Of a stretch of DNA of 64,000 nucleotides, positions 1 to 64,000 are shown one piece after another. The notes below the pieces were generated by a model that worked only from the letters and a program-made list of their open reading frames with translations, was not told the origin of the DNA and searched no databases. Source of the DNA: Bacteroidia bacterium (GTDB taxonomy: Bacteria; Bacteroidota; Ignavibacteria; SZUA-365); the NCBI GenBank assembly GCA_027493955.1, contig JAOSJT010000001.1, forward strand, positions 3,459,131-3,523,130, given 5' to 3'. Numbering within the stretch: position 1 is the first letter of the stretch; every line of letters begins with the position of its first letter. The position numbers and the translations under genes were made by a program.

Positions 1-807
1 CACTGGCTTGTGCTCGTTCGTGGGCGTGCCGTCGATACGCGATTCGACGTAGCGGATGTCGGCTATGTACCGTGGCGCGGCACCGCGGAGCTCGTCGCCC
101 TGACGGGGCCCACCTGGTATTTGAAGGATAATCCGATACGCTATATCTCTCTCTACGGGGGCGGCGCGTTAGGGTATGAGGATGCCGATCTGTTTACCGA
201 CCTTATCGCGCTATTGGGGGGAAACCTCTCCTTTCGTGCAAATCATGGCGGAGAGATCAACCTCAGCTACGGCCGCGCGAAGGACGGAGGACAAGAGTAC
301 ACTTCCTACGAAGCGAATTTTTCCACCTGGTTCAATATCCATCCCCGCTGGAGCGCCAATGTTTGGGGCGGCTACAGCCGGGGTTGGAACTTCGCGAGGG
401 ACTGGCTCGGCTTTTACACCTGGGCGGGGATGTCCTTCTCATGCAAACCCACCACGGGAATCTCTTTTGAAGTGGACCTGAATACCCATTGCGAGGGTAA
501 TCCCGATAATGAGATTGTGGACGTCATTGTCAATTCTCGTCCCGGCTTCACCATTGTACCGGTAAACGATCTCAGCATACGCCTGTACGTGGACAATACC
601 TACAGATCATCGTCCGATCGCATCGAGCAGTGGATCACTGGTCTGCTCTTCAGCTGGAATTTCCTGCCAAAAAGCTGGGTGTATTTCGCCATCAACGATC
701 TGCGCGATATCCATCACCCGGGAGGCTCAACACCCGCAGAGCGGGCGGTTATGCGTGTCCGTGACCAGGCCGCCGTACTGAAACTGAAGTACCTCTATTA
801 TCTCTGA
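1..807 (+). CDS. DUF5916-family outer-membrane protein, C-terminal fragment
   Basis: The frame is open to the left edge (codons before the GTG at 10 read H-W-L), so this is the 3' end of a larger gene. About 268 residues are visible. They are rich in alternating aromatic/polar strands (FSTWFNIHPRWSANVWGGY, LLFSWNFLPKSWVYFAIND) and end in VLKLKYLYYL, with a terminal aromatic region typical of an outer-membrane beta-barrel. The 'FSWNFLP.SWVY...ND.RD' block followed by a short basic end matches what I know of the C-terminal barrel of DUF5916 proteins, which carry an N-terminal CBM9-like domain in Bacteroidota. That N-terminal domain would lie outside the window. Function is unknown; a surface carbohydrate or protease-related role is only inferred from the family. 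Confidence 0.7.
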   Translation, partial: HWLVLVRGRAVDTRFDVADVGYVPWRGTAELVALTGPTWYLKDNPIRYISLYGGGALGYEDADLFTDLIALLGGNLSFRANHGGEINLSYGRAKDGGQEYTSYEANFSTWFNIHPRWSANVWGGYSRGWNFARDWLGFYTWAGMSFSCKPTTGISFEVDLNTHCEGNPDNEIVDVIVNSRPGFTIVPVNDLSIRLYVDNTYRSSSDRIEQWITGLLFSWNFLPKSWVYFAINDLRDIHHPGGSTPAERAVMRVRDQAAVLKLKYLYYL

Positions 808-939
808 CCGGGTCGCGTCCCATTCAGCTGCGATACCCGGCGCCTGCGCACTGCGGAAGTCCGGATAACGCATCCTTCGATACCACGGGACACGACGCGA
901 TGTGAAACTTCTTCCACAATCTTCGGAATACTTTCGACC

Positions 940-1761
940 ATGACCATACACAGAAATCTTCGACACGAATTCCCGGATACGCGGGAGGCTGAAAGAGTGG
1001 AGGCGGAGGGCTGGTCTGCCGTGTACGCTGCAGCTCCGCCGGAACTCGCGTTGAAAACATCCGAAATCGCCGGAGCCACCTTGCTCATCGCCCCTTCCAT
1101 TGATATCCTTGCCTATAACCGTGTGCTGAGTTTCGGCCTGAATGAGGTGCCGCATCAAAAGGATTTGCAGGAGATAATCCAAACCTACGCTTCCGCAGGT
1201 GTCGGACGTTTTTTTCTGCAACTGCCTCCTGAAGCGGATCGCGACGGGATATCGGAGATGCTCTATGCGCAGGGTTTTCGTCCGTATAACGACTGGGCGA
1301 AACTGCGACGCGGTGTTGCGGATATTCCGGAGTTTGCAGTCTGTGCCGATATCCGTCATGCCACACCCGCGGATGGCCCGGTGTATGCGGAAATTCTCAT
1401 CGAGGCCTTCGACTGGACACCGGAACTCTCCGGCCTCCTGTCCTGCACCATCGGCAAGAATGGCTGGTCGCATTACCTTGCGCTGGTCGACGGGGAGGCG
1501 GCTGCCTGTGCCGCACTGTACAGGACCGGGACGACGGCGGCGCTGGCCATGGCGGGCACACGCCCGCGCTTCCGCGGGTCGGGTTTGCAACCCGCGCTGA
1601 TCCGCCGACGATTGCTGGACTGCGCGGGAGCCGGCGTGCAGACGGTTGTTACGGAAACCGGTGTTGACGGACCCGACCATCCGTCGCCGTCATTCCGCAA
1701 CATGCGCAAGGCCGGATTTGAACTCGCGTATTTGCGACGGAACTGGCTCTTCGAGGGATAA
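940..1761 (+). CDS. GNAT-family N-acetyltransferase
   Basis: A 273-residue protein predicted to transfer an acetyl group from acetyl-CoA to an unidentified amine. The C-terminal half carries the GNAT signature: the acetyl-CoA pyrophosphate loop R-F-R-G-S-G (Q/R-x-x-G-x-G/A type) near residue 208, and the late N-M-R-K-A-G-F element that closes the fold. The first ~130 residues are a separate lobe without clear motifs; it could be a degenerate second GNAT fold, as in several two-lobed members. The ATG at 940 is the only convenient start; the upstream SD is weak. It lies between the DUF5916 fragment and a TetR gene on the same strand with a ~100-bp gap on either side, so co-transcription is possible but not shown. 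Confidence 0.75.
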   Translation: MTIHRNLRHEFPDTREAERVEAEGWSAVYAAAPPELALKTSEIAGATLLIAPSIDILAYNRVLSFGLNEVPHQKDLQEIIQTYASAGVGRFFLQLPPEADRDGISEMLYAQGFRPYNDWAKLRRGVADIPEFAVCADIRHATPADGPVYAEILIEAFDWTPELSGLLSCTIGKNGWSHYLALVDGEAAACAALYRTGTTAALAMAGTRPRFRGSGLQPALIRRRLLDCAGAGVQTVVTETGVDGPDHPSPSFRNMRKAGFELAYLRRNWLFEG

Positions 1762-1859
1762 TCCCGCTTTGTCGCAGACAGATTGCGTCTCGTCTCCTTG
1801 TCCCGAAACTCCACCGCATGTACCTTTGAATCACGGTTCAGGAATATTCGCGGTAGCAC

Positions 1860-2480
1860 ATGCGTCGACGCAGCGGGAATAAATCACAGGATATCACAGA
1901 CGCGGCGGTCAAGGTGTTTGCCCGCGACGGCTTCCACGGGGCGAAAATCACACGCATCGCTCAGGAGGCCGGCGTCGCGACGGGGAGTGTCTATCTGTAT
2001 TTTCGCAATAAGGAGAGTATTCTCCATCATCTGTTCAATGAAATCTGGCAACGCATTCGCGACCAACTCGCTATCGTCATTTCGCGTCACGACACCACCC
2101 CGCGGGAAAAGGTCGAGGAAATCATTGACCGCGTCGTCATGCTGTTCTCGAAGAATCCCGACCTTGCGCTGGTCTTCGTCAACGAGCAGCATCATCTGGT
2201 CCGCAAGGGCAGTGCGGAATTCATACGGTATTACGAGGATTTTCTCAAGCTCGGTGAGGACGTCGTGCGCGAGGGCATACGCCGCGGAGAGTTCCGTCCG
2301 GAAATTGACCCGCGTGTAGCCAGTAATTTCGTGTTCGGTGGCCTGTATCAGTTGCTGCAACGCTGGGCCATCTCGCAAGGGGAGTTTCCCCTGATCACGA
2401 TACGCCGCGGCATTCGCGCTATCGCTGTCAGCGGATTGATGAAGGAGAGCGCTACGACAGAGTCGCCGCGTGTAACCTGA
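1860..2480 (+). CDS. TetR/AcrR-family transcriptional regulator
   Basis: A 206-residue repressor-type protein. Residues ~8-55 form the TetR helix-turn-helix: ITDAAVKVFARDGFHGAKI, then A-x-x-A-G-V-A-T-G-S-V-Y-L-Y-F-R-N-K-E, the standard recognition helix and the YxYFxxK hallmark. The rest is helical ligand-binding domain. The 'YLYFRNKESIL..LFNEIW' stretch and overall length resemble the FadR/YsiA fatty-acid-responsive branch, but the ligand cannot be read from sequence. The ATG at 1860 begins MRRRSGNK, a basic N-terminal arm common in the family. It ends about 20 bp before the convergent CotH-type gene. Its targets are unknown; the adjacent acetyltransferase is one candidate. Confidence 0.88.
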   Translation: MRRRSGNKSQDITDAAVKVFARDGFHGAKITRIAQEAGVATGSVYLYFRNKESILHHLFNEIWQRIRDQLAIVISRHDTTPREKVEEIIDRVVMLFSKNPDLALVFVNEQHHLVRKGSAEFIRYYEDFLKLGEDVVREGIRRGEFRPEIDPRVASNFVFGGLYQLLQRWAISQGEFPLITIRRGIRAIAVSGLMKESATTESPRVT

Positions 2481-2501
2481 TGAGCTGTTCGGTGCTGATT
2501 C

Positions 2502-4886
2502 CTACTGCCGACTGATGAAAATGCGGAAGGTTTGTTGCCGCTGTCGGCCAATGAAGCGCAGCAGATAGGGCCCCGACGGAAGCCCGCCAAGATCTATCGT
2601 CAGCTTGCCGTCCCCATCGGAAAGCAGGGATTCGGCGCTGTGAACCTTCCTTCCGAGCATGTCAGACACCTCGAGGAGCACACGCTGCGGAGGAGCATCC
2701 TTCAGCTCCAGGGTAACCATTCCGTTGCCGGGATTCGGGTATACCGCAATGGCTGGGCCTGTCACGGATGCCTGCATAGCCGCATCGGACGTTCCTTCCG
2801 GACAATCAGGCAATTGCATACGGATGCCGAAATGCTCCGTCGCATGCCTGCCCACCGAACAGTGCCGATAACGCAGAAAATCGAATACACTTCCGAGGCA
2901 GTGCAGCCAGGTGCAATAGTCCTGCAGCATGGGGAAACGCTGAATCTGTCGCGGGATTTCAGAATTGATCTGCAGCGTGATATCGCGAAACAGGGGAGAC
3001 ATTGTCTCAAATGCAAATTCATTATTCAGTACATGCTCGAGACGACGGAAAAACCGTGCATTGAAATCGTCGTTGGTCAACAGTTTTCTGAGGAACAGTG
3101 TCGAGCGCGCGTTCGTGGGCCAGGGCTGGTCTTTGGTGCACAGCGCGTTCTCGAACGCATCGAAGTCCGCCATGGTCATGGCGGCATCACCATCGAAATA
3201 CATCCAGCGCCAACGCGCACCGTCCTTTCTCTCGCGCCACATCTTCATGTTCGTTACCGGCCAATCCGTATTTGCTATCACGATCTCCAGCAACTGATAA
3301 TCAATGAAATTGTCTACATCGATCCAGGAGGATACGACGTCCATGACGGAATCCTTCGTGAGATCCGCATGCTCGATGAAGGAATACAACGACTGGAAAT
3401 TTTCTCCTGAACCATGGTCGGGCCAACCCGTCCAATCCACGATGATGTCAATGCTGTCCGCCGATACTCCGGTAGCTCCCTCCACGAAGTGTTCATCCAT
3501 TTTCTCCTGAATAAAGTAGATGCCCCAGTAGGCACCATTGAGATAGAGTACGGCGGGACGACTTGCGGGCCAATCAACATCAACCATTGAGGCCAGCTTT
3601 CCGCCCATAATGTCCTCGATCCCGCTGCTGAACAGCGTGGAAGTCAATGTTCTCAGAACGAGACGACGAAACACGGTGGTGGGCTTCTCATGGAACAGTG
3701 GATACACCATGCTGTTGCCACCGTAATCGTTCCGTGCATACACAGCCATGCTCTTCTGCATGAAGCGCCGGGTGAATCCTCCATGGATGCGCAGACCGAC
3801 ATTGTGCCTGAAACCATTCGCTCCGTCTGCCTCGTACAGCTCGATGTGCGCGCCGCGCTCCCACTCGTCCCCGCGTTGAAAATAATTTCCGGTCCAGTGC
3901 GGGTCGCTCTCCTTCCAGTACACACCGGGTACCATGATGCCTGTGCTGTCGTCGAACAGTCCGTCCGGATCCGAGCAAATGGATACGACGGGCAACTTTT
4001 CATGATCAACGCCGAGCTCGCGTATGAAGTAGGAATGTGTCGCGACGTCGCTGACACGCCGTCCCGCACTGTCGAACGCCGCGGCGCGAAGCACCAGTGC
4101 TTGCTTCTGGCGGGTCAGATACGGGATGTGAAAATCCGGCGGTGACAGACGAATGGACGCAATATCCTCTTTCGACCACAAGGTACTGTCAAGCATCAGC
4201 GTCTGAGAATACTTCGGTGATTCACTCGTCGGCGTACTTCCATCGGTGGTGTAGTGAATTCGTGACGACGCTTCGCGGCAGCTCAGCGTTAACTCGAACA
4301 CGCGCTCGTACCTGCCTCCGGGAGTGGAAAAAGTCACGACATCATGCAGACACTCTCCGCCGTTGGGTGCGCCGGGTGTGGGACTCAACAATACGACGAA
4401 GCTCCCGCAGCCATCCGGCACAGCTCCAAAACTGGTATTTGACTTCAGCTGTACGGGTCCCACTGAGGAGACAACGCAGCCGCCGCAGGAGAGCAGGAGA
4501 TGCTCGCCATCGGCATCAATTTTGAAATTGGTGTGCAATGGTTTTCCGGGATCCGCTCTGTCCTTCCCTGAAGCGAACACTACGATAAAACTGTGGGCGT
4601 TGATCGCGGTATCGGGGAACAGCCATTTATCCGGAGTTCCCCGTTTGTCCGAAAGGCTGTACCCCGCGAGCGACAGGGGAACATCCGCCGTATTGTACAA
4701 CTCTATCCAGTCCACAGCCTCACCATCCTCATCCTGAAAAAACCCGCTGTTGGACGACATGAATTCATTGATCACCAGGTTCTGACCAACCGACGGAGCA
4801 GGAAGCAGGAGCAGGAATCCGATGAAAATGCGGTCAATGTGTCTGCACAGGCGAAGCAGCTGATTTCCAGCGTTTGTGTGTGTCAT
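2502..4886 (-). CDS. T9SS-secreted CotH-kinase family protein with lamin-tail domain
   Basis: A 794-residue exported protein. I start it at the ATG at 4886 rather than 4925 because GGAGGAGAGG sits just upstream. In order it has: a hydrophobic signal segment (FIGFLLLLPAP..GQ); a lamin-tail domain (LVINEFMSSNSG...WIELYN); a chitobiase/Fn3-like C-terminal-domain segment (IHYTTDGSTPTSES); and a CotH kinase-like domain (VGLRIHGG, LYLNGAYWGIYFIQEKMDEHF, then RWRWMYFDGDAAM). It ends in a T9SS type A sorting domain (VYPNPGNG...DMLGRK...PYLLRF). CotH homologs include atypical protein kinases; activity here is unproven. The gene stands alone, convergent with the TetR gene. Confidence 0.9.
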   Translation of the reverse strand: MTHTNAGNQLLRLCRHIDRIFIGFLLLLPAPSVGQNLVINEFMSSNSGFFQDEDGEAVDWIELYNTADVPLSLAGYSLSDKRGTPDKWLFPDTAINAHSFIVVFASGKDRADPGKPLHTNFKIDADGEHLLLSCGGCVVSSVGPVQLKSNTSFGAVPDGCGSFVVLLSPTPGAPNGGECLHDVVTFSTPGGRYERVFELTLSCREASSRIHYTTDGSTPTSESPKYSQTLMLDSTLWSKEDIASIRLSPPDFHIPYLTRQKQALVLRAAAFDSAGRRVSDVATHSYFIRELGVDHEKLPVVSICSDPDGLFDDSTGIMVPGVYWKESDPHWTGNYFQRGDEWERGAHIELYEADGANGFRHNVGLRIHGGFTRRFMQKSMAVYARNDYGGNSMVYPLFHEKPTTVFRRLVLRTLTSTLFSSGIEDIMGGKLASMVDVDWPASRPAVLYLNGAYWGIYFIQEKMDEHFVEGATGVSADSIDIIVDWTGWPDHGSGENFQSLYSFIEHADLTKDSVMDVVSSWIDVDNFIDYQLLEIVIANTDWPVTNMKMWRERKDGARWRWMYFDGDAAMTMADFDAFENALCTKDQPWPTNARSTLFLRKLLTNDDFNARFFRRLEHVLNNEFAFETMSPLFRDITLQINSEIPRQIQRFPMLQDYCTWLHCLGSVFDFLRYRHCSVGRHATEHFGIRMQLPDCPEGTSDAAMQASVTGPAIAVYPNPGNGMVTLELKDAPPQRVLLEVSDMLGRKVHSAESLLSDGDGKLTIDLGGLPSGPYLLRFIGRQRQQTFRIFISRQ

Positions 4887-5071
4887 TGCCCTCTCCTCCA
4901 GAGTGCTGTACGATACATCGCACATATTTTCGGTGATACGCCGCTGACGCTGTACGCATTACCGCGAGGTTCTTCTTTGCCGGGCGTTCACCGTCGTGTG
5001 CCTGTCGGAGCGAAATACTCCTGCCTGCTCCGACTGCGTCCTGCCGGCGTCCGGCATATTTAAGGATGAAA

Positions 5072-5098
5072 ATTATACCGGATTTTACTGAATTGCAA
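5072..5098 (-). promoter_or_regulatory. Candidate promoter for the CotH-type gene
   Basis: In the 315-bp gap between the CotH-type gene and the next minus-strand gene, the minus strand reads TTGCAA, 15 bp, TATAAT, followed by TTTT. This would place a transcription start about 180 bp before the ATG. The spacer is short for a sigma-70 promoter, but the TTG-to-TAT spacing of 18 suits the Bacteroidota-type arrangement. I see no other signal in this gap. Confidence 0.35.
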
Positions 5099-5201
5099 CA
5101 CCAAAATCGAGGAACTACTCCTTTTCGTAAACGTCGCATTACCTGCGCCGTGGCACGTGCTTGCAGCAGTGTCGCCACCCTCCCGCGGAGGTCTCCACAG
5201 C

Positions 5202-5579
5202 TTACGGTACGAACCGGTTGATAAAGCGCAAATAGCCCTGGCGACCGCCCTCACCGTTCCATCGTTCCAGAGAGAGCTTCAGGCGTTTGAGACAGAGCAG
5301 AAGGGTATCAATGGATAGAACCAAAGCGATTGTATCAGCAGAACGACCCAGTCGCCATTCACACACCGGTCGCAACACGTTGTACACCAACGCCGCTTTG
5401 GGCGACATTTTGTGCTGCTTCGGGGGACGACCGCCCTGTTCCAGCCGATATTCGTGTATCAGCACGTCGAAGGCCTCGTCAACGTCGTAGTCAAGCAGAT
5501 CGGCGTTCTGACGATACAGCATGACGATTGCAGCTTCCAGGTTCTGCAACACATCCATGTGTTCATTTTCAATAGTCAT
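5202..5579 (-). CDS. Small conserved-looking hypothetical protein
   Basis: A 125-residue soluble protein of unknown function. It begins MTIENEHMDVLQNLEAAIVMLYR and is mostly helical: DYDVDEAFDVLIHEYRLE, a basic GGRPPKQHKMSPKAA linker, then long leucine-rich helices (DTIALVLSIDTLLLCLKRLKLSLERW) and a C-terminal RQGYLRFINRFVP. No signal peptide or membrane segment is visible. Codon use matches its neighbours and the helices are amphipathic, so I take it as real. It follows the SnoaL-like gene with a 45-bp gap on the same strand, suggesting one transcript with that gene and the hemerythrin gene. I do not recognise a family with certainty. Confidence 0.65.
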   Translation of the reverse strand: MTIENEHMDVLQNLEAAIVMLYRQNADLLDYDVDEAFDVLIHEYRLEQGGRPPKQHKMSPKAALVYNVLRPVCEWRLGRSADTIALVLSIDTLLLCLKRLKLSLERWNGEGGRQGYLRFINRFVP

Positions 5580-5624
5580 GGGAAGCTCGTCTCATTTGTG
5601 AAAACTTCGTGTAGAAGTGCAACA

Positions 5625-6020
5625 CTACGTGCCCGGGGAAGCCGTCCGGAGCACGGTGCCCCAATCCGTATACACCTGCCAGACAGCGATGCGACCGTCC
5701 CTGAGCGAAACCTTCCACGCCGCGGGAAGCTCTATGCGGCGGGTGGTGTTATTTGCCACAGCGAGGTTCAATGTCCCTTCCGCTGTACCGAACAGCGCCG
5801 TCACATCCGCTTCCGTGACCATCCGTTCGATACTGATGCGATAATCCGGCATGATGAAAAAAAAGTCCCTCCATGCCGCGCAAACGGTGGCGGGGCCACG
5901 TAATTCCGTTCCGGCGGAATCGATAAAACGGTGGTCTTCCGTCATCAGCTTCCCCATGGCGGAGAGATCGCCTTTGTTGATGGCGGTAATGAAGGCCGCT
6001 ATGACATCCCCGTGATTCAT
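5625..6020 (-). CDS. SnoaL-like / nuclear transport factor 2 family protein
   Basis: A 131-residue protein with the NTF2/SnoaL cone fold pattern. The N-terminal helix MNHGDVIAAFITAINKGD is followed by a short helix and MTEDHRFIDSAGTELRGPATVCAAWRDFFFIMPDY, then alternating strands (ALFGTAEGTL, AAWKVSLRDGRIAVWQVYTDW). The 'H-R-F-I-D..G....G.....W..FF...PDY' arrangement is typical of SnoaL-like proteins, which act as small-molecule isomerases, hydrolases or binding proteins. The substrate cannot be inferred. It sits between the hemerythrin gene (58 bp upstream) and a hypothetical gene (45 bp downstream), all on the minus strand. Confidence 0.8.
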   Translation of the reverse strand: MNHGDVIAAFITAINKGDLSAMGKLMTEDHRFIDSAGTELRGPATVCAAWRDFFFIMPDYRISIERMVTEADVTALFGTAEGTLNLAVANNTTRRIELPAAWKVSLRDGRIAVWQVYTDWGTVLRTASPGT

Positions 6021-6078
6021 TGTGCATGAACGAAAAAAATCGTTGACTCGCGTGAGCCGATAATCTCAGGATGAAATT

Positions 6079-6666
6079 TTATCTTTGCCCGGAATCCGGA
6101 GACAGGCGATTCCTGTGACTATCGCTGTCACGGGCCGCTTTCCCTTCTTCCATGAGAGCATTCTGATCATAGCCGGCGCGAGCAATCGCTCGTCGGGCAT
6201 ATTCTATTGCGAGCGGGTTATTGATATAGCGCGGTGTGGCGGTTTCACGAAACGTTGCGATCTGTTCCGGTATATTGTCCGTCTCACGTCGTACACAGTC
6301 GTCGAACAGATCGTACAGCGTCCCATGTGCCTCCTCGAGTCGATCATGGCGAATGAGCAAGGCATGCAGGGAAAACAAAACCTCGATGGTCGGTGGCAGG
6401 ACGCACAACGCCGCCAGCGCATCGTGCTCCATGCGAAGTTGGAGCTCCATAGGAAAGCCACCGCGTAGATGTTTTCGCAACAGCGGCAGTACAATATTTT
6501 CTTCGATGGCGATATGGCGGAGAAGCGTTTTTCGAAATTCGTCGTAGATGGGGACGTTCACAGACCCGGGATCGGCGGAAGCATCCAGAAACAATTGCTC
6601 TATGCGCCGATGCTGTGCGGCCAGAATATTGGAGGCGCCGGAATCTGAGAGTGAGGAGTTGTCCAT
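6079..6666 (-). CDS. Hemerythrin HHE-domain protein
   Basis: A 195-residue cytoplasmic protein with a four-helix hemerythrin-like domain. Candidate iron ligands are visible in the expected order: H in LAAQHRRIEQLF, H and E in LLRHIAIEENIVLPLL, H in RMEHDALAAL, and H-D in LLIRHDRLEEAHGTLY. The last ~50 residues are a charged tail without a recognised motif. HHE proteins bind a di-iron centre and take part in O2/NO sensing or iron handling; which applies here is not visible. It is divergent from the T9SS glycosidase-like gene with about 180 bp between starts. It is probably first in a short minus-strand set with the SnoaL-like and hypothetical genes. Confidence 0.85.
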   Translation of the reverse strand: MDNSSLSDSGASNILAAQHRRIEQLFLDASADPGSVNVPIYDEFRKTLLRHIAIEENIVLPLLRKHLRGGFPMELQLRMEHDALAALCVLPPTIEVLFSLHALLIRHDRLEEAHGTLYDLFDDCVRRETDNIPEQIATFRETATPRYINNPLAIEYARRAIARAGYDQNALMEEGKAARDSDSHRNRLSPDSGQR

Positions 6667-6845
6667 CCGGAATTCTTTCTATTGTGAGGCGGCGGGGCAT
6701 GTGCTTCGCGTGCACAATATACGGTGGATTTCCTATGTTTCCATACTGCCGCATCGAATGGCGTTCAAGCACCGCCCCTGTTCGTCCGCGCGAGCTTCGG
6801 TCCGCCCCGGTGATGTGCACCACCCGTAACATGCAAGGAAGGTTT

Positions 6846-9449
6846 ATGCGTTCACTCCTCGCCGTACTGTTTCTGCTCTTTCCGATTCTGACCACGGCGC
6901 AAACCGTTCAGATCGGCGTGCTCGACAGCGTTCTACTTTCTGACGTGCCTCGTCTCGGTATAAACGCCGGCGGACGCTCATGGTGGGGTGCCGATCAGAT
7001 TCTGAAAAACCTCATTGACAATCCCGGTTTCGAAGCGGGTGAATTCGCTTCTCTCGTCCTGGCGGACAATGGCGCGACAGGACGATCGATGCGGATGGCC
7101 TTCTGGGATCCCGCATGGAATAACGAGCAATACGGCATCGGCTGGCCGGTGGGATTCTGGAACAACGCCGAATATGAGTTTTTCTGGGGGTCGGCGAAGG
7201 GCCGCAGCGGACGCGTTGCGTCGTTTCGCCATGAAGGCGGTTCACTGGTATTCGATTTCGACACCGACGGCACTGCCCCGCAGCGCATGAGCGTCATGCG
7301 CATACAGCGCGACATAGCAGGATTCAACGGCAACGGCAGCATTGTTGATGCCACTTCGGTACGGCCCGGAAGTCCGGGCAAGCAAGCTCTGCGGCTGAGT
7401 AACGGTGGGTATTCGTTCCGATACTATATGGACAGTCTCTGGCGCGACGGCGATCCTTCCGCAGGCAAACTGCTGGTGATCAACGGGGAGTACGTCTGTC
7501 GGCTCTGGGCGAGAGGCCTCCGCGGGGGCGAGAGACTGCGCATCCGCTTTTTCCGTGAAGGGGAGTACACGTTTCTCGATGAAACGGTGGCGCTGGGTAC
7601 GGACTGGCAGATGATAGAGCGCCGCTTCACGGTGCCTGCGGGAGCGGACCAGGTGCGGCCGTATTCTTCGTCGGAGTACCACCCCATCCTCGCCTTTATT
7701 CTCGAGGCGGAAAACACCGGGGCGGACGTTCTCGTTGACGATGTGGAGCTGTACTCCGCCGCGCAGAGCAATCCGACCGTATTTACGGACAACTTCGTCA
7801 ACCGCCTGAAAGAGTTGCGTCCCGGTGTACTGCGCTATTGGGCCGGGCAGCTCGGCGCGAGTCTCGCATCGCAGCTCGCCGAACCCTTCGCAAGGCGATC
7901 CAATGGGTACTCGCCGCGTGATCGGCGTCCCGGCGATTTTTGTTATTCCCTGCATGAATTCCTGGAGCTCTGTGCCGAAATCGAGGCCGATCCATGGTAC
8001 GTCATCCCGCCGACATTCAGTGCCGATGAACTCCGGGGCCTCGTCGAATACCTCGCCGCACCGGCCACGTCGGCGTATCCGTTTGCGATGCAGCGCGCGG
8101 AGCAGGGGCGCAACGCGCCGTGGACAGAGGCATTCGGAAGAGTGCAGCTCGAGTATGGAAACGAGATGTGGGGTTCCGGTGCGGGAGACGATCCGTTCAT
8201 GGGCTCTTCGGTCAATGGCGGCGAGCGACTGGCGTCCATCGCCGGCGATCGCTTTACCATCATGCGCGCAGCTCCGTTTTTCGATGCATCGAAGCTGAGA
8301 CTCGTCATCGGCGGACAAGCGGGTTTCGCCGGACGGCAGCGTGAGATAGAGCAATTCGGTACAGCGCACGACGCTGTGGCGCTCGCCCCGTATTTCGGTG
8401 TGCTCGATACCTGGAACAACGACAGTGAAATTTTTCAACCGCTGTTCGCCTCACCGTTCTGGCAAGCGAATGCGGGGCCCATGCGCGAAAGCCGTGGGTA
8501 TCTCGGTCAACGCGAAATGTCCATATACGAAATCAACTTTCACACCACGCATGGATCAAGCCCCATTGCCATCCGCAATGATTTTCTGGCTGGTGCATCA
8601 GGCGCTCTCGCTCTCCCGCTGCACATGCTTTTGTATATGCGCGAATTGGGAGTGAAGACCCAATGCGCATTTTCATCCCTCGGCTACAGCTTTCGACTGG
8701 CGAATGGCGACATGGCGCGTCTCTGGGGGATGCTGCGTGACGTGGAGGCCACGGGTCGCAAACGTCCCACCTGGCTTGGTGTCGAATTGGCGAACAAAGC
8801 CATCACAGGGAGCTTGCTGAAAACCCGGCACAGCACGCCGCAACCCGCGTGGCGTCAATCGCCCATCAACGGCATCGCAAGCGAAATAACCGTAGATGCA
8901 CTCCAGAGCTTCGCGTTTTCCGATGGCAGCCGACACGGGCTCATACTTTTCAATCTCAGCCTCGACCAGACGCATCGTGTGCAACTCGACCTTCAACACG
9001 CTCCGTCAGCCACGGCCATGTTGTATGGCATCCGTCCGAATTCAATACATGACACTAACGAGGATTCGACAACTGTCGTGATCGACTCCAGCCGTATCAC
9101 GGATTTCTCCGAAGCGTATGAACTCGCCCTCCCGCCACATTCCGTGCATGCGCTTACCTGGACGCGCAATAGCACGGGCGTCGTACCCACTCCGGAGTCG
9201 GCGCTCTCCCTGGACGTGTCGTACACGACGCGCGGCGATGTCAGTCTGAGAGCCGGGCTGCCGGACGGCGGTTCCGGCAATCTCGAAATCCTCGACATTC
9301 TCGGACGTCCCGTCGCGCCGGTCGCCGCCGAACTGCGAGGTGCCGGACCGCATTTTCTGCGGTGGACACCACCTGTATCCGGTATTTTCGTCGCGGTGCT
9401 CCGCACTACCAACGAAACACGCACACAGCGAATCACCGTGGTGAAATAA
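6846..9449 (+). CDS. T9SS-secreted glycoside-hydrolase-like protein with carbohydrate-binding module
   Basis: An 867-residue exported protein. The ATG at 6846 follows AAGGAAGG and opens a clean signal peptide (MRSLLAVLFLLFPILTTAQT). A CBM4/9-like jelly-roll lies around residues 140-300 (RLWARGLRGGERLRIRFF...VLVDDVELYS). A (beta/alpha)8-type region follows: VQLEYGNEMWG supplies a GNE acid/base candidate, and MSIYEINFHTTHG a YE nucleophile candidate. A C-terminal beta-sandwich (LPPHSVHALTW) resembles arabinofuranosidase-like enzymes of clan GH-A. It ends in a T9SS type A sorting domain (LEILDILGRPV...FVAVLR...QRITVVK). The GH family number and substrate are not decidable by eye. It is monocistronic and convergent with the PLP decarboxylase gene. 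Confidence 0.8.
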   Translation: MRSLLAVLFLLFPILTTAQTVQIGVLDSVLLSDVPRLGINAGGRSWWGADQILKNLIDNPGFEAGEFASLVLADNGATGRSMRMAFWDPAWNNEQYGIGWPVGFWNNAEYEFFWGSAKGRSGRVASFRHEGGSLVFDFDTDGTAPQRMSVMRIQRDIAGFNGNGSIVDATSVRPGSPGKQALRLSNGGYSFRYYMDSLWRDGDPSAGKLLVINGEYVCRLWARGLRGGERLRIRFFREGEYTFLDETVALGTDWQMIERRFTVPAGADQVRPYSSSEYHPILAFILEAENTGADVLVDDVELYSAAQSNPTVFTDNFVNRLKELRPGVLRYWAGQLGASLASQLAEPFARRSNGYSPRDRRPGDFCYSLHEFLELCAEIEADPWYVIPPTFSADELRGLVEYLAAPATSAYPFAMQRAEQGRNAPWTEAFGRVQLEYGNEMWGSGAGDDPFMGSSVNGGERLASIAGDRFTIMRAAPFFDASKLRLVIGGQAGFAGRQREIEQFGTAHDAVALAPYFGVLDTWNNDSEIFQPLFASPFWQANAGPMRESRGYLGQREMSIYEINFHTTHGSSPIAIRNDFLAGASGALALPLHMLLYMRELGVKTQCAFSSLGYSFRLANGDMARLWGMLRDVEATGRKRPTWLGVELANKAITGSLLKTRHSTPQPAWRQSPINGIASEITVDALQSFAFSDGSRHGLILFNLSLDQTHRVQLDLQHAPSATAMLYGIRPNSIHDTNEDSTTVVIDSSRITDFSEAYELALPPHSVHALTWTRNSTGVVPTPESALSLDVSYTTRGDVSLRAGLPDGGSGNLEILDILGRPVAPVAAELRGAGPHFLRWTPPVSGIFVAVLRTTNETRTQRITVVK

Positions 9450-9594
9450 GCTCTCCGGAAAATGAATACGCAGCACGCATCATGGAATGCACATTCATGC
9501 ACAAAGCATCAATATTCCCACTCCTATCGCATATCGGGGGTGTTCGCAGTGGAGTCTCGAAGCAAGCATTGCAATGCGTCTTCACATCCTGCGT

Positions 9595-10989
9595 TCAGAC
9601 GTTCCACATCTCCGCCAATATTTCCGCGGTGCATTCCTCGACTTTCCGGTGAATTCTGCCCACCCAGTCCGCTTGCTCCGGTTTCATCAGCACACTCCGC
9701 AGTACGGTGGTCCATTCAGTGTCGGCGATAAGCTGCGGATAGCGTGACTGGATCAAATCACTTTTCACGCGAAATGTACTGAGGTACACTGCTTCCTGTG
9801 CGTCGCGCATGCTCCTGTCGAACAGTTGCGCGGATGCCGCACTGATGGCGCTGGCACTGAACGGCGCCGTGTTCGGGAAGTACACCACGATGTCCAGCTC
9901 GGGCTCCATCAAGAGGCACAGGGAGTCGGACACACGCAGCATATCGGCCCATTGCAGGGCCGCGCTCCTGCAACGACGCAAAACCGCGCCCAGGCCGCTT
10001 TGCGCTTCCAGAGGCAGCAAGCGCAGCGTAGTCCACAGCGCGGCGGCGGCAGCGCCGGCGCGCGAACATTCCAGACTGATTTCTCCGAGATGAAGTTCCT
10101 TTGACGTGAAATACGTGTACGGAGAATCATGCACATAAAAGCGTCCCACGTCAGGATCGCGGAAAAGCACACAACCGCAGCCGTACGGCTGCAAGCCGTG
10201 TTTGTGCGGGTCCACAACGATGCTGTCGCATTCCGCCAGACTTGCGTACACCTGGGGATGCACACCATTCTCCGCTTCATCGCCGATGAGGCGAAAGAAT
10301 CCGCCGTAGGCCGCGTCCGCATGAATACGGAAGCCGTGCCGGTCTCGTAAGCGCACGAGGGCGGGCAGTGGATCCAGTGCACCAAGACCCGTCGTGCCGA
10401 TTGTGGCAACCACCGCGCCGATGTCCTCGGACAGACAGAGCCGATCAAGCGCGAACGTATCCATGCGTCCATACGCATCGGAAGGCACCGCTATGCCGCG
10501 TATCCCAAGTACTTCGCACATGCGGCTGTGTGTGTAGTGACTTTGATCCGAATACGCCACGGCCTTTCCCGGCTGCAACTGTCGGCACACCCATAGTGCC
10601 TCGAGATTGGCAATCGTCCCGCTGCTGGTCAGGTGACCCAGATGCCTGTCGTACCCGAACATCGCTGCCAGTTCTCCGATAAGCTCTTTCTCGATCTGAC
10701 CGGTGGCCGGACCACCATCGAGCGCATGATTGTTGGGATTGATGAGCATGGCAGCCACGTACCCGAGCACCGCGGCGGGATGTGGCGGCTTGAGCATCTG
10801 TCCCGCATACATGGGATGGAAAAACGGATAGTTGTCTCGCAGGCGGTCCTGCAAAGCATCCACCGCGTCGAGCATATCATCGTGTCGCAGCGTCAGCGTA
10901 GCATCAACGCTGTAGTCCGGCCATCCCTTTTCCCAGTCCCGCTGCCTGTCGAGTATGTGCTGAAGTATGCTGCCCAGGTTTGTATCCAT
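9595..10989 (-). CDS. Pyridoxal-phosphate-dependent group II decarboxylase
   Basis: A 464-residue cytoplasmic enzyme of the aromatic-L-amino-acid/glutamate decarboxylase fold. Visible features are GHLTSSGTIANLEALW (cofactor phosphate region), SDQSHYTHSR (ring-stacking His), IHADAAYGG (Asp binding the pyridine nitrogen) and SIVVDPHKHG (Schiff-base Lys). The N-terminal FHPMYAGQMLKPPHPAAVLGYVAAMLINPNN matches the substrate-entry region of this class. The substrate could be tyrosine, aspartate, glutamate or another amino acid. It is divergent from galT, with their start codons about 90 bp apart, so the two promoters must overlap or abut. Confidence 0.88.
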   Translation of the reverse strand: MDTNLGSILQHILDRQRDWEKGWPDYSVDATLTLRHDDMLDAVDALQDRLRDNYPFFHPMYAGQMLKPPHPAAVLGYVAAMLINPNNHALDGGPATGQIEKELIGELAAMFGYDRHLGHLTSSGTIANLEALWVCRQLQPGKAVAYSDQSHYTHSRMCEVLGIRGIAVPSDAYGRMDTFALDRLCLSEDIGAVVATIGTTGLGALDPLPALVRLRDRHGFRIHADAAYGGFFRLIGDEAENGVHPQVYASLAECDSIVVDPHKHGLQPYGCGCVLFRDPDVGRFYVHDSPYTYFTSKELHLGEISLECSRAGAAAAALWTTLRLLPLEAQSGLGAVLRRCRSAALQWADMLRVSDSLCLLMEPELDIVVYFPNTAPFSASAISAASAQLFDRSMRDAQEAVYLSTFRVKSDLIQSRYPQLIADTEWTTVLRSVLMKPEQADWVGRIHRKVEECTAEILAEMWNV

Positions 10990-11081
10990 GTTTCCATTTC
11001 GTCTGTTGGTATTCCTTCAAAATATGGAATAATTTGCACCTGAATCCTGAAATTCTTCCATCTGCCCACGGAGCTGTCGTC

Positions 11082-12104
11082 ATGTCGGAATTCCGCCAGA
11101 ACTACGCGACCAGGGAATGGGTCATCATTGCGCCCGAACGTGCTCAGCGACCGGTGTCTCTCCCGGCTGCGGGCAATTCAACCATTGCTCCATCGCTACC
11201 GGAAACGCCCTGGAGCGCCGACTGTCCGTTCTGTCCCGGAAATGAGGAAAGAACAGATACCGAGCTCTGGCGCATGGAGGAGGACGGTGCATGGAGCATG
11301 CGATGCATTCGGAACAAGTTTTCCGCGCTCTCCATGGACAGCGAGCTGACACGTGCCGGAGTCGGACGCTTTCTGCGTGCGGGTAGTCACGGTCATGCGG
11401 AAGTCATTATCGAATCACCACTGCACAACTGCTCTCCCGCGGACTTCGATCTTCCAAGGATGGAGGCACTGCTGGGTCTGTACCTTCGCAGAATGACGGA
11501 AATCAGCAAGCTGCCCGATATCGCTCTTGTGATGCTGTTCCGCAATCATGGCACTGCTGCCGGAACCTCACTCCCGCATCCACATTCGCAGCTGATCGCC
11601 TCGCCCATCATTCCTCCGCACATCCGCGATCCCATACAAAAGGCGATGCAGCATTACGATACCTGGGGGAGTTGCGTGTATTGCGACATTCTCGATGAAG
11701 AACTATCGCAGAACGACCGCATCATATCTGAAAACGAGCATACGGTGGCCTTCTGTCCGTACGCTTCCCGCACACCGTACGAAATTCGGATCTATCCGCG
11801 GAGACATAACGCTTCGTATACCTGGGTCCATTCCGCGGAAATTGGAGGGATCGCCCGGATTCTTCTCAATGCTCTTGGCGCCCTGCACACCGTGCTCGAC
11901 AATCCCTCGTACAATCTGCTTCTCCGCACCTCCCCTATTGGTGATGAGGACGTCCGTTATCTGCACTGGTATTTCGTTATCGTCCCCCGGATCTCCACAC
12001 CCGCCGGGTTCGAGATGGGCAGTGGTATTTACATCAATCCTATGCCGCCCGAATTATGCGCAAAGCAACTCCGTGCTGCAAGCTTCGCCCGGTACGGTTC
12101 CTGA
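11082..12104 (+). CDS. galT: Galactose-1-phosphate uridylyltransferase
   Basis: A 340-residue HIT-superfamily enzyme of the Leloir pathway. It swaps UMP between UDP-glucose and galactose-1-phosphate. The GalT active-site H-P-H-S-Q is at residues 166-170 (LPHPHSQLIA). Zn-binding CxxC pairs are present in CPFCPGNEERT and SCVYCDI, and the usual beginning MSEFRQNYATREWVIIAPERAQRP supports the ATG at 11082 rather than the upstream extension to 10980. Its length is normal for the bacterial family. No galK or galE lies nearby, so it is a lone member of the pathway here. Related nucleotidyltransferases (COG1085) with other sugar phosphates cannot be excluded. Confidence 0.85.
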   Translation: MSEFRQNYATREWVIIAPERAQRPVSLPAAGNSTIAPSLPETPWSADCPFCPGNEERTDTELWRMEEDGAWSMRCIRNKFSALSMDSELTRAGVGRFLRAGSHGHAEVIIESPLHNCSPADFDLPRMEALLGLYLRRMTEISKLPDIALVMLFRNHGTAAGTSLPHPHSQLIASPIIPPHIRDPIQKAMQHYDTWGSCVYCDILDEELSQNDRIISENEHTVAFCPYASRTPYEIRIYPRRHNASYTWVHSAEIGGIARILLNALGALHTVLDNPSYNLLLRTSPIGDEDVRYLHWYFVIVPRISTPAGFEMGSGIYINPMPPELCAKQLRAASFARYGS

Positions 12105-12173
12105 ATGCGACTACAGGCTGAAGCGTCTGCGATCCTGATTCGTGAGACAGATATTCGCCGCTGTGCGGTCCGT

Positions 12174-12211
12174 CACGCACGATCCGTCCGGCAAAACGCC
12201 GGACGGTGCGT
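12174..12211 (+). terminator. Hairpin downstream of galT, probable terminator
   Basis: About 70 bp after the galT stop there is a 9-bp GC stem (CCGTCCGGC / GCCGGACGG) with an AAAAC loop, extended by ACGCA/TGCGT flanks. It has no strong T-run, so it could also serve the convergent transposase-like gene or be a recombinational hairpin. Confidence 0.45.
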
Positions 12212-12281
12212 TCTATGCCACCAGCACCGTGATTGCAGGATGCGTCCTCTCTCCTCCGAAACGACGCGCTCGAAACAGCAT

Positions 12282-12315
12282 GCCCATCGGAAACGGCACG
12301 CCCATCGGAAACGGC
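12282..12315. repeat. Short tandem duplication near the RAYT-like gene
   Basis: Two perfect copies of GCCCATCGGAAACGGC with an 18-bp period, at 12282-12297 and 12300-12315, just beyond the 3' end of the transposase-like gene. Too short to assign; noted because RAYT genes are often flanked by repeats. Confidence 0.6.
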
Positions 12316-12337
12316 CGCCATTGAACTCGATGGGCGG

Positions 12338-12943
12338 TCAATCGCCTTTCTCGCCTCTCCACTCCCACGCATCGGGCGTCGCAACAAGACCCGCCCGCAC
12401 CGGTTCCTGGCGCAGGTAGCGGAGTGTACGTTCGATATCGCTTCCTTCTTCGAGAGTATGGATATGAGTGTCTCCTTCCCATATTGGTGAGTACACCCGC
12501 AAGGATTGACGAATCCGGTATGCCACCGGCATTTTCAGCGCATCGGCCACATGCAGCATAGCGGGTGCGGGTGCGTCGTTGTGCAGGCGTTGTGCGAGCA
12601 CATGAATATGCGTGGGCAGCAGAACCCACGATCGCACGGAGCACAGCACACCGTCCATGTCGCGCAGCGTCCGTTTCGCGGATGCGGCGACATCGGGGTG
12701 TTCCAGCCATCGGGGGCCCGGAGAATGGTCCAGAGTGAGGTCCCAGTATGCGAACAACTCTGCGAGGCGTTGCGCGTCAGGATTGTGGATGCTGTCCGCA
12801 TCGCGCCGCAGTCGGTACTCTAGCAGCTTTTCGCGCGCGGAAAAAGGAATGGAATGTGTGAGCCGTACGGTGATGAGGGCTTGCTCACCTGCACGGGGCT
12901 TCATCAACACATGCTCAAAATAGCGTTGATCCATCGTAGCCAT
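12338..12943 (-). CDS. REP-associated (Y1/IS200-like) transposase relative, catalytic Tyr apparently lost
   Basis: A 201-residue protein with the Y1-transposase layout. VRSWVLLPTHIHVLAQR matches the HUH motif (usual form VVMPNHVHLL, so H-I-H is retained). TLRYLRQEPVRAGLVATPDAWEW matches the family's C-terminal 'Y-I-x-x-N-P-V-R-A-G-L-V....Y.W'. Between them the family normally has W-Q-x-x-Y-Y-D-H-V; here the line reads IWEGDTHIHTLEEGSD, so the catalytic Tyr position is Thr or His. RAYT proteins nick single-stranded REP hairpins. This one may be inactive or domesticated. No IS ends are visible, and it is a lone gene between galT and the DUF3788-like gene. Confidence 0.7.
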   Translation of the reverse strand: MATMDQRYFEHVLMKPRAGEQALITVRLTHSIPFSAREKLLEYRLRRDADSIHNPDAQRLAELFAYWDLTLDHSPGPRWLEHPDVAASAKRTLRDMDGVLCSVRSWVLLPTHIHVLAQRLHNDAPAPAMLHVADALKMPVAYRIRQSLRVYSPIWEGDTHIHTLEEGSDIERTLRYLRQEPVRAGLVATPDAWEWRGEKGD

Positions 12944-12973
12944 GATACGCTCCCTGATTCATGGTGTGAAAGG

Positions 12974-12997
12974 ATGCGGCGCCTTATCCGGCGCCGC
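12974..12997 (-). terminator. GC hairpin after the DUF3788-like gene
   Basis: A perfect 9-bp stem TGCGGCGCC / GGCGCCGCA with a 6-nt loop. On the minus strand it is followed by TCCTTTC, about 80 bp after the stop of the DUF3788-like gene. It is also upstream of the RAYT-like start, so it could end the purC operon. Confidence 0.5.
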
Positions 12998-13075
12998 AGT
13001 GGTCAATACAAGGGAAATTCGGACGAAAAGCGTCCCGGCACAATCCCATTCGGGACGACCGCACACGGGAGTGAC

Positions 13076-13597
13076 CTATCGGTCCGAAGTTTTTTTCCGA
13101 AGATCGGCGATTTTCATTTCCATCAGCGGCACAAGCGCCAGTACATCCTCGGACTTGTGCAGGTGAAAAGTGACCCATGTTGTTTTGACGGAGGGTTTGC
13201 TGTTCTCGAAGGCTTTCAGCAGCATGGGGGTCAATGTTTTCAACGAGCGATATTCTTCCAACTGTGCGTCGGGAATGCTGAGAGTGACGGTGAAATACCC
13301 CTTGTAGAAGTGCAGTACGCACACCACCCGTGCCTTGAACGAGCCGCGATAGCCCCACCCCTCGTCCGTAGCATACCACTGCATCCCCCAGTTGATGCCA
13401 GGCTCGATCAGCTCAAGTTGATGCTCGAAGCGCTTGAGTTCGATAGCCGGGAGCACACCGAGCAGAATGTCTATCTCGGGTCTCGTCGGCGGATGCTTCG
13501 CATCATTGAAAGGAAGTTTGGGACGAACGGATTCCTCCCGCCGTGGATAAACGGGATAATCCGGCTGTTCTTTGCGTCGACGTGCGTGGGCTGTCAC
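13076..13597 (-). CDS. DUF3788-like protein translationally coupled to purC
   Basis: A 173-residue protein. The open frame extends back into purC but has no ATG there after the overlap. A GTG at 13597 overlaps the purC TGA in the sequence GTGA, with GAGGAA just upstream, so I use it as the start. The body has PTRPEIDILLGVLPAIELKRFEHQ, then a W-rich segment (GINWGMQWYATDEGWGYRGSFKARVVCVLHFYKGYFTVTLSIP). This resembles DUF3788 ('...W..W.....GW..K......L......F.V'), a family with no known reaction. The C-terminus is lysine-rich. The 4-bp overlap implies co-translation with purC, but a role in purine synthesis is not otherwise indicated. Confidence 0.6.
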   Translation of the reverse strand: MTAHARRRKEQPDYPVYPRREESVRPKLPFNDAKHPPTRPEIDILLGVLPAIELKRFEHQLELIEPGINWGMQWYATDEGWGYRGSFKARVVCVLHFYKGYFTVTLSIPDAQLEEYRSLKTLTPMLLKAFENSKPSVKTTWVTFHLHKSEDVLALVPLMEMKIADLRKKTSDR

Positions 13598-14484
13598 AGG
13601 AGTGTCAATTCCTCGCCGGTGATGAGACGATACGCCTCGATGTACTTCTCCGACGTTTTTGCGATGACATCCGCAGGCAAAGATGGTGCTGGCGGCGTTT
13701 TGTCCCAATTCACGGATTCGAGGTAATCCCTCACGTACTGCTTGTCGAAACTCGGCTGGGATTTACCGGGTTCGTAGCCGTCCATGGGCCAGAAACGGGA
13801 TGAATCGGGCGTCAGCGCCTCGTCGATGAGAATCAACTCTTCGCCGTCGAAGCCGAATTCGAACTTGGTATCCGCGATGATGATATCGTGTCCGAGCGCA
13901 TATTCACGCGCTGAACTGTACAGCGCTATGCTCAGGTCGCGCGCCTTTTCTGCCGCTTCGCGACCGACGATGGCGGCCGCCTGCTCGAAGTCGATGTTTT
14001 CGTCGTGCCCCACCTCTGCCTTGGTGGACGGAGTGAACAGCGGCTCCGGCAAACGCGATCCGTCCACGAGTCCGTCGGGCAACGCAATGCCGCACACGCT
14101 GCCGGTCTTGCGGTATTCCTTGAGTCCTGACCCGGTGAGATAGCCGCGAACCACGCATTCAATGGCAAGCGGACGAGTCTTACGCACCAGCATGCTGCGT
14201 CCGCGAAGCTGCTCCGCATAGGGCGCACAAGCGGCGGGATATTCGTCGGTATTCATGGTGATGAGATGATTGCGCACGATATGCCCGGTTTTCTCGAACC
14301 AGAAGCGGGAAATAGTGTTCAACACCACCCCTTTCGCCGGAATAGGATCGGGGAGGACCACGTCAAAAGCTGAAAGCCGGTCCGTGGCAACGATCAACAA
14401 CGCATCGCCGAGGTCATATACATCGCGGACCTTGCCGCGCCTGAACAAAGGAAGATCAAAGTTGGTCTCTGAAATGGCTTGCAT
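13594..14484 (-). CDS. purC: Phosphoribosylaminoimidazole-succinocarboxamide (SAICAR) synthase
   Basis: A 296-residue ATP-dependent enzyme of de novo purine synthesis that joins CAIR and aspartate. Hallmarks are LFRRGKVRDVYDLGDALLIVATDRLSAFDVVLPDPIPAKG (ATP-binding N-lobe), KTRPLAIECVVRGYLTGSGLKEY, and later HDIIIADTKFEFGFDGEELILIDEALTPDSSRFW. The start at 14484 (MQAISETNFDLP) has CGGAGC upstream and matches the family's N-terminus; the longer frame to 14586 runs towards the tRNA terminator. Length and motifs correspond to the eukaryote-like/long PurC subgroup. It lies downstream of tRNA-Arg and its terminator and is coupled by a 4-bp overlap to the DUF3788-like gene. Confidence 0.95.
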   Translation of the reverse strand: MQAISETNFDLPLFRRGKVRDVYDLGDALLIVATDRLSAFDVVLPDPIPAKGVVLNTISRFWFEKTGHIVRNHLITMNTDEYPAACAPYAEQLRGRSMLVRKTRPLAIECVVRGYLTGSGLKEYRKTGSVCGIALPDGLVDGSRLPEPLFTPSTKAEVGHDENIDFEQAAAIVGREAAEKARDLSIALYSSAREYALGHDIIIADTKFEFGFDGEELILIDEALTPDSSRFWPMDGYEPGKSQPSFDKQYVRDYLESVNWDKTPPAPSLPADVIAKTSEKYIEAYRLITGEELTLL

Positions 14485-14536
14485 GACGCGCTCCGAAAAG
14501 GAATGGTGAGTGTGTGTCAGTGTGTGTTCATCGGGG

Positions 14537-14571
14537 GCAAAAACAGCAAATCCCTTGAACAAGGGATTTGC
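14537..14571 (-). terminator. Rho-independent terminator of tRNA-Arg
   Basis: A perfect 11-bp stem (GCAAATCCCTT / AAGGGATTTGC) with a 4-nt loop. On the minus strand it is followed by TGTTTTTGCC, starting 7 bp past the tRNA 3' end. This separates the tRNA transcript from purC. Confidence 0.85.
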
Positions 14572-14577
14572 CTGCTG

Positions 14578-14651
14578 CGCGCCCACAGGGACTCGAACCC
14601 CAAACCTCCTGATCCGTAGTCAGGTGCTCTATCCAATTAAGCTATGGGCGC
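14578..14651 (-). tRNA. tRNA-Arg (anticodon ACG)
   Basis: A 74-nt cloverleaf on the minus strand. The 7-bp acceptor pairs GCGCCCA with TGGGCGC, with discriminator G and no encoded CCA. The D-arm contains AGCTTAATTGGATAGAGC. The anticodon stem CCTGA/TCAGG encloses the loop CTACGGA, giving anticodon ACG. The T-arm is GGGTTCGAACCCC. It is the only tRNA I find in the window. Confidence 0.95.
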
Positions 14652-14711
14652 TTCTATTGGAGATTTACAATGTACAAAACGTGTGGAGAAAAAACAAACC
14701 ACAGGCACCAT

Positions 14712-14774
14712 AGAAAAGACAGAAAGCACAGAAACAGAAAAGACAGAAAGCACAGAAACAGAAAAGACAGAAAC
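14712..14774. repeat. 24-bp purine-rich tandem repeat
   Basis: Two perfect 24-bp copies (14712-14735, 14736-14759) and a truncated third copy, each AGAAAAGACAGA followed by AAGCACAGAAAC. Degenerate copies of AGAAAAGACAGA recur to ~14806. The repeat fills the 334-bp space between tRNA-Arg and the saccharopine-dehydrogenase-like gene. The basic, K/R/H-rich open frame across it is a by-product of the repeat. I see no gene in this gap. Confidence 0.85.
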
Positions 14775-14985
14775 TATAGAGATCGCGGAAACAACAGAAA
14801 AGACAGAATGACTGTCTACAGAGGGACAATCAGAACCTGCATGGCGAAATACGTTGATGCATTGAGAATGCGCCGCCGAAACTTCGCACGCGACGGCCAT
14901 GCTCACGGTTTTGATGCCATTTTCTTTTTTTGGGCTATCGCTGCAAATCCGATCGTTCTCCGCCGAAGCCGGAGCAGGAAGCGAA

Positions 14986-16119
14986 CTAAGAGGGATGCAC
15001 CGAATGACTGAACTGTATACCGCGGTCGGTCAACCCCTGCAGAAGGGCGTCGTACACCGTCTTTTCGGCACCCAGATACTCCGGCGGTGAGATGCCGATG
15101 CGCCGATACGTCCCGTTGGCGACGAGACGCGCGGCTACGGCGCAGGTGTAGCCGGTGGTGCGGGCCATGGAGGTGGTGTGCGTTTCCGTATCATAATGAT
15201 CGAGAAGATCAAACACATGGCGCTCCGTCTTTCCTCCCTTCTCTCCGAAGATTTCGACGCGCATCACGGACAGATCGCGCTCGCCCTCGCGAAGCTCCCA
15301 GGCAGGGAAGAGCAGCCTGGCTGTCACATCCAGCGGTACGACACTGACGCCGTTCACTTCCACCACCTCTTTGGAGAAAAATCCCGTGTCACGCATCGCA
15401 CGCATCAGCGCCACATGTCCCGGATAGCGCAGGGTTTTCTCTTTCATATTCGGCGCGTTCATGGTAACCGCCAGAGTGCGCAGTCCGTCGGAATTGAAGG
15501 CCTCCAGCGTACCGACGCCCGGCAGATCCACTTCTTCCACTTCGCTCAGGGCGGGACGCACGACAAGCGCGCCGCGTTCGATGAAGCGTGCCGGACGTGT
15601 GTATTCTTCTATCACGTCTATCGGCGAAAACACCGCCGCGTACTCGTAGGGCTTACGCCGCACCACGGGCAAACCGCCGACAAGACAGAGAAATGTGTCG
15701 ATCGAATCCAGCTCTTCGTTGAGCCGACCGTAGAGGATATTGCCGAGCCCGGGCGCGAGTCCACAATCCACCACGGCGGTTACGTGGTGTTCCCTGGCGA
15801 GAGCGTCCAGTTCAAACGGGTCCTCAGGGAAGAAGGCGATGTCAACGACATTTTTTCCCGCCAGTATTGCGCGTTTCAGCGTGTTGAAACCCATGAAGCC
15901 GGGGACGGCGCCGATGACGAGATCCGCACCGGCGAGCAGCGTATCCAAAACGCCTTCGTCGGCGAGATCCGCTTGCGTGACGGCGAGGCCATGCCGGCGA
16001 CAGCGGTCCAGCGAAGCCGTGGAGCGATCGGCGACGGTTATGGAGAAGTCTTTGTCCTTCGCGAGATCACGGGCGATGGCGGAACCGACGAGTCCGCCTC
16101 CGAGCACAAGAATGTTCAT
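14986..16119 (-). CDS. Saccharopine dehydrogenase-like NAD(P)-dependent oxidoreductase
   Basis: A 377-residue enzyme beginning MNILVLGGGLVGSAIARDLAKD, a Rossmann GxGxxG dinucleotide site. VDIAFFPEDPFELDALAREH and VVDCGLAPGLGNILYGRL follow, the pattern of the saccharopine-dehydrogenase/lysine-6-dehydrogenase family. The C-terminal part has FDLLDHYDTETHTTSMARTTGYTCAVAARLV. It probably acts on lysine or a related amino acid, but lysine dehydrogenase, saccharopine reductase and carboxynorspermidine-type activities cannot be separated by eye. Its ATG overlaps the stop of the upstream Ycf48-like gene (ATGA), so the two are translationally coupled. Confidence 0.82.
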   Translation of the reverse strand: MNILVLGGGLVGSAIARDLAKDKDFSITVADRSTASLDRCRRHGLAVTQADLADEGVLDTLLAGADLVIGAVPGFMGFNTLKRAILAGKNVVDIAFFPEDPFELDALAREHHVTAVVDCGLAPGLGNILYGRLNEELDSIDTFLCLVGGLPVVRRKPYEYAAVFSPIDVIEEYTRPARFIERGALVVRPALSEVEEVDLPGVGTLEAFNSDGLRTLAVTMNAPNMKEKTLRYPGHVALMRAMRDTGFFSKEVVEVNGVSVVPLDVTARLLFPAWELREGERDLSVMRVEIFGEKGGKTERHVFDLLDHYDTETHTTSMARTTGYTCAVAARLVANGTYRRIGISPPEYLGAEKTVYDALLQGLTDRGIQFSHSVHPS

Positions 16120-17102
16120 GGCGCTTCCTCCTCGTTGTTGTCCTTTGCATCCGGCGAGGGAGGGAGTTCACCCGCGCCGATGGATCGTAGTCGGAAAATC
16201 GCTCCCTGGTCACCCACCGCGACAGCCGCGCCGTTGGGAAGGAAGGTGATGGCGTTGACGCTCTTTGTATCGGGCACGTCATGCAGTTTCCAGACAAGGT
16301 TGGCGTCGCGTCCGCGTACGATGGCGCCGCGCCGGCCGACGGCCCAGCCCGTACCTGTGCTGTCGAACTGTATCATGGAATAGTCGCTCTGATATGACGT
16401 ATGCTGCTGCCAGGTTTTTCCCGCATCGGTCGTGTGCATGATAAGACCCTGAAAACCTGCGAGCCAACATTCCTGCGCCGATCGAGCCGCCAGCGTGGTG
16501 ACAGGGAGAAAGGTATCGAGCTTCTGCTCCTGCCAGCTTTCTCCTCCGTCAACGCTGCGCCAGAGTTTGCGCTGCATTGTGGCCATCCATCCGTGTCGCT
16601 CGTCGGCGAAGCTGATGCTACCGAGCATAAAGTCGGTACCGGTCTTGATGGTTTTCCAGGTGTCGCCCATGTCCGTGGATTTCAGCACTATTCCTTCCTC
16701 GCCGCACAGCCAGACAGTGGAGCCCACGACGCTCATGCCGGGGAAATTGAGATCGAGCTGAACGGGAAGGGCATGCCAGGATTCACCGCGGTCGGTGGTG
16801 CGCACCACGCTTCCGCGAAAACCCGCCGCTATGCCGGTGCTGTCATTGAAAAAATGCACGTTGCGCAGGGCATATTGATCCGCGGTGAGCTTCTGCTTCC
16901 AGGTAAATCCCCCATCGGTGCTTTTGAGAATAGCACCGAAGTCACCGACGATGTAGCCGTGCAGACTGTCGACAAAGGTCACGTCCCAGAGAGGAAAGAG
17001 GGTTCTAACGGAAATGCGCTCCCAGGTACCGACGGTTTGCGCTGTGGCGGGTAGCGAAAGCAGCAGGAGAAGAGCAATGGCTGTGGAGACAAGACGTTTC
17101 AT
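16116..17102 (-). CDS. Exported Ycf48-like beta-propeller protein
   Basis: A 328-residue protein starting MKRLVSTAIALLLLLSLPATAQT, a clear signal peptide; the ORF's ~75-residue upstream extension is not used. The mature part is a series of ~45-residue repeats with the Ycf48/HCF136 and Asp-box signature: ILKSTDGGFTWKQ, VVRTTDRGESWHA, VLKSTDMGDTWKT, LWRSVDGGESWQE, IMHTTDAGKTWQQ, then GRDANLVW. Such propellers assist assembly of membrane complexes in phototrophs and occur widely in exported proteins of other bacteria. There is no T9SS domain, so it is probably periplasmic. It is first in a two-gene transcript with the saccharopine-dehydrogenase-like enzyme. Confidence 0.85.
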   Translation of the reverse strand: MKRLVSTAIALLLLLSLPATAQTVGTWERISVRTLFPLWDVTFVDSLHGYIVGDFGAILKSTDGGFTWKQKLTADQYALRNVHFFNDSTGIAAGFRGSVVRTTDRGESWHALPVQLDLNFPGMSVVGSTVWLCGEEGIVLKSTDMGDTWKTIKTGTDFMLGSISFADERHGWMATMQRKLWRSVDGGESWQEQKLDTFLPVTTLAARSAQECWLAGFQGLIMHTTDAGKTWQQHTSYQSDYSMIQFDSTGTGWAVGRRGAIVRGRDANLVWKLHDVPDTKSVNAITFLPNGAAVAVGDQGAIFRLRSIGAGELPPSPDAKDNNEEEAP

Positions 17103-17387
17103 TTGCACACACGATTCGTTCTGAGCAAGCGTTCGTGTCCAAAATATTCGGACGGTATGTCCAAGTAATCTACGGAGGAGGTCAGGGCGGAGCAAGGCCA
17201 TAGCACCGGGATCAGCAGACGGCATCAGCAGACGACGACGGGAGAGAGCAGACGCACCGCAGATGCATCTCGGAGCGACCGTCTCGTTTTCGAGCGTTTC
17301 GTTGCCTACGCGATGCGTGCCGATCAATCGATAATCGAGTTTTCAGGGATGGATGTGTGCCAGGGAATTCCGAGTATAAGACATCAA

Positions 17388-17418
17388 TTTTTTCTTCTCC
17401 ACGCACTTTGGTACTTTG
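17388..17418 (+). promoter_or_regulatory. Possible Bacteroidota-type promoter before the P5C dehydrogenase gene
   Basis: TACTTTG at 17412-17418 fits the TAnnTTTG -7 box, with a T-run about 20 bp upstream. It lies ~105 bp before the ATG in the 420-bp divergent space between the Ycf48-like and P5C dehydrogenase genes. Nothing else is recognisable in that space. Confidence 0.3.
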
Positions 17419-17522
17419 AAAGACGTGCGGAATTGCGATTTCCAGCCGCACGACACGAAACAGAGACGCTGAACAGGCGAGACAGTTCACCAGTCAGATA
17501 CACGCAACGCAGGAGTTATTTC

Positions 17523-19154
<1,632 letters not shown>

Positions 19155-19175
19155 TCTCTACCCGAATTGTTTGCG

Positions 19176-19203
19176 AAAGCCCCGCCGTGTGCGGGGCTTT
19201 TGC
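19176..19203 (+). terminator. Rho-independent terminator of the P5C dehydrogenase gene
   Basis: A perfect 10-bp stem AAAGCCCCGC / GCGGGGCTTT with a 5-nt loop and a short T-run, 22 bp after the stop codon. Confidence 0.9.
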
Positions 19204-19307
19204 GTTGAAAAATGTATGACGGCGTAATGCCATGGGGCCGAAACAGGCGCGGGATCGGATCCGGGGCCCGGGCAGAAACGCAGCGCTCCCGCATTCGGCG
19301 CGTTGCT

Positions 19308-19484
19308 TCAACGGACAAGAAATTGCCGCTTCGCCATCGCAGACTCTCCCCGCAGCCGCAATACATACGCTCCGGGGGGAAGCGCGGGAAGCTGGATATG
19401 TGCGACCTGTTCGCCTTCGCGGTAATACCCGGCAGTGCCGTCAGCCCGGAGGCGACCCAGCACGTCGAATACGAAATAATCAAT
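19308..19484 (-). pseudogene. Orphan T9SS sorting-domain remnant
   Basis: About 58 codons reading IDYFVFDVLGRLRADG, then AYVLRLRGESAMAKRQFLVR and stop. This is a recognisable type A sorting domain (D-x-LGR core, YVLRL strand, terminal RQFLVR) with no passenger. The same frame upstream (to 19643) is low-quality sequence that runs into the palindromic repeat at 19606-19633, not into a protein domain. I interpret it as the 3' stump of a deleted T9SS cargo gene. The rest of the 559-bp gap holds only the terminator, the palindrome and the start region of the next gene. Confidence 0.6.
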
Positions 19485-19605
19485 GGTGCCTGGCCGCTGT
19501 TGCAAAAATCCGATACGCTTGTGAATACCGAAAAGCACGGACGTGGGCGCTTCTCCGCAGTAGCGAGCCGCCGAGCAACGTGTTAACCTCCACCACCCCC
19601 ATCGT

Positions 19606-19633
19606 GTAGAGACCTTGCATGCAACGTCTCTAC
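19606..19633. repeat. Dispersed palindrome, copy 1 (GTAGAGAC family)
   Basis: A 28-bp near-perfect palindrome: the arm GTAGAGACCTTGCA against the arm TGCAACGTCTCTAC, with one mismatched pair. A diverged second copy occurs at 54177-54204. It lies between a T9SS gene stump and the start of the Asp-box gene. Confidence 0.85.
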
Positions 19634-19713
19634 TGGCGTGCACACTGTACGCGACTGTAACCTTTTCTCACCTCATGTGTTTATCTTTCATTGCGTCACT
19701 TAACGAGAACGCC

Positions 19714-21834
19714 ATGCACCGTTCGTTACCTCTCCTCATACTCTTCGCTCTCCTGATCTCCCCCACCGCTACCGCCCAGGTGTGGGAGCAGCTCGAAACG
19801 CCTTCTGGTGGCAGCATCGACGCGCTAGCGCGTTCGGGCAACAGCATCATTGCGCTGCAAACCTTCGGAGGTGTGTACCGCAGCGAGGATGAGGGCGCAT
19901 CCTGGAATTTCCTCACCGATGCGCTATCCACCACCGCAGTGTTCGATATGACGTCTTCGCCATCGGGCGTGCTGTACGTCATCGGATTTCAGAAACTCGC
20001 CATTTCCAGCGACCGCGGCGCGACCTGGCAAAGCAAGCGCCTGCAATTCGTACCCGCTTCCATGGACTTCGCCACGAATGGTGATCTCCTCATCGGTTCG
20101 ACGGGACGCATCATGCGATCGTCGGACGAGGGTGAGAACTGGACGGAAATCATTCCCAATCCCGCGGTTACCTACGGGTACAACGTTGCCGTGTCCGCAA
20201 ACGGCACGTGGTTCGCGGGTGCGTACCGCTCCGGCTTCTACCGTTCCACCGATGAGGGAGCGACCTGGACGCGTCTGGACGGAACGATGACGAACAGCGA
20301 TGTGTACTCGGTGTCCGCCCTGCCTCAGTCCACCATCATCGTCGGTCTTGGCAATACGGCCTGGTGGTCGCCGGATGACGGGCAGAACTGGGAGCGTGTC
20401 GTCGATCTCGATTCGGTGAACACCTTCGGCATTGTGGCGGGAAACGACGGTGCCTGGTATGCGGCGACGACGCGCGGTCTCGCCGTTTCAACAAACAGCG
20501 GCCGTTCCTGGAGCAAGCGTACGACGTTCGGCCGCCTGTTCGGGCTGCTGCCGACGGCGTTCGGCATTCTGATCGCGGCGGATGGAACCCTTCAGACAAG
20601 CATCGACGCGGGGGCAAATTGGTGGCCTTCTTCCGATGGCATGTATCCGCCCACATGGACATCGCTGGTGGTACCCAATGGCGAATCGTCCCTCCTGGTG
20701 GGCGGTACGGAGACGGGCGGACTCTATGTGTCGGAAAATAACGGCGGGACCTGGAAAGTAGCGCAAACCGGGTTACCCTACGGGTTCACCGTGCTGGATA
20801 TCTCCGCGGCGTCAACCGATCGCATCGCGGTGCTCACGGACAATTCCTATCTCATCACCAGCGACAATGGTCCCGCCAAATGGGACGTGAAAGCTCTGCC
20901 GAATACGGGTGCCCAGATACAGGCAATCAGCGCGCGTAACGACGGCGGCATACTGCTCGGTGATGGTATCGGCAGCGTGTACCGCTCGCTCGACTGGGGC
21001 GCGACGTGGCAATACTCGGGTCGCATCGAGCTGCCGGCATCCAACGTGAACATCATGGTGTTGCGTCAGGATGTGTTCGCCTCCGGACGTCCGGTGTACG
21101 CCGCGACCGACCGGGGTCTGTTCCGCAGCGACAACGACGGGACATCCTGGAGCGAGATCACGCCCGGGGGTGTGCGTCAACCGGTGATGGACATCGCGGT
21201 GACACCGGGCGCATCGCAGCCGGTGCGCAGCGTCATCGCCGCCCGAGAGTATGAAGTGTTTCGTTCCACCGACAAAGGTGCGAGCTGGACGAGCATCATC
21301 AAGACCGGATCGCAGGAGCCCATTCTGGACATTCTGCTCACGCGAGAGGGGCATGTAGTCTGCCTGACGGGGACCTCGATGTATGCCTGGCGCATGGATA
21401 CCGAAAGCGTTTCGAGTAAACCCGTCCCGGAAGAAGCACTGGTGATAGCGGGCAAGGATCTCGGAGGTCGCTATTATGCCGCGACGCGTCTCAACGGAGT
21501 GTATCGCACGCTTGTCGATATTCTCGACGTCGCCCGTCTCGCTCCCGCCGCCGCGATCACGGCCTTGCAACTGACTCCGAATCCCTTCGGGCCCGCCTCG
21601 ACCTCGGCAGCGACGTCTCCCGTGCTGCATTACACCGTAGCCGAAAGAACGCGGGTGACAGTGATGGTATTCGATGCCGCCGGGCGTCGCGTGTTCCTGC
21701 GCGATGCGGGAGAGCGTTTCCCGGGCGAGCATCTTGAACCGATAGATCTGCAGGGTGCTTCGGCTGGATCGTATACCATTGCGGTGGCAACCGAAGCCGG
21801 TATGCGGAGCGTGCAGGCAATTCTTCTTCGGTGA
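19714..21834 (+). CDS. T9SS-secreted Asp-box (BNR/VPS10-like) propeller protein
   Basis: A 706-residue exported protein. MHRSLPLLILFALLISPTATAQ is a signal peptide, which fixes the start at 19714. The body is about eleven repeats of the Asp-box form S-x-D-x-G-x-[ST]-W: SEDEGASWNF, SSDRGATWQS, SSDEGENWTE, STDEGATWTR, SPDDGQNWER, STNSGRSWSK, SIDAGANWW, SENNGGTWKV, SLDWGATWQY, SDNDGTSWSE and STDKGASWTS. Together they predict one or two beta-propellers. The end (LTPNPFGP...VFDAAGRRVF...SYTIAVATEAG) is a T9SS type A sorting domain. No enzymatic residues of sialidases are evident, so a binding or structural surface role is more likely. It is followed 57 bp later by the sirtuin gene. Confidence 0.85.
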   Translation: MHRSLPLLILFALLISPTATAQVWEQLETPSGGSIDALARSGNSIIALQTFGGVYRSEDEGASWNFLTDALSTTAVFDMTSSPSGVLYVIGFQKLAISSDRGATWQSKRLQFVPASMDFATNGDLLIGSTGRIMRSSDEGENWTEIIPNPAVTYGYNVAVSANGTWFAGAYRSGFYRSTDEGATWTRLDGTMTNSDVYSVSALPQSTIIVGLGNTAWWSPDDGQNWERVVDLDSVNTFGIVAGNDGAWYAATTRGLAVSTNSGRSWSKRTTFGRLFGLLPTAFGILIAADGTLQTSIDAGANWWPSSDGMYPPTWTSLVVPNGESSLLVGGTETGGLYVSENNGGTWKVAQTGLPYGFTVLDISAASTDRIAVLTDNSYLITSDNGPAKWDVKALPNTGAQIQAISARNDGGILLGDGIGSVYRSLDWGATWQYSGRIELPASNVNIMVLRQDVFASGRPVYAATDRGLFRSDNDGTSWSEITPGGVRQPVMDIAVTPGASQPVRSVIAAREYEVFRSTDKGASWTSIIKTGSQEPILDILLTREGHVVCLTGTSMYAWRMDTESVSSKPVPEEALVIAGKDLGGRYYAATRLNGVYRTLVDILDVARLAPAAAITALQLTPNPFGPASTSAATSPVLHYTVAERTRVTVMVFDAAGRRVFLRDAGERFPGEHLEPIDLQGASAGSYTIAVATEAGMRSVQAILLR

Positions 21835-21891
21835 GCATGCAGTCCTTCAACGCAATGGCCGCGTTTCGGCGCGCAGTTCGGAGAAAAAGCG

Positions 21892-22686
21892 ATGAGCGAA
21901 AATGACGCGGCAGTACAGCCCGGCCGTGAAGCCGTGCCGCTGGCCAAAGCCGCTGAGGTGTTGCGGCGCGCGCAGCATGCGACCGCGTTCACCGGTGCCG
22001 GGATATCCGTCGAGAGTGGCATTCCCTCGTTCAGGGGCGCCGATGGCTTGTGGAGCAGATACAATCCAGACTGTCTCGACATCGGATATTTCCATCGGAA
22101 TACCGAAGAGGCGTGGAGGGTCATCAGGGAGATTTTCTATGATTTTTTCGGAAACGCGAAGCCGAACGATGCACACTTTGCCCTGGCCGCGATGGAACGC
22201 GCGGGGATGCTGCACGCCGTCATCACGCAGAACATCGACAATCTGCATCACGACGCGGGCAGCGGCGTGGTGTATGAGTTTCACGGGAATTCGAGATTAT
22301 TGCGCTGCCTGCAATGCAATGGCACCGTCCCGGCCGCGGAGTGCGACCTGCGGATACTCCCGCCGCGCTGCGACTGCGGCGGGATACTGAAACCGGACTT
22401 TGTGTTTTTTGGCGAAGGGATACCGGAGCCCGCGCAGACATTGTCCTTCCGCGAAGCCGAACGAGCGGATGTGATGCTGCTTGTCGGCACGACCGGCGAA
22501 GTCTATCCCGCGGCGTTGATACCGCGGGAGGCGAAGCGGCGCGGCGCCATCATTATCGAAGTCAATCCCGAACACTCCGAATACACATCCACCGTCACCG
22601 ACATTTTCTTACAGGGAAAAGCCGCGGGTATACTGCGTGAGCTGGCGAAGCTGCTCGGTGTGTGGCAGCGCCCGGAGCCTGCGTAG
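21892..22686 (+). CDS. Sir2-family NAD-dependent protein deacylase
   Basis: A 264-residue sirtuin that removes acyl groups from protein lysines using NAD. Motifs are FTGAGISVESGIPSFRG (NAD binding), VITQNIDNLHHDAG, and YEFHGNSRLLRC with the catalytic His. There is a Zn site of C-x-x-C (CLQC) and C-x-C (CDC), then KPDFVFFGEGIPE and LLVGTTGEVYPAA. The Zn-site spacing C-D-C is shorter than the usual C-x-x-C. An SD (GGAG) is 9 bp upstream of the ATG at 21892. It may be co-transcribed with the preceding T9SS gene (57-bp gap), but the functions are not obviously related. Confidence 0.93.
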   Translation: MSENDAAVQPGREAVPLAKAAEVLRRAQHATAFTGAGISVESGIPSFRGADGLWSRYNPDCLDIGYFHRNTEEAWRVIREIFYDFFGNAKPNDAHFALAAMERAGMLHAVITQNIDNLHHDAGSGVVYEFHGNSRLLRCLQCNGTVPAAECDLRILPPRCDCGGILKPDFVFFGEGIPEPAQTLSFREAERADVMLLVGTTGEVYPAALIPREAKRRGAIIIEVNPEHSEYTSTVTDIFLQGKAAGILRELAKLLGVWQRPEPA

Positions 22687-22805
22687 CGCGGGGTGATGTA
22701 CATCCGTTTCGCTACTATTTGTCATCGGATCGCCAAATGGCAAAAATACAAACGCCATATGGCGTAAATACGCGGTTGAGTCTTTTTCTGTTGTTATAGA
22801 AAGGC

Positions 22806-22831
22806 GGAAGCCGCCCTTGCGAGCGGCCTCC
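22806..22831 (-). terminator. Probable terminator of ilvE
   Basis: A 9-10-bp GC stem (GGAGGCCGC / GCGGCTTCC on the minus strand, one G-T pair) with a 7-nt loop, followed by GCCTTTCT, about 20 bp beyond the ilvE stop. Confidence 0.55.
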
Positions 22832-22853
22832 GGAGCAGGATAGTGTTCTACTG

Positions 22854-23927
22854 TCAGATCGTGATATTCTCTACCCACCCGTGCGTGTCGTCGAGCTCAC
22901 CGTACTGTATGCCGGTGATGGTGTCGTAGAATTTCTGCGCCACGGGACCGATTTTCGCGTCATTGATGAGATAGCTGTCGCCGCGGTACACGAGTTCGCC
23001 GACGGGCGAGATGACGGCGGCCGTACCCGTACCGAAGGCCTCCTGCAGCGTGCCCTTCTGGTGAGCGTCGATGATTTCGTCGATGCCGATGGGACGTTCG
23101 GATACTTTGATACCCCATTCACGTCCGAGTTGCAGTACGGAGTCGCGGGTGATGCCCGGCAGGATCGAGCCCTGATCCAGCGGCGGCGTGATGAGTTCGT
23201 CGTCGATAAGGAACATGATATTCATCGCGCCGATTTCATCCACGAACTGACGCGACACCGCTTCGAGGAAGAGCACCTGCGCGAAGCCCTCTTTTTTCGC
23301 TTTCATGCCGGCGAACAGGCTGGCTGCGTAGTTTGCGGCTGTTTTGGCCTGACCGAGACCCCCGCGTACGGCGCGGACATTCTCCTCATCCACCTTGATG
23401 CGCACCGGATTCAGACCTTCGGCGTAATACGAAGCGACGGGCGAGGTGATAACGAGGAAGCGGTAGCTGTCGGAGGCATGCACGCCGAGGAAATTGCCCA
23501 TACCGAAGGACAGCGGGCGAATGTAGAGAGAGTGACCACGCTCTTTGGGTATCCACTCGTGATCGATAGTAATGAGTTCACGGATGCCTTCGACGAAGAT
23601 GTTTTCGTCCAGCGCCGGGATGCAGACGCGGTACGCGGAGTTGTTCATGCGCTTCGCGTTCATATAGGGTCTGAAAAGATTGACGCCACCCTTCGCGGAG
23701 CGGAAGGCCTTCATACCCTCGAAAATCGTCTGCCCGTAATGCAGTGTGCAATTGGAGGGTTCGATGGCCATGGGAGCGTAGGGCTCGATGCGTGGAGCGC
23801 CCCAGGCGCCGTCGGCATAGTCCATGACAAACATATGATCGGCGAAAAATTTGCCGAAACCGAGCGCATTGAAATTGATCGAGGAAATACGTGACGTTTC
23901 TGACTTACGGATGGTGAGATTATCCAT
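22854..23927 (-). CDS. ilvE: Branched-chain amino acid aminotransferase
   Basis: A 357-residue fold-type IV PLP enzyme catalysing the last step of valine/leucine/isoleucine synthesis or the first step of their breakdown. It has LHYGQTIFEGMKAFRSAKGGVNLFRPYMNAKRMNNSA and SLYIRPLSFGMG. GGLGQAKTAANYAASLFAG carries the PLP Lys, followed by VDEIGAMNIMFLID and EAFGTGTAAVISPVGEL. These and the length place it in the larger (eukaryote/BCAT-II-like) subgroup. The start at 23927 (MDNLTIRKSETSR) has AGGAG upstream. It is convergent with the sirtuin gene, and about 90 bp separate it from the GlsB-type gene upstream. Confidence 0.93.
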   Translation of the reverse strand: MDNLTIRKSETSRISSINFNALGFGKFFADHMFVMDYADGAWGAPRIEPYAPMAIEPSNCTLHYGQTIFEGMKAFRSAKGGVNLFRPYMNAKRMNNSAYRVCIPALDENIFVEGIRELITIDHEWIPKERGHSLYIRPLSFGMGNFLGVHASDSYRFLVITSPVASYYAEGLNPVRIKVDEENVRAVRGGLGQAKTAANYAASLFAGMKAKKEGFAQVLFLEAVSRQFVDEIGAMNIMFLIDDELITPPLDQGSILPGITRDSVLQLGREWGIKVSERPIGIDEIIDAHQKGTLQEAFGTGTAAVISPVGELVYRGDSYLINDAKIGPVAQKFYDTITGIQYGELDDTHGWVENITI

Positions 23928-24019
23928 GACTTCTCCTGTATGTGCGCATTGCGGCGCGGGTCAATCCCGTCGGCCGTCAGGGTTCTCGATGTGAATAAAC
24001 ACGGCAGCAGCAGGTGCTG

Positions 24020-24277
24020 CTATTTTGAACGTCCGCCCAGCATTCGGGCAGCCCAGAGAAAAATCACCGCGCCGACGGTGGCGACGAAAAGACTCCAGAG
24101 GTTGAAACCCGTAACGGACTCCTCGCCGAGCGCGTTGAAGACCAGCCCACCGATGACGCTGCCCAACACGCCGACGGCCACATTAAACAGACAACCGCGT
24201 TCGCTGCCAACTCCGGTGGCGGATTTCGCGATCCAACCCGCGATACCTCCAAGAATAATCCAGCCAAGCAGCCCCAC
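24020..24277 (-). CDS. GlsB/YeaQ/YmgE-family small membrane protein
   Basis: An 85-residue integral membrane protein. I start it at the GTG at 24277 because GGAGG lies 4 bp upstream and the family begins (M/V)GLLGWIILGGIAGWIAK; the open frame to 24439 has no family match. Three hydrophobic segments are visible: GLLGWIILGGIAGWIA, LFNVAVGVLGSVIGGLVF, and WSLFVATVGAVIFLWAARML. The 'G...G..GA..GG' glycine pattern is that of transglycosylase-associated/stress-response proteins. The biochemical role of the family is unsettled; general envelope stress is usual. It sits alone between ilvE and a lipoprotein gene. Confidence 0.85.
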   Translation of the reverse strand: MGLLGWIILGGIAGWIAKSATGVGSERGCLFNVAVGVLGSVIGGLVFNALGEESVTGFNLWSLFVATVGAVIFLWAARMLGGRSK

Positions 24278-24505
24278 AAAACCTCCGTTTCTCTGGTGGA
24301 CAGCACTGAAATATAGGAAATGACACCGTGCAGGCCAAGTAAATGCGGATGCGAGGGAGGGGAATTCTGTGAGGCGGAGGATAGGGTAAAGTAAAGGGTA
24401 ATGACGCCTGTTGCCGGGACTACGTATACCATACCTCATTACTCTTCACCGCTGATGGGTACAGGGTAATGAGCCAATGAGCGGACCTCCAAAGCGCAAA
24501 CCGCC

Positions 24506-25441
24506 TCACCCCCGCTTCGCGAAGGGATTCCCCGCCACGCTCTGCACGCTCACCTCGATTTCGATATAGCGGTTGTCGCCCGTGCCTTGCGCCATGCGTC
24601 CGTACGGACCGCGCTTGACCAGCATGCGGAAATAGATGTCGCCGCCGGGACGCAGGAGTTTGCCGAAGTACACGCGTCCTTTCGGATACGTGCCGTTCGG
24701 CAGCGTGATGTATGTGGCGGTGTAGGCGGCTGTGTCCGGAGGAGAGGAGGCGAGCTGCTCGTTGAGACTGTTGGCTTCGATCACATAGCCGCTGTTCGTC
24801 CAATCCGCGAAGCGTGTACGCGGACCGGGATTCAGAGCAAGCTCCGGACTGCGGATGATCAGGGCGGAGCTGCTACCGAGCGTGTGTACGTACAAGCTTG
24901 CACGCTCGCGGAAGGCGGGGTCATCCATTTCCATCAGCTCAATTTCGCCGTTCGGGTTCCAGAGATCCGCGGCGGGATACATCAGGAGGCCCGTCGAGGT
25001 GTTCGCATAGATGCGTATCGGCTTGCTGTATGTGACCTGATTGCGCCGCCGGGCCGGGGACCAGGTGATGGAGGCGTGTTCACCGCTCAGGGTGTTTCGG
25101 ACTGTTTTGCAATGAAGGTCGATCCGATACATCACGCCGTTTTCCAGTTCCCCCACGCGGTAGCTGCTGTCGAGGCCTATATCCAGATATCGTGCTTTTC
25201 CATTGCGCGTATCCGTGGCGATGATGTAATAGCCCGCAAAATCGGATTTGTCCTCATCCGCTGACGGAGTCCAGGCCAGGATGATGGCCGTGCTGTCCGA
25301 GCATGCACGGAGCTGCGAGGGTGCGGCAAGCACCGGTCCTTCGATGTCAAGACCCTTCGGTTCGGGTGCCGCCGGATCGGAACAAGCGGAGGCGATGAGG
25401 AGCAGGAAGAGCGGGATTGAAAGTCTGAGCTGTGGTTTCAT
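24506..25441 (-). CDS. Lipoprotein with fibronectin III-like segment, function unknown
   Basis: A 311-residue protein beginning MKPQLRLSIPLFLLLIASACSDPAAPEPKG. The L-I-A-S-A-C lipobox predicts lipidation at Cys20 and an outer-membrane or periplasmic anchor. Residues ~40-130 look like an Fn3 domain (APSQLRACSDSTAIILAWTPSADEDKSDFAGYYIIATD...GVMYRIDLHCKTVRNTLSGEHAS). The rest is beta-rich with no known motif and ends in EIEVSVQSVAGNPFAKRG. I do not recognise a family beyond the Fn3-like fold. It is a single gene, downstream of the sorting-domain ORF on the same strand. Confidence 0.75.
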   Translation of the reverse strand: MKPQLRLSIPLFLLLIASACSDPAAPEPKGLDIEGPVLAAPSQLRACSDSTAIILAWTPSADEDKSDFAGYYIIATDTRNGKARYLDIGLDSSYRVGELENGVMYRIDLHCKTVRNTLSGEHASITWSPARRRNQVTYSKPIRIYANTSTGLLMYPAADLWNPNGEIELMEMDDPAFRERASLYVHTLGSSSALIIRSPELALNPGPRTRFADWTNSGYVIEANSLNEQLASSPPDTAAYTATYITLPNGTYPKGRVYFGKLLRPGGDIYFRMLVKRGPYGRMAQGTGDNRYIEIEVSVQSVAGNPFAKRG

Positions 25442-25559
25442 CGCAAGATCTCTGATGATTGACGGAATATGTACAAAAATCTGATGGGCTGGTTATCTTC
25501 GTGTACGGTCAAAGTGTTTGCCGGACCGTAGGCGATTTCCAACGGGTACTTACCTCCGA

Positions 25560-26318
25560 TCATCTGACGAGAAGCATTTTGCCACTCAGCACGTCGGCGC
25601 CGGCACATAGACGATACATATACACCCCTGCCTTCAATTGCCCGACATGCAGCACCACCGAGTGTACCCCGCGATCGAGCATACCCTGTTTGACCACCGC
25701 CACCTCGCGGCCGAGCATGTCATGTACGGTGAGCTTTACCTCGCGGGAGTCGGGGAGTTTGAAGGTAAAGGACGTCACGGTGGAGAAGGGATTGGGATAG
25801 TTCTGTCCCATTTCTATGGTGGAGGGGATTATGTGCTCGAGAATGGAAGCTCTCGACTGTACCTTTGGTATCAGATTCTCAGACCGGGCAATGCCGAGAC
25901 CGCTGTACATGATCGGATACAGTTCGAATAGTGGCCGCCAGGTCGAATCGCTGCCTACGATATTCCTGAGCGTATCGAGGTAGCGGAGTCCGCTGCGATA
26001 GCCGCCGGGAATGGCAAGCGGAGCATAGAGCGCCGCGCGGAGTAATGCGCCGCTTCGTAAATCCCGTGAGCCCGCGAAGCTCCATGCCTGGGTGATCTCA
26101 TACGCTTCACGATACCGACCGACTTCCGCCAGGACTTCGGCGGCAAAGAGTTTGCTGCGGACGTCCGGTACACGCAGCAAGTGAAGAACGAGGGTGTCGC
26201 GCATATCCTCGAATCCGGATAGTTTGAGAATGTACAGACGCAGCAGGTCGAGGTCCTGTCGGTCGACTACTCTGGAGGTCGAGGCAAGTGCGCTGCCAAG
26301 CAACTGACGCAACTGCAC
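25560..26318 (-). CDS. Detached C-terminal region with T9SS sorting domain (3' part of split beta-helix gene)
   Basis: This 252-codon ORF has no signal peptide. Its frame is the same as the 1091-residue gene upstream: reading back past the first ATG gives sense codons up to an in-frame TAA at 26388-26390. The helical part (LLRLYILKLSGFEDMRDTLVLHLL...LFAAEVLAEVGRYREAYEITQAW) corresponds to the pre-sorting helical region of the paralog at 38128 (ADYARAGRMTEVYSLLDSA...). The end is a type A sorting domain (MGQNYPNPFSTVT...DMLGREV...GVYMYRL). It is either a pseudogene half, a readthrough product, or the result of a base error. Translated alone it could not be exported. Confidence 0.7.
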   Translation of the reverse strand: MQLRQLLGSALASTSRVVDRQDLDLLRLYILKLSGFEDMRDTLVLHLLRVPDVRSKLFAAEVLAEVGRYREAYEITQAWSFAGSRDLRSGALLRAALYAPLAIPGGYRSGLRYLDTLRNIVGSDSTWRPLFELYPIMYSGLGIARSENLIPKVQSRASILEHIIPSTIEMGQNYPNPFSTVTSFTFKLPDSREVKLTVHDMLGREVAVVKQGMLDRGVHSVVLHVGQLKAGVYMYRLCAGADVLSGKMLLVR

Positions 26319-26387
26319 ATAGTTGCTGTCGCGAAATGCCCGTTCGATCGCACCGCGCGCAACGATTCCACCCGATGATGCAGATTT

Positions 26388-29300
26388 TTATAACGAGTTC
26401 TCGCGGGCGACGAATGGAACGTACGGACAGATCGCAAGTGTATCGTCGGCATTGACAAATCCGAGAAGGATGGGAGGTGACGGTTCCCAATAACTGCTCA
26501 CCGCGAGTATCCCCGGGTCATTCCCCACCGCGTGGAAGCCTGTCGTGGTGTTTTGAAGAATAAAGCAATTCATGGTGCCATCGGCGGCGGCAACATCGCC
26601 GAAGTTGATGAAGCCGAAATCGGAATGCAGAACCATGTTCATCGCGTCCACGCGATTGTAACCGGGCGAGAGCGAATCACCCATCACGGTACCGCCCAGA
26701 GCTTTAATTCCCGTGTCGAAACCCGACAGACTGTTTTGCTTCATTTGCGTAATGCCCTGATCAAGCTGTGTTATTCCGATATCTAAGGTAGATGAAATAG
26801 CCGATTTCACACCCATATCGTTCCGCAAGCGCGTACGGTAACCTGCTGACCACGAGTATCCATCTCCGCAATCCTGAGCGGTGTTCATGTAGGAATACAG
26901 CTCCCCTCCCAGATTCGTCAGCACAATCCCGGGATTGTAGAAAATGTTCATGGATACCAGTCCGTATGCATCGGATCCGACCGCCACACCGCGTTCCGCA
27001 TTCGATACGGTACAGTTTTCGACGTGCACGTACCCATTGGCAAGGGCATGGATGCCTGCCCACCGTTGCTCGATGTCGCAGGAGCCAAACATGGTATTCG
27101 TTGCGATGAACTCTCCGCGACAGAATATTCCTTGATCGGACTGGAATTTCAGATTGTCATTCGTCTCTGTATAGAGTCTTGCCTCTGGTTCGATAAACAA
27201 GTTCCCCGACAGACATTCGCCATCGAAATCCAGCGTCTCGTCCGCAAACGGTTCAAGACGGTACAACGCCGCCGAGCCGGGGGCGAAAAATTCGGTGAAG
27301 CCGTTCGCCGTGCTGCTGCTGTCGGGTGCATCGTTGGGCCGAACGATCCAGATATCACCTGTCTGAACGTTGGTCACTTTCCATTCATCGTAGGTCCCTT
27401 CGTGTCGTGCGAGCTTTACCGTGATATGCCGCTGTCCCTCGCGATGAGCCCGGCCGTTGATGACGAGGAGGTGCTTCGTCCCCGCATCACTGAACTCCGC
27501 CGTTTCCACAAACGTTTCGGACGACCCGTCGATGGGATCGACCGCATCCTGTCTCTGACTGATGACCTTCGAGACCAGTTGCGCCTCGCCTTCGCCGCAG
27601 TACCAGGATTTGCTCCGCTCCCACGTCATCTCCCGGAGAAGATTACCGACGGGACGCAGAAAGTCGGAGATGAATGCTTTGGTCGAATCCCATTTGTTCT
27701 CACCGTTTGTGTCGCACACGCGCGGCAGGTTGTTGGCGCCCAGAAAGCCCATTGAACCCGAGTTGGTATGTATCTGACGAGTTGAGTCCAAGACCCAGTC
27801 GCGACGCAGACGCGGCCAGCAGGCGTTTGCGGCATCAATAATCCTTGCTCCATGTGTATTGTACTGATAGAACATGATGCCATCCGCTCCGTGGGCGAGC
27901 GCGATATTGCACATCAGTCTGAGCTCGGCCGCGTTGGGTTCGCGCAGGGGATCCTTGTCCCAAGCAACTCCGAGAGAGTCCGCATCCCGCACGAACATAT
28001 TGCTGTGGTTTTGCACAAACGGAATCCACGGCGCATGGATGCCTCTCAGCGCCCGGTTCACGGCATAGCTCCGGTAGCGGGTGACATTGTCACGCATGCG
28101 ACCGGCCTTGGCGAAACTGTAGTGCTGATACAGAGAATCGTAGTACGCGCTTGGGTCCGGATCTTCACACATGCGGGGATACGCGTAGTCCACGGAATAC
28201 GTGTAAAATCCGGAAACCATGTTCCGGTGAAATTCCAGCAATGGACCCATATCGTCGGTACTAACCTCCGCTCCGTGTGCCGAGTAGGGGAGGCAATGCG
28301 GGAGGCTATCGGCCAGGGCGGCACCCACCACGCGCGCGCTTGGCCATGAGCCGATGCTCGGGCGCTGTTCCTGGACCGTCATGAGTGGTATCCTGCTCGT
28401 TGTGAAGCTGCCCACGCCGTTGCGGTCGCTGGCGATGGCGGAGAGGCGGGTCATGAAATCCGTATGCATGCCGGAATGTATACCCGCATGACTATCGCCC
28501 GAGGCGAAAAGTCCGAAGGCGGCGGGGCTCGACAGGCACACCGCGTCGACAAGAAAATGGGCGTTCGAATTCGCAAAGACTTCAATCTCAAGAGGACCCA
28601 TCAGGTCCTTGTCGATGAGGTCCTTCCAGTGCTTGAGTCGATCCGCCACCAGCACATCCGTCCGCTCCCAGTTCGTTGTCGAGTCGGGATCGTTTACCGT
28701 GAGGGCGCTGTGCATCCAGGCGTCCTCGGAGGTCCCCGGTGTGCGCACGTCGAACGAGTCGATGCGCATCTCGATCTGAGCGAGGTGATATTCGAACGGT
28801 GCGGCGCGGAGCGTGGGACCGTCGTAGAATGCGCTGCCCGGCACGACAAAATCGCGAGAAACGCGTTTGGTTATGGAATCCGGATGTGTCGAGAAAATGC
28901 GGACAGTCAGAACCGTCGTCGATGTATTGGGAGGATCGTGGACGAACTCATCCTCATCATCCGCAAGTATCACGGAAAGGTGATACAGCCCCGCGATCAG
29001 ATTTTTAGGCTGGCTGTGATGGGATTCGTTATCGCCCCAGTAGTTCTTCCGGGCGGTCAGCTCCCGCTTCCTCTCGAAGCGCAGGCCCCGCACCGTGTCG
29101 CTCGGCTGTCGGAAGCGGACGCAGTTGCTCTGCCGTTTTTGTTCGAGGATGGAGCGGTCGGTTCGAAGATCGTGGAATGGGAAATTACGGAAGGCATTAA
29201 GAGCAGCAGTATCAACCGTACAATGCTCGAAATCCCACGTGGATTCCGGATTGAGGATAACACGGTTGAGTTCGCTGGCCGTGTGTATCCCCCAGTCGAA

Positions 29301-29663
29301 GATGCACACATCGATGTCGGTTTCAAAGGCCGTACTGTAGTTTGCGACCAGATCGTCGGTTATATCACGGAGCACGTTGCGCTGTCCGTTTTCGTCGCTA
29401 CGGACGATGGAATTATAATGAAGCTCGATGCCCGCGAGATTGAGGCCAAGATCCTGTAGTTCGTCGAATCTGCCTTGCGGCAGGTCGGAGGGTAAGTTGG
29501 TAGCTTCATTGTAGGTTGCCACCGAACCGGGATTCGGTTGCCGGATGGTATCGGTGGCATTGCCGCCCACCCAGAACGCACCGATGTAGAATTTGTCGAG
29601 CGTCTGGCAGTGGAGCGTACTCGTCGCCAGCAGGGCGAGAAAAAGAACGCTAGAAATACGCAT
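26388..29663 (-). CDS. Large exported beta-helix protein, truncated before its sorting domain
   Basis: A 1091-residue protein starting MRISSVLFLALLATSTLHCQT, with AGGAG and AAAGGTG upstream of the ATG at 29663. Residues ~15-800 are a long N-terminal region with no known fold that I recognise (FYIGAFWVGGNATDTIRQPNPG...LADGIMFYQYNTHGARIID). A right-handed beta-helix follows (GNLFIEPEARLYTETNDNLKF, HVENCTVSNAERGVAVGSD). It stops at TAA 26388 immediately after VPFVARENSL, and the same frame reopens into a helical region plus T9SS sorting domain. It is a paralog of the gene at 38128. The gene lies 31 bp after an FG-GAP T9SS gene, forming an operon-like pair. Confidence 0.75.
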   Translation of the reverse strand: MRISSVLFLALLATSTLHCQTLDKFYIGAFWVGGNATDTIRQPNPGSVATYNEATNLPSDLPQGRFDELQDLGLNLAGIELHYNSIVRSDENGQRNVLRDITDDLVANYSTAFETDIDVCIFDWGIHTASELNRVILNPESTWDFEHCTVDTAALNAFRNFPFHDLRTDRSILEQKRQSNCVRFRQPSDTVRGLRFERKRELTARKNYWGDNESHHSQPKNLIAGLYHLSVILADDEDEFVHDPPNTSTTVLTVRIFSTHPDSITKRVSRDFVVPGSAFYDGPTLRAAPFEYHLAQIEMRIDSFDVRTPGTSEDAWMHSALTVNDPDSTTNWERTDVLVADRLKHWKDLIDKDLMGPLEIEVFANSNAHFLVDAVCLSSPAAFGLFASGDSHAGIHSGMHTDFMTRLSAIASDRNGVGSFTTSRIPLMTVQEQRPSIGSWPSARVVGAALADSLPHCLPYSAHGAEVSTDDMGPLLEFHRNMVSGFYTYSVDYAYPRMCEDPDPSAYYDSLYQHYSFAKAGRMRDNVTRYRSYAVNRALRGIHAPWIPFVQNHSNMFVRDADSLGVAWDKDPLREPNAAELRLMCNIALAHGADGIMFYQYNTHGARIIDAANACWPRLRRDWVLDSTRQIHTNSGSMGFLGANNLPRVCDTNGENKWDSTKAFISDFLRPVGNLLREMTWERSKSWYCGEGEAQLVSKVISQRQDAVDPIDGSSETFVETAEFSDAGTKHLLVINGRAHREGQRHITVKLARHEGTYDEWKVTNVQTGDIWIVRPNDAPDSSSTANGFTEFFAPGSAALYRLEPFADETLDFDGECLSGNLFIEPEARLYTETNDNLKFQSDQGIFCRGEFIATNTMFGSCDIEQRWAGIHALANGYVHVENCTVSNAERGVAVGSDAYGLVSMNIFYNPGIVLTNLGGELYSYMNTAQDCGDGYSWSAGYRTRLRNDMGVKSAISSTLDIGITQLDQGITQMKQNSLSGFDTGIKALGGTVMGDSLSPGYNRVDAMNMVLHSDFGFINFGDVAAADGTMNCFILQNTTTGFHAVGNDPGILAVSSYWEPSPPILLGFVNADDTLAICPYVPFVARENSL

Positions 29664-29694
29664 CACCTTTCTCCTGTTGATTGTGAATGACGGG

Positions 29695-31467
29695 TCAGAG
29701 GACAAGAAGCGATGTATGTGAAGTGTGTGTCGCGGAACGGAATACTATGCTGTACATGCCAGGCAGGAGACCATCGAGGGAGAGCGGCCAGGAGTTTGAT
29801 CGCGCCTCGACGTTTACGGACATGCGCCGCAGTTCGCGGCCGAGCGTATCGAAAACAAGGACCTCTCCCGAGACAGCCGTATCGCTGTGCAGGAGCAGTT
29901 GCACGCCCTGCCCGGCATGCACAGGATTCGGGTATGCGCTCAACCGCATGCTCCCCGGGAGCCGGGGTATGTCAGCAACGGTGACAAGTTTGCTGTTCCC
30001 GCCGTAGATGCGGAAACGGATCAATCTACTGCCTGGGGTATCCCATGGTTGCCCCACAACGATGACATCGTCAAAGCCGTCACCATTGACGTCACCGACC
30101 GGCCAGGCGCCACGTTGCAGCCAGTCGATGTCTATATCCACTCCGAACGATCCATACGCAGTTTTGTTAACCGCACCGCTCCGGTTGGCATAGAGAAAAT
30201 ACACAGACGTGTTTTGGAACAGCTCCGGCACCCAACTGACGAGCACATCGCGCGTGCCGTCGCCGTTGACGTCGCCAACCGGACAGACAAACTGAGCGGT
30301 TATCAATGCACTCGGTAACGGATTGCGCAGCGAATCGTCGGCCTGTATGCTCGAGATGTCCGGCCGTCCCAGGCAGAATGCCGCATTGCCGTAGTGTGGC
30401 GAATGGGCGCCGATAAGCTCGTCGCAACCGTCGTTGTTCAAATCGGCCATCGCCGGATACTCCACCTTGTTCAGCCAAAAGTCGCCATAGCCGATGGGAA
30501 CGGTGATGTCCGGAGAGGTGACCGTACCGTCGTGATTCCCGAACCAGATATCCCAGACTGTGTGCTTGTTTTTTGGCCAATCATCGTAATACGTGCCCAG
30601 AATCATCACGTCCGTGCAGCCGTCGCCGTTGAGATCGCCGAGCATTCTGCGCTGCTCATAATAATGCCAATTGCCGTCTCCCCGCGCCGGGGGATGAATG
30701 GCCGCACTGGGCGTCAGAGAGAGCGAATCGCCACCGAAGAACAGCATGTAGTACTTATAGCCACCGCTGGCTAATGTTGTGTCCAGATGGGTTGCGTATA
30801 CGAGTAGATCGGTGCGGCCGTCCGCGTTATAATCACAACCCATTATCCCTTGATACCAGGAATCGACCGCCCACAAGCCCCAACCCGCATTTCGATGCGG
30901 CCCTCGTATTTCCGCGTCGGGTGTTATCCGGAAGGGTGGATCGCTTTTCGTGTTGTAATAGACCCGAATCAGTCCTCTCCGCTCCGGATCGGGATTACCC
31001 GTCACATTGCTGGTTCGAACCGTCGTCGCCAGATCCACGTATCCATCGCCGTTGAAGTCACCGGCGGCCACGCCACCGGAACCGCCGAGCACGAAATACC
31101 TCGGCTCGACCGGCAAGGGCACGCCGCCATAGAATATGAATGTGGTGTCGAGCGACGAGGTCACGGCATAGTCGTCGAAACCGTCGCCATTCAAATCCCC
31201 GAGCTCCGCGGTAAACCACCCCAGCCCCGTGTGGATCTTCGGTATCACGGTTGCTATCGTGTCGAACTCGTTGTACAGAACACCCATTTCGCCCGGGGAT
31301 TTGCCGAGCAGGGCGGGCGCACGCGCGTCCTGGGCGCAAACCGGCGTCAGCAAGACAAACTGAAGCAGCAGCGCCACAGGCAACAGCGTGATCGCCGCAC
31401 GATTCGAGCGCGGCGCCCTTGGCCGCCCCCGTGTGCGGGCCGTGAATAGAAAAACACCTTTCATCAT
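29695..31467 (-). CDS. T9SS-secreted FG-GAP/VCBS-repeat protein (copy A)
   Basis: A 590-residue protein. The ATG at 31467 is 5 bp after AAGGAGG. A long basic N-region precedes the signal core AAITLLPVALLLQFVLLTPVCAQ. At least seven FG-GAP repeats are marked by the Ca-binding D-x-N-x-D-G loop: LGDLNGDGFDDYAV, AGDFNGDGYVDLAT, GCDYNADGRTDLLV, LGDLNGDGCTDVMI, MADLNNDGCDELIG, VGDVNGDGTRDVLV and VGDVNGDGFDDVIV. They predict an integrin-like propeller. The end (LSAYPNPVHAG...VFDTLGRELRR...MYSIVFRS) is a T9SS type A sorting domain. It is upstream of, and close to, the beta-helix gene; the same pairing recurs at 36261-42349. Confidence 0.9.
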   Translation of the reverse strand: MMKGVFLFTARTRGRPRAPRSNRAAITLLPVALLLQFVLLTPVCAQDARAPALLGKSPGEMGVLYNEFDTIATVIPKIHTGLGWFTAELGDLNGDGFDDYAVTSSLDTTFIFYGGVPLPVEPRYFVLGGSGGVAAGDFNGDGYVDLATTVRTSNVTGNPDPERRGLIRVYYNTKSDPPFRITPDAEIRGPHRNAGWGLWAVDSWYQGIMGCDYNADGRTDLLVYATHLDTTLASGGYKYYMLFFGGDSLSLTPSAAIHPPARGDGNWHYYEQRRMLGDLNGDGCTDVMILGTYYDDWPKNKHTVWDIWFGNHDGTVTSPDITVPIGYGDFWLNKVEYPAMADLNNDGCDELIGAHSPHYGNAAFCLGRPDISSIQADDSLRNPLPSALITAQFVCPVGDVNGDGTRDVLVSWVPELFQNTSVYFLYANRSGAVNKTAYGSFGVDIDIDWLQRGAWPVGDVNGDGFDDVIVVGQPWDTPGSRLIRFRIYGGNSKLVTVADIPRLPGSMRLSAYPNPVHAGQGVQLLLHSDTAVSGEVLVFDTLGRELRRMSVNVEARSNSWPLSLDGLLPGMYSIVFRSATHTSHTSLLVL

Positions 31468-31687
31468 CCAAACCTCCTTGTGTTGTTGAGAACCGTCGTT
31501 TCGGCCGTGTATCGGTCGCGCATCGTTATCCATTCACAATGGGTGACACTTGAAACCGTAAAAAATTCCCCCGCGCAAAAAAAAATATCTCCGCTTCCGG
31601 GATCGGGTGACAGGACACTAAATGGATAGGGGGCAAAGAATCGCTGGTACAAGAATAACACATGAGACACCGAAAAGTTACAGGGAG

Positions 31688-31716
31688 GTTAAACGTGAAA
31701 CGTTAAAGGTTAAACG
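31688..31716. repeat. GTTAAACG-type repeat, copy 1
   Basis: A 29-bp AT-rich stretch built from GTTAAACG/GTTAAAGG units. It differs at two positions from a 29-bp copy at 55810-55838. It lies in the 606-bp intergenic space 31468-32073, which otherwise holds the hairpin at 31988 and no convincing gene. Confidence 0.7.
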
Positions 31717-31987
31717 CATGCTGCTTCGGGAAGCTGCGGATCGGCGTTCGGCAATGCTCCGGAGACTCATAACGGTCCCGCGCCGCTCTGAGTGACATTC
31801 AAGCAACCGACCGTGTAACTCCTGTACGCCGTTCGTCCCGGCATGTACAAGCAACGCGGTCGGCGATCCGCTTCTCTTCCGTTGCCTGCTCCTCAGGAAT
31901 CGGCGGCTTTCGCACATCGCTCGCGCTGCCGTGTACCATTACTCGTTGAGCATGATACGTATGTACGGAGAACAGCGCAATAACAGA

Positions 31988-32013
31988 ACAAGCTCTCAAA
32001 AATGAGAGCTTGT
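31988..32013 (-). terminator. Hairpin after the peroxiredoxin gene
   Basis: A perfect 10-bp stem ACAAGCTCTC / GAGAGCTTGT with a 6-nt A/T loop, about 60 bp beyond the peroxiredoxin stop. On the minus strand it is followed by TCTGTTATT, a weak T-run. Probably the terminator of the osmC-peroxiredoxin transcript. Confidence 0.55.
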
Positions 32014-32073
32014 CCATGTTGTACCAGAAGGAGCCGGTACGGGGTATTGCGTGTCTGCGAGCCGGGGACGGGC

Positions 32074-32790
32074 CTATCCTTTCAGGACAGCGTCGAGGAC
32101 TTCCTTTTCGCTGATTTCTTTCGTGCAGAAGAACCAGTCGTGGCAGGTAATGCCGTTCTTGCTCTCCATGCGCTCCTGGGCAACACCGCAGGAACCGGCG
32201 GGGGGCACGATCACAGCGTCGCCCGGACGCCAGTCGGCGGGGGTCGCCACACCGAACGCATCGGCGGTTTGCAGCGCGACGACGACGCGGTACAGCTCGT
32301 CGAAATTGCGGCCGAGACTCAGCGGATAGTAAATAATGGTGCGGATCACGCCCGCGGGATCGATGAAGAACACCGCGCGCACGGCCTTGGTCGAAGATTC
32401 GCCGGGCATCATCATGCCATATTTTTTCGCTACTTCCATGGTGATGTCCTCGATGAGGGGGAATTTCACCTCGACATTCTTCATGCCCTTGAACTCGATT
32501 TTTTCCTTGATCGTCCGCAGCCAGGCGATATGACTGTAGAGACCGTCCACCGACAGGCCGACGAGCTTGGTATTGACCTTGGCGAATTTTTCTTCCATTG
32601 AGGCGAAGGTCATGAATTCCGATGTGCAGACCGGAGTGAAGTCCGCCGGATGACTGAAGAGAATCACCCACTGACCTGCATAATCCTGCGGAAAGTTGAT
32701 GGGACCCTGTGTCGTTACCGCTGTGAATTCGGGCGCCTTGTCGCCGATGCGGGGCATGGGCTGGATTTGGACGTCGCTTGTGCTTTCCAT
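32074..32790 (-). CDS. 1-Cys-type peroxiredoxin (AhpC/TSA family)
   Basis: A 238-residue cytoplasmic peroxidase that reduces H2O2 and organic hydroperoxides. SHPADFTPVCTSE contains the peroxidatic Cys55 with the P-x-x-x-T/S-x-x-C motif. The C-terminal extension (MPGESSTKAVRAVFFIDPAGVIRTIIYYPLSLGRNFDELYRVVVALQ) and length match the Prx6/archaeal group. Further Cys residues near the end (GSCGVAQ, GITCHDWFFC) could act as resolving Cys, as in archaeal homologs. The gene follows osmC on the same strand with a 55-bp gap, so both are likely one peroxide-defence transcript. Confidence 0.93.
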   Translation of the reverse strand: MESTSDVQIQPMPRIGDKAPEFTAVTTQGPINFPQDYAGQWVILFSHPADFTPVCTSEFMTFASMEEKFAKVNTKLVGLSVDGLYSHIAWLRTIKEKIEFKGMKNVEVKFPLIEDITMEVAKKYGMMMPGESSTKAVRAVFFIDPAGVIRTIIYYPLSLGRNFDELYRVVVALQTADAFGVATPADWRPGDAVIVPPAGSCGVAQERMESKNGITCHDWFFCTKEISEKEVLDAVLKG

Positions 32791-32845
32791 GATAAGGTAC
32801 TCCTGTTTATGTGTTTAAATATTGTCGTCTTTTTTCTGATCAATG

Positions 32846-33256
32846 TCAAGCGTCTTGCGTCTGACGCACCACGGTGCGGATATCGAAAGCGGGCGGCTCT
32901 TCGATGTGTTTCTTCACGGCGCACAGCGAGGCGGATTTTACGAGCGCGTCGTAATACTTTTCCGGAAAATCAGGAGGTACGACGATGTCGAGCTGCACTT
33001 TGCTGATCATGCGTTTGACGGGATCGAATTCCATGCGCTGCGTCAGTTCGATGCCTTCCGTGGGCAAATCCCGTTGCTGGCAGAAGCCCAGTACATAAAT
33101 GCCGGCGCAGGTGCCGAGCGATGCGAGAAAGAGATCGAAGGGCGCCGGCGCGGTACCGTCGCCGCCGCCGTACGCGGGTTGATCGGTGCTGATGCGGAAG
33201 CCGTTGTGCAGTGCGTCCACTTTTTTATTGCCGGGGAAGACGATTTTCATTTCCAT
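32846..33256 (-). CDS. OsmC-family peroxiredoxin-like protein
   Basis: A 136-residue protein. I use the ATG at 33256 (MEMKIVFPGNKKVDA) with AGGAGC upstream. FDLFLASLGTCAGIYVLGFC holds the first redox Cys of the OsmC/Ohr fold, and VKSASLCAVKKHIEEPPAF holds the second. These two buried Cys residues reduce hydroperoxides in the family, and GGGDGTAPAPFDLFLASLG is the usual entry motif. The gene is divergent from the sensor kinase (start codons about 150 bp apart) and is followed by the peroxiredoxin gene, so a shared regulatory region is plausible. Confidence 0.9.
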   Translation of the reverse strand: MEMKIVFPGNKKVDALHNGFRISTDQPAYGGGDGTAPAPFDLFLASLGTCAGIYVLGFCQQRDLPTEGIELTQRMEFDPVKRMISKVQLDIVVPPDFPEKYYDALVKSASLCAVKKHIEEPPAFDIRTVVRQTQDA

Positions 33257-33407
33257 TGCGAAGTGCTCCTGTGAGATTTCTGTTTTCGTTCCAACCACAC
33301 ATAGGATGCACGGATACCGCGCATCGGTTCAGGCAGTGGGATATGGCCTGCGCTCTCGCTATGTTTGTATGACAGCCACTTGCCCACCGCGCGGACACGG
33401 ACACTGC

Positions 33408-35438
33408 ATGCTTCCCGCGATAAAACTCAAGACCAAGCTTCAGCTTTCCTTTTTGTTCATCGGCTTCATTTCCATTCTCATCACCGGATGGCAGGCCTAT
33501 GAAAGCGCGAAGTCCTCGCTCGAAAGCGTGACGTTTCAGCGCCTCACCGCGCTGCGCGAATCACGGCGCAGGCAGATCGAGTATTACTTCGCACGGGTGC
33601 AAACAGACATCATCAGTTACTCCGGCGACAGAACCATTGCCGACGCGGCGCGGGATTTGACTGCGCTGTTCCCGCCGGCGCTGCGTGAAGCGGGAAGCGC
33701 CGCGGAGTTGCTCGATGCCGTGCGGCAACCCGGCACCTCGGGGGGCGGGCTTCAGACGCGCAGATACATCGAGACATTGCGCAGCTACGATGATCAGATC
33801 GAGCAATGGCGAAAAATCCAGGGATACTATGATGTGTTCATCATCGACGCGGTGAGCGGAGCGATAGTGTACAGCGCGCGGCGCGAAGGCGACTTCGCAA
33901 GCAGTCTGACGAATGGTCCCTATGCTGCCACGAATCTCGCGGAGGTGTTTCGTCTTGTTTCCCCCGAGCTGAGCGCCTCTGCGGCGCGTTTTGTGGATTT
34001 CGAACCCTATGCGCCTTCGGGGAATGCGCCCGCCTCCTTCGTCGCTTATCCGGTGCATGGAGCTGTCGGTGTGAAGGCGGTGCTCGCATTGCAACTGTCC
34101 ATTGACGATATCAATTCGCTGATGACGGAGAGCAATGTCCGCAGAGATGGCATGGGGGCCAGCGGCGAGACGTACATCGTCGGTACGGACTACAGAATGC
34201 GCAACGATTCGCGGTTCTTTATCGAGCATCCGGCGGAGTATTACGCAATGTTGCGGCGCATCGGAACCGATGCGAACATCATCGGCATCATACGAAAGAA
34301 CAACACCTCGGTGCTGCTGCAAGATGTGCGCACGGACGCCACCAAGGCCGCCCTGCGCGGCATCACCGACACGCGCATCGTGACGGATTACCGGGGTGTG
34401 CGCGTGCTCAGCTCCTTTACGCCGCTCAGCTTGCCCGATCTGCATTGGGTGATGCTGTCGGAAATAGATGAGACGGAGGCCTTCCGCAGCGTCTATGAGC
34501 TTCGCGAGCGCCTGATACTTGTGGGCCTGGTAATACTTCTCTTCGCCGTCAGTCTCGGAATGGTCATAGCGCAGACGGTAACGAAACCGATACTCTCCCT
34601 GGCCGAAACCGCCGCGCGTTTCGGACGCGGCGACCTCGCGCAACGCGCCGTGCCCGGATCCAACGATGAGATCGGCACGCTGGCGCGCACGTTCAATACC
34701 ATGGCCGAAGAAGTGCAGACGCGCACGGATCAGCTTGAGAGCGAAATTGCAGTACGCACCCGGGCGGAGCAGGAACTGACGCGCTCGCAGGAAGAATTGC
34801 GCAATCTCTCCATGCATCTCCAGAGTGTGCGCGAGGCGGAGCGCAAGGGCTTTGCGCGGGAAATACACGACGAACTCGGTCAGCGTCTCACCACGATGAA
34901 GTTGCAGGTATCGCTGCTGCTCGAGGATGTGAGAGCGGGCGAGCGAATCGCCGCCGAAAAGCTCGACACGACCATCGGTGATATAGACGCGACCATACAG
35001 GCGGTGAAGAGGCTCATATCCGAGCTGCGTCCCGGTTTGCTGGACGACCTCGGTCTCACGGCGGCAATCGAGTGGCAGGCGGAGGAATTCGAACGCCGCA
35101 GCGGCATCCATTGCGAGCTATCTATCAGTCCGCATGACATCGCGCTCGACCAGGATCGCTCGACGGCGGTGTTTCGCATTTTTCAGGAAACACTCACCAA
35201 TGTCGCGCGGCACTCCGGCGCCTCGGGTGTGACCGTATTCCTGACCGACAACGGCGATGAAATCGAGCTGGTGATTTCGGATGACGGACGCGGCATTACG
35301 CAGGATGAAATAGACGATTCCCGTTCCTTCGGTCTCATCGGCATACGCGAGCGCGCGTTGGTATTGCGCGGCACGGCGGTGTTTCTGGGTAAAGCGGGAG
35401 AGGGAACCGTCGTTTCGGTACACATTCCAAAGGATTGA
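33408..35438 (+). CDS. Membrane sensor histidine kinase (NarX/HisKA_3 type) with extracytoplasmic Cache-like domain
   Basis: 676 residues from the ATG at 33408; an in-frame ATG at 33306 is possible but lacks a better SD. The order is: TM1 (LSFLFIGFISILITGW); ~330-residue outer sensor region of dCache character (YYDVFIIDAVSGAIVYS, GASGETYIVGTDYRM); TM2 (LILVGLVILLFAVSLGMVIA); HAMP (TKPILSLAETAARFGRGDL...NTMAEEV); and a coiled coil. A HisKA_3 domain follows with the phospho-acceptor His487 in REIHDELGQ, then HATPase (ETLTNVARHSG N-box, SDDGRGI, FGLIGIRERA). It is followed 12 bp later by its response regulator. The signal is unknown; the divergent osmC-peroxiredoxin pair hints at oxidants. Confidence 0.92.
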   Translation: MLPAIKLKTKLQLSFLFIGFISILITGWQAYESAKSSLESVTFQRLTALRESRRRQIEYYFARVQTDIISYSGDRTIADAARDLTALFPPALREAGSAAELLDAVRQPGTSGGGLQTRRYIETLRSYDDQIEQWRKIQGYYDVFIIDAVSGAIVYSARREGDFASSLTNGPYAATNLAEVFRLVSPELSASAARFVDFEPYAPSGNAPASFVAYPVHGAVGVKAVLALQLSIDDINSLMTESNVRRDGMGASGETYIVGTDYRMRNDSRFFIEHPAEYYAMLRRIGTDANIIGIIRKNNTSVLLQDVRTDATKAALRGITDTRIVTDYRGVRVLSSFTPLSLPDLHWVMLSEIDETEAFRSVYELRERLILVGLVILLFAVSLGMVIAQTVTKPILSLAETAARFGRGDLAQRAVPGSNDEIGTLARTFNTMAEEVQTRTDQLESEIAVRTRAEQELTRSQEELRNLSMHLQSVREAERKGFAREIHDELGQRLTTMKLQVSLLLEDVRAGERIAAEKLDTTIGDIDATIQAVKRLISELRPGLLDDLGLTAAIEWQAEEFERRSGIHCELSISPHDIALDQDRSTAVFRIFQETLTNVARHSGASGVTVFLTDNGDEIELVISDDGRGITQDEIDDSRSFGLIGIRERALVLRGTAVFLGKAGEGTVVSVHIPKD

Positions 35439-35450
35439 CAGGAGCCATCG

Positions 35451-36083
35451 ATGATTTCCATACTCATCGCAGACGATCACGTGCTGTTTCGCGAGGGACT
35501 CAAGCAAATACTGTCGCGGCACAAAGAGATCCGCGTGCTCGAAGAAGCCGGCAGCGGCAGCGAGGCGCTGCTCAAGGTGATGCAGGGGAAATTCGATCTC
35601 GTGTTGCTGGACATTTCCATGCCCGGCCGGGGCGGTCTCGATGTGCTGGCGGAAATCAGACGCGAACAGCCGAATCTGCCGGTGCTCATGCTCTCTATGC
35701 ATCCCGAAGAGCAATACGCCGTGCGCGTGCTCAAAGCGGGCGCGGCGGGGTATTTGACCAAAGAGAGCGCCGCATCGGAGCTCATTCACGCGATCAAAAA
35801 AGTCGCCTCCGGCGGCAAGTATATCAGTCCCGGCGTTGCCGAGCGCCTGGCCGACGCCATTGAGCACGACTTCAGCGGTCCCCCGCATCAGGCGCTTTCC
35901 AACCGCGAGTTCCAGGTAATGAAAATGCTGGCCTCCGGCAAGACACTCAAGGAAATCGCTGAAGACCTCATCCTCAGTGAAAAGACCATCACCACCTACC
36001 GCGCCCGCATTCTCGAAAAGATGAAGCTGCGCAACAACGTGGATCTCTCGCATTACGCCATGAAGCACGGGTTGGTGGAGTGA
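35451..36083 (+). CDS. NarL/FixJ-family response regulator
   Basis: A 210-residue DNA-binding regulator and cognate partner of the kinase just upstream. The receiver domain spans residues 1-120: acidic pocket D8-D9, phospho-acceptor Asp54 in VLLDISMPGRGG, LMLSMHP with the conserved Ser, and Lys in GYLTKES. The LuxR-type HTH is at ~145-200 (LSNREFQVMKMLASGKTLKEIAEDLILSEKTITTYRARILEKMKL). The SD AGGAG precedes the ATG at 35451. Targets are not visible; candidates are its own promoter region and osmC, or the flanking T9SS genes. Confidence 0.95.
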   Translation: MISILIADDHVLFREGLKQILSRHKEIRVLEEAGSGSEALLKVMQGKFDLVLLDISMPGRGGLDVLAEIRREQPNLPVLMLSMHPEEQYAVRVLKAGAAGYLTKESAASELIHAIKKVASGGKYISPGVAERLADAIEHDFSGPPHQALSNREFQVMKMLASGKTLKEIAEDLILSEKTITTYRARILEKMKLRNNVDLSHYAMKHGLVE

Positions 36084-36260
36084 GCAGAGAGCCGGGAGTG
36101 GAGTGCAGTCTCTGTAAGCGGCGCACTGCGCAAACACGAGTCAAGCTCAGCAACGGCAGAGCATCGCTTCTGTCGCGGACACAGAATGCGCCGGAAGCGG
36201 CGTACGGTGTTTTTCGGACGTATGCCGCCATGGGGTACGGGACTGATCTCCCTCCGCGAG

Positions 36261-37973
36261 CTACTTCTTCATCAGCACCACCTTTCTTGTCACGCTGCCG
36301 GCGGCGGAGCGGAGTTCGATAAAATGTACGCCGGGACTGTAGTCGGACGCGTAGTCGCCAGCCTGCAGTACGATGACGTTGCCGCTGTTTACAAGCTGAT
36401 AGTTGCGTGTGAGTATGACTTTGCCGTCGAGCGCGTACATTTTGAGTTGATACTCGCCGGGCGCTTCGTCTTTGAGCAGCAGAGTGATGTCGCCCGAGCT
36501 TGGGGAGGGATAGACCTCCAGGGAGAATGGAGCGGGTCTGGGATCGAGCGCCTCTGACTCCGCGTCGATATTGGTATTGATATATGCCGCGCCTCTAATG
36601 ACACCAACCATACCCTCCTCCTTCCACCAAGGATATGCCGGCCCGATGGCTGGCTCGGGTTCGGAAACGGCATGCTCTTCAGCACCGTCACCGGTGATAT
36701 CACCCAGACGTACGTAAAATCGAGCGGAAGAGGCAACACCCACGACACATACAGCTAATGGTTGGTCGGTTAATCCCGACCTGTTTCCACCGTACACGAT
36801 CATAGCGGAGTACCCCCCTTCCGTCGAAAGATTGAGCACATAGTCATCAAGGCCGTCTCCATTGTAATCACCGATCTTGAAATGTTTCCGACCGAAGCCA
36901 GTCCACCGACTTTTATCGTGATTCGTGATTATGCGATCCACCTTTCCGGACAGTCCTTCAGGGGTGCCGTACATAATCAGTAGCGAGTCGGTACACGGTA
37001 CCCATAGCATATCCGCCATACCGTCGTTGTTCACGTCCAGCAACGTGGTAAAGAAAGTGCCCAACCGATTTATATACGTGTCTCTTGAGTACCCCATGAC
37101 GTCGTTCTCGAAAATCTGGTTCGCCCGTGAAGGATCAGGGTACTTGCCGGGTTGCCCGAAAGCGACACGAATTTTCGGTGGAAGCGATTGATTTAATCCA
37201 AGTTTCTCCTTCACTGCCAATTGAATATCAGCGCAACCATCACCGTTGATATCACCTACACCGATACTGTTGTAAGAACTCCACCAATGATCTGAAAGGT
37301 AGATGTATGAAATCGTGTCGGTATCATCGCCACGTGGATAATGCCAGACGAATATCGCACCAGTTGCTTGCGCCCGCAATGTATCGTACCACAATGATGA
37401 TGCCATTATCAGTTCATCCCTGCCGTCGCAGTCAAGGTCGGCGGCAAATAAATCGCTGCCAAGAAGAGATCTCTCAGGCTGTCCACCCATACTCGACAGT
37501 GGTCCTGGGATGATAAAACGCGGTTGCGTCTCGATAGCATACAACGAGTCCTCAACACCCATATACACAAGAAAAGTATCGAACCGTGTCACATCGCGTT
37601 GAACGTCGCGAAAAAATCCGCTTCTTACCGCGAGATCAATGAGACCATCGCCATTGAAATCACCTTTGACCATTTCGGCACTGCCACGCAGTGATAGATC
37701 CGCAGTTGTGTCGAACAATACCGGGCCTCCGTAATAGCAGAAAACAGTATTCGGGCCATTTGCGCTGGCAAGCAAGTCCAGATGTCCATCCTTGTTGATA
37801 TCCATACTCACAAGGGCCATTCCTAACCTATACTTCGGCATTTCCATCGTCGGATAACCAAACATATAGGCATACTTGAGGCATCCGACGCGTTGCGCCT
37901 TGAGCACGCCCGGAAAGGAAGCAAGAAGCAAGGTGATTAGGAGTACTTTGCTGTATTTTGATCTTCGTGTCAT
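36261..37973 (-). CDS. T9SS-secreted FG-GAP/VCBS-repeat protein (copy B)
   Basis: A 570-residue protein beginning MTRRSKYSKVLLITLLLASFPGVLKAQ (signal peptide). FG-GAP loops include SMDINKDGHLDLLA, KGDFNGDGLIDLAV, AADLDCDGRDELIM, VGDINGDGCADIQL, LDVNNDGMADMLWV, IGDYNGDGLDDYVL and LGDITGDGAEEHAV, i.e. a seven-bladed propeller. The sorting domain is FSLEVYPSPSSGDI...YALDGKVI...VHFIELRS...RKVVLMKK. It resembles the protein at 29695 in layout and partner: it lies 154 bp downstream of the second beta-helix gene. It is convergent with the response-regulator gene. Confidence 0.9.
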   Translation of the reverse strand: MTRRSKYSKVLLITLLLASFPGVLKAQRVGCLKYAYMFGYPTMEMPKYRLGMALVSMDINKDGHLDLLASANGPNTVFCYYGGPVLFDTTADLSLRGSAEMVKGDFNGDGLIDLAVRSGFFRDVQRDVTRFDTFLVYMGVEDSLYAIETQPRFIIPGPLSSMGGQPERSLLGSDLFAADLDCDGRDELIMASSLWYDTLRAQATGAIFVWHYPRGDDTDTISYIYLSDHWWSSYNSIGVGDINGDGCADIQLAVKEKLGLNQSLPPKIRVAFGQPGKYPDPSRANQIFENDVMGYSRDTYINRLGTFFTTLLDVNNDGMADMLWVPCTDSLLIMYGTPEGLSGKVDRIITNHDKSRWTGFGRKHFKIGDYNGDGLDDYVLNLSTEGGYSAMIVYGGNRSGLTDQPLAVCVVGVASSARFYVRLGDITGDGAEEHAVSEPEPAIGPAYPWWKEEGMVGVIRGAAYINTNIDAESEALDPRPAPFSLEVYPSPSSGDITLLLKDEAPGEYQLKMYALDGKVILTRNYQLVNSGNVIVLQAGDYASDYSPGVHFIELRSAAGSVTRKVVLMKK

Positions 37974-38127
37974 TTCGGCGTCCTTGGCTGTTAATTTCGG
38001 AACCTTCCGGCTCGGGAAGGATTGTGAGTCCTCCCCGGCCGGAACGCGTTATCATGAGAGTTCTGAGTACCACCGTGTTGACTGTAGAGCGCGTCAACTC
38101 AAGGGAGTAACACGTACTCCGCTACCG

Positions 38128-41100
38128 TTACTTCAATGTTAAAATTCGCGCGAAGCCTGTGTACTCGCCCGCCCGTAACGCACAGGAGTACACCCCGGAC
38201 TGGAGTCCGGATAAGTCTACAGGAAGAACGAATAGCCCCTTGTCGCGGTAGCCATCGTATAGGGTGCGCAATTCACGGCCGTCAACGGTCAATAGAACGA
38301 TTTTCAGATGCATCGCTTCGGGAAGCATCATGCTGACGGCTGTCGTCGGATTCGCGGGATTGGGATGTGTCGTCATCTGAATCAGCGTTCCCGGCAGAGC
38401 AACATCCGCGGTGTGGTCCCGCCGTTTTGGCATGATGCCCGATTTCCTGCAGCGGTGGTATGCCCGTCGCTCCGTGCGCGCAAGTCGCAGAGACGATGAG
38501 TCCAGCCCCGCCGCGTTCATGGCGATAATGGTCTCGTCGATGGCGGCGGAGTCGAGCTTGATGAAGCTATTGCACAAGCGGGCATGCAGACTGTTGCGGT
38601 ATGCCGCAGTGTTGCCATAGGAACGCGCGAGCATATCGTAATGCATATCCGCGGAGTCCGGGTATCCGGCGAAGGTAAAGTACACCGCCTGCAACGCCAC
38701 GAGATCGCCTGCGAACGGTGCGGAAATGTTCGTCTGTTGTCTGCGTACGTATTGGAGCAAACGGTTGCGGCTGGCCTGCGTACTGTCCGGGAATTCGCGC
38801 AGATGGAACAGTTCCATCTTCATCAATTCCCGCAGCAGTGTTGCGCGAGCGGCGCTTGTGGTGGTGTTCATTATCGCGGAATCAAGCAACGAGTACACTT
38901 CCGTCATGCGCCCCGCGCGCGCGTAGTCGGCGAGCGTCGCGCGTGTGGGAGCACCAGTGAGCATGGGCGCGCTACGCTTCTGCAGGATGTTGCATTCCCA
39001 CTCCGTCGCCTGCGCGACGGCGGAGGTTGCGAGATACGGATTCCAGTCGATGGACCCCTGATTCACCTCCGGGAACATGCCAGGATCGGGATTGCCCGTC
39101 AGCCAATAGTTGTTCACCGCCTGGGCGATGGAGCTGCCGTGAGTGCGTACGCGCGGAACGGCGGAGGACGTGTGTCCGATGTCGTTGCCGCAGCCATGCT
39201 GCGGCGATATTTGAAGCAGTCGCGATCCTTGCGTGAGATCGATCTGTATATCGCCATTTTGCGAAATAAGATTGAGGCCATCACCATACTTGCCGAGACT
39301 GATGTCGCTGTTGTCCGCGAACACCCCTTCGAAGGCATTTCCGTACAATACGGACTGCTGCATTTCCACAACGGTTCCGTCAAGATGCGCTCCGAGTCCG
39401 CGCAAATTACCGCTTGCCTCCAGTCCGATGATGTCGATCTCGCTGCTGACCGTGGTGACGCCCGTCCACCAGTCGTCGCCCGTCGTGCTGCAGCGAATAT
39501 CGACATACGATGTTCCTGCGCCGGGCTGCAGAAAAATTCCGTCGCCCTTTTTGTCGGCTTTGTTCTGTCGCAAAATATTGCAGTTGGAAATGCGGTTTTG
39601 CGAATGCGCCGCCTCGTAAAAGTGCACCCCGGACCCCTGATACACCGGGTCGCAGTACACTTTTTCTATATCCACGTAGCTCAAATCGCACAGCGCATTA
39701 TCGCCGACGACGAGTATGCCTTCCCATTCGTCGGTGGCGTTCAGACCCGTGACAAGCACGAACTGCATGCGTAGCAGCGACTGCGTGTTAAACTCCATAC
39801 GATCACGGAATTTGAGAACGCAACGGTCGACTTCATCTTCTCCAACAACAATGAACGATGCATTATCCGTTACATTGATGTGTGGCAGCGCGTTCAAAGT
39901 GATTGCGCCCCGTGCATCAAACACCCCGCTGCCTGCTACGAGTATGTCGTCGAGCAACTGATCAAATGAAAATGCGCAGCCCGAGCCGCGGAGCCTGAGC
40001 GCACCCTGAACGAGAATGGAGTGACTGACACCGGTTTGCAGATAGTTGAATCCGAAGGTGCCGCAGCCTTCCAGCGTAACGTCCGATCCGGAGGCAATGA
40101 CCAGGTCGCCGGCAACATGGATATTGGGGGTGATTATCGTCCCGCTGCCGCGCAGTCCATCCGAACTTTCCATCAGCAGCTCACCCGTTCCCTCAAAGAC
40201 AATCGTCCCGCCGTCGAGTACGAGAGCCCCTTCGTCGCGCAGGTACAGTTTCGCTCCGTTCTCGACGTACACATGCGCTCCCGCACCAATGGTCAGTGTC
40301 GAGTACACGTGAAAGCCCGCGCCAGCCCGGATGTGCATGACGTTATCAACCGTCAAATCCTCGGTGAGGAGGTTCGACGCCGCGCGAAGGAGACAAAATT
40401 CCCCGGCCGGCAAGCGCGAGGTCTTGACCCCATTGGGTGGAATCACCTCGATCTCGTGACTTTCGACATCCATGAAGAATAGCGATGTGTCACTCTCGAA
40501 GGTCAGCTCGATGATTCGGTCACCCTTCGAGTTCTCCATCGTACGTTTATTGACGACAAATACGAACTCTTCATTTGATGCATCATGGAAATTCGCGAGC
40601 TGTACATACACCGTTGTATCTGGAACTCCAGCTTCAGGTCTTGCGCTTACCGCTGCACATTTCGCATTTCGATTGTGCTGGAGGATGATTTGCTCATCGA
40701 GATCGAAATATCCTCCCTCCCAAGTGTCCTCCCAGGTAAGATTCAGGAAATGATCACCCAAGACGCCTCTGAGCCGTGGGACGATGCTTATTCTAAGTGA
40801 GTCCCTCGTCCTGTCTCGCCAGGTCCAGGGTGCATACTGATCGCCTATAAGGCCTGTGTAATCCTCATCACCAAGCACGATATGCGCGACGATGGCCTTG
40901 GCTCCGTATGATAAGGCAATACCAGTATTTGCCTTGATCTCCTCGTGTCGTGGAAATCGGGTTTGTACAGCAGCACTGGCAGGCTGCCCGTGTGTTTGAA
41001 TCACCGGCCAAAATTCTTTGCCCGCTAGCCCATCGCGCACCGTTGTGGCGAGAGGCCTGTAATTCGCGGCGGCTGCTTGAATCCCAGCCTGTGCATGCCA

Positions 41101-42306
41101 CGTTTGCGGACCATCGTCAAAAACAGGATGTAATATATCCGGATCCCAGTGGAAAGCCCATCCGGTGACCGACATTTCCTTTATCCCGGCGAGTTTGTGG
41201 TAACCCCAGCGGTATCTCCGGTCGGTAGTGAGGTCGATGTAGAATGAGAACCCGGTGGCGGCGGAAGCGAGTTCATCGGCAATGAGACCATTGACGAACC
41301 CAAGATTGTAAAACTCCGGATACGATGTTTCGTCATTGGTGAACAGTTTGCCGATGTTATTCCTCCTGTCACCCAGGCCATTATACCAGGCGATTGACGA
41401 TCTGATCTGGGTTTCCATTGCGGCATCGAACAATACCTCCTTGGAACATTTGTTGGACACCTGCACCCAATCGATCGCCGCGCCGACGTCTCCTTCCCAG
41501 ATGACTTCGATATCTTTGTCGTTGTTGTAGCTGGAGTTTGTCATGCTGATCGGCATTGTCACTATTTGCCAATCGGTCGTCGGCAGGAATGCGCCGGGGG
41601 AAGTACCCGGATACTCAAACGTCACACTCCCCGCATTGAACCAGAATCCATCGATTTCGTATCGAAAGCGCACGGTGTACACCGATACACTTGACGATGG
41701 CACCTGGGCAAGCTTGACTCTGATTGACACCCATGTTATATCCTGTAGCCTCAGATCCCGCAGTGGGCTCGGCAAATGATCGTTTGTTGTGGGATCAGAG
41801 GCCACCACACCTTCGGAGTGTTTGCCATATTCGCTTACTATCGCATTCAACGTTTCGTCGAATCTGGTGAAAGGGGTGACATCTCCACCGGGAATCGCAG
41901 TGACATCACCATAGTTATCATCATGAATCACAAAATCAAAATCGCTCTCTGCTTGCAGCCGCAACGCGAAAGAGCCACGGACGTATCGGCCAAGGAAGCT
42001 CGCTATCGAACTGATGGATCGGTTTGATCCCGGATAATAGGTTCTGCATTCCCGGTAGGGTGCATTCAGATGGTTCATCTGCCGTTCCACGATGTATTTG
42101 TAGCCGGCATGGTCGAGAATGGCTTCCGTGGTCTCATCCACTTCGTGTAGATTCACCTTGAGCCAGTTGAATCCCAAAGGATCAATTTCTGTCCAAGGGA
42201 CAGCATTGGGAGCTTTCCCGCTGAATTCACTCCCATCGTCCCTGTTCGCCCAGTCTCCGACGACGGGGAATTCAGGGGTTTGCGATGTTGCGACAGAGCA
42301 CAACAT
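38128..42306 (-). CDS. Giant T9SS-secreted beta-helix protein with (CT)n tract in its signal peptide
   Basis: The open frame gives 1392 residues from an ATG at 42306, but that start leaves only a stub of signal peptide (MLCSVATSQTPEF) and has no SD. A better ATG at 42349 with GAGG upstream encodes MKPVLSLSLSLS and is shifted by the CT tract in this assembly. With one extra CT it would read on into LTLMLCSVATSQ. The body has a ~650-residue N-terminal region of unknown fold, a long right-handed beta-helix (THVYVENGAKLYLRDEGALVLDGGTI-like rungs) and a helical region (ADYARAGRMTEVYSLLDSA). It ends in a sorting domain (THPNPANPTT...TVDGRELRTL...VYSCALRAG). It is a paralog of the gene at 26388. Confidence 0.82.
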   Translation of the reverse strand: MLCSVATSQTPEFPVVGDWANRDDGSEFSGKAPNAVPWTEIDPLGFNWLKVNLHEVDETTEAILDHAGYKYIVERQMNHLNAPYRECRTYYPGSNRSISSIASFLGRYVRGSFALRLQAESDFDFVIHDDNYGDVTAIPGGDVTPFTRFDETLNAIVSEYGKHSEGVVASDPTTNDHLPSPLRDLRLQDITWVSIRVKLAQVPSSSVSVYTVRFRYEIDGFWFNAGSVTFEYPGTSPGAFLPTTDWQIVTMPISMTNSSYNNDKDIEVIWEGDVGAAIDWVQVSNKCSKEVLFDAAMETQIRSSIAWYNGLGDRRNNIGKLFTNDETSYPEFYNLGFVNGLIADELASAATGFSFYIDLTTDRRYRWGYHKLAGIKEMSVTGWAFHWDPDILHPVFDDGPQTWHAQAGIQAAAANYRPLATTVRDGLAGKEFWPVIQTHGQPASAAVQTRFPRHEEIKANTGIALSYGAKAIVAHIVLGDEDYTGLIGDQYAPWTWRDRTRDSLRISIVPRLRGVLGDHFLNLTWEDTWEGGYFDLDEQIILQHNRNAKCAAVSARPEAGVPDTTVYVQLANFHDASNEEFVFVVNKRTMENSKGDRIIELTFESDTSLFFMDVESHEIEVIPPNGVKTSRLPAGEFCLLRAASNLLTEDLTVDNVMHIRAGAGFHVYSTLTIGAGAHVYVENGAKLYLRDEGALVLDGGTIVFEGTGELLMESSDGLRGSGTIITPNIHVAGDLVIASGSDVTLEGCGTFGFNYLQTGVSHSILVQGALRLRGSGCAFSFDQLLDDILVAGSGVFDARGAITLNALPHINVTDNASFIVVGEDEVDRCVLKFRDRMEFNTQSLLRMQFVLVTGLNATDEWEGILVVGDNALCDLSYVDIEKVYCDPVYQGSGVHFYEAAHSQNRISNCNILRQNKADKKGDGIFLQPGAGTSYVDIRCSTTGDDWWTGVTTVSSEIDIIGLEASGNLRGLGAHLDGTVVEMQQSVLYGNAFEGVFADNSDISLGKYGDGLNLISQNGDIQIDLTQGSRLLQISPQHGCGNDIGHTSSAVPRVRTHGSSIAQAVNNYWLTGNPDPGMFPEVNQGSIDWNPYLATSAVAQATEWECNILQKRSAPMLTGAPTRATLADYARAGRMTEVYSLLDSAIMNTTTSAARATLLRELMKMELFHLREFPDSTQASRNRLLQYVRRQQTNISAPFAGDLVALQAVYFTFAGYPDSADMHYDMLARSYGNTAAYRNSLHARLCNSFIKLDSAAIDETIIAMNAAGLDSSSLRLARTERRAYHRCRKSGIMPKRRDHTADVALPGTLIQMTTHPNPANPTTAVSMMLPEAMHLKIVLLTVDGRELRTLYDGYRDKGLFVLPVDLSGLQSGVYSCALRAGEYTGFARILTLK

Positions 42307-42313
42307 TAATGTA

Positions 42314-42338
42314 AGAGAGAGAGAGAGAGAGAGAGAGA
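42314..42338 (-). repeat. (CT)12 dinucleotide tract inside a signal-peptide coding region
   Basis: 25 nt of uninterrupted TC/CT on the coding strand, 12 bp after the ATG at 42349. The distance from that ATG to the long frame's ATG at 42306 is 43 nt, i.e. out of frame. A gain of one CT unit (or a loss of two) brings them into register. Confidence 0.95.
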
Positions 42339-42378
42339 ACAGGTTTCATGGCAACCTCGCTTTGGATGAGTGACGGCG

Positions 42379-42401
42379 GCGCCGGCCCCCATGGCCGGCG
42401 C
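42379..42401 (-). promoter_or_regulatory. GC-rich hairpin upstream of the phase-variable gene
   Basis: A perfect inverted repeat GCGCCGGCC / GGCCGGCGC with a 5-nt loop, 30 bp upstream of the ATG at 42349 and probably in the leader. It lies in the 466-bp divergent space shared with the first subtilase gene. I see no other feature there beyond AT-rich sequence around 42590-42640 that may hold promoters. Confidence 0.4.
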
Positions 42402-42815
42402 TTACGAATGTATTGCAAGGACTGAAACTGTCGATCTCTCCGTGGAATGCCTCAACGCCAATGTCGCGCACGGTGTGACGGCAACGACCCGCGCCGCGTG
42501 CTACCCCGTTCTTCCTGCCTGTTTCACCGTTCATGGCAATTCCACCGTATCCAGACGAGAATGCTCGCGGCATAATACGCAATCATTTTCGCAATATCAA
42601 GCGATAGCGGACAGAAATATCATATTCGGATGTAGCATGTCCGCTATATGGAATCCGATAGTCGATATTGGGCAACCTCGACTTCCAGAGCGGGGTCGCG
42701 GAGCGAGCGGAACAAGCGTTTTCGATGGTCAGCGCCTTCCGTACCAACAAATAGTGTTTTCCGCTGTATATTTCGGGATATCGTGCATCTACCCATTATT
42801 CACACAGGTATGCCC

Positions 42816-45803
42816 ATGAAGTATCGAGTACTGTCCCTGCTGCTTCTCTTCCTGGCGAGCACGGCGGGCGCAAGCTTTGCCGGTCCGGTCGACCAACCCG
42901 GCGCGAGGAAGGAAATCAGGCCGGATATCGTCCCCAACATGCTGATCGTGAAATTCCGGCATGAACCGAACATTTCCTCCGGCGCGGTGGCCACGGGCGT
43001 CAGCTCCGTGGACCGCGTGCTGCAGCGCGTGCTGGCTTCGCGCGTGGAAGCGCTGGTGCCCTCCGCGTCTCTGAAAAAGAGCACTCCGGAAGCACGCAGC
43101 ATCGCGCGCATCGTCACTATACACTACATGGCACCGGTGGATCCCATGACGCTGGCGAAGGAAATCGCGGCGGATCCCGCGGTGGAATACGCCGAACCCA
43201 TGATCAATTTCCGGCCGCTGTACACTCCCAACGATCCCCGCCTCGCTCAGCAATGGGCCGTGACCGCCATGAAAATGGCCGAGGCGTGGGATATAACAAA
43301 AGGCGATTCGACCATCGTCATCGGGTATGTGGATTCCGGTGTGAACTACACGCATGAGGACCTCGCACAATCCATCTGGATCAATCCCGGCGAGTGGGGT
43401 ACGAACGGCGAACTGAGCAACAACGGCATAGATGATGACGGCAACGGCTACACAGACGACTGGCGCGGCTGGGACTTCGTCGGCAACGGTACGATTCAGC
43501 AGCCGAATCCCGACAACAATCCCATGGACTTCAACGGTCACGGCACCAACGGCGCTTCCATCGCGGCGGCACGTACAGACAACGGTCTGGGTATCGCGGG
43601 TATCGGCTTCCATACCAAGGTACTGCCCGTCAAGGTGCAGGACGACGCCGGCGCCGGCGGTATGAACGGCTATCCCGGTATCACCTATGCGGCGGACATG
43701 GGCTGCAAAGTCATCAACTGCAGTTGGGGAGCGAACGGCTTTGCCAGCAAGGCGATACAGGATGTAGTGGACTACGCCTATTCCAAGGGTGCGCTCGTCG
43801 TTGCGGGCGCCGGCAACAGCGTGATCGACAACGACGTCAATCCCTTTCTCCCGAGCAATCTGCGCGGCGTACTGAGCGTCAGTTCACAGGAGCCCGATAA
43901 CTCCGCTTCCAATTGGGCGGCGTACGGATCCAGTGTGCACGTCTTCGCCCCGGGCAAAGATGTACTGGCCGCCCGCGCGAGCTTCGGGTATCAGACGGTG
44001 ACCGGCACCTCATTTGCCGGACCGATGATGTCGGGCCTTGCCGCACTGATCTTCAGTCAGCATCCAAACTGGACCCCCGATCAGGTGATGAAACAGATCC
44101 GTGTCACCACAGAATCTTTCGGCGCCACGCGCAATCCTGATTACTACGGACGTCCCAACGCCGAGAAAGCCCTGAGCATGAATCAGAGCATGAGCGATAT
44201 TCCCGGTGTGTGGGCGAGCGCCTTCACCGTCACTACACCCGCCGGCGATTATTTCAGCGAACGGGGCCAGACTGGTCAAATCTCCGTGGAGCTGACCAAC
44301 GCGCTCGCTCCGACCAGCGCCACTGCGACCGTGTCCTTCGCGGTGAAAGGAGGAGGCGCGACCATAGCAAATCCGACGCAGACTCTCGGCGCGCTAGCGA
44401 CGAAGGGGAAAAAGACCGTCAATTTCTCGATGACGCTCAGCGCGGATTATCGTTTCTCCGAGGCGTACATCCCCGTCGTTATCACCATAACCGACGGAGA
44501 GTACGTGGATTACGAGGTCATTCGCGTTATCGTCTTCCTCGATGAGGGCTGGCACACATCGGTGGATCTGCGTTATCCGTACAATTCCGTAGACATGCCC
44601 GATCGCTGGACCACCTGGGTCAGCGGCAATCTCTCACAGAACGGCGTTGTGCAACAGGATATCGCCCTGCGCAGCACCGACGGCGGTGACAGCTGGTTGT
44701 TCGCTTTCGGGACCGGTTTCCCCAGTCCCAAAGGCGTGTACTGCATTGACGGCATTGACGGAGACCATGCTCTGGTCGGAACCGGACCTGCCGACGGCAA
44801 TGCGGAAATCTATCGCACCACTGACGGTGGCGCCAACTGGACCGGGACAAGTGTCTCGTCCATGACCCCATTCGTCAACTGGATTCACATGTACGATGCG
44901 AACAACGGCATTTTCCAGGGCGATCCCAAAAATAATGTCTGGGGCATTGGAAAAACGACAAATGGCGGACAGACCTGGGCGCCGATCGCCACGCCGCTGA
45001 GCGCCCCCGCGAATGAGGCCGGCTGGAACAACAGTTACGATGTAGTGGGCGACAATGTCTGGTTCGGCACCAACAACAGCCGTATTTACAAATCCACCGA
45101 CCGCGGTGAAACGTGGACGTCCTACGCCACACCGAGCAGGCATGCGCTGGATATCTCCTTCCGTGATGCGAACGTCGGTATCGCCCGCTTCGGCAGAAAC
45201 AACGACACCGGCACCGATACCCTTGCGGTCACCAATGACGGCGGGGCCACCTGGACGATACTCAGCAGCATTTCCGGCGGCTTCGGTTCCGTCTTCTTCG
45301 AACGCGGCGGCAAACGCCTCTGGTATCTCAAGGACAACAATGCCTACGTCTCCACCGATGTCGGAAATACCTGGGGTGTGTTTCCCGCGCCGCCCGGAAT
45401 GGATTTCGTCAGCGATGCCGACATGCACACCGACGGTTTCCTGACCGTGGCCTTCGCCGCCGGCATACAGATTTACCGCTTCGAAGCGCCGTTCGAAGCC
45501 GTTTCCTCCGCCGGCAACGCGCCCGCCGTGCCCATCGGCTTGACGATAGACAATGTGTATCCCAATCCCGCCTCGGTTGCAGCGGGTATCACCGTGCGCT
45601 TCAGCACGCCGCAGTCGCAGGCCGTGACCTTGGCATTGTACGACATGAGCGGACGGCTCCTCCGCACCGCTGTGAGCGCGACGATCGGGACCGGCACCCA
45701 TTCCGCGCGCATCGCCACGGATGGATTGGCCGCGGGCAGCTATGTCGTGCGGCTTTCGACCCCAACTGCAGCAGCGACAACGCAGGTGACGTTACTACGC
45801 TGA
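42816..45803 (+). CDS. T9SS-secreted subtilisin-like (S8) serine protease, copy 1
   Basis: A 995-residue protease. The ATG at 42816 has AGG 7 bp upstream and opens MKYRVLSLLLLFLASTAGASFA. A fervidolysin-type propeptide follows (NMLIVKFRHEP...ARIVTIHYMAPVDPMTLAKEIAADPAVEYAEP). The catalytic triad is intact: Asp173 (GYVDSGVN), His242 (NGHGTNGAS) and Ser399 (GTSFAGPMMSG). After a beta-sandwich segment there is a propeller with Asp-box repeats (STDGGDSWLF, TTDGGANWTG, TTNGGQTWAP, STDRGETWTS, TNDGGATWTI, STDVGNTWGV). The end is a sorting domain (VYPNPASVA...DMSGRLLR...SYVVRLS). It is a tandem paralog of the gene at 46069. Confidence 0.95.
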   Translation: MKYRVLSLLLLFLASTAGASFAGPVDQPGARKEIRPDIVPNMLIVKFRHEPNISSGAVATGVSSVDRVLQRVLASRVEALVPSASLKKSTPEARSIARIVTIHYMAPVDPMTLAKEIAADPAVEYAEPMINFRPLYTPNDPRLAQQWAVTAMKMAEAWDITKGDSTIVIGYVDSGVNYTHEDLAQSIWINPGEWGTNGELSNNGIDDDGNGYTDDWRGWDFVGNGTIQQPNPDNNPMDFNGHGTNGASIAAARTDNGLGIAGIGFHTKVLPVKVQDDAGAGGMNGYPGITYAADMGCKVINCSWGANGFASKAIQDVVDYAYSKGALVVAGAGNSVIDNDVNPFLPSNLRGVLSVSSQEPDNSASNWAAYGSSVHVFAPGKDVLAARASFGYQTVTGTSFAGPMMSGLAALIFSQHPNWTPDQVMKQIRVTTESFGATRNPDYYGRPNAEKALSMNQSMSDIPGVWASAFTVTTPAGDYFSERGQTGQISVELTNALAPTSATATVSFAVKGGGATIANPTQTLGALATKGKKTVNFSMTLSADYRFSEAYIPVVITITDGEYVDYEVIRVIVFLDEGWHTSVDLRYPYNSVDMPDRWTTWVSGNLSQNGVVQQDIALRSTDGGDSWLFAFGTGFPSPKGVYCIDGIDGDHALVGTGPADGNAEIYRTTDGGANWTGTSVSSMTPFVNWIHMYDANNGIFQGDPKNNVWGIGKTTNGGQTWAPIATPLSAPANEAGWNNSYDVVGDNVWFGTNNSRIYKSTDRGETWTSYATPSRHALDISFRDANVGIARFGRNNDTGTDTLAVTNDGGATWTILSSISGGFGSVFFERGGKRLWYLKDNNAYVSTDVGNTWGVFPAPPGMDFVSDADMHTDGFLTVAFAAGIQIYRFEAPFEAVSSAGNAPAVPIGLTIDNVYPNPASVAAGITVRFSTPQSQAVTLALYDMSGRLLRTAVSATIGTGTHSARIATDGLAAGSYVVRLSTPTAAATTQVTLLR

Positions 45804-45825
45804 CGCCGAACGTTTCCTTTTCAAC

Positions 45826-45856
45826 AAGCCGCATCTGCTTCAGGTGCGGCTTTTTT
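45826..45856 (+). terminator. Rho-independent terminator after protease copy 1
   Basis: A 12-bp stem (AAGCCGCATCTG / CAGGTGCGGCTT, one wobble) closed by a 3-nt loop and followed by TTTT, 22 bp after the stop codon. The two proteases are therefore separate transcripts. Confidence 0.9.
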
Positions 45857-45995
45857 GCTGCCCGAACCCATTTCGCCGGAGCATCCGCTCGTGAAGTGAG
45901 AACGCGGAGAGTGCTGTCGGTGCCTGATACTCCACTCCCGAGTGGTCTGTAAAAAAATGACGGTACGCAAGAACGCAGGGAGAAATTCTTGCCGT

Positions 45996-46022
45996 TTGCA
46001 TCGAAAAAGTTTTTTGTATTAT
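45996..46022 (+). promoter_or_regulatory. Candidate promoter for protease copy 2
   Basis: TTGCAT, 15 bp, TATTAT, ending 46 bp before the ATG at 46069. The same TTGCA-N15-TATnAT spacing appears before the CotH-type gene (5072-5098). Confidence 0.4.
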
Positions 46023-46068
46023 GTAATGATCTTTTGCTCACCCTCTCTCGAATCATTCACGGTGAATT

Positions 46069-49000
46069 ATGAAGCTTTCTACCACGGCCGGCGCCTTTCT
46101 GATGGCGTCAGTATTACTTGTATCGTCACTCCTTGCAGACAGTCCGAAAAGGCATACCTCGTCTCCCGCTCAGCAGGTGCATAGCACACTCGAGGTCAAT
46201 CCCAATCTGGTCATCATCAAATTCAAGCCGCGGACTTCCTTCGTCTCGGGCGGCAACTTCGTGGGCGTATCCTCGGTGGATGCCATTCTCCAGCGTGTCG
46301 GCGCCACACAAGTGGAAAGCTTCGGGCGCATGAACGAGACGTCGCTGAAAAAGGCGGGACGTCCCGAACTGCACAGCGAACGTATGGTGAAGATCCATTA
46401 CACAGCCGGCGACGATCCGCGCGACCTCGCGAAGGAGCTTTCGTTGGACGCGACCGTTGAATACGCCGAGCCATATTATATTTTTCCGCTGCACCGCACA
46501 CCCAACGATCCGAGACTTGGACAGCAATGGGCGATCGGCGTGATGAAACTCGCCGAGGCATGGGACATCTCCACCGGCGACAGCACCATCGTTATCGGCA
46601 ATGTCGATACCGGTGTGGACTGGCGGCACGAAGATCTCGCTCTGAACATCTGGACGAATCCGGGTGAATGGGGCGTCAACGGCGAGCTGAGCAACAACGG
46701 TATCGACGATGACGGCAACGGAAAAACCGACGACTGGCACGGCTGGGATTTCATCGGCGCCGGCAGCGGGGGAACCCGTCAACCGGACAACGATCCCATG
46801 GACGGCACGCTTGGTCACGGCACCAACACATCGGGTTGCAGTTCGGCACGCACGGACAACGCGATCGGTGTGGCCGGCAGCAGCTTCCAGTCCAAGATTC
46901 TGGCTATCAAGGCCTCGGCAGACAATTCTCAGGGTGTGGCCGCCGGATACGACGGCATATTGTACGCCGTACAAATGGGCGCGAAAATCGTCAATTGCAG
47001 TTGGGGCGGCACGGGCGCCTTTTCCCAGGCGCTTCAGGACATTATCAACGACGCGAATTCCATGGGAACGTTAGTAATAAGTTCTTCCGGCAACAACCCT
47101 CTGGATAATGACTACGTACCGCATTGGCCGTCATCGCTGGATCATGTACTGAACATCGGTTCGGTAGAGTCGTCGGGTGCCGCTTCCACCTGGTGCACCT
47201 ACGGCACGACCGTACACACCTACGTTCCGGGCAACGGCATCATGACCACACGCAGAAACGGCGGGTACACAAATCCAACGGGAACGTCTTTCTCCTCTCC
47301 TCTCGCCGCAGGTGTCGCCGTGCTCGTTATGGCGCTGCATCCCGACTGGACGCCGGATCAGGTGGCGACGCAGCTCCGCGTGACCTCCGACATGTTCGGT
47401 GCGCAACCGGCCTCAAAGCGCTACGGGCGGTTGAATGCCTTTCGCGCGGTGTCCCTCAATCAGACCCTCAGTGATATTCCGGGAATACGATTGAAAAGCT
47501 CCACCGTGCAGTACGACGGCGGGGGTACGCGCTTCACCAATCCCGGTCAGAAAGCCCGCGTTTTCATCACACTGGAAAACGTTCTCGCACCGACATCGGA
47601 GAATGCCACGGCAACCGTTTCGATTGACGATCCCTCTCTCAGCGCCGCAGCCACGGTATTCCCGATCGGCAACATGAACACCTTCGATACGCGCACCATC
47701 GACTTTGAAATCGCTCTCTCCAGCACCCCGCAGACCTCGGAAGGTTACCTGCCGGTGCGTGTGCGCATTGACGACGGGTCCTATGTGGATTTTGTCGCTG
47801 CGAGAACGCAGATCTATCTCGACGACGCATGGCACACCGCGCTCGGATTCGGCGCGCCGTATTTTACCGACGTCAAGGCGACATCCGCCACCACCGCCTG
47901 GGCGGTGGCGCATGTGTCCAACCAGGACCTCGCGGTACGCACCGTCACCAGCGGCGGGAACTGGTCCAACGCGTCCGGCACCGGCTTCCCTACGGGTAAA
48001 GGCGTCTATTGCATCGCACCCGTAAACGGTCAGCTTGCTCTGGTCGGCACCGGTCCCAGCAGTGGCGCAGCCGAGATATTCCGCACCACCGGCGGCGGAA
48101 CGAGCTGGAGCGGCGTATCGGTGAGCACCATCACCGGCTTCGTCAATTGGATTCACATGTTCGATGCGGACAATGGTATTTTCCAGGGCGATCCGAAAAA
48201 CAACATCTGGGGTATCGCAACGACCGCTGATGGCGGACTTACCTGGACCCCGCTTTCCACACCAGTGACGGCGGCGGCCGGTGAGGCGGGCTGGAGCACA
48301 AGCTACGCGAGTGTAGGCGATACGCTGTGGTTCGGCAGCAACAACAGCAAGATCTACAGGTCCACCGATCGCGGCATGACCTGGCAGAGCTTCGCAACCC
48401 CGAGTAAGCATTCCGTCGGCATCTCCTTCGCCGATGCGTTACGCGGTGCAGCTCGCTACGCGCCGCAGGATGGGCAGGGCGGTGAGTACATGCTTACGAC
48501 CACCACCGACGGCGGCGAAACCTGGAACCGCGTCACATCGATTCAGCTCAACACCACGGGTGGTGTGGAAATGGAACCCTACGGCAAGCGCATGTGGCTG
48601 CTTCAGGGAACGGCGGCGTACGTTTCCGGCGACATGGGTCAGACCTGGACAGCGCAGGCGGTACCCGGAGATTTTATCGCAAGTTCCACCACTATTTATT
48701 CCAACTCCTCCATCACCGACGTGTATGCCGGTTACTCCAACCTGTACAAGTACCGCAGCAGTTACCAGACGAACAGGCCGGCTTCCGTTGATCGGACAGC
48801 CGGGGCTTCGGATTTCCGTATCGATTACCTTTATCCGAATCCCGCCGGCGCCAATGGCAGCGTCCTGGGCTTCACTCTCGACGCAGTCGCTACCGCACGC
48901 GTGGAGCTGTACGACAATCTCGGCAGATTGGCAGCGACAGAACTGGACGCGCGGCTTGCCGCCGGCTCGCATTCCGTACGCATCGCGACGGGCAAGCACA

Positions 49001-49074
49001 CTCCCGGCACCTATCACCTCCGCGTGGTACTCAACGGACAGACGTTCACCCGTACGCTGCATATTCTGAACTAA
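46069..49074 (+). CDS. T9SS-secreted subtilisin-like (S8) serine protease, copy 2
   Basis: A 1001-residue paralog of the preceding gene with the same architecture. Signal peptide MKLSTTAGAFLMASVLLVSSLLA is followed by the propeptide (NLVIIKFKPRTSF...DLAKELSLDATVEYAEPYYIF). The S8 domain has Asp180 (GNVDTGVD), His250 (LGHGTNTSG) and Ser407 (GTSFSSPLAAG). An Asp-box region follows (TTGGGTSWSG, TADGGLTWTP, STDRGMTWQS, TTDGGETWNR), then a sorting domain (LYPNPAGANG...DNLGRLAA...YHLRVV). Blocks such as NIWTNPGEWG.NGELSNNGIDDDGNG are nearly identical to copy 1, showing a fairly recent duplication. Differences are spread over both protease and propeller, so specificity may have diverged. Confidence 0.95.
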   Translation: MKLSTTAGAFLMASVLLVSSLLADSPKRHTSSPAQQVHSTLEVNPNLVIIKFKPRTSFVSGGNFVGVSSVDAILQRVGATQVESFGRMNETSLKKAGRPELHSERMVKIHYTAGDDPRDLAKELSLDATVEYAEPYYIFPLHRTPNDPRLGQQWAIGVMKLAEAWDISTGDSTIVIGNVDTGVDWRHEDLALNIWTNPGEWGVNGELSNNGIDDDGNGKTDDWHGWDFIGAGSGGTRQPDNDPMDGTLGHGTNTSGCSSARTDNAIGVAGSSFQSKILAIKASADNSQGVAAGYDGILYAVQMGAKIVNCSWGGTGAFSQALQDIINDANSMGTLVISSSGNNPLDNDYVPHWPSSLDHVLNIGSVESSGAASTWCTYGTTVHTYVPGNGIMTTRRNGGYTNPTGTSFSSPLAAGVAVLVMALHPDWTPDQVATQLRVTSDMFGAQPASKRYGRLNAFRAVSLNQTLSDIPGIRLKSSTVQYDGGGTRFTNPGQKARVFITLENVLAPTSENATATVSIDDPSLSAAATVFPIGNMNTFDTRTIDFEIALSSTPQTSEGYLPVRVRIDDGSYVDFVAARTQIYLDDAWHTALGFGAPYFTDVKATSATTAWAVAHVSNQDLAVRTVTSGGNWSNASGTGFPTGKGVYCIAPVNGQLALVGTGPSSGAAEIFRTTGGGTSWSGVSVSTITGFVNWIHMFDADNGIFQGDPKNNIWGIATTADGGLTWTPLSTPVTAAAGEAGWSTSYASVGDTLWFGSNNSKIYRSTDRGMTWQSFATPSKHSVGISFADALRGAARYAPQDGQGGEYMLTTTTDGGETWNRVTSIQLNTTGGVEMEPYGKRMWLLQGTAAYVSGDMGQTWTAQAVPGDFIASSTTIYSNSSITDVYAGYSNLYKYRSSYQTNRPASVDRTAGASDFRIDYLYPNPAGANGSVLGFTLDAVATARVELYDNLGRLAATELDARLAAGSHSVRIATGKHTPGTYHLRVVLNGQTFTRTLHILN

Positions 49075-49090
49075 ATTCGGTGCAATTTTA

Positions 49091-49128
49091 ACACAACGGC
49101 ACGGGCTCAACCCGTGCCGTCGTGTTTT
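49091..49128 (+). terminator. Rho-independent terminator after protease copy 2
   Basis: A 10-bp perfect stem ACGGCACGGG / CCCGTGCCGT with a 5-nt loop, extended by ACAC/GTGT and followed by TTTT. The remainder of the 404-bp gap to lgt holds a dispersed repeat (49160-49189) and an A/T-rich region near 49350-49375 that could be the lgt promoter. Confidence 0.9.
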
Positions 49129-49159
49129 CCGGTGGTCTCAGCCCCGGACCATCACAAAA

Positions 49160-49189
49160 CCGGTCACTGAGCGGAGTCGAAAGGACCGG
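49160..49189. repeat. TTCGACTCCGCTCAG-type dispersed repeat, copy 1
   Basis: A 30-bp element bounded by CCGGTC and GACCGG. Its core on the minus strand is TTTCGACTCCGCTCAGTGA. A related core (CCTTCGACGTTGCTCAGGG) occurs at 50950-50974. It resembles short intergenic repeats common in many environmental bacterial genomes. Confidence 0.55.
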
Positions 49190-49478
49190 CGTACGGCGCT
49201 GCTTCGCGACTCGGGACAACGGCGCCTCGCCCGCCAGGGTATTCTCTACTGCGAAAAGCTGCGATGACTTTTTTGGAGGGCATATCGATACGTCTTCGCG
49301 TGTCTGTCCTCGCATGCATGTAGAGATGTAGCCCTGTGTCAATCATCGCGTCTAATTTTTTCTTATACTGTGAGGTTATTTCAACCTCCGCCCTAACGGG
49401 ATTGACCGTGCCTGTGACGGCAAGAGCGGCAATCCGGAGGCGGAAAAATTACGCACGCAACACGATTGAGCCGACCGC

Positions 49479-50255
49479 ATGTTCACCTGGAGTCCCGATC
49501 CCGAATTATTCTCTCTCGGTACGATACACGTCCGATGGTACGGACTGTTGTTTTCGCTGGCCTTCCTTTCCAGTTTTATGGTCATGCTCTGGATTTTTCG
49601 GAGGGAGAAAAAAGGCGAAGATATTCTGAACAGACTTTTTTTATATGTCTTCATCGGCGTCGTGGCGGGAGCACGACTGGGGCACTGCCTCTTTTACAGC
49701 CCGGAGTACTATCTCACCAATCCGCTGGAAATACTGAAAATCTGGGAGGGCGGCTTGGCCAGCCATGGCGCTGCCGCGGGGATTTTAATCGCATTGATGC
49801 TCTTCGTGCGAAAAACACCCAAAATGAGTTTTTTCTGGGTGACCGATCATGTGAGCGTTGTCATTCCCCTCGCGGCGATTTTTGTGCGTCTCGGCAATTT
49901 CGTGAATTCCGAAATTCTGGGTCTTCCCACCGAGGTACCCTGGGCTGTGGTGTTCGAGCGCATAGACAGCATACCACGCCATCCGGTGCAGCTCTATGAG
50001 GCGCTCGCATACACGTCCATTTTTTCCGTGATGCTGCTTTTGTATCGTCGCGGCGTGGGAACGAGAAGCGGCCAGTTAACCGGCGCCATGCTGACCATGC
50101 TGTTTTCCGCGCGATTTTTCCTCGAGTTTTTCAAGACGGGTCAATCCACACTCGATCCTTCCCTGCCCATCACCATGGGACAGGTGTTGAGTATTCCCCT
50201 TGTGATTTTCGGTATCTGGCTGTTGACGAAGAAAGCCCCGGAGAAAACGGCGTAG
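49479..50255 (+). CDS. lgt: Prolipoprotein diacylglyceryl transferase
   Basis: A 258-residue inner-membrane enzyme that transfers diacylglycerol to the lipobox Cys of prolipoproteins, the first lipidation step. It has about seven TM segments. The Lgt signature is seen in IWEGGLASHGAAAGI (active-site His), AAIFVRLGNFVNSEILGLPT (R-x-G-N-F-x-N-x-E) and IPRHPVQLYEAL. The ATG at 49479 gives the normal N-terminus (SLGTIHVRWYGLLFSLAF). Its substrates would include the lipoprotein at 24506. The gene stands alone, convergent with the VOC-family gene. Confidence 0.95.
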   Translation: MFTWSPDPELFSLGTIHVRWYGLLFSLAFLSSFMVMLWIFRREKKGEDILNRLFLYVFIGVVAGARLGHCLFYSPEYYLTNPLEILKIWEGGLASHGAAAGILIALMLFVRKTPKMSFFWVTDHVSVVIPLAAIFVRLGNFVNSEILGLPTEVPWAVVFERIDSIPRHPVQLYEALAYTSIFSVMLLLYRRGVGTRSGQLTGAMLTMLFSARFFLEFFKTGQSTLDPSLPITMGQVLSIPLVIFGIWLLTKKAPEKTA

Positions 50256-50340
50256 ACCGTCCGCTCCCGGTTCAGAGTATGTTTGTCCGTACATCCGCCT
50301 GTGCGTACACTTGTCTGTCCGCGTTTTCTCCATGCATTTC

Positions 50341-50751
50341 TCATCGTGATCCAGGTCCGGATTCCACGTTTTCCACGGCGAAAGCCAGCACATGTCCGTC
50401 GGGATCGAGCACGTAACCGACGACATGTCCCCAGTCGCGTCGTTTCATGGGACTGAGCAGGCGCGCTCCGGCATCGAGTGCACGGTGCAGACAATCCCAT
50501 GCATCATCGACCAGCAGGTACAGCTCGGCTCGGGGAACACCCGCCGCAGCGTCGGGATCGGGCAGCGCATCGCCGAGCAGACGCCTAATACCCGCCACCG
50601 GCATCAATCCCAGAATTACATCTTTTCCCAAACAAAATTCGGTCATGCCCGGTACCTCGAGCACCGGCTCCACCGCGAGCACAGCTCTGTAAAAATCGGA
50701 GCTGACAGTCTGATTGTCTACGTAGAGAATGAAATGCGATCGTGCGATCAT
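50341..50751 (-). CDS. VOC-family (glyoxalase/bleomycin-resistance fold) protein
   Basis: A 136-residue protein with the beta-alpha-beta-beta-beta VOC pattern. Strand 1 with helix is FILYVDNQTVSSDFYRAVLAVEPVLEVPGMTEFCLGKDVILGLMP. The second module is AELYLLVDDAWDCLHRALDAGARLLSPMKRRDWGHVVGYVLDPDGHVLAFA, in which WG.....DPDGH.L is the family hallmark. A single metal-ligand-like Glu/His set is not obvious, so the activity may be binding rather than catalysis. It is convergent with lgt. Confidence 0.88.
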   Translation of the reverse strand: MIARSHFILYVDNQTVSSDFYRAVLAVEPVLEVPGMTEFCLGKDVILGLMPVAGIRRLLGDALPDPDAAAGVPRAELYLLVDDAWDCLHRALDAGARLLSPMKRRDWGHVVGYVLDPDGHVLAFAVENVESGPGSR

Positions 50752-50949
50752 TGCGGATCTCCTTTACCTGCTGCACGGGATGTTTCTCCCGGATTATTCA
50801 CGGAAGAAATGCATCAACAATGTGCGATAAAATCCTATCCGTGCAATCTGACGCGTCAGTGATGGTGCGAGTCCTCGTTTGTGATAATCGCCAAGTGCGG
50901 AGGTCGCGACGAAGGATCAGACGGGAGGGAATGTAACGCAGGAACGTAA

Positions 50950-50974
50950 CCCTTCGACGTTGCTCAGGGCCCGG
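50950..50974. repeat. TTCGAC-GCTCAG dispersed repeat, copy 2
   Basis: The core CCCTTCGACGTTGCTCAGGG followed by CCCGG is related to the element at 49160-49189. It lies in the 627-bp gene-free stretch 50752-51378. Confidence 0.45.
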
Positions 50975-51078
50975 TGCAGAGATGCAGAGGAATTTGAAGC
51001 GGACGATTTCCAATCACCCGGACCGGTCTGTAGATCGGTGTGTCCCGCAAAGGTCAGAACAAGTCCCAATCAAAATGA

Positions 51079-51110
51079 AACCGCTCCGGGAAGCATTTTA
51101 CGGAGCGGTT
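51079..51110. other. Orphan hairpin in a 627-bp intergenic region
   Basis: A perfect 10-bp stem AACCGCTCCG / CGGAGCGGTT with a 12-nt loop, followed on the plus strand by CTCGTTTGT and on the minus strand by TCATTTTG. It belongs to neither neighbour (VOC gene start 50751, SGNH gene start 51379). It could end a small RNA or be a decayed gene's terminator. I see no protein gene in 50752-51378. Confidence 0.45.
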
Positions 51111-51378
51111 CTCGTTTGTACCGAATTTGTTTCTGCGCTCCGCGACGGACGATGCGACCGCAGACAGATACGTCCGTAACGAGGCAGGAGCGATGTGGAT
51201 ACACTCCTGCGAAGACGCGAACCATCTTTCGTGTTTGCTCTTTTACCCAAATCGACGACGAATCGTGTAGCGGTAACTCTTCGCACCGTGATCTTGTCAT
51301 TCCTGTTTCATACATTTCGCTGTGCGTTTGTCATAATAGCGATTCCGCATTCCGGCGCCCGATAGAAGGAGATGTTCC

Positions 51379-53760
51379 ATGCGCTTCATTCGTTACTCCC
51401 TGATCATACTGTGTCTGTGGATTATGCAAGTCGCTGCTCAGCCGATCATCGTCGATCATACCTCCGTCGCGCTCTTCGATTCCATACCGCCGCAATACAA
51501 AGCCGCCGCCGAAAATCTCCGTATGCTGTTCATGGACCGTTCCGTGGGCGGAAACATTCACGATGCGCTGAGCTGTCTGTCCTTCCCGCACGCTTCGGCA
51601 CCGAATTTCTGCAAGCGCTATCAGCATCGCGATTCTGCCTACGCTGTGGATCCATCAGAGGTGTACTGGAATGGCACCTGGAACCGCAGCCGTTGGCGAT
51701 ACGAATTCTGGCCATCGGGATGCAGCGAAGATGCGAACTGCTTCGTGAATTTCGTGGAACCACGCATTGATTCCTTCGACGTCGTCGGATTCCAGTTCAG
51801 CTATCTCGCCGTGATGCCGGGCACCAATCTGATTCATCCGGTCGATGGATTCTTCGGCTCGCGAACGGACAGAGGTACCGCAACCAGCTACAAGGACTTC
51901 GCCGCGAGACATCCGGAGAAGACCATCATCTGGTGGACCACGTCGCTCGCCCGCGGCATCGGTAGTCCGGAGTCGCAGACGTTCAACGACGCGATGCGGC
52001 AGTACGCGCGCACGCACGATCTGGTGCTCTTCGACGTGGCGGATATTCTCTCGCACGATCCGTCCGGCAACCCCTGCTACGACAACCGCGACGGCGTACA
52101 GTATCTCACCGAGAATAATCCGGATGACGGTCTGAACATTCCCGCAATCTGTCCGCAATACACGACGGAGACCGAGGGCGGGCATCTCGGCTCGATCTCG
52201 GCCGGAGGGATTCGCGTAGCGAAAGCCTTCTGGGTGCTGATGGCGCGCATCGCCGGCTGGCAAGGGGGCGGGAGCACCGACACCAACCGCATTCCGCCCG
52301 CGCCGGTGCTGCTCGCTCCGGCAAACAACGCCATGCTCGCGGACAGCGTGGTGCAGTTCACCTGGCGCCGATCCATTCCGACGGTGTCTCGCTACCGCAT
52401 CGATGTCGCAACCGACGCCGGATTTACCGGGATGCTGCATTCCGACACGACACTGGCGGATACGACTGTCACCTTGTCCGCCCTGCCACGGGGACGAACG
52501 CTGTACTGGCGTGTCGGAGCCCGCAGCGACATGGGCTGGAGCGCTCCGAGCGTGCTGCGCTCCTTCCGTATCGAGGATGGCCAGCTCTTCTCGGCGCTTC
52601 CGCTCACGGAAATGGGCGCAAGTTTGTACAAGGGCTTCGCCGGGGGACTGTATCCTGGAGCGCTCAACCAGCGTCCCGCGGCGCACAATGCGGCGGGACT
52701 TGCGCTCGCAAATTCCATCACGCCGCTCGATACGCTTGGCCTGCCCGATCCCGCAAACGGAAAAATCGTGCTGCTGTCGGTGGGCATGTCCAACACGGGG
52801 CAGGAGTTTTCCGTGTTCGAAGCCACGGCAGATACCTTCCAGCTCCGGAATCCCAAGGTCGAAGTGGTCAACGGAGCACAGGCGGGCCAGACGGCATCCA
52901 TCATCCGCGATCCCGACGCGCAGTTCTGGTCAGTGCTGGAACGTGAGCGCTTGTACTCGCATCGCGTGAAACCCGCCCAGGTACAGGTAGTCTGGCTGAA
53001 GCAGGCGAATATCGCACCCTCTGAAGCTTTTCCCATACATGCCGAAAAGCTGCAGGCCGACATTCAAGCCGTCCTTCGTTTGCTCCCGATCAAATTCCCG
53101 AACATCAAGCTCTGCTATCTCTCGAGCCGCACCTACGGAGGGTATGCAACGACGCAGCTCAATCCGGAGCCGTATGCATACGAGTCCGGTTTTACCGTCA
53201 AATGGCTGATCGAACGGCAGATCGATGGCGACACCGCGCTGAGCTTCGAGTCCACAACCCGCCGCGCGCCCTGGCTGTCGTGGGGTCCCTATCTCTGGGC
53301 CAGCGGTCCGGAACCGAGGCAGGACGGACTGGTATGGCTGCCGGTTGACGTCGCGTCGGACGGTACGCACCCATCCGATGCGGGTCGGCGCAAGGTAGCG
53401 GATTTGCTGCTCCGTTTTTTCAGCACGGACGAGACATCAGTTCCCTGGTTCCTCAAGCCTCAGTCCACCGGCATCGATGCGGCGTCCCCTCCCGAATCGC
53501 TGACAATTCTTGCTGCACCGAATCCCGCACGCGACCTCACGACAGTGCAGCTTCGCGCCGGCTCCGACGAGCATGTTCGCGTCGAGCTGTATTCACTGCT
53601 CGGAAGCAGAATAACGCTGCTGCACGACGGACGCGTTTCTGCGGGAAGCCTGTCGATGAATATTTCCGCCCGCGCACTCGGTTTGTCTGCCGGGAGCTAT
53701 GTACTCAGAGCTTCGACCAGCCGCGAGGTCCGCTCGGTTGTGCTGATGATTCTTCCGTGA
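51379..53760 (+). CDS. T9SS-secreted protein with two SGNH-like regions and an Fn3-like linker
   Basis: A 793-residue protein with an excellent SD (AAGGAG, 8 bp) and signal peptide MRFIRYSLIILCLWIMQVAAQ. Region 1 (residues ~20-295) has MDRSVGGNI and ends GGHLGSISAGGIRVAKAFWVLMARIAGW, resembling the first and last blocks of SGNH-type folds. A short Fn3-like segment follows (PAPVLLAPANNAMLADSVVQFTWRRS). Region 2 (~400-690) has VNGAQAGQTAS and SDGTHPSDAGRRKVADLL, giving the D-x-x-H of SGNH/GDSL esterases. The end is a sorting domain (LAAPNPARDL...SLLGSRI...SYVLRAS). Esterase or deacetylase activity is inferred only; the nucleophilic GDS block is not clear. Confidence 0.75.
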   Translation: MRFIRYSLIILCLWIMQVAAQPIIVDHTSVALFDSIPPQYKAAAENLRMLFMDRSVGGNIHDALSCLSFPHASAPNFCKRYQHRDSAYAVDPSEVYWNGTWNRSRWRYEFWPSGCSEDANCFVNFVEPRIDSFDVVGFQFSYLAVMPGTNLIHPVDGFFGSRTDRGTATSYKDFAARHPEKTIIWWTTSLARGIGSPESQTFNDAMRQYARTHDLVLFDVADILSHDPSGNPCYDNRDGVQYLTENNPDDGLNIPAICPQYTTETEGGHLGSISAGGIRVAKAFWVLMARIAGWQGGGSTDTNRIPPAPVLLAPANNAMLADSVVQFTWRRSIPTVSRYRIDVATDAGFTGMLHSDTTLADTTVTLSALPRGRTLYWRVGARSDMGWSAPSVLRSFRIEDGQLFSALPLTEMGASLYKGFAGGLYPGALNQRPAAHNAAGLALANSITPLDTLGLPDPANGKIVLLSVGMSNTGQEFSVFEATADTFQLRNPKVEVVNGAQAGQTASIIRDPDAQFWSVLERERLYSHRVKPAQVQVVWLKQANIAPSEAFPIHAEKLQADIQAVLRLLPIKFPNIKLCYLSSRTYGGYATTQLNPEPYAYESGFTVKWLIERQIDGDTALSFESTTRRAPWLSWGPYLWASGPEPRQDGLVWLPVDVASDGTHPSDAGRRKVADLLLRFFSTDETSVPWFLKPQSTGIDAASPPESLTILAAPNPARDLTTVQLRAGSDEHVRVELYSLLGSRITLLHDGRVSAGSLSMNISARALGLSAGSYVLRASTSREVRSVVLMILP

Positions 53761-53797
53761 CAACACGTAACCCCATGATTATAAGAGAGATGGTACA

Positions 53798-54226
53798 ATG
53801 AAAAGCGCGGAAAGTATTGTTCTGTACAAGAGCAAGGACGGGGAGATCGCGTTGGACGTACAGTTAGAAAATGACACCGTTTGACTTTCCCAGAAGCAAA
53901 TGGCAGATTTATTCGCAAAGGATTCCGATACAATCGGTTTACACGTACGCAACATCTATGCGGAGGGTGAATTGTTGGAGTCCGCAACTACCGAGGAATC
54001 CTCGGTAGTTCAGAAGGAAGGACAGCGAAGAGTCACACGAAAAATTCGTTTTTACAACTTGGACGTCATTATTTCGGTAGGCTATCGGGTCAAATCCCGC
54101 CGAGGTACCGAATTCCGGATTTGGGCGACGAATGTCCTTCGGCAGCTCAATGCCTTTCCGACCGATCCCGTTCCATGTAGAGACATTGCGTGCAACGTCC
54201 CTACATGGAACGGGCGGCATTGCTAA
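53798..54226 (+). pseudogene. RhuM-family protein, broken by a stop and a truncation
   Basis: An ATG at 53798 reads MKSAESIVLYKSKDGEIALD, then VQLENDTV, then TGA (53882), then LSQKQMADLFAKDSDTIGLHVRNIYAEGELLE...IRFYNLDVIISVGYRVKSRRGTEFRIWATNVLRQL. This is the RhuM family; homologs read ...ENETVWLTQ-like here, so the TGA replaces a conserved Trp codon. After FRIWATNVLRQL the homology ends and the frame runs into the palindrome at 54167-54214, so the C-terminal part is missing. Nothing convincing follows up to hemL at 54512. The family's function is unknown (virulence/phage- or toxin-associated). Confidence 0.85.
54167..54214. repeat. Dispersed palindrome, copy 2 (GTAGAGAC family, extended)
   Basis: A 48-bp inverted repeat. 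The outer arms CCCGTTCCATGTAG / CTACATGGAACGGG are perfect (14 bp). The inner core GAGACATTGC...GCAACGTCCC matches the family at 19606-19633 with three mispairs. It sits exactly where the RhuM reading frame loses homology. Confidence 0.88.
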
Positions 54227-54511
54227 ACCTAGAACTCACGTTGTACCGCGGTCGTTGCGCTGCTCATGACATGTTGAGGACGGGGTTTGTGAACACCGTG
54301 GAGGACGAGCGATGGGCCTTCGACTTCGCGCTGACCAACGTTTTTGCTTCCATCTCAGGACAGAGCGCAGCGCTCCGCTCAGGCTGACGTTACCTGTTTA
54401 TTTTGCTCCAAGAATTTGTCACACTCGATATAAACCGTCGCGCAGCGATGGTTAGCTGATTCAGGGTGACGGTTATCGTCAATCCACAAATCGTCAATCG
54501 TACCTCGTAAA

Positions 54512-55798
54512 TCAGAGCAGCTTCAAACTTTCCCTTGCCGCTTCCAGTGTGCGCTCGCGATCGTCGCTGCTGTGCATGACGGACATGAAGGCGGCTTCGA
54601 ACTGCGAGGGTGCGAGATAGATTCCCCGGTCGAGCATATTGGAGAAGTACGTCCCGAATTTTGCGGTGTCGCAGCTTTTTGCGTCCTCCCAGTTGCGGAC
54701 AGGTCTATCCGTAAAGAACAGCGTGAACATCGATCCCACACGGTTGGTCACGAAGGGGAGACCGAACTCGTCGAGAATATCCTGCATCCCTGTGCAGAGT
54801 GCTTCGGCGTTCTCGTCGAGTCTGGCATAGAACGCGGGATCCTCGGTCAGTACGCGAAGGGTTTCGAGCCCTGCGGTCATCGCGAGTGGATTTCCCGACA
54901 GTGTTCCGGCCTGATACATCGGTCCCGCCGGAGCGACGGTTTCCATGATATCTCGCCGGCCACCGTAGGCGCCGACCGGGAGTCCGCCGCCGATGATTTT
55001 ACCGAGCGTCGTAAGGTCGGGCGTTACGTCGTAGAGCTCCTGCGCTCCTCCCGGTGCGACACGAAAGCCCGTCATCACTTCGTCGAAAATCAGCAGTATC
55101 CCCTCGCGCGTACACAGATCGCGAATACCTTCGAGAAATCCGTCCATCGGGGGAACACAGCCCATGTTGCCCACCACCGGTTCGAGAATAACGCACGCGA
55201 TCTGATCCGGCCAGGCCTTGACCAGCGCTTCGACGGATTCGAGATCATTGTACCGCGCGGTGAGCGTATCCGCGGCAGTAGCCGGGGTGACGCCGGGGGA
55301 ATCCGGAAGGCCCAGCGTGGCGACCCCGGAACCGGCCTTGATAAGGAAGGAATCGCCGTGACCGTGATAGCAGCCCTCGAACTTCAAAATCTTCGAGCGG
55401 CTGGTGAATGCGCGGGCGAGGCGTATGGCGGACAGCGTGGCCTCGGTACCGGAATTCACCATACGCACCATTTCGATGGACGGCACCATTTCGATGATTT
55501 TCGTGGCCAGGTTATTTTCCAGCTCCGTTGGTGCGCCGAAACTGGTGGCGATATCGAGCTGCCGGTGCAGCGCTTCGACAACCCGCGGGTGGGAGTGACC
55601 GAGAATGAACGGTCCCCAGCTTCCGACGTAATCGATGTACTCGTTGCCATCGACATCGACCAGTTTCGAGCCGGACGCGGATGCAAAAAATACCGGTTGT
55701 CCACCCACGGCGCGGAACGCGCGCACCGGCGAGTTCACTCCACCGGGGAGAAGGTTTCGGGCTTCATTGAAGAGTTCGATGGAACGGTTTCGTGTCAT
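54512..55798 (-). CDS. hemL: Glutamate-1-semialdehyde 2,1-aminomutase
   Basis: A 428-residue PLP enzyme that converts glutamate-1-semialdehyde to 5-aminolevulinate in the C5 route to heme. It has [92 protein letters not shown] and [34 protein letters not shown] carries the PLP Lys, and the block ends [14 protein letters not shown]. Length is normal. It is last in the minus-strand heme cluster, 137 bp after yceH, with a GTTAAACG repeat in between that may separate transcripts. Confidence 0.97.
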
Positions 55799-55809
55799 AG
55801 CGGCAGGAA

Positions 55810-55838
55810 GTTAAACGTTAAACGTTAAAAGTTAAACG
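55810..55838. repeat. GTTAAACG-type repeat, copy 2
   Basis: A 29-bp run of GTTAAACG/GTTAAAAG units, 27 of 29 positions identical to the copy at 31688-31716. It lies just upstream of hemL. Confidence 0.7.
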
Positions 55839-55935
55839 AGTATGATAATCTGAGAGTTGGTCGGGAAATAGGAGCTGGAGACGTGCCAGAAAAAAGATCT
55901 CGGATCACATTCTGCGCAGGCGTTTCGTGTAACGT

Positions 55936-56631
55936 TTATCGTTTCACTCCGTCCGGGTACAAATCTTCGGTAATCGCCAACAACTCGCCCTGAAGAGACG
56001 TCACGAGATTGCGCAACTGATTCATCTCCTTTTGCAGGAGTCGCACCGTCTCTTTCAGAGTTTCGACTTCGACACGGAGGGACGTGCTACCATCGAGCGT
56101 CGCACCGTTTGTGATGACCGTGTCATCGTATTTCTGGAAACAGTGGCGGTAGCGCGTTTCCTTCTGTCCGGACAGACGGGGAGCTTCTTGCAGGAAGGGT
56201 TGCTCCTTATTTACAAGACTGTCAATGGTGCTCTGCGCGAGTTCGACGTCGGGAAAATTGAATTGCCTGCCCGCACGCGCTTTGATCTCTCCGGCCGTCT
56301 GCGGTCCGCGCAACATGATCAGGCTCATGACCGCAGCCTGCGCGGGTGAGAGGCCAAGACCGTTTTGTCCGGCCCGGTGCATGTATTTGAGCACTCGGCC
56401 CGTTCCGGAGGCGAAGGCGACCAGGCCTTTTCCCCGGAGTTCCGTCAGGGCGTCTTCAACGATATCGTCGTCGTATTCGACAACAGGGTCGCGGCTGGTT
56501 TTCTGATTGCATGCCGCGACCAGCGCATTGAGCGTCATAGGATAGTATTCCGGAGTTGCCTGGCTTTTTTCTATCAGGCATCCCAGAACACGTACTTCTT
56601 CCGGAGCGAGGACTGGAGAATCTTGTGACAT
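55936..56631 (-). CDS. YceH-family (DUF480) protein
   Basis: A 231-residue protein of the DUF480/YceH family. The N-terminal winged-helix pair starts LAPEEVRVLGCLIEKSQATPEYYPMTLNALVAACNQKTSRDPVV, continues LTELRGKGLV and NGLGLSPAQAAVMSLIMLRGPQTAGEIKARAGRQF, and ends with YRHCFQKYDD. The last ~45 residues form a coiled coil (VEVETLKETVRLLQKEMNQLRNLVTSLQGELL). The fold suggests DNA binding, but the family has no established function. It is embedded between hemB (104 bp upstream) and hemL on the same strand, so a role in heme gene control is conceivable but unproven. Confidence 0.9.
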   Translation of the reverse strand: MSQDSPVLAPEEVRVLGCLIEKSQATPEYYPMTLNALVAACNQKTSRDPVVEYDDDIVEDALTELRGKGLVAFASGTGRVLKYMHRAGQNGLGLSPAQAAVMSLIMLRGPQTAGEIKARAGRQFNFPDVELAQSTIDSLVNKEQPFLQEAPRLSGQKETRYRHCFQKYDDTVITNGATLDGSTSLRVEVETLKETVRLLQKEMNQLRNLVTSLQGELLAITEDLYPDGVKR

Positions 56632-56735
56632 GGCTCTGTTTCTCGTGGTGACGGTGTTCCTGTGTACTACGATTATCCCGCGCGTGTCTTCAAGCGGTGG
56701 AGTATGATTTCGCGCTGTGGATACGCCGCGCTTGT

Positions 56736-57740
56736 TTATTTCAGAAGGCGTGAGGCCTCGATGGCAAAATAGGTCAGGATCATGTCCGCGCCGGCACGTT
56801 TAATGCCCAGGAGAGACTCCATCATGACGCGATCATGATCGATCCAGTCGTTCGCCGCTGCGGCCTTAATCATGGAAAACTCTCCGCTCACCTGATACGC
56901 GGCTGTCGGCATGCCGAATTCATCCTTCACGCGACGAAGGATATCCAGATAGGGACCGGCCGGTTTGACCATGACGATATCCGCGCCTTCTTCGATATCG
57001 ATGGCAACCTCGCGCAACGCCTCATTCGCGTTGGCCGGGTCCATTTGATGGGATCGCCGATCACCGAATTTCGGTGTGGATTCGGCCGCATCGCGGAACG
57101 GCCCGTAGTATCCGGACGCGAATTTAGCGGCATAGGACATTATCGGCAGGTTGGCATAACCATTGTCGTCGAGAATGTCGCGTATAGCGGCCACACGACC
57201 ATCCATCATATCCGAAGGCGCCACCATGTCCGCGCCGGCCTCGGCGTGGGAAAGCGCTTCCTTTGCCAGAAGTTCGAGGGTGGCATCATTCACGATTTCA
57301 TCTCCCCGAACGATTCCGCAATGGCCATGGGAGGTATATTCGCACATACAGACATCGGTGATCACGACCATTTCTTTGATCGCCTTTTTAATCGCCCGGA
57401 CGGCTTTTTGGACGGACCCGTGGGGATCCCACGCCTCGGAACCGATTTCATCCTTATGCGCCGGGATACCAAAGAGAATGACCGCAGGCACACCGAGCTT
57501 CCAGGCGACCTTTGCTTCCTTCACTATCTCATCCACGGAAAGCTGAAAAATCCCGGGCATTGATTTGATAGGGTTACGAACACCCGTACCATGTACTACG
57601 AACATCGGATAAATAAAATCCTTGGGCGTGAGAATGGTTTCGCGCACCATGTCGCGAAGGCTTGGGGTCATCCTCGTCCTGCGTGTACGCGCAAAAGCCG
57701 AATAGGGGGTAAAATGGGATTCTCCGGGTTGCATAGTCAT
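56736..57740 (-). CDS. hemB: Porphobilinogen synthase (5-aminolevulinate dehydratase)
   Basis: A 334-residue enzyme that condenses two 5-aminolevulinate molecules to porphobilinogen. I start it at the ATG at 57740 ([10 protein letters not shown]); an ATG 6 bp further in is equally possible, and the frame to 57824 is not needed. Catalytic Lys residues are in [20 protein letters not shown] and [30 protein letters not shown] provides the three-Cys Zn site, so this is a Zn-dependent rather than Mg-only type. It lies 90 bp after hemG (protoporphyrinogen oxidase). Confidence 0.96.
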
Positions 57741-57830
57741 CGGTACCGTTTGATTGTGGAATTGCTTGTAACCATTAAAAGTACAGAGCTCCGTGCTAAG
57801 GATAAAATACGGACTCCCCTGCATCAGCAG

Positions 57831-59228
57831 CTACACCATGCGCGTCAGTATTTTCTCCACCACCGCGTGCGCGGATTTTACGCAGTCGCCGACGGAAATG
57901 CCGCCGCGGTAGTTGGCGCAGAACAACAAACCCGGATTCGCGGCTTCGGCATCATCAATGATTCTCATGCGGTCGAGGTGACCATCAACATACTGAGGAA
58001 TCGCGTGTTTCCAGGAGGTGACATGCGAAAACACCGGCTCCATAGGTGTGCCCAGCAATGCGTGCTGCTCGCTGAGAGCGGTTTCGAGAATACCGGCATG
58101 ATCGCGCTCCGCTTCCTCGGGCTGACGCATCCCGCCGATAAATGTGGTCAATAAAACATGACCTTCCGGTGCGCGATCGCTGAAAATGGTGCTGGAAAAA
58201 ATGGTGCCGAGAATCCGTCGTTGCTCCACCTTGGGAATGAGAAAACCGAAGCCATCAAGCGCGTGCATACCGGGCTGACGTCGAAAGCCGGTGAGGACCT
58301 CGGCAACCGGAGGATAGGGAACGGACTGCAGAGCATCGTCGATGCCGGGAGTGATCGAGCGGGTCAGGTCCGCTGCGGGTTGTGCGGGAGTAGCGATGAT
58401 AATCGTGGAGGCGGTGACGGTGTGTGTCTGTCCTTCCGTGACGAAACGCACCGTGTAGCTCCGGTCATTCGGGCTCGTGCCCGAACGAGTCAAGGAAATG
58501 ACTGTCGCACCCATCACCTTTAATGGCAGTCTTTCCGCTATCGCATCGGTGAGTGTCTGCATACCATCGGTAAACGAGAACATGCGGGCGCTCTGCTTGC
58601 TCTTCTCCGTGCTTCGTTTTCTTTCCCGCGCACCCTGTAGCTGGCCCTTGATCAGACTCCCGTATTTTTGCTCGAGTTCAAACAATTTTGGGAAAGACGC
58701 ACGAACACTAAGTAATGCGGGATCACCGGCGTACACGCCGGCAACGAAAGGGTTGATGGCGTAGTCGAGGAATTCTTTCCCGAGCCGTCGTCGCACGAAT
58801 TCTCCGACACTCTCCTGGGCATCCGGGGACGAAGGTGCGATAAATGGCTCGCGAAACAGGCGAAGTTTGGCCTTCCAGGAGAAGAGTTTCGTCGCGATAA
58901 ATTTCGGCGGGGACATGGGCAACGGAAGCAGCACACCAGCACGAAGGATATAGCGGTTGTTCGCGGCATTGTCGGCGTACAGTTTCTTGTTTTCGACGCC
59001 GGCATCCCGGATCAGTTCCGTGAGCAGAGGTGTCGTTTCAAGTGTGCTGTTTGGCCCGGCTTCAATAAGCCAACCGTCACGGCGTTCGGAACGGATGGCG
59101 CCACCAAACCTGTCGGCCTGCTCCAGGACCAGCACGGTTTTTCCGGAACGTTGCAACAAGAACGCACAGGTTAGACCCGAAATACCGCTGCCGACCACGA
59201 CAACGTCTGCGGAGCTCGTTATGTTCAT
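57831..59228 (-). CDS. hemG: Protoporphyrinogen oxidase (HemY/PPOX-type FAD enzyme)
   Basis: A 465-residue FAD enzyme that oxidises protoporphyrinogen IX. DVVVVGSGISGLTCAFLLQRSGKTVLVLEQADRFGGAIRSERRDGWLIEAGPNS is the dinucleotide-binding GxGxxG plus the PPOX 'EAGPN' signature. FVAGVYAGDPALLSVRASFPKLFELEQKYGSLIKG and the C-terminal GLLFCANYRGGISVGDCVKSA, with the second FAD contact, complete it. This is the HemY-type PPOX (hemG or hemY by naming convention), not the flavodoxin-like HemG. Its ATG is 1 bp after the hemH stop (TGACATG), so translation is coupled. Confidence 0.95.
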   Translation of the reverse strand: MNITSSADVVVVGSGISGLTCAFLLQRSGKTVLVLEQADRFGGAIRSERRDGWLIEAGPNSTLETTPLLTELIRDAGVENKKLYADNAANNRYILRAGVLLPLPMSPPKFIATKLFSWKAKLRLFREPFIAPSSPDAQESVGEFVRRRLGKEFLDYAINPFVAGVYAGDPALLSVRASFPKLFELEQKYGSLIKGQLQGARERKRSTEKSKQSARMFSFTDGMQTLTDAIAERLPLKVMGATVISLTRSGTSPNDRSYTVRFVTEGQTHTVTASTIIIATPAQPAADLTRSITPGIDDALQSVPYPPVAEVLTGFRRQPGMHALDGFGFLIPKVEQRRILGTIFSSTIFSDRAPEGHVLLTTFIGGMRQPEEAERDHAGILETALSEQHALLGTPMEPVFSHVTSWKHAIPQYVDGHLDRMRIIDDAEAANPGLLFCANYRGGISVGDCVKSAHAVVEKILTRMV

Positions 59229-59229
59229 G

Positions 59230-60261
59230 TCATATATCTCCCAGCTCCGCGCGACGTTTCATGCGGTGGATTATTTGTGATGCGAGCGCTTCGATGTAAA
59301 GTTCAGAATCGTTGAGCGCCGGCATCACTTCAAAATATTCTATCCCTGCCTCCCTTGCCTCATGACGGAGTTCAATCCCCAATTCATGCAGCGTTTCGAT
59401 ATGATCGGTGACGAACGCAATGGGGATGACCAGCAAATCCTTCACGCCTGCCGAGGCAAGTTCTTTCGTTTTTTCCACCGTATCGGGAGTCAACCACTTC
59501 GCCGGACCTACCTTGCTTTGGAAACTGAGGTGAAACGGCAACGCAGCACTGCGACCTCGCATGACGCTTTCCATCGTATTCCTGATCTCATGGGAATAGG
59601 GATCCCCTTCCTCCACGAGCGACACCGGGGTTCCGTGTGCACTGAACAGCAAGGTCACGTTGGCGCGTCGCTCCACCGGGAAGCGTGCGAGCCCTTCATC
59701 AATTCGCTGATTGATGGCAGCCAGAAACGATTCCTGCGTCGGATAGGATTTCACACTCTGGACGCGGAAGTTCCTGTGGCGACCCGCGCGCTTCAGATCG
59801 CGCCATGTTTTAAAACAAGACCCTGTTGTCGTTTTAGAATAATGGGGATACAACGGCATGAGAAAAACTCTGTCGAATCCTTCATCCTCAAGGCGTTGCG
59901 CTGCTTCGGCGATAAACGGATGCCAGTAGCTGAACCCAACCTCCACACGCACGCGGGATGCGTCGCCGTAATGCATACGCAGGCGGTTCTCCAGCGCCGC
60001 GGCCTGCTGCTGCGAAAGTTCGCGAATAGGTGACTTGCCGCCGATCATTTCATAGTTCAACCGCACTTTTTTGGATCGTTGCTTCGCGATGAATTTCGCG
60101 AGAGGCGTGCGGGCAAATTCCACCGGACCGAAGGAAATGATTTCCTTGTCAAGAAACAGATTTTCCAGAAACGGTCTGACGCTGTCAAGCGAATCGGGTC
60201 CGCCCATGTTGAGAAGAATTACGCCAAGATTGTTCATCAGAATCTGTTGTTGGGTAGACAT
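59230..60261 (-). CDS. hemH: Ferrochelatase
   Basis: A 343-residue enzyme that inserts Fe2+ into protoporphyrin IX, the final heme step. Visible are LGVILLNMGGPDSLDSVRPFLENLFLDKEII, RVEVGFSYWHPFIAEA, RVFLMPLYPHYSKTTTGS, VTLLFSAHGTPVSLVEEGDPY with the metal-binding His, and SFQSKVGPAKWLTPDTVE. The C-terminal VIPIAFVTDHIETLHELGIE has the catalytic His/Glu. I start at the ATG at 60261 (MSTQQQILMNNLGV); an ATG at 60237 is also plausible, as neither has a strong SD. It is first in the cluster hemH-hemG-hemB-yceH-hemL. Confidence 0.96.
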   Translation of the reverse strand: MSTQQQILMNNLGVILLNMGGPDSLDSVRPFLENLFLDKEIISFGPVEFARTPLAKFIAKQRSKKVRLNYEMIGGKSPIRELSQQQAAALENRLRMHYGDASRVRVEVGFSYWHPFIAEAAQRLEDEGFDRVFLMPLYPHYSKTTTGSCFKTWRDLKRAGRHRNFRVQSVKSYPTQESFLAAINQRIDEGLARFPVERRANVTLLFSAHGTPVSLVEEGDPYSHEIRNTMESVMRGRSAALPFHLSFQSKVGPAKWLTPDTVEKTKELASAGVKDLLVIPIAFVTDHIETLHELGIELRHEAREAGIEYFEVMPALNDSELYIEALASQIIHRMKRRAELGDI

Positions 60262-60421
60262 GGTATGGAGGACCGGCGTCTGCGCCGGTGCCGATCTGTA
60301 AGGTAGAGGAATGCGTTGCTGTTGGCAATACCTCATCCGGGCGCTCTCCAAAACACATGGTGAATAGCGGTGGTTCCGTGTTGTCCCATTAGGAGCGCTG
60401 TTTCGATTCAGGGAGTGGATT

Positions 60422-60622
60422 TGGAGAGACACGAATCGCAGGCGGATTTTCGGTCAGAGTACGAGGTGGGCGAATCATGAGCGGCCTGTCTCCTGAAGTG
60501 ACGTCCAAACTTGGGCGATACATGAATCGCCACACGAGTGGGAACGCGACCAAAGGTGGGCGTTTCATGAGTCGCCCTTTTCCGGAATCCAGGTAAGAAA
60601 TGGGCGATACATGAATCGCCCA
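60422..60622. repeat. Array of five palindromic units with 44-45-bp period
   Basis: Units start at 60422 (degenerate), 60467, 60512, 60557 and 60601. The best is GGGCGATACATGAATCGCCC, with arms GGGCGAT/ATCGCCC. Others vary as GGGCGTTTCATGAGTCGCCC and GGGCGAATCATGAGCGGCC. The ~24-bp spacers between units are unrelated to each other. The array fills most of the 582-bp gap between hemH and the second transposase-like gene; nothing else is seen there. Open frames across it are translations of the repeat. Confidence 0.85.
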
Positions 60623-60843
60623 TTTCCCACCCTGGAAGCGATTACCATTCCGACAAATCCGCATCCGACACCATACATCCCCCACAAACGCCCCCCTCAC
60701 TCGCCCTGCCGCAGCACTCGCTACCCTCTCCACAGACCCATTTCCACGACTCACCCAAAACGCTCTCTCTCCGCTCGGCCCGCAAGGACCCGGAGTGCCT
60801 CTGTTACCATGGACGAACGCGAAATCTGTGCGCCCGATCACGC

Positions 60844-61611
60844 TTACTCGGAAAGATAGATCCTGCCCGGACCCAGATTCCGTATCACCGTGCCCGATCT
60901 GTCGCTAATACCACCGGCGCCGCCGCCCCGCCGCGCGCCCGTCAGCAGCAACACGCGACCGAGAAACATCGTCTCGCCGAATGCTTCCGCCATGGCTCCC
61001 GCGGAGACCTGCTTCACCCTGCGCTTTCCCGCGCCGCCGAATTCCGAGAGCATAGCCGTCTGGAGCGTCGATGCCCGCTGCTCCTTCCTCCGCGACGCCG
61101 GGGAAACCACCACGTGACGCCACTCTTCCCGCAGCGCCGCACAGACCGCGGCGAACTCCTTTTCGTCTGCCAGAACGCATGAGGCGTAACGTCGTGCCCA
61201 CACGTCACCACCGCTTGTACCCTGCAGTTCATTGATTCGATGTGCGCTGTTCATCTTCAAATACCCCATGAACACCGGAAGGGTCATGATCCGGCGGTAG
61301 TGCACCCATTCATCGCTGTCTCGCGGCGGCTCCTCCTGAATGTTGCGCCGCTTGGTGATTTCAAGCGCGAGTTCCACCTCTGAGGGACGAATGCTTAGCT
61401 CGTGAATACTGATGCACCGGAAATTCTGCAGCGCCTGACCGAGCACATCGAGAAATGCGCGTCCGATATCGCTGAGCGTGGTCACGCCGTTTTTCGTCGT
61501 TCCCAGGATCTCCGCATCGCCCTCGGTCTTGAAGACGACCAGATGCTTCGCGGGCTGCGAATAGTCATAATCCGGGTCGCGACGCGTGCTCAATTGTGTA
61601 AGTCGTTTCAT
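60844..61611 (-). CDS. RAYT-like protein with altered HUH motif, adjacent to a palindrome array
   Basis: A 255-residue protein from the ATG at 61611 (AGGGAGC upstream). Its order follows REP-associated tyrosine transposases: RRDPDYDYSQPAKHLVVFKTEGDAEILGTT (family: RR....YDYS..G.YFVTI.T), then LSDIGRAFLDVL. ELSIRPSEVELALEI stands where homologs have YVVMPNHVHLLIEI, so both catalytic His appear as Glu (E-V-E). Then come FMGYLKMNSAHRINEL and DVWARRYASCVLADEKEF (family: WQRRYYDHVIRDEKEF), with the Tyr retained. An ~80-residue basic, Gly-rich tail follows. I infer a domesticated or inactive relative; the assignment is by eye and moderate. It is divergent from dnaE. Confidence 0.6.
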   Translation of the reverse strand: MKRLTQLSTRRDPDYDYSQPAKHLVVFKTEGDAEILGTTKNGVTTLSDIGRAFLDVLGQALQNFRCISIHELSIRPSEVELALEITKRRNIQEEPPRDSDEWVHYRRIMTLPVFMGYLKMNSAHRINELQGTSGGDVWARRYASCVLADEKEFAAVCAALREEWRHVVVSPASRRKEQRASTLQTAMLSEFGGAGKRRVKQVSAGAMAEAFGETMFLGRVLLLTGARRGGGAGGISDRSGTVIRNLGPGRIYLSE

Positions 61612-61787
61612 GTTTATGCTCCCTATGTAGTGCAAAACATGCGATGAGTAATCTACCGGATGCGCACGTCTCTGAACAAGAGAAAAATCTTGCTCCTCAG
61701 CTGCTCGCAAAGCACAAAATCGCTTCCCTTTGTCACTCTGAAAATGCAAGGGTATATTTCAGCATCACGTACCTGACCCACGCATCC

Positions 61788-64000
61788 ATGTCCGATTTCA
61801 TACATCTCCATAACCATTCTCATTACTCGTTGCTCGACGCCGCATGCACGGTGGACGATCTCGTCGCCGCGACAGTGGAAAACGGCATGGGCGCATTCGC
61901 CCTGACCGATCATGGCGTCATGTTCGGTGCGATGGAATTTTTCCGTAAAGCAAGTAAAGCCGGAATTAAGCCCATCCTTGGTAACGAAATGTACATGGTT
62001 ACACGCGGTTCCCGCTTCGACCGCAATGCAGCCGAAACTCATCCGGAAGGCAAACGACACGGCTACAACCACCTGGTTCTTCTCGCAAAAAATGAGGTCG
62101 GCTATCGCAATCTCATCAAACTGACGACCTACGGACACACGGAGGGATTCTACTACAAACCTCGAATTGACTTTGAACTCCTTCGCAGGCACCACGAAGG
62201 ACTCATCGCACTGACGGCCTGCGCGGGAGGTGTCGTATCCACGTATCTTGCAACGGGTGATTACGAATCCGCCCGCTCCGTCGCTGCCGATCTCAAAGAT
62301 ATTTTCGGTGACGATGTGTATCTCGAAATCCAGAATCATGGCCTCGAGCGCGAGGCCATGATTCGCGAGGGAATGACCCGGCTCGCGACCGAGCTGGGTA
62401 TGAAATTGGTCGCCACGAATGATATCCATTATGTTGACCGTACCCACGCTGTCGCGCACAATGTCTATCTCCATATCGCGGACGTACGTGAGGCGGACGA
62501 TATCACCCGTCTGCGTTACGAGACGGCGCAGTACTATTACAAAACAGAGCGCGAAATGCTCGAGCTCTTCCGCGAGTACCCGCAGGCCATTACCTCTACT
62601 CTGGAAATAGCAGAGAAAGTCAATTTCTCTATGCAAACCGGCATCAACCATATGCCGGAGTTTCCCATCCCGGCCGAATCCGGTGTTTCCTCCCTTGACG
62701 ACTACATGCGCTTCCTCACGTATACTGGGGCGGAAAAACGATACAAGACACTCTCAACGGAGATACGCGATCGCCTCGAGTTCGAGATCGGTGTCATAAC
62801 GCGGATGGGGTATTCGGGATATTTCCTTGTAGTCCAGGATTTTATAAATGCCGCGAAAAATCGAAGCATTCGTGTAGGTCCCGGCCGCGGCTCGGCTGCG
62901 GGGAGCTTGGTAGCCTACGCTCTCGGCATCACGGATGTCGACCCCCTTCGCTATGAATTGCTCTTTGAACGCTTCCTCAATCCTGATCGTGTATCCATGC
63001 CTGATATCGATATCGACTTTCAGGATGAGCGCCGCGAAGAGGTTATTAATTACGTTCGCGAAAAATATGGATCCACCTCGGTATCGCAAATCGTCACCTT
63101 CGGCCGCCTCAGCGCCCGCGCGGTTTTGAAGGATGTCGGACGGGTGTTGGGCGTACCGCTCAATATCGTCGAGTCCATTACCAAGCAGATCCCTGTGAAA
63201 ATGGGGAAAGTCCAGCCCCTGAAATATGCGTTCGGACTCGAAAAGGACGAGTCGGGAAAATGGACACCGATCAAGGAACTCGAGTGGGTACGAAACAGCG
63301 ATGATCCGAAAATTCAGCGCCTCGTGGAATTTTCCGTCATCCTCGAAGGATTGAACCGCAACGTCGGTATGCATGCCGCGGGCGTCGTCATTGCTCCGAG
63401 CGATACCAGCGACTATGTCCCGCTGTATAAAACGCCCAATACCGAGTTGATGACCCAGTTCAATATGGGCGATCTCGAAGAGGCCGGTCTGCTGAAAATG
63501 GACTTCCTCGGTCTCATCACACTCACCGTGATTGATCGTACCGTCAAGCATGTGAAGTCCACCCGCGGTATCGATATCGACATCGATACCATTCCTCTGG
63601 ACGACGAAAAGACCTACACGATGATCGGCGAGGGACACACGATCGGTGTGTTTCAGTTTGAATCCTCCGGCATGCGCGACTATCTGACAAAGCTCAAGCC
63701 GCGCTCGATCGACGATCTCGCGGCCATGAACGCGTTGTACCGTCCCGGCCCGATGGATTTCATCAGCGATTTCATTGACCGTAAATATGGTCGGAAAAGT
63801 ATTGAGTACATTCATCCGGACATGGAACCCATCCTGAAATCGACCTACGGAATCATCGTATTTCAGGAGCAGGTGATGCAGCTGGCAAATCGTATCGCCG
63901 GCTTTACTCTTGCCCAATCCGACCTCATGCGCCGCGCCATGGGGAAGAAAAAAGCGGATGTCATGGCACAACAACGCGAGGCATTCGTCGCCGGCGCGAA
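61788..64000 (+). CDS. dnaE: DNA polymerase III alpha subunit, N-terminal part
   Basis: The frame runs from the ATG at 61788 to the window edge (about 737 codons of a ~1150-codon gene). The PHP domain opens MSDFIHLHNHSHYSLLDAACTVDDL and continues FALTDHGVMFGAMEFF and KPILGNEMYM. The polymerase core shows GPGRGSAAGSLVAYALGITDVDP and MPDIDIDFQDERR (catalytic Asp pair). Downstream are GMHAAGVVIAP, FQFESSGMRDYLTKLKP, AMNALYRPGP and YGIIVFQEQVMQLA..IAGF..AQSDLMRRAMGKK. This is the replicative DnaE type (no N-terminal exonuclease as in PolC). No strong SD is seen; its promoter would lie in the 176 bp shared with the RAYT-like gene. Confidence 0.97.
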   Translation, partial: MSDFIHLHNHSHYSLLDAACTVDDLVAATVENGMGAFALTDHGVMFGAMEFFRKASKAGIKPILGNEMYMVTRGSRFDRNAAETHPEGKRHGYNHLVLLAKNEVGYRNLIKLTTYGHTEGFYYKPRIDFELLRRHHEGLIALTACAGGVVSTYLATGDYESARSVAADLKDIFGDDVYLEIQNHGLEREAMIREGMTRLATELGMKLVATNDIHYVDRTHAVAHNVYLHIADVREADDITRLRYETAQYYYKTEREMLELFREYPQAITSTLEIAEKVNFSMQTGINHMPEFPIPAESGVSSLDDYMRFLTYTGAEKRYKTLSTEIRDRLEFEIGVITRMGYSGYFLVVQDFINAAKNRSIRVGPGRGSAAGSLVAYALGITDVDPLRYELLFERFLNPDRVSMPDIDIDFQDERREEVINYVREKYGSTSVSQIVTFGRLSARAVLKDVGRVLGVPLNIVESITKQIPVKMGKVQPLKYAFGLEKDESGKWTPIKELEWVRNSDDPKIQRLVEFSVILEGLNRNVGMHAAGVVIAPSDTSDYVPLYKTPNTELMTQFNMGDLEEAGLLKMDFLGLITLTVIDRTVKHVKSTRGIDIDIDTIPLDDEKTYTMIGEGHTIGVFQFESSGMRDYLTKLKPRSIDDLAAMNALYRPGPMDFISDFIDRKYGRKSIEYIHPDMEPILKSTYGIIVFQEQVMQLANRIAGFTLAQSDLMRRAMGKKKADVMAQQREAFVAGA

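Follow-up and report, generated by a model that had tools for sequence, protein, structure and literature searches.

A run of twelve CT units lies inside the predicted signal peptide of a putative type IX (T9SS) cargo gene of an uncultured Bacteroidota bacterium. The gene is in the window, by which we mean the whole stretch of 64,000 nucleotides that was analysed, and a change in the number of units shifts the reading frame of an intact 1392-codon gene. We consider it likely that this is a contingency locus, in which slipped-strand mispairing within the signal-peptide sequence causes translational phase variation. A preliminary description of the window had proposed such a switch, and the comparative evidence strongly supports the proposal. 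We favor phase variation because the frame arithmetic fits, the repeat is an outlier in its genome, the start is conserved, and the 1392 codons are intact despite the OFF phase; in addition, analogous loci elsewhere differ in unit number and phase, a G11 run in the same genome appears to be a second case, and the ortholog of the cargo gene has a G10 run in its putative promoter.

Reading frames at the repeat

The gene is encoded on the minus strand, and its features are collected in Table 1. The ATG at 42349-42347 is followed by codons for MKPV and then by 25 nt of T(CT)12 that are 100% pure. In the assembled phase, translation from this ATG leaves the long frame and stops after 25 codons. The long frame opens at the ATG at 42306, which has no Shine-Dalgarno sequence, and a start there would drop the signal peptide. 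One CT unit more or two fewer (13 or 10 units) joins the upstream start to the long frame, giving a protein of 1407 or 1405 aa that begins with MKPVLSLSLSLSLTLMLCSVATS and continues after the predicted cleavage site with QTPEFPVVGDWANRD... (QTPEF...); 7 or 16 units are in frame as well. These were the central claims of the preliminary description, from the GAGG and ATG to the two in-frame alternatives, and all of them were confirmed.

Table 1. Features of the cargo gene and its start region, in window positions.
Feature	Position	Strand	Remark
Shine-Dalgarno-like GAGG	42355..42358	-	5 nt upstream of ATG 42349
T(CT)12, proposed slippage switch	42314..42338	-	within signal-peptide-coding region
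OFF-phase frame as assembled, MKPVLSLSLSLSYINVVLCRNIANP	42275..42349	-	stop at 42274-42272
Predicted signal peptide MKPV(LS)nLTLMLCSVATS, then Q	42281..42349	-	readable in ON phase only (13 or 10 units)
Intact cargo frame, 1392 codons, poor internal ATG to stop	38128..42306	-	
Putative divergent T9SS type A C-terminal sorting domain of cargo	38131..38379	-	
Promoter-like TTGATA-17-TATTAT of cargo gene	42572..42600	-	consensus match only

We assigned the signal peptide from its composition, its cleavage-site pattern and the ortholog described below. The cargo has this predicted Sec signal peptide in the ON phase only, and the CT run lies within it, as in a switch of the oipA type. Cleavage after ATS would leave Q at position +1, which fits the Q-rule of Bacteroidetes (PMC5837995); the signal peptide proposed in the preliminary description holds up. 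A CTG start just 5' of the run was also considered, and it would give a signal peptide without a positive n-region. We judged it unlikely because the Shine-Dalgarno spacing suits ATG 42349.

Under the proposed mechanism, replication slippage would add or remove CT units in the core of the signal peptide. With 3n+1 units (7, 10, 13, 16) the ribosome would read MKPV-(LS)n-LTLMLCSVATS, pass the cleavage site before Q, and continue into the ~1400-aa protein, which would be exported by Sec and then brought to the cell surface by the type IX system, with pyroglutamyl-TPEFPVVGDWANR as its mature N-terminus. Any other number of units would yield a short peptide at whose end translation ceases, and no surface protein. 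Because a signal-peptide core tolerates Leu-Ser repeats, each in-frame length should work, and the assembly would represent a cell, or a consensus, in the OFF phase. We infer that slippage takes place here in living cells, that the product is exported and that it has a role at the surface.

Two promoter-like consensus matches were found upstream, against 0.3 in shuffled sequences, and the spacer of the site assigned to the cargo gene is free of repeats. The presumed 5' UTR contains a perfect 9-bp hairpin, GCGCCGGCC-ATGGG-GGCCGGCGC, at window positions 42379-42401, about 30 nt before the cargo start; set against shuffles, its folding is unremarkable for this composition (z -1.3).

An outlier among the repeats of its genome

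Counts of dinucleotide runs over 1.26 Mb of the genome are 2655 for 3 units, 205 for 4, 23 for 5 and 2 for 6, after which comes the single run of 12 units. By extrapolation, about 2e-6 runs of at least 12 units would be expected genome-wide, and no other (CT)10 or longer is present in the whole 5.24 Mb genome. The CT run is not a chance repeat. Its 12 pure units also exceed the PhasomeIt criterion for a hypermutable dinucleotide, which is at least 8 units (PMC5953494).

Repeats of another kind are present in the window, namely GTTAAAC heptamer arrays at positions 31688-31716 and 55810-55838. Heptamer tandem repeats of at least three units occur 20 times in 1.26 Mb, and those of 4-, 5-, 6- and 8-mers not at all. 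Heptamer arrays of different sequence are known in some Bacteroidetes (PMC4679880).

The cargo protein and its T9SS context

The cargo protein (P0001) contains no domain from Pfam or NCBIfam. The sorting domain is defined by the models TIGR04183 and PF18962; the last ~80 residues reach 13.2 bits against TIGR04183, below its cut-off of 23. When the tail was compared profile to profile with T9SS tails, including those of the neighboring genes, the match had a probability of 96.4% and an E value of 1.2e-9. With the caveat of the low model score, we regard the C-terminus as a putative divergent T9SS type A tail. The same genome, an assembly that is 100% complete and in one contig, encodes SprA (1050 bits, 2505 aa) and at least 150 type A tails, and the genes flanking the cargo encode subtilases and an FG-GAP protein with T9SS tails. 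The earlier designation of a giant T9SS cargo stands, subject to the low TIGR04183 score. A structure predicted for residues 1-669 from an alignment of two sequences had a pLDDT of 30.5.

An ortholog with the same start and a different repeat

One full-length ortholog, syntenic and 46% identical, is present in another genus of the same family (G005, JACZJN010000039.1, 'Bacteroidetes bacterium isolate MAG20'). It was the only match in a scan of genome contigs, which found no conspecific genome. The start of the gene 3' of it resembles, by eye, that of the FG-GAP neighbor in the window. The ortholog begins in a GGTTGCC-ATG context identical to that of the window gene, and because both position and context of the start are shared, translation very probably begins at ATG 42349. 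The ortholog encodes MIRFILITMLLLNSSLLHA followed across the cleavage site by QEFAVVGDWANRD, which would be an ordinary, constitutive signal peptide without a repeat; its LLHA and Q align with the ATS and Q of the window protein. The comparison shows the CT run as a lineage-specific feature of the predicted signal peptide. Homologs that lack the repeat and start elsewhere had been named in the preliminary description as evidence against a switch: this homolog does lack the repeat, but it starts in the same place. We count the absence of the CT run from the closest ortholog against the switch reading.

Upstream of the ortholog (L005:1173-1202), a G10 run occupies part of the 18-nt spacer between TTGACA and TATTTT in a sigma-70-like promoter. 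Transcriptional slippage switches typically have this arrangement, which suggests that selection favors switching of this cargo.

CT runs in signal peptides of other Bacteroidota

We scanned 391 genomes of the class, added start-anchored scans of class and phylum, and read the loci one by one. CT runs in signal peptides recur among unrelated surface genes of other Bacteroidota, and orthologs and paralogs of such genes differ in unit number. In two species of one genus (G205 and G181), a protein with a T9SS-like tail has a tract of 27 nt (ON) in one and 29 nt (OFF) in the other; the proteins are 92% identical, and one CT is the sole internal indel in a 95%-identical alignment of ~430 bp. The complete genome G048 contains three paralogs with 13, 11 and 18 units (OFF, ON and OFF), the first and second of which are 90% identical. 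A related lipoprotein from three species of a further genus has 13 (ON), 14 (OFF) and 14 (OFF) units counted from the first ATG, and one of the three genes has an alternative ATG in the open frame. The gene for a T9SS metalloprotease has 8 units in G571, and that for its relative has 15.5 in G662; both are OFF. Further cases are paralogs in G140 and G680 and loci in G226, G306, G312 and G293.

A CT run after ATGA occurs in 17 genomes, no more than the 18 of the GA control. An enrichment argument built on genome counts (17 versus 5, with a backwards control) was dropped for this reason, and we turned to the open reading frames and signal peptides of the loci. At 14 of 17 CT loci, and at 3 of 12 GA loci, one of the phases reads on for at least 100 codons past the tract (p 0.006). 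A hydrophobic N-terminus is encoded at 11 of 17 versus 0 of 12 (p 0.0004), a difference partly favored by Leu-Ser coding itself. By hand tally, about 3 of 21 loci are in frame, where random phase would give 7 (p 0.046); this slight deficit, and a genome count no higher than that of GA, weigh against the switch reading.

Poly-G runs in signal peptides and promoter spacers

The genome of the window contains a G11 run at position 1,473,695 (G000:C1:1473695-1473705; L185:13695-13705). It falls in the predicted signal peptide, MKSIIALFIIILGGG-VILPTQQLFAQ, of an M6-type protease of 1161/1162 aa whose T9SS tail scores 28.4 bits against TIGR04183. The protease gene is OFF at the assembled G11 and would be ON at 10 or 13. 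Its homolog in G005 (L259; 30% identity over 1032 aa) also has G11 in the signal peptide and is ON. In G001 (L266), a TTGACA-15-TATTAT spacer with G13 precedes the gene for a 754-aa secreted protein. Homopolymer switches in promoter spacers operate in Neisseria porA and fetA; the G10 at the G005 ortholog and the G13 in G001 resemble them, and the promoter-like site of the window gene itself has no repeat. Distinct poly-G runs of at least 10 number 37 in the family, only a minority of them in places of these kinds, and this part of the case is suggestive, not statistical.

Taking CT and poly-G loci together, we lean, by a modest degree, toward the wider reading that Bacteroidota repeatedly evolve slippage switches in signal peptides. 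Random variation from cell to cell would then affect the T9SS cargo and the surface lipoproteins of these mostly uncultured bacteria, and one cargo gene could be switched by different means in different genera, either by a CT run in the signal peptide or by a G run in the promoter spacer.

Other accounts of the out-of-frame repeat

The assembly may have miscounted the repeat, the population being uniformly at 13 (or 10) units, with the gene simply ON and the run passive. The assembly is one consensus, and long-read consensus does err at simple repeats. However, the long open frames of SprA (2505 aa) and of T9SS cargo in this complete, single-contig genome indicate that frameshift errors are not rampant, and many independently made assemblies contain out-of-frame runs where close relatives are in frame. 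A CT run of 26-27 nt would, moreover, be hypermutable even at 13 units. We regard a miscount as improbable.

Still less probable, in our estimation, is an accidental CT expansion that turned the gene off and started its decay into a pseudogene. The OFF phase of the assembly and the lack of a repeat in the sole ortholog would fit this account, but no other lesion is present along the 1392 downstream codons, and signal-peptide CT runs recur in unrelated genes and are kept, with altered unit number, in orthologs and paralogs. We give the least credence to translation of the out-of-frame gene without genetic switching (by ribosomal slippage on the CT run, from ATG 42306 or from a CTG): the surplus of out-of-frame states among CT loci would suit it, but we know of no slippery motif for CT runs, ATG 42306 lacks both a Shine-Dalgarno sequence and the signal peptide, and ON and OFF states are both present among close relatives.

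Relation to known switches and significance

The closest counterpart to the proposed phase variation is oipA of Helicobacter pylori, in which CT repeats in the signal-peptide-coding 5' end have been demonstrated to switch the gene (PMC10564699). The two loci are alike in repeat unit, place in the signal peptide, frame logic, restoration of ON by unit number, and a surface or outer-membrane protein as the product. They differ in that oipA encodes a Hop outer-membrane barrel in a gastric member of the Campylobacterota, whereas the window gene would encode a ~1400-aa T9SS cargo in a member of the Bacteroidota, and switching has been demonstrated for oipA, whereas here we infer it. The opa genes of Neisseria have pentamer repeats in the signal peptide (PMC13183285). 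They share translational switching by repeat number there, and the presence in one genome of several paralogs, few of them in frame (compare G048 and G140); unlike the dinucleotide here, their repeat is a pentamer, and protein and phylum are unrelated.

The placing of the repeat had been thought new for a T9SS cargo. CT repeats in a signal-peptide core were already described for oipA, and the mechanism itself is known; what looks new is to find it in T9SS cargo and in the Bacteroidota. A literature search on phase variation with T9SS or Bacteroidetes repeats, which covered few subscription journals, returned nothing comparable. Recurrence across surface proteins of Bacteroidota is a more interesting claim than the window locus. 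It suggests that diversification of T9SS surface cargo and lipoproteins in free-living, uncultured Bacteroidota relies on the bet-hedging trick of pathogens; phages, grazers or competitors would then be suspected as the driver. Gene callers misread genes of this kind, as the OFF phase hides the signal peptide from annotation and the start looks wrong. With the cases listed above, long-read metagenomes that already exist would allow a direct test of the idea.

Other CT runs in the class

A large proportion of the (CT)9 or longer runs in the class are non-coding, several of them beside TGGCACG motifs, and lie outside the finding. At L035-L040, L044 and L117-L120, in several families of the class, non-coding CT runs come right after a recurrent TGGCACGATTTTTA-like motif, and we query whether this motif is a sigma-54-like -24 element. 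At L099-L103 (G312, G226, G306 and G140), secreted proteins of 440-1012 aa without a Pfam domain have a QV.I.(E/D)K.VI-like motif directly after the signal peptide; their CT runs are all out of frame, G140 has several such proteins per genome, and the proteins perhaps constitute a separate phase-variable surface family.
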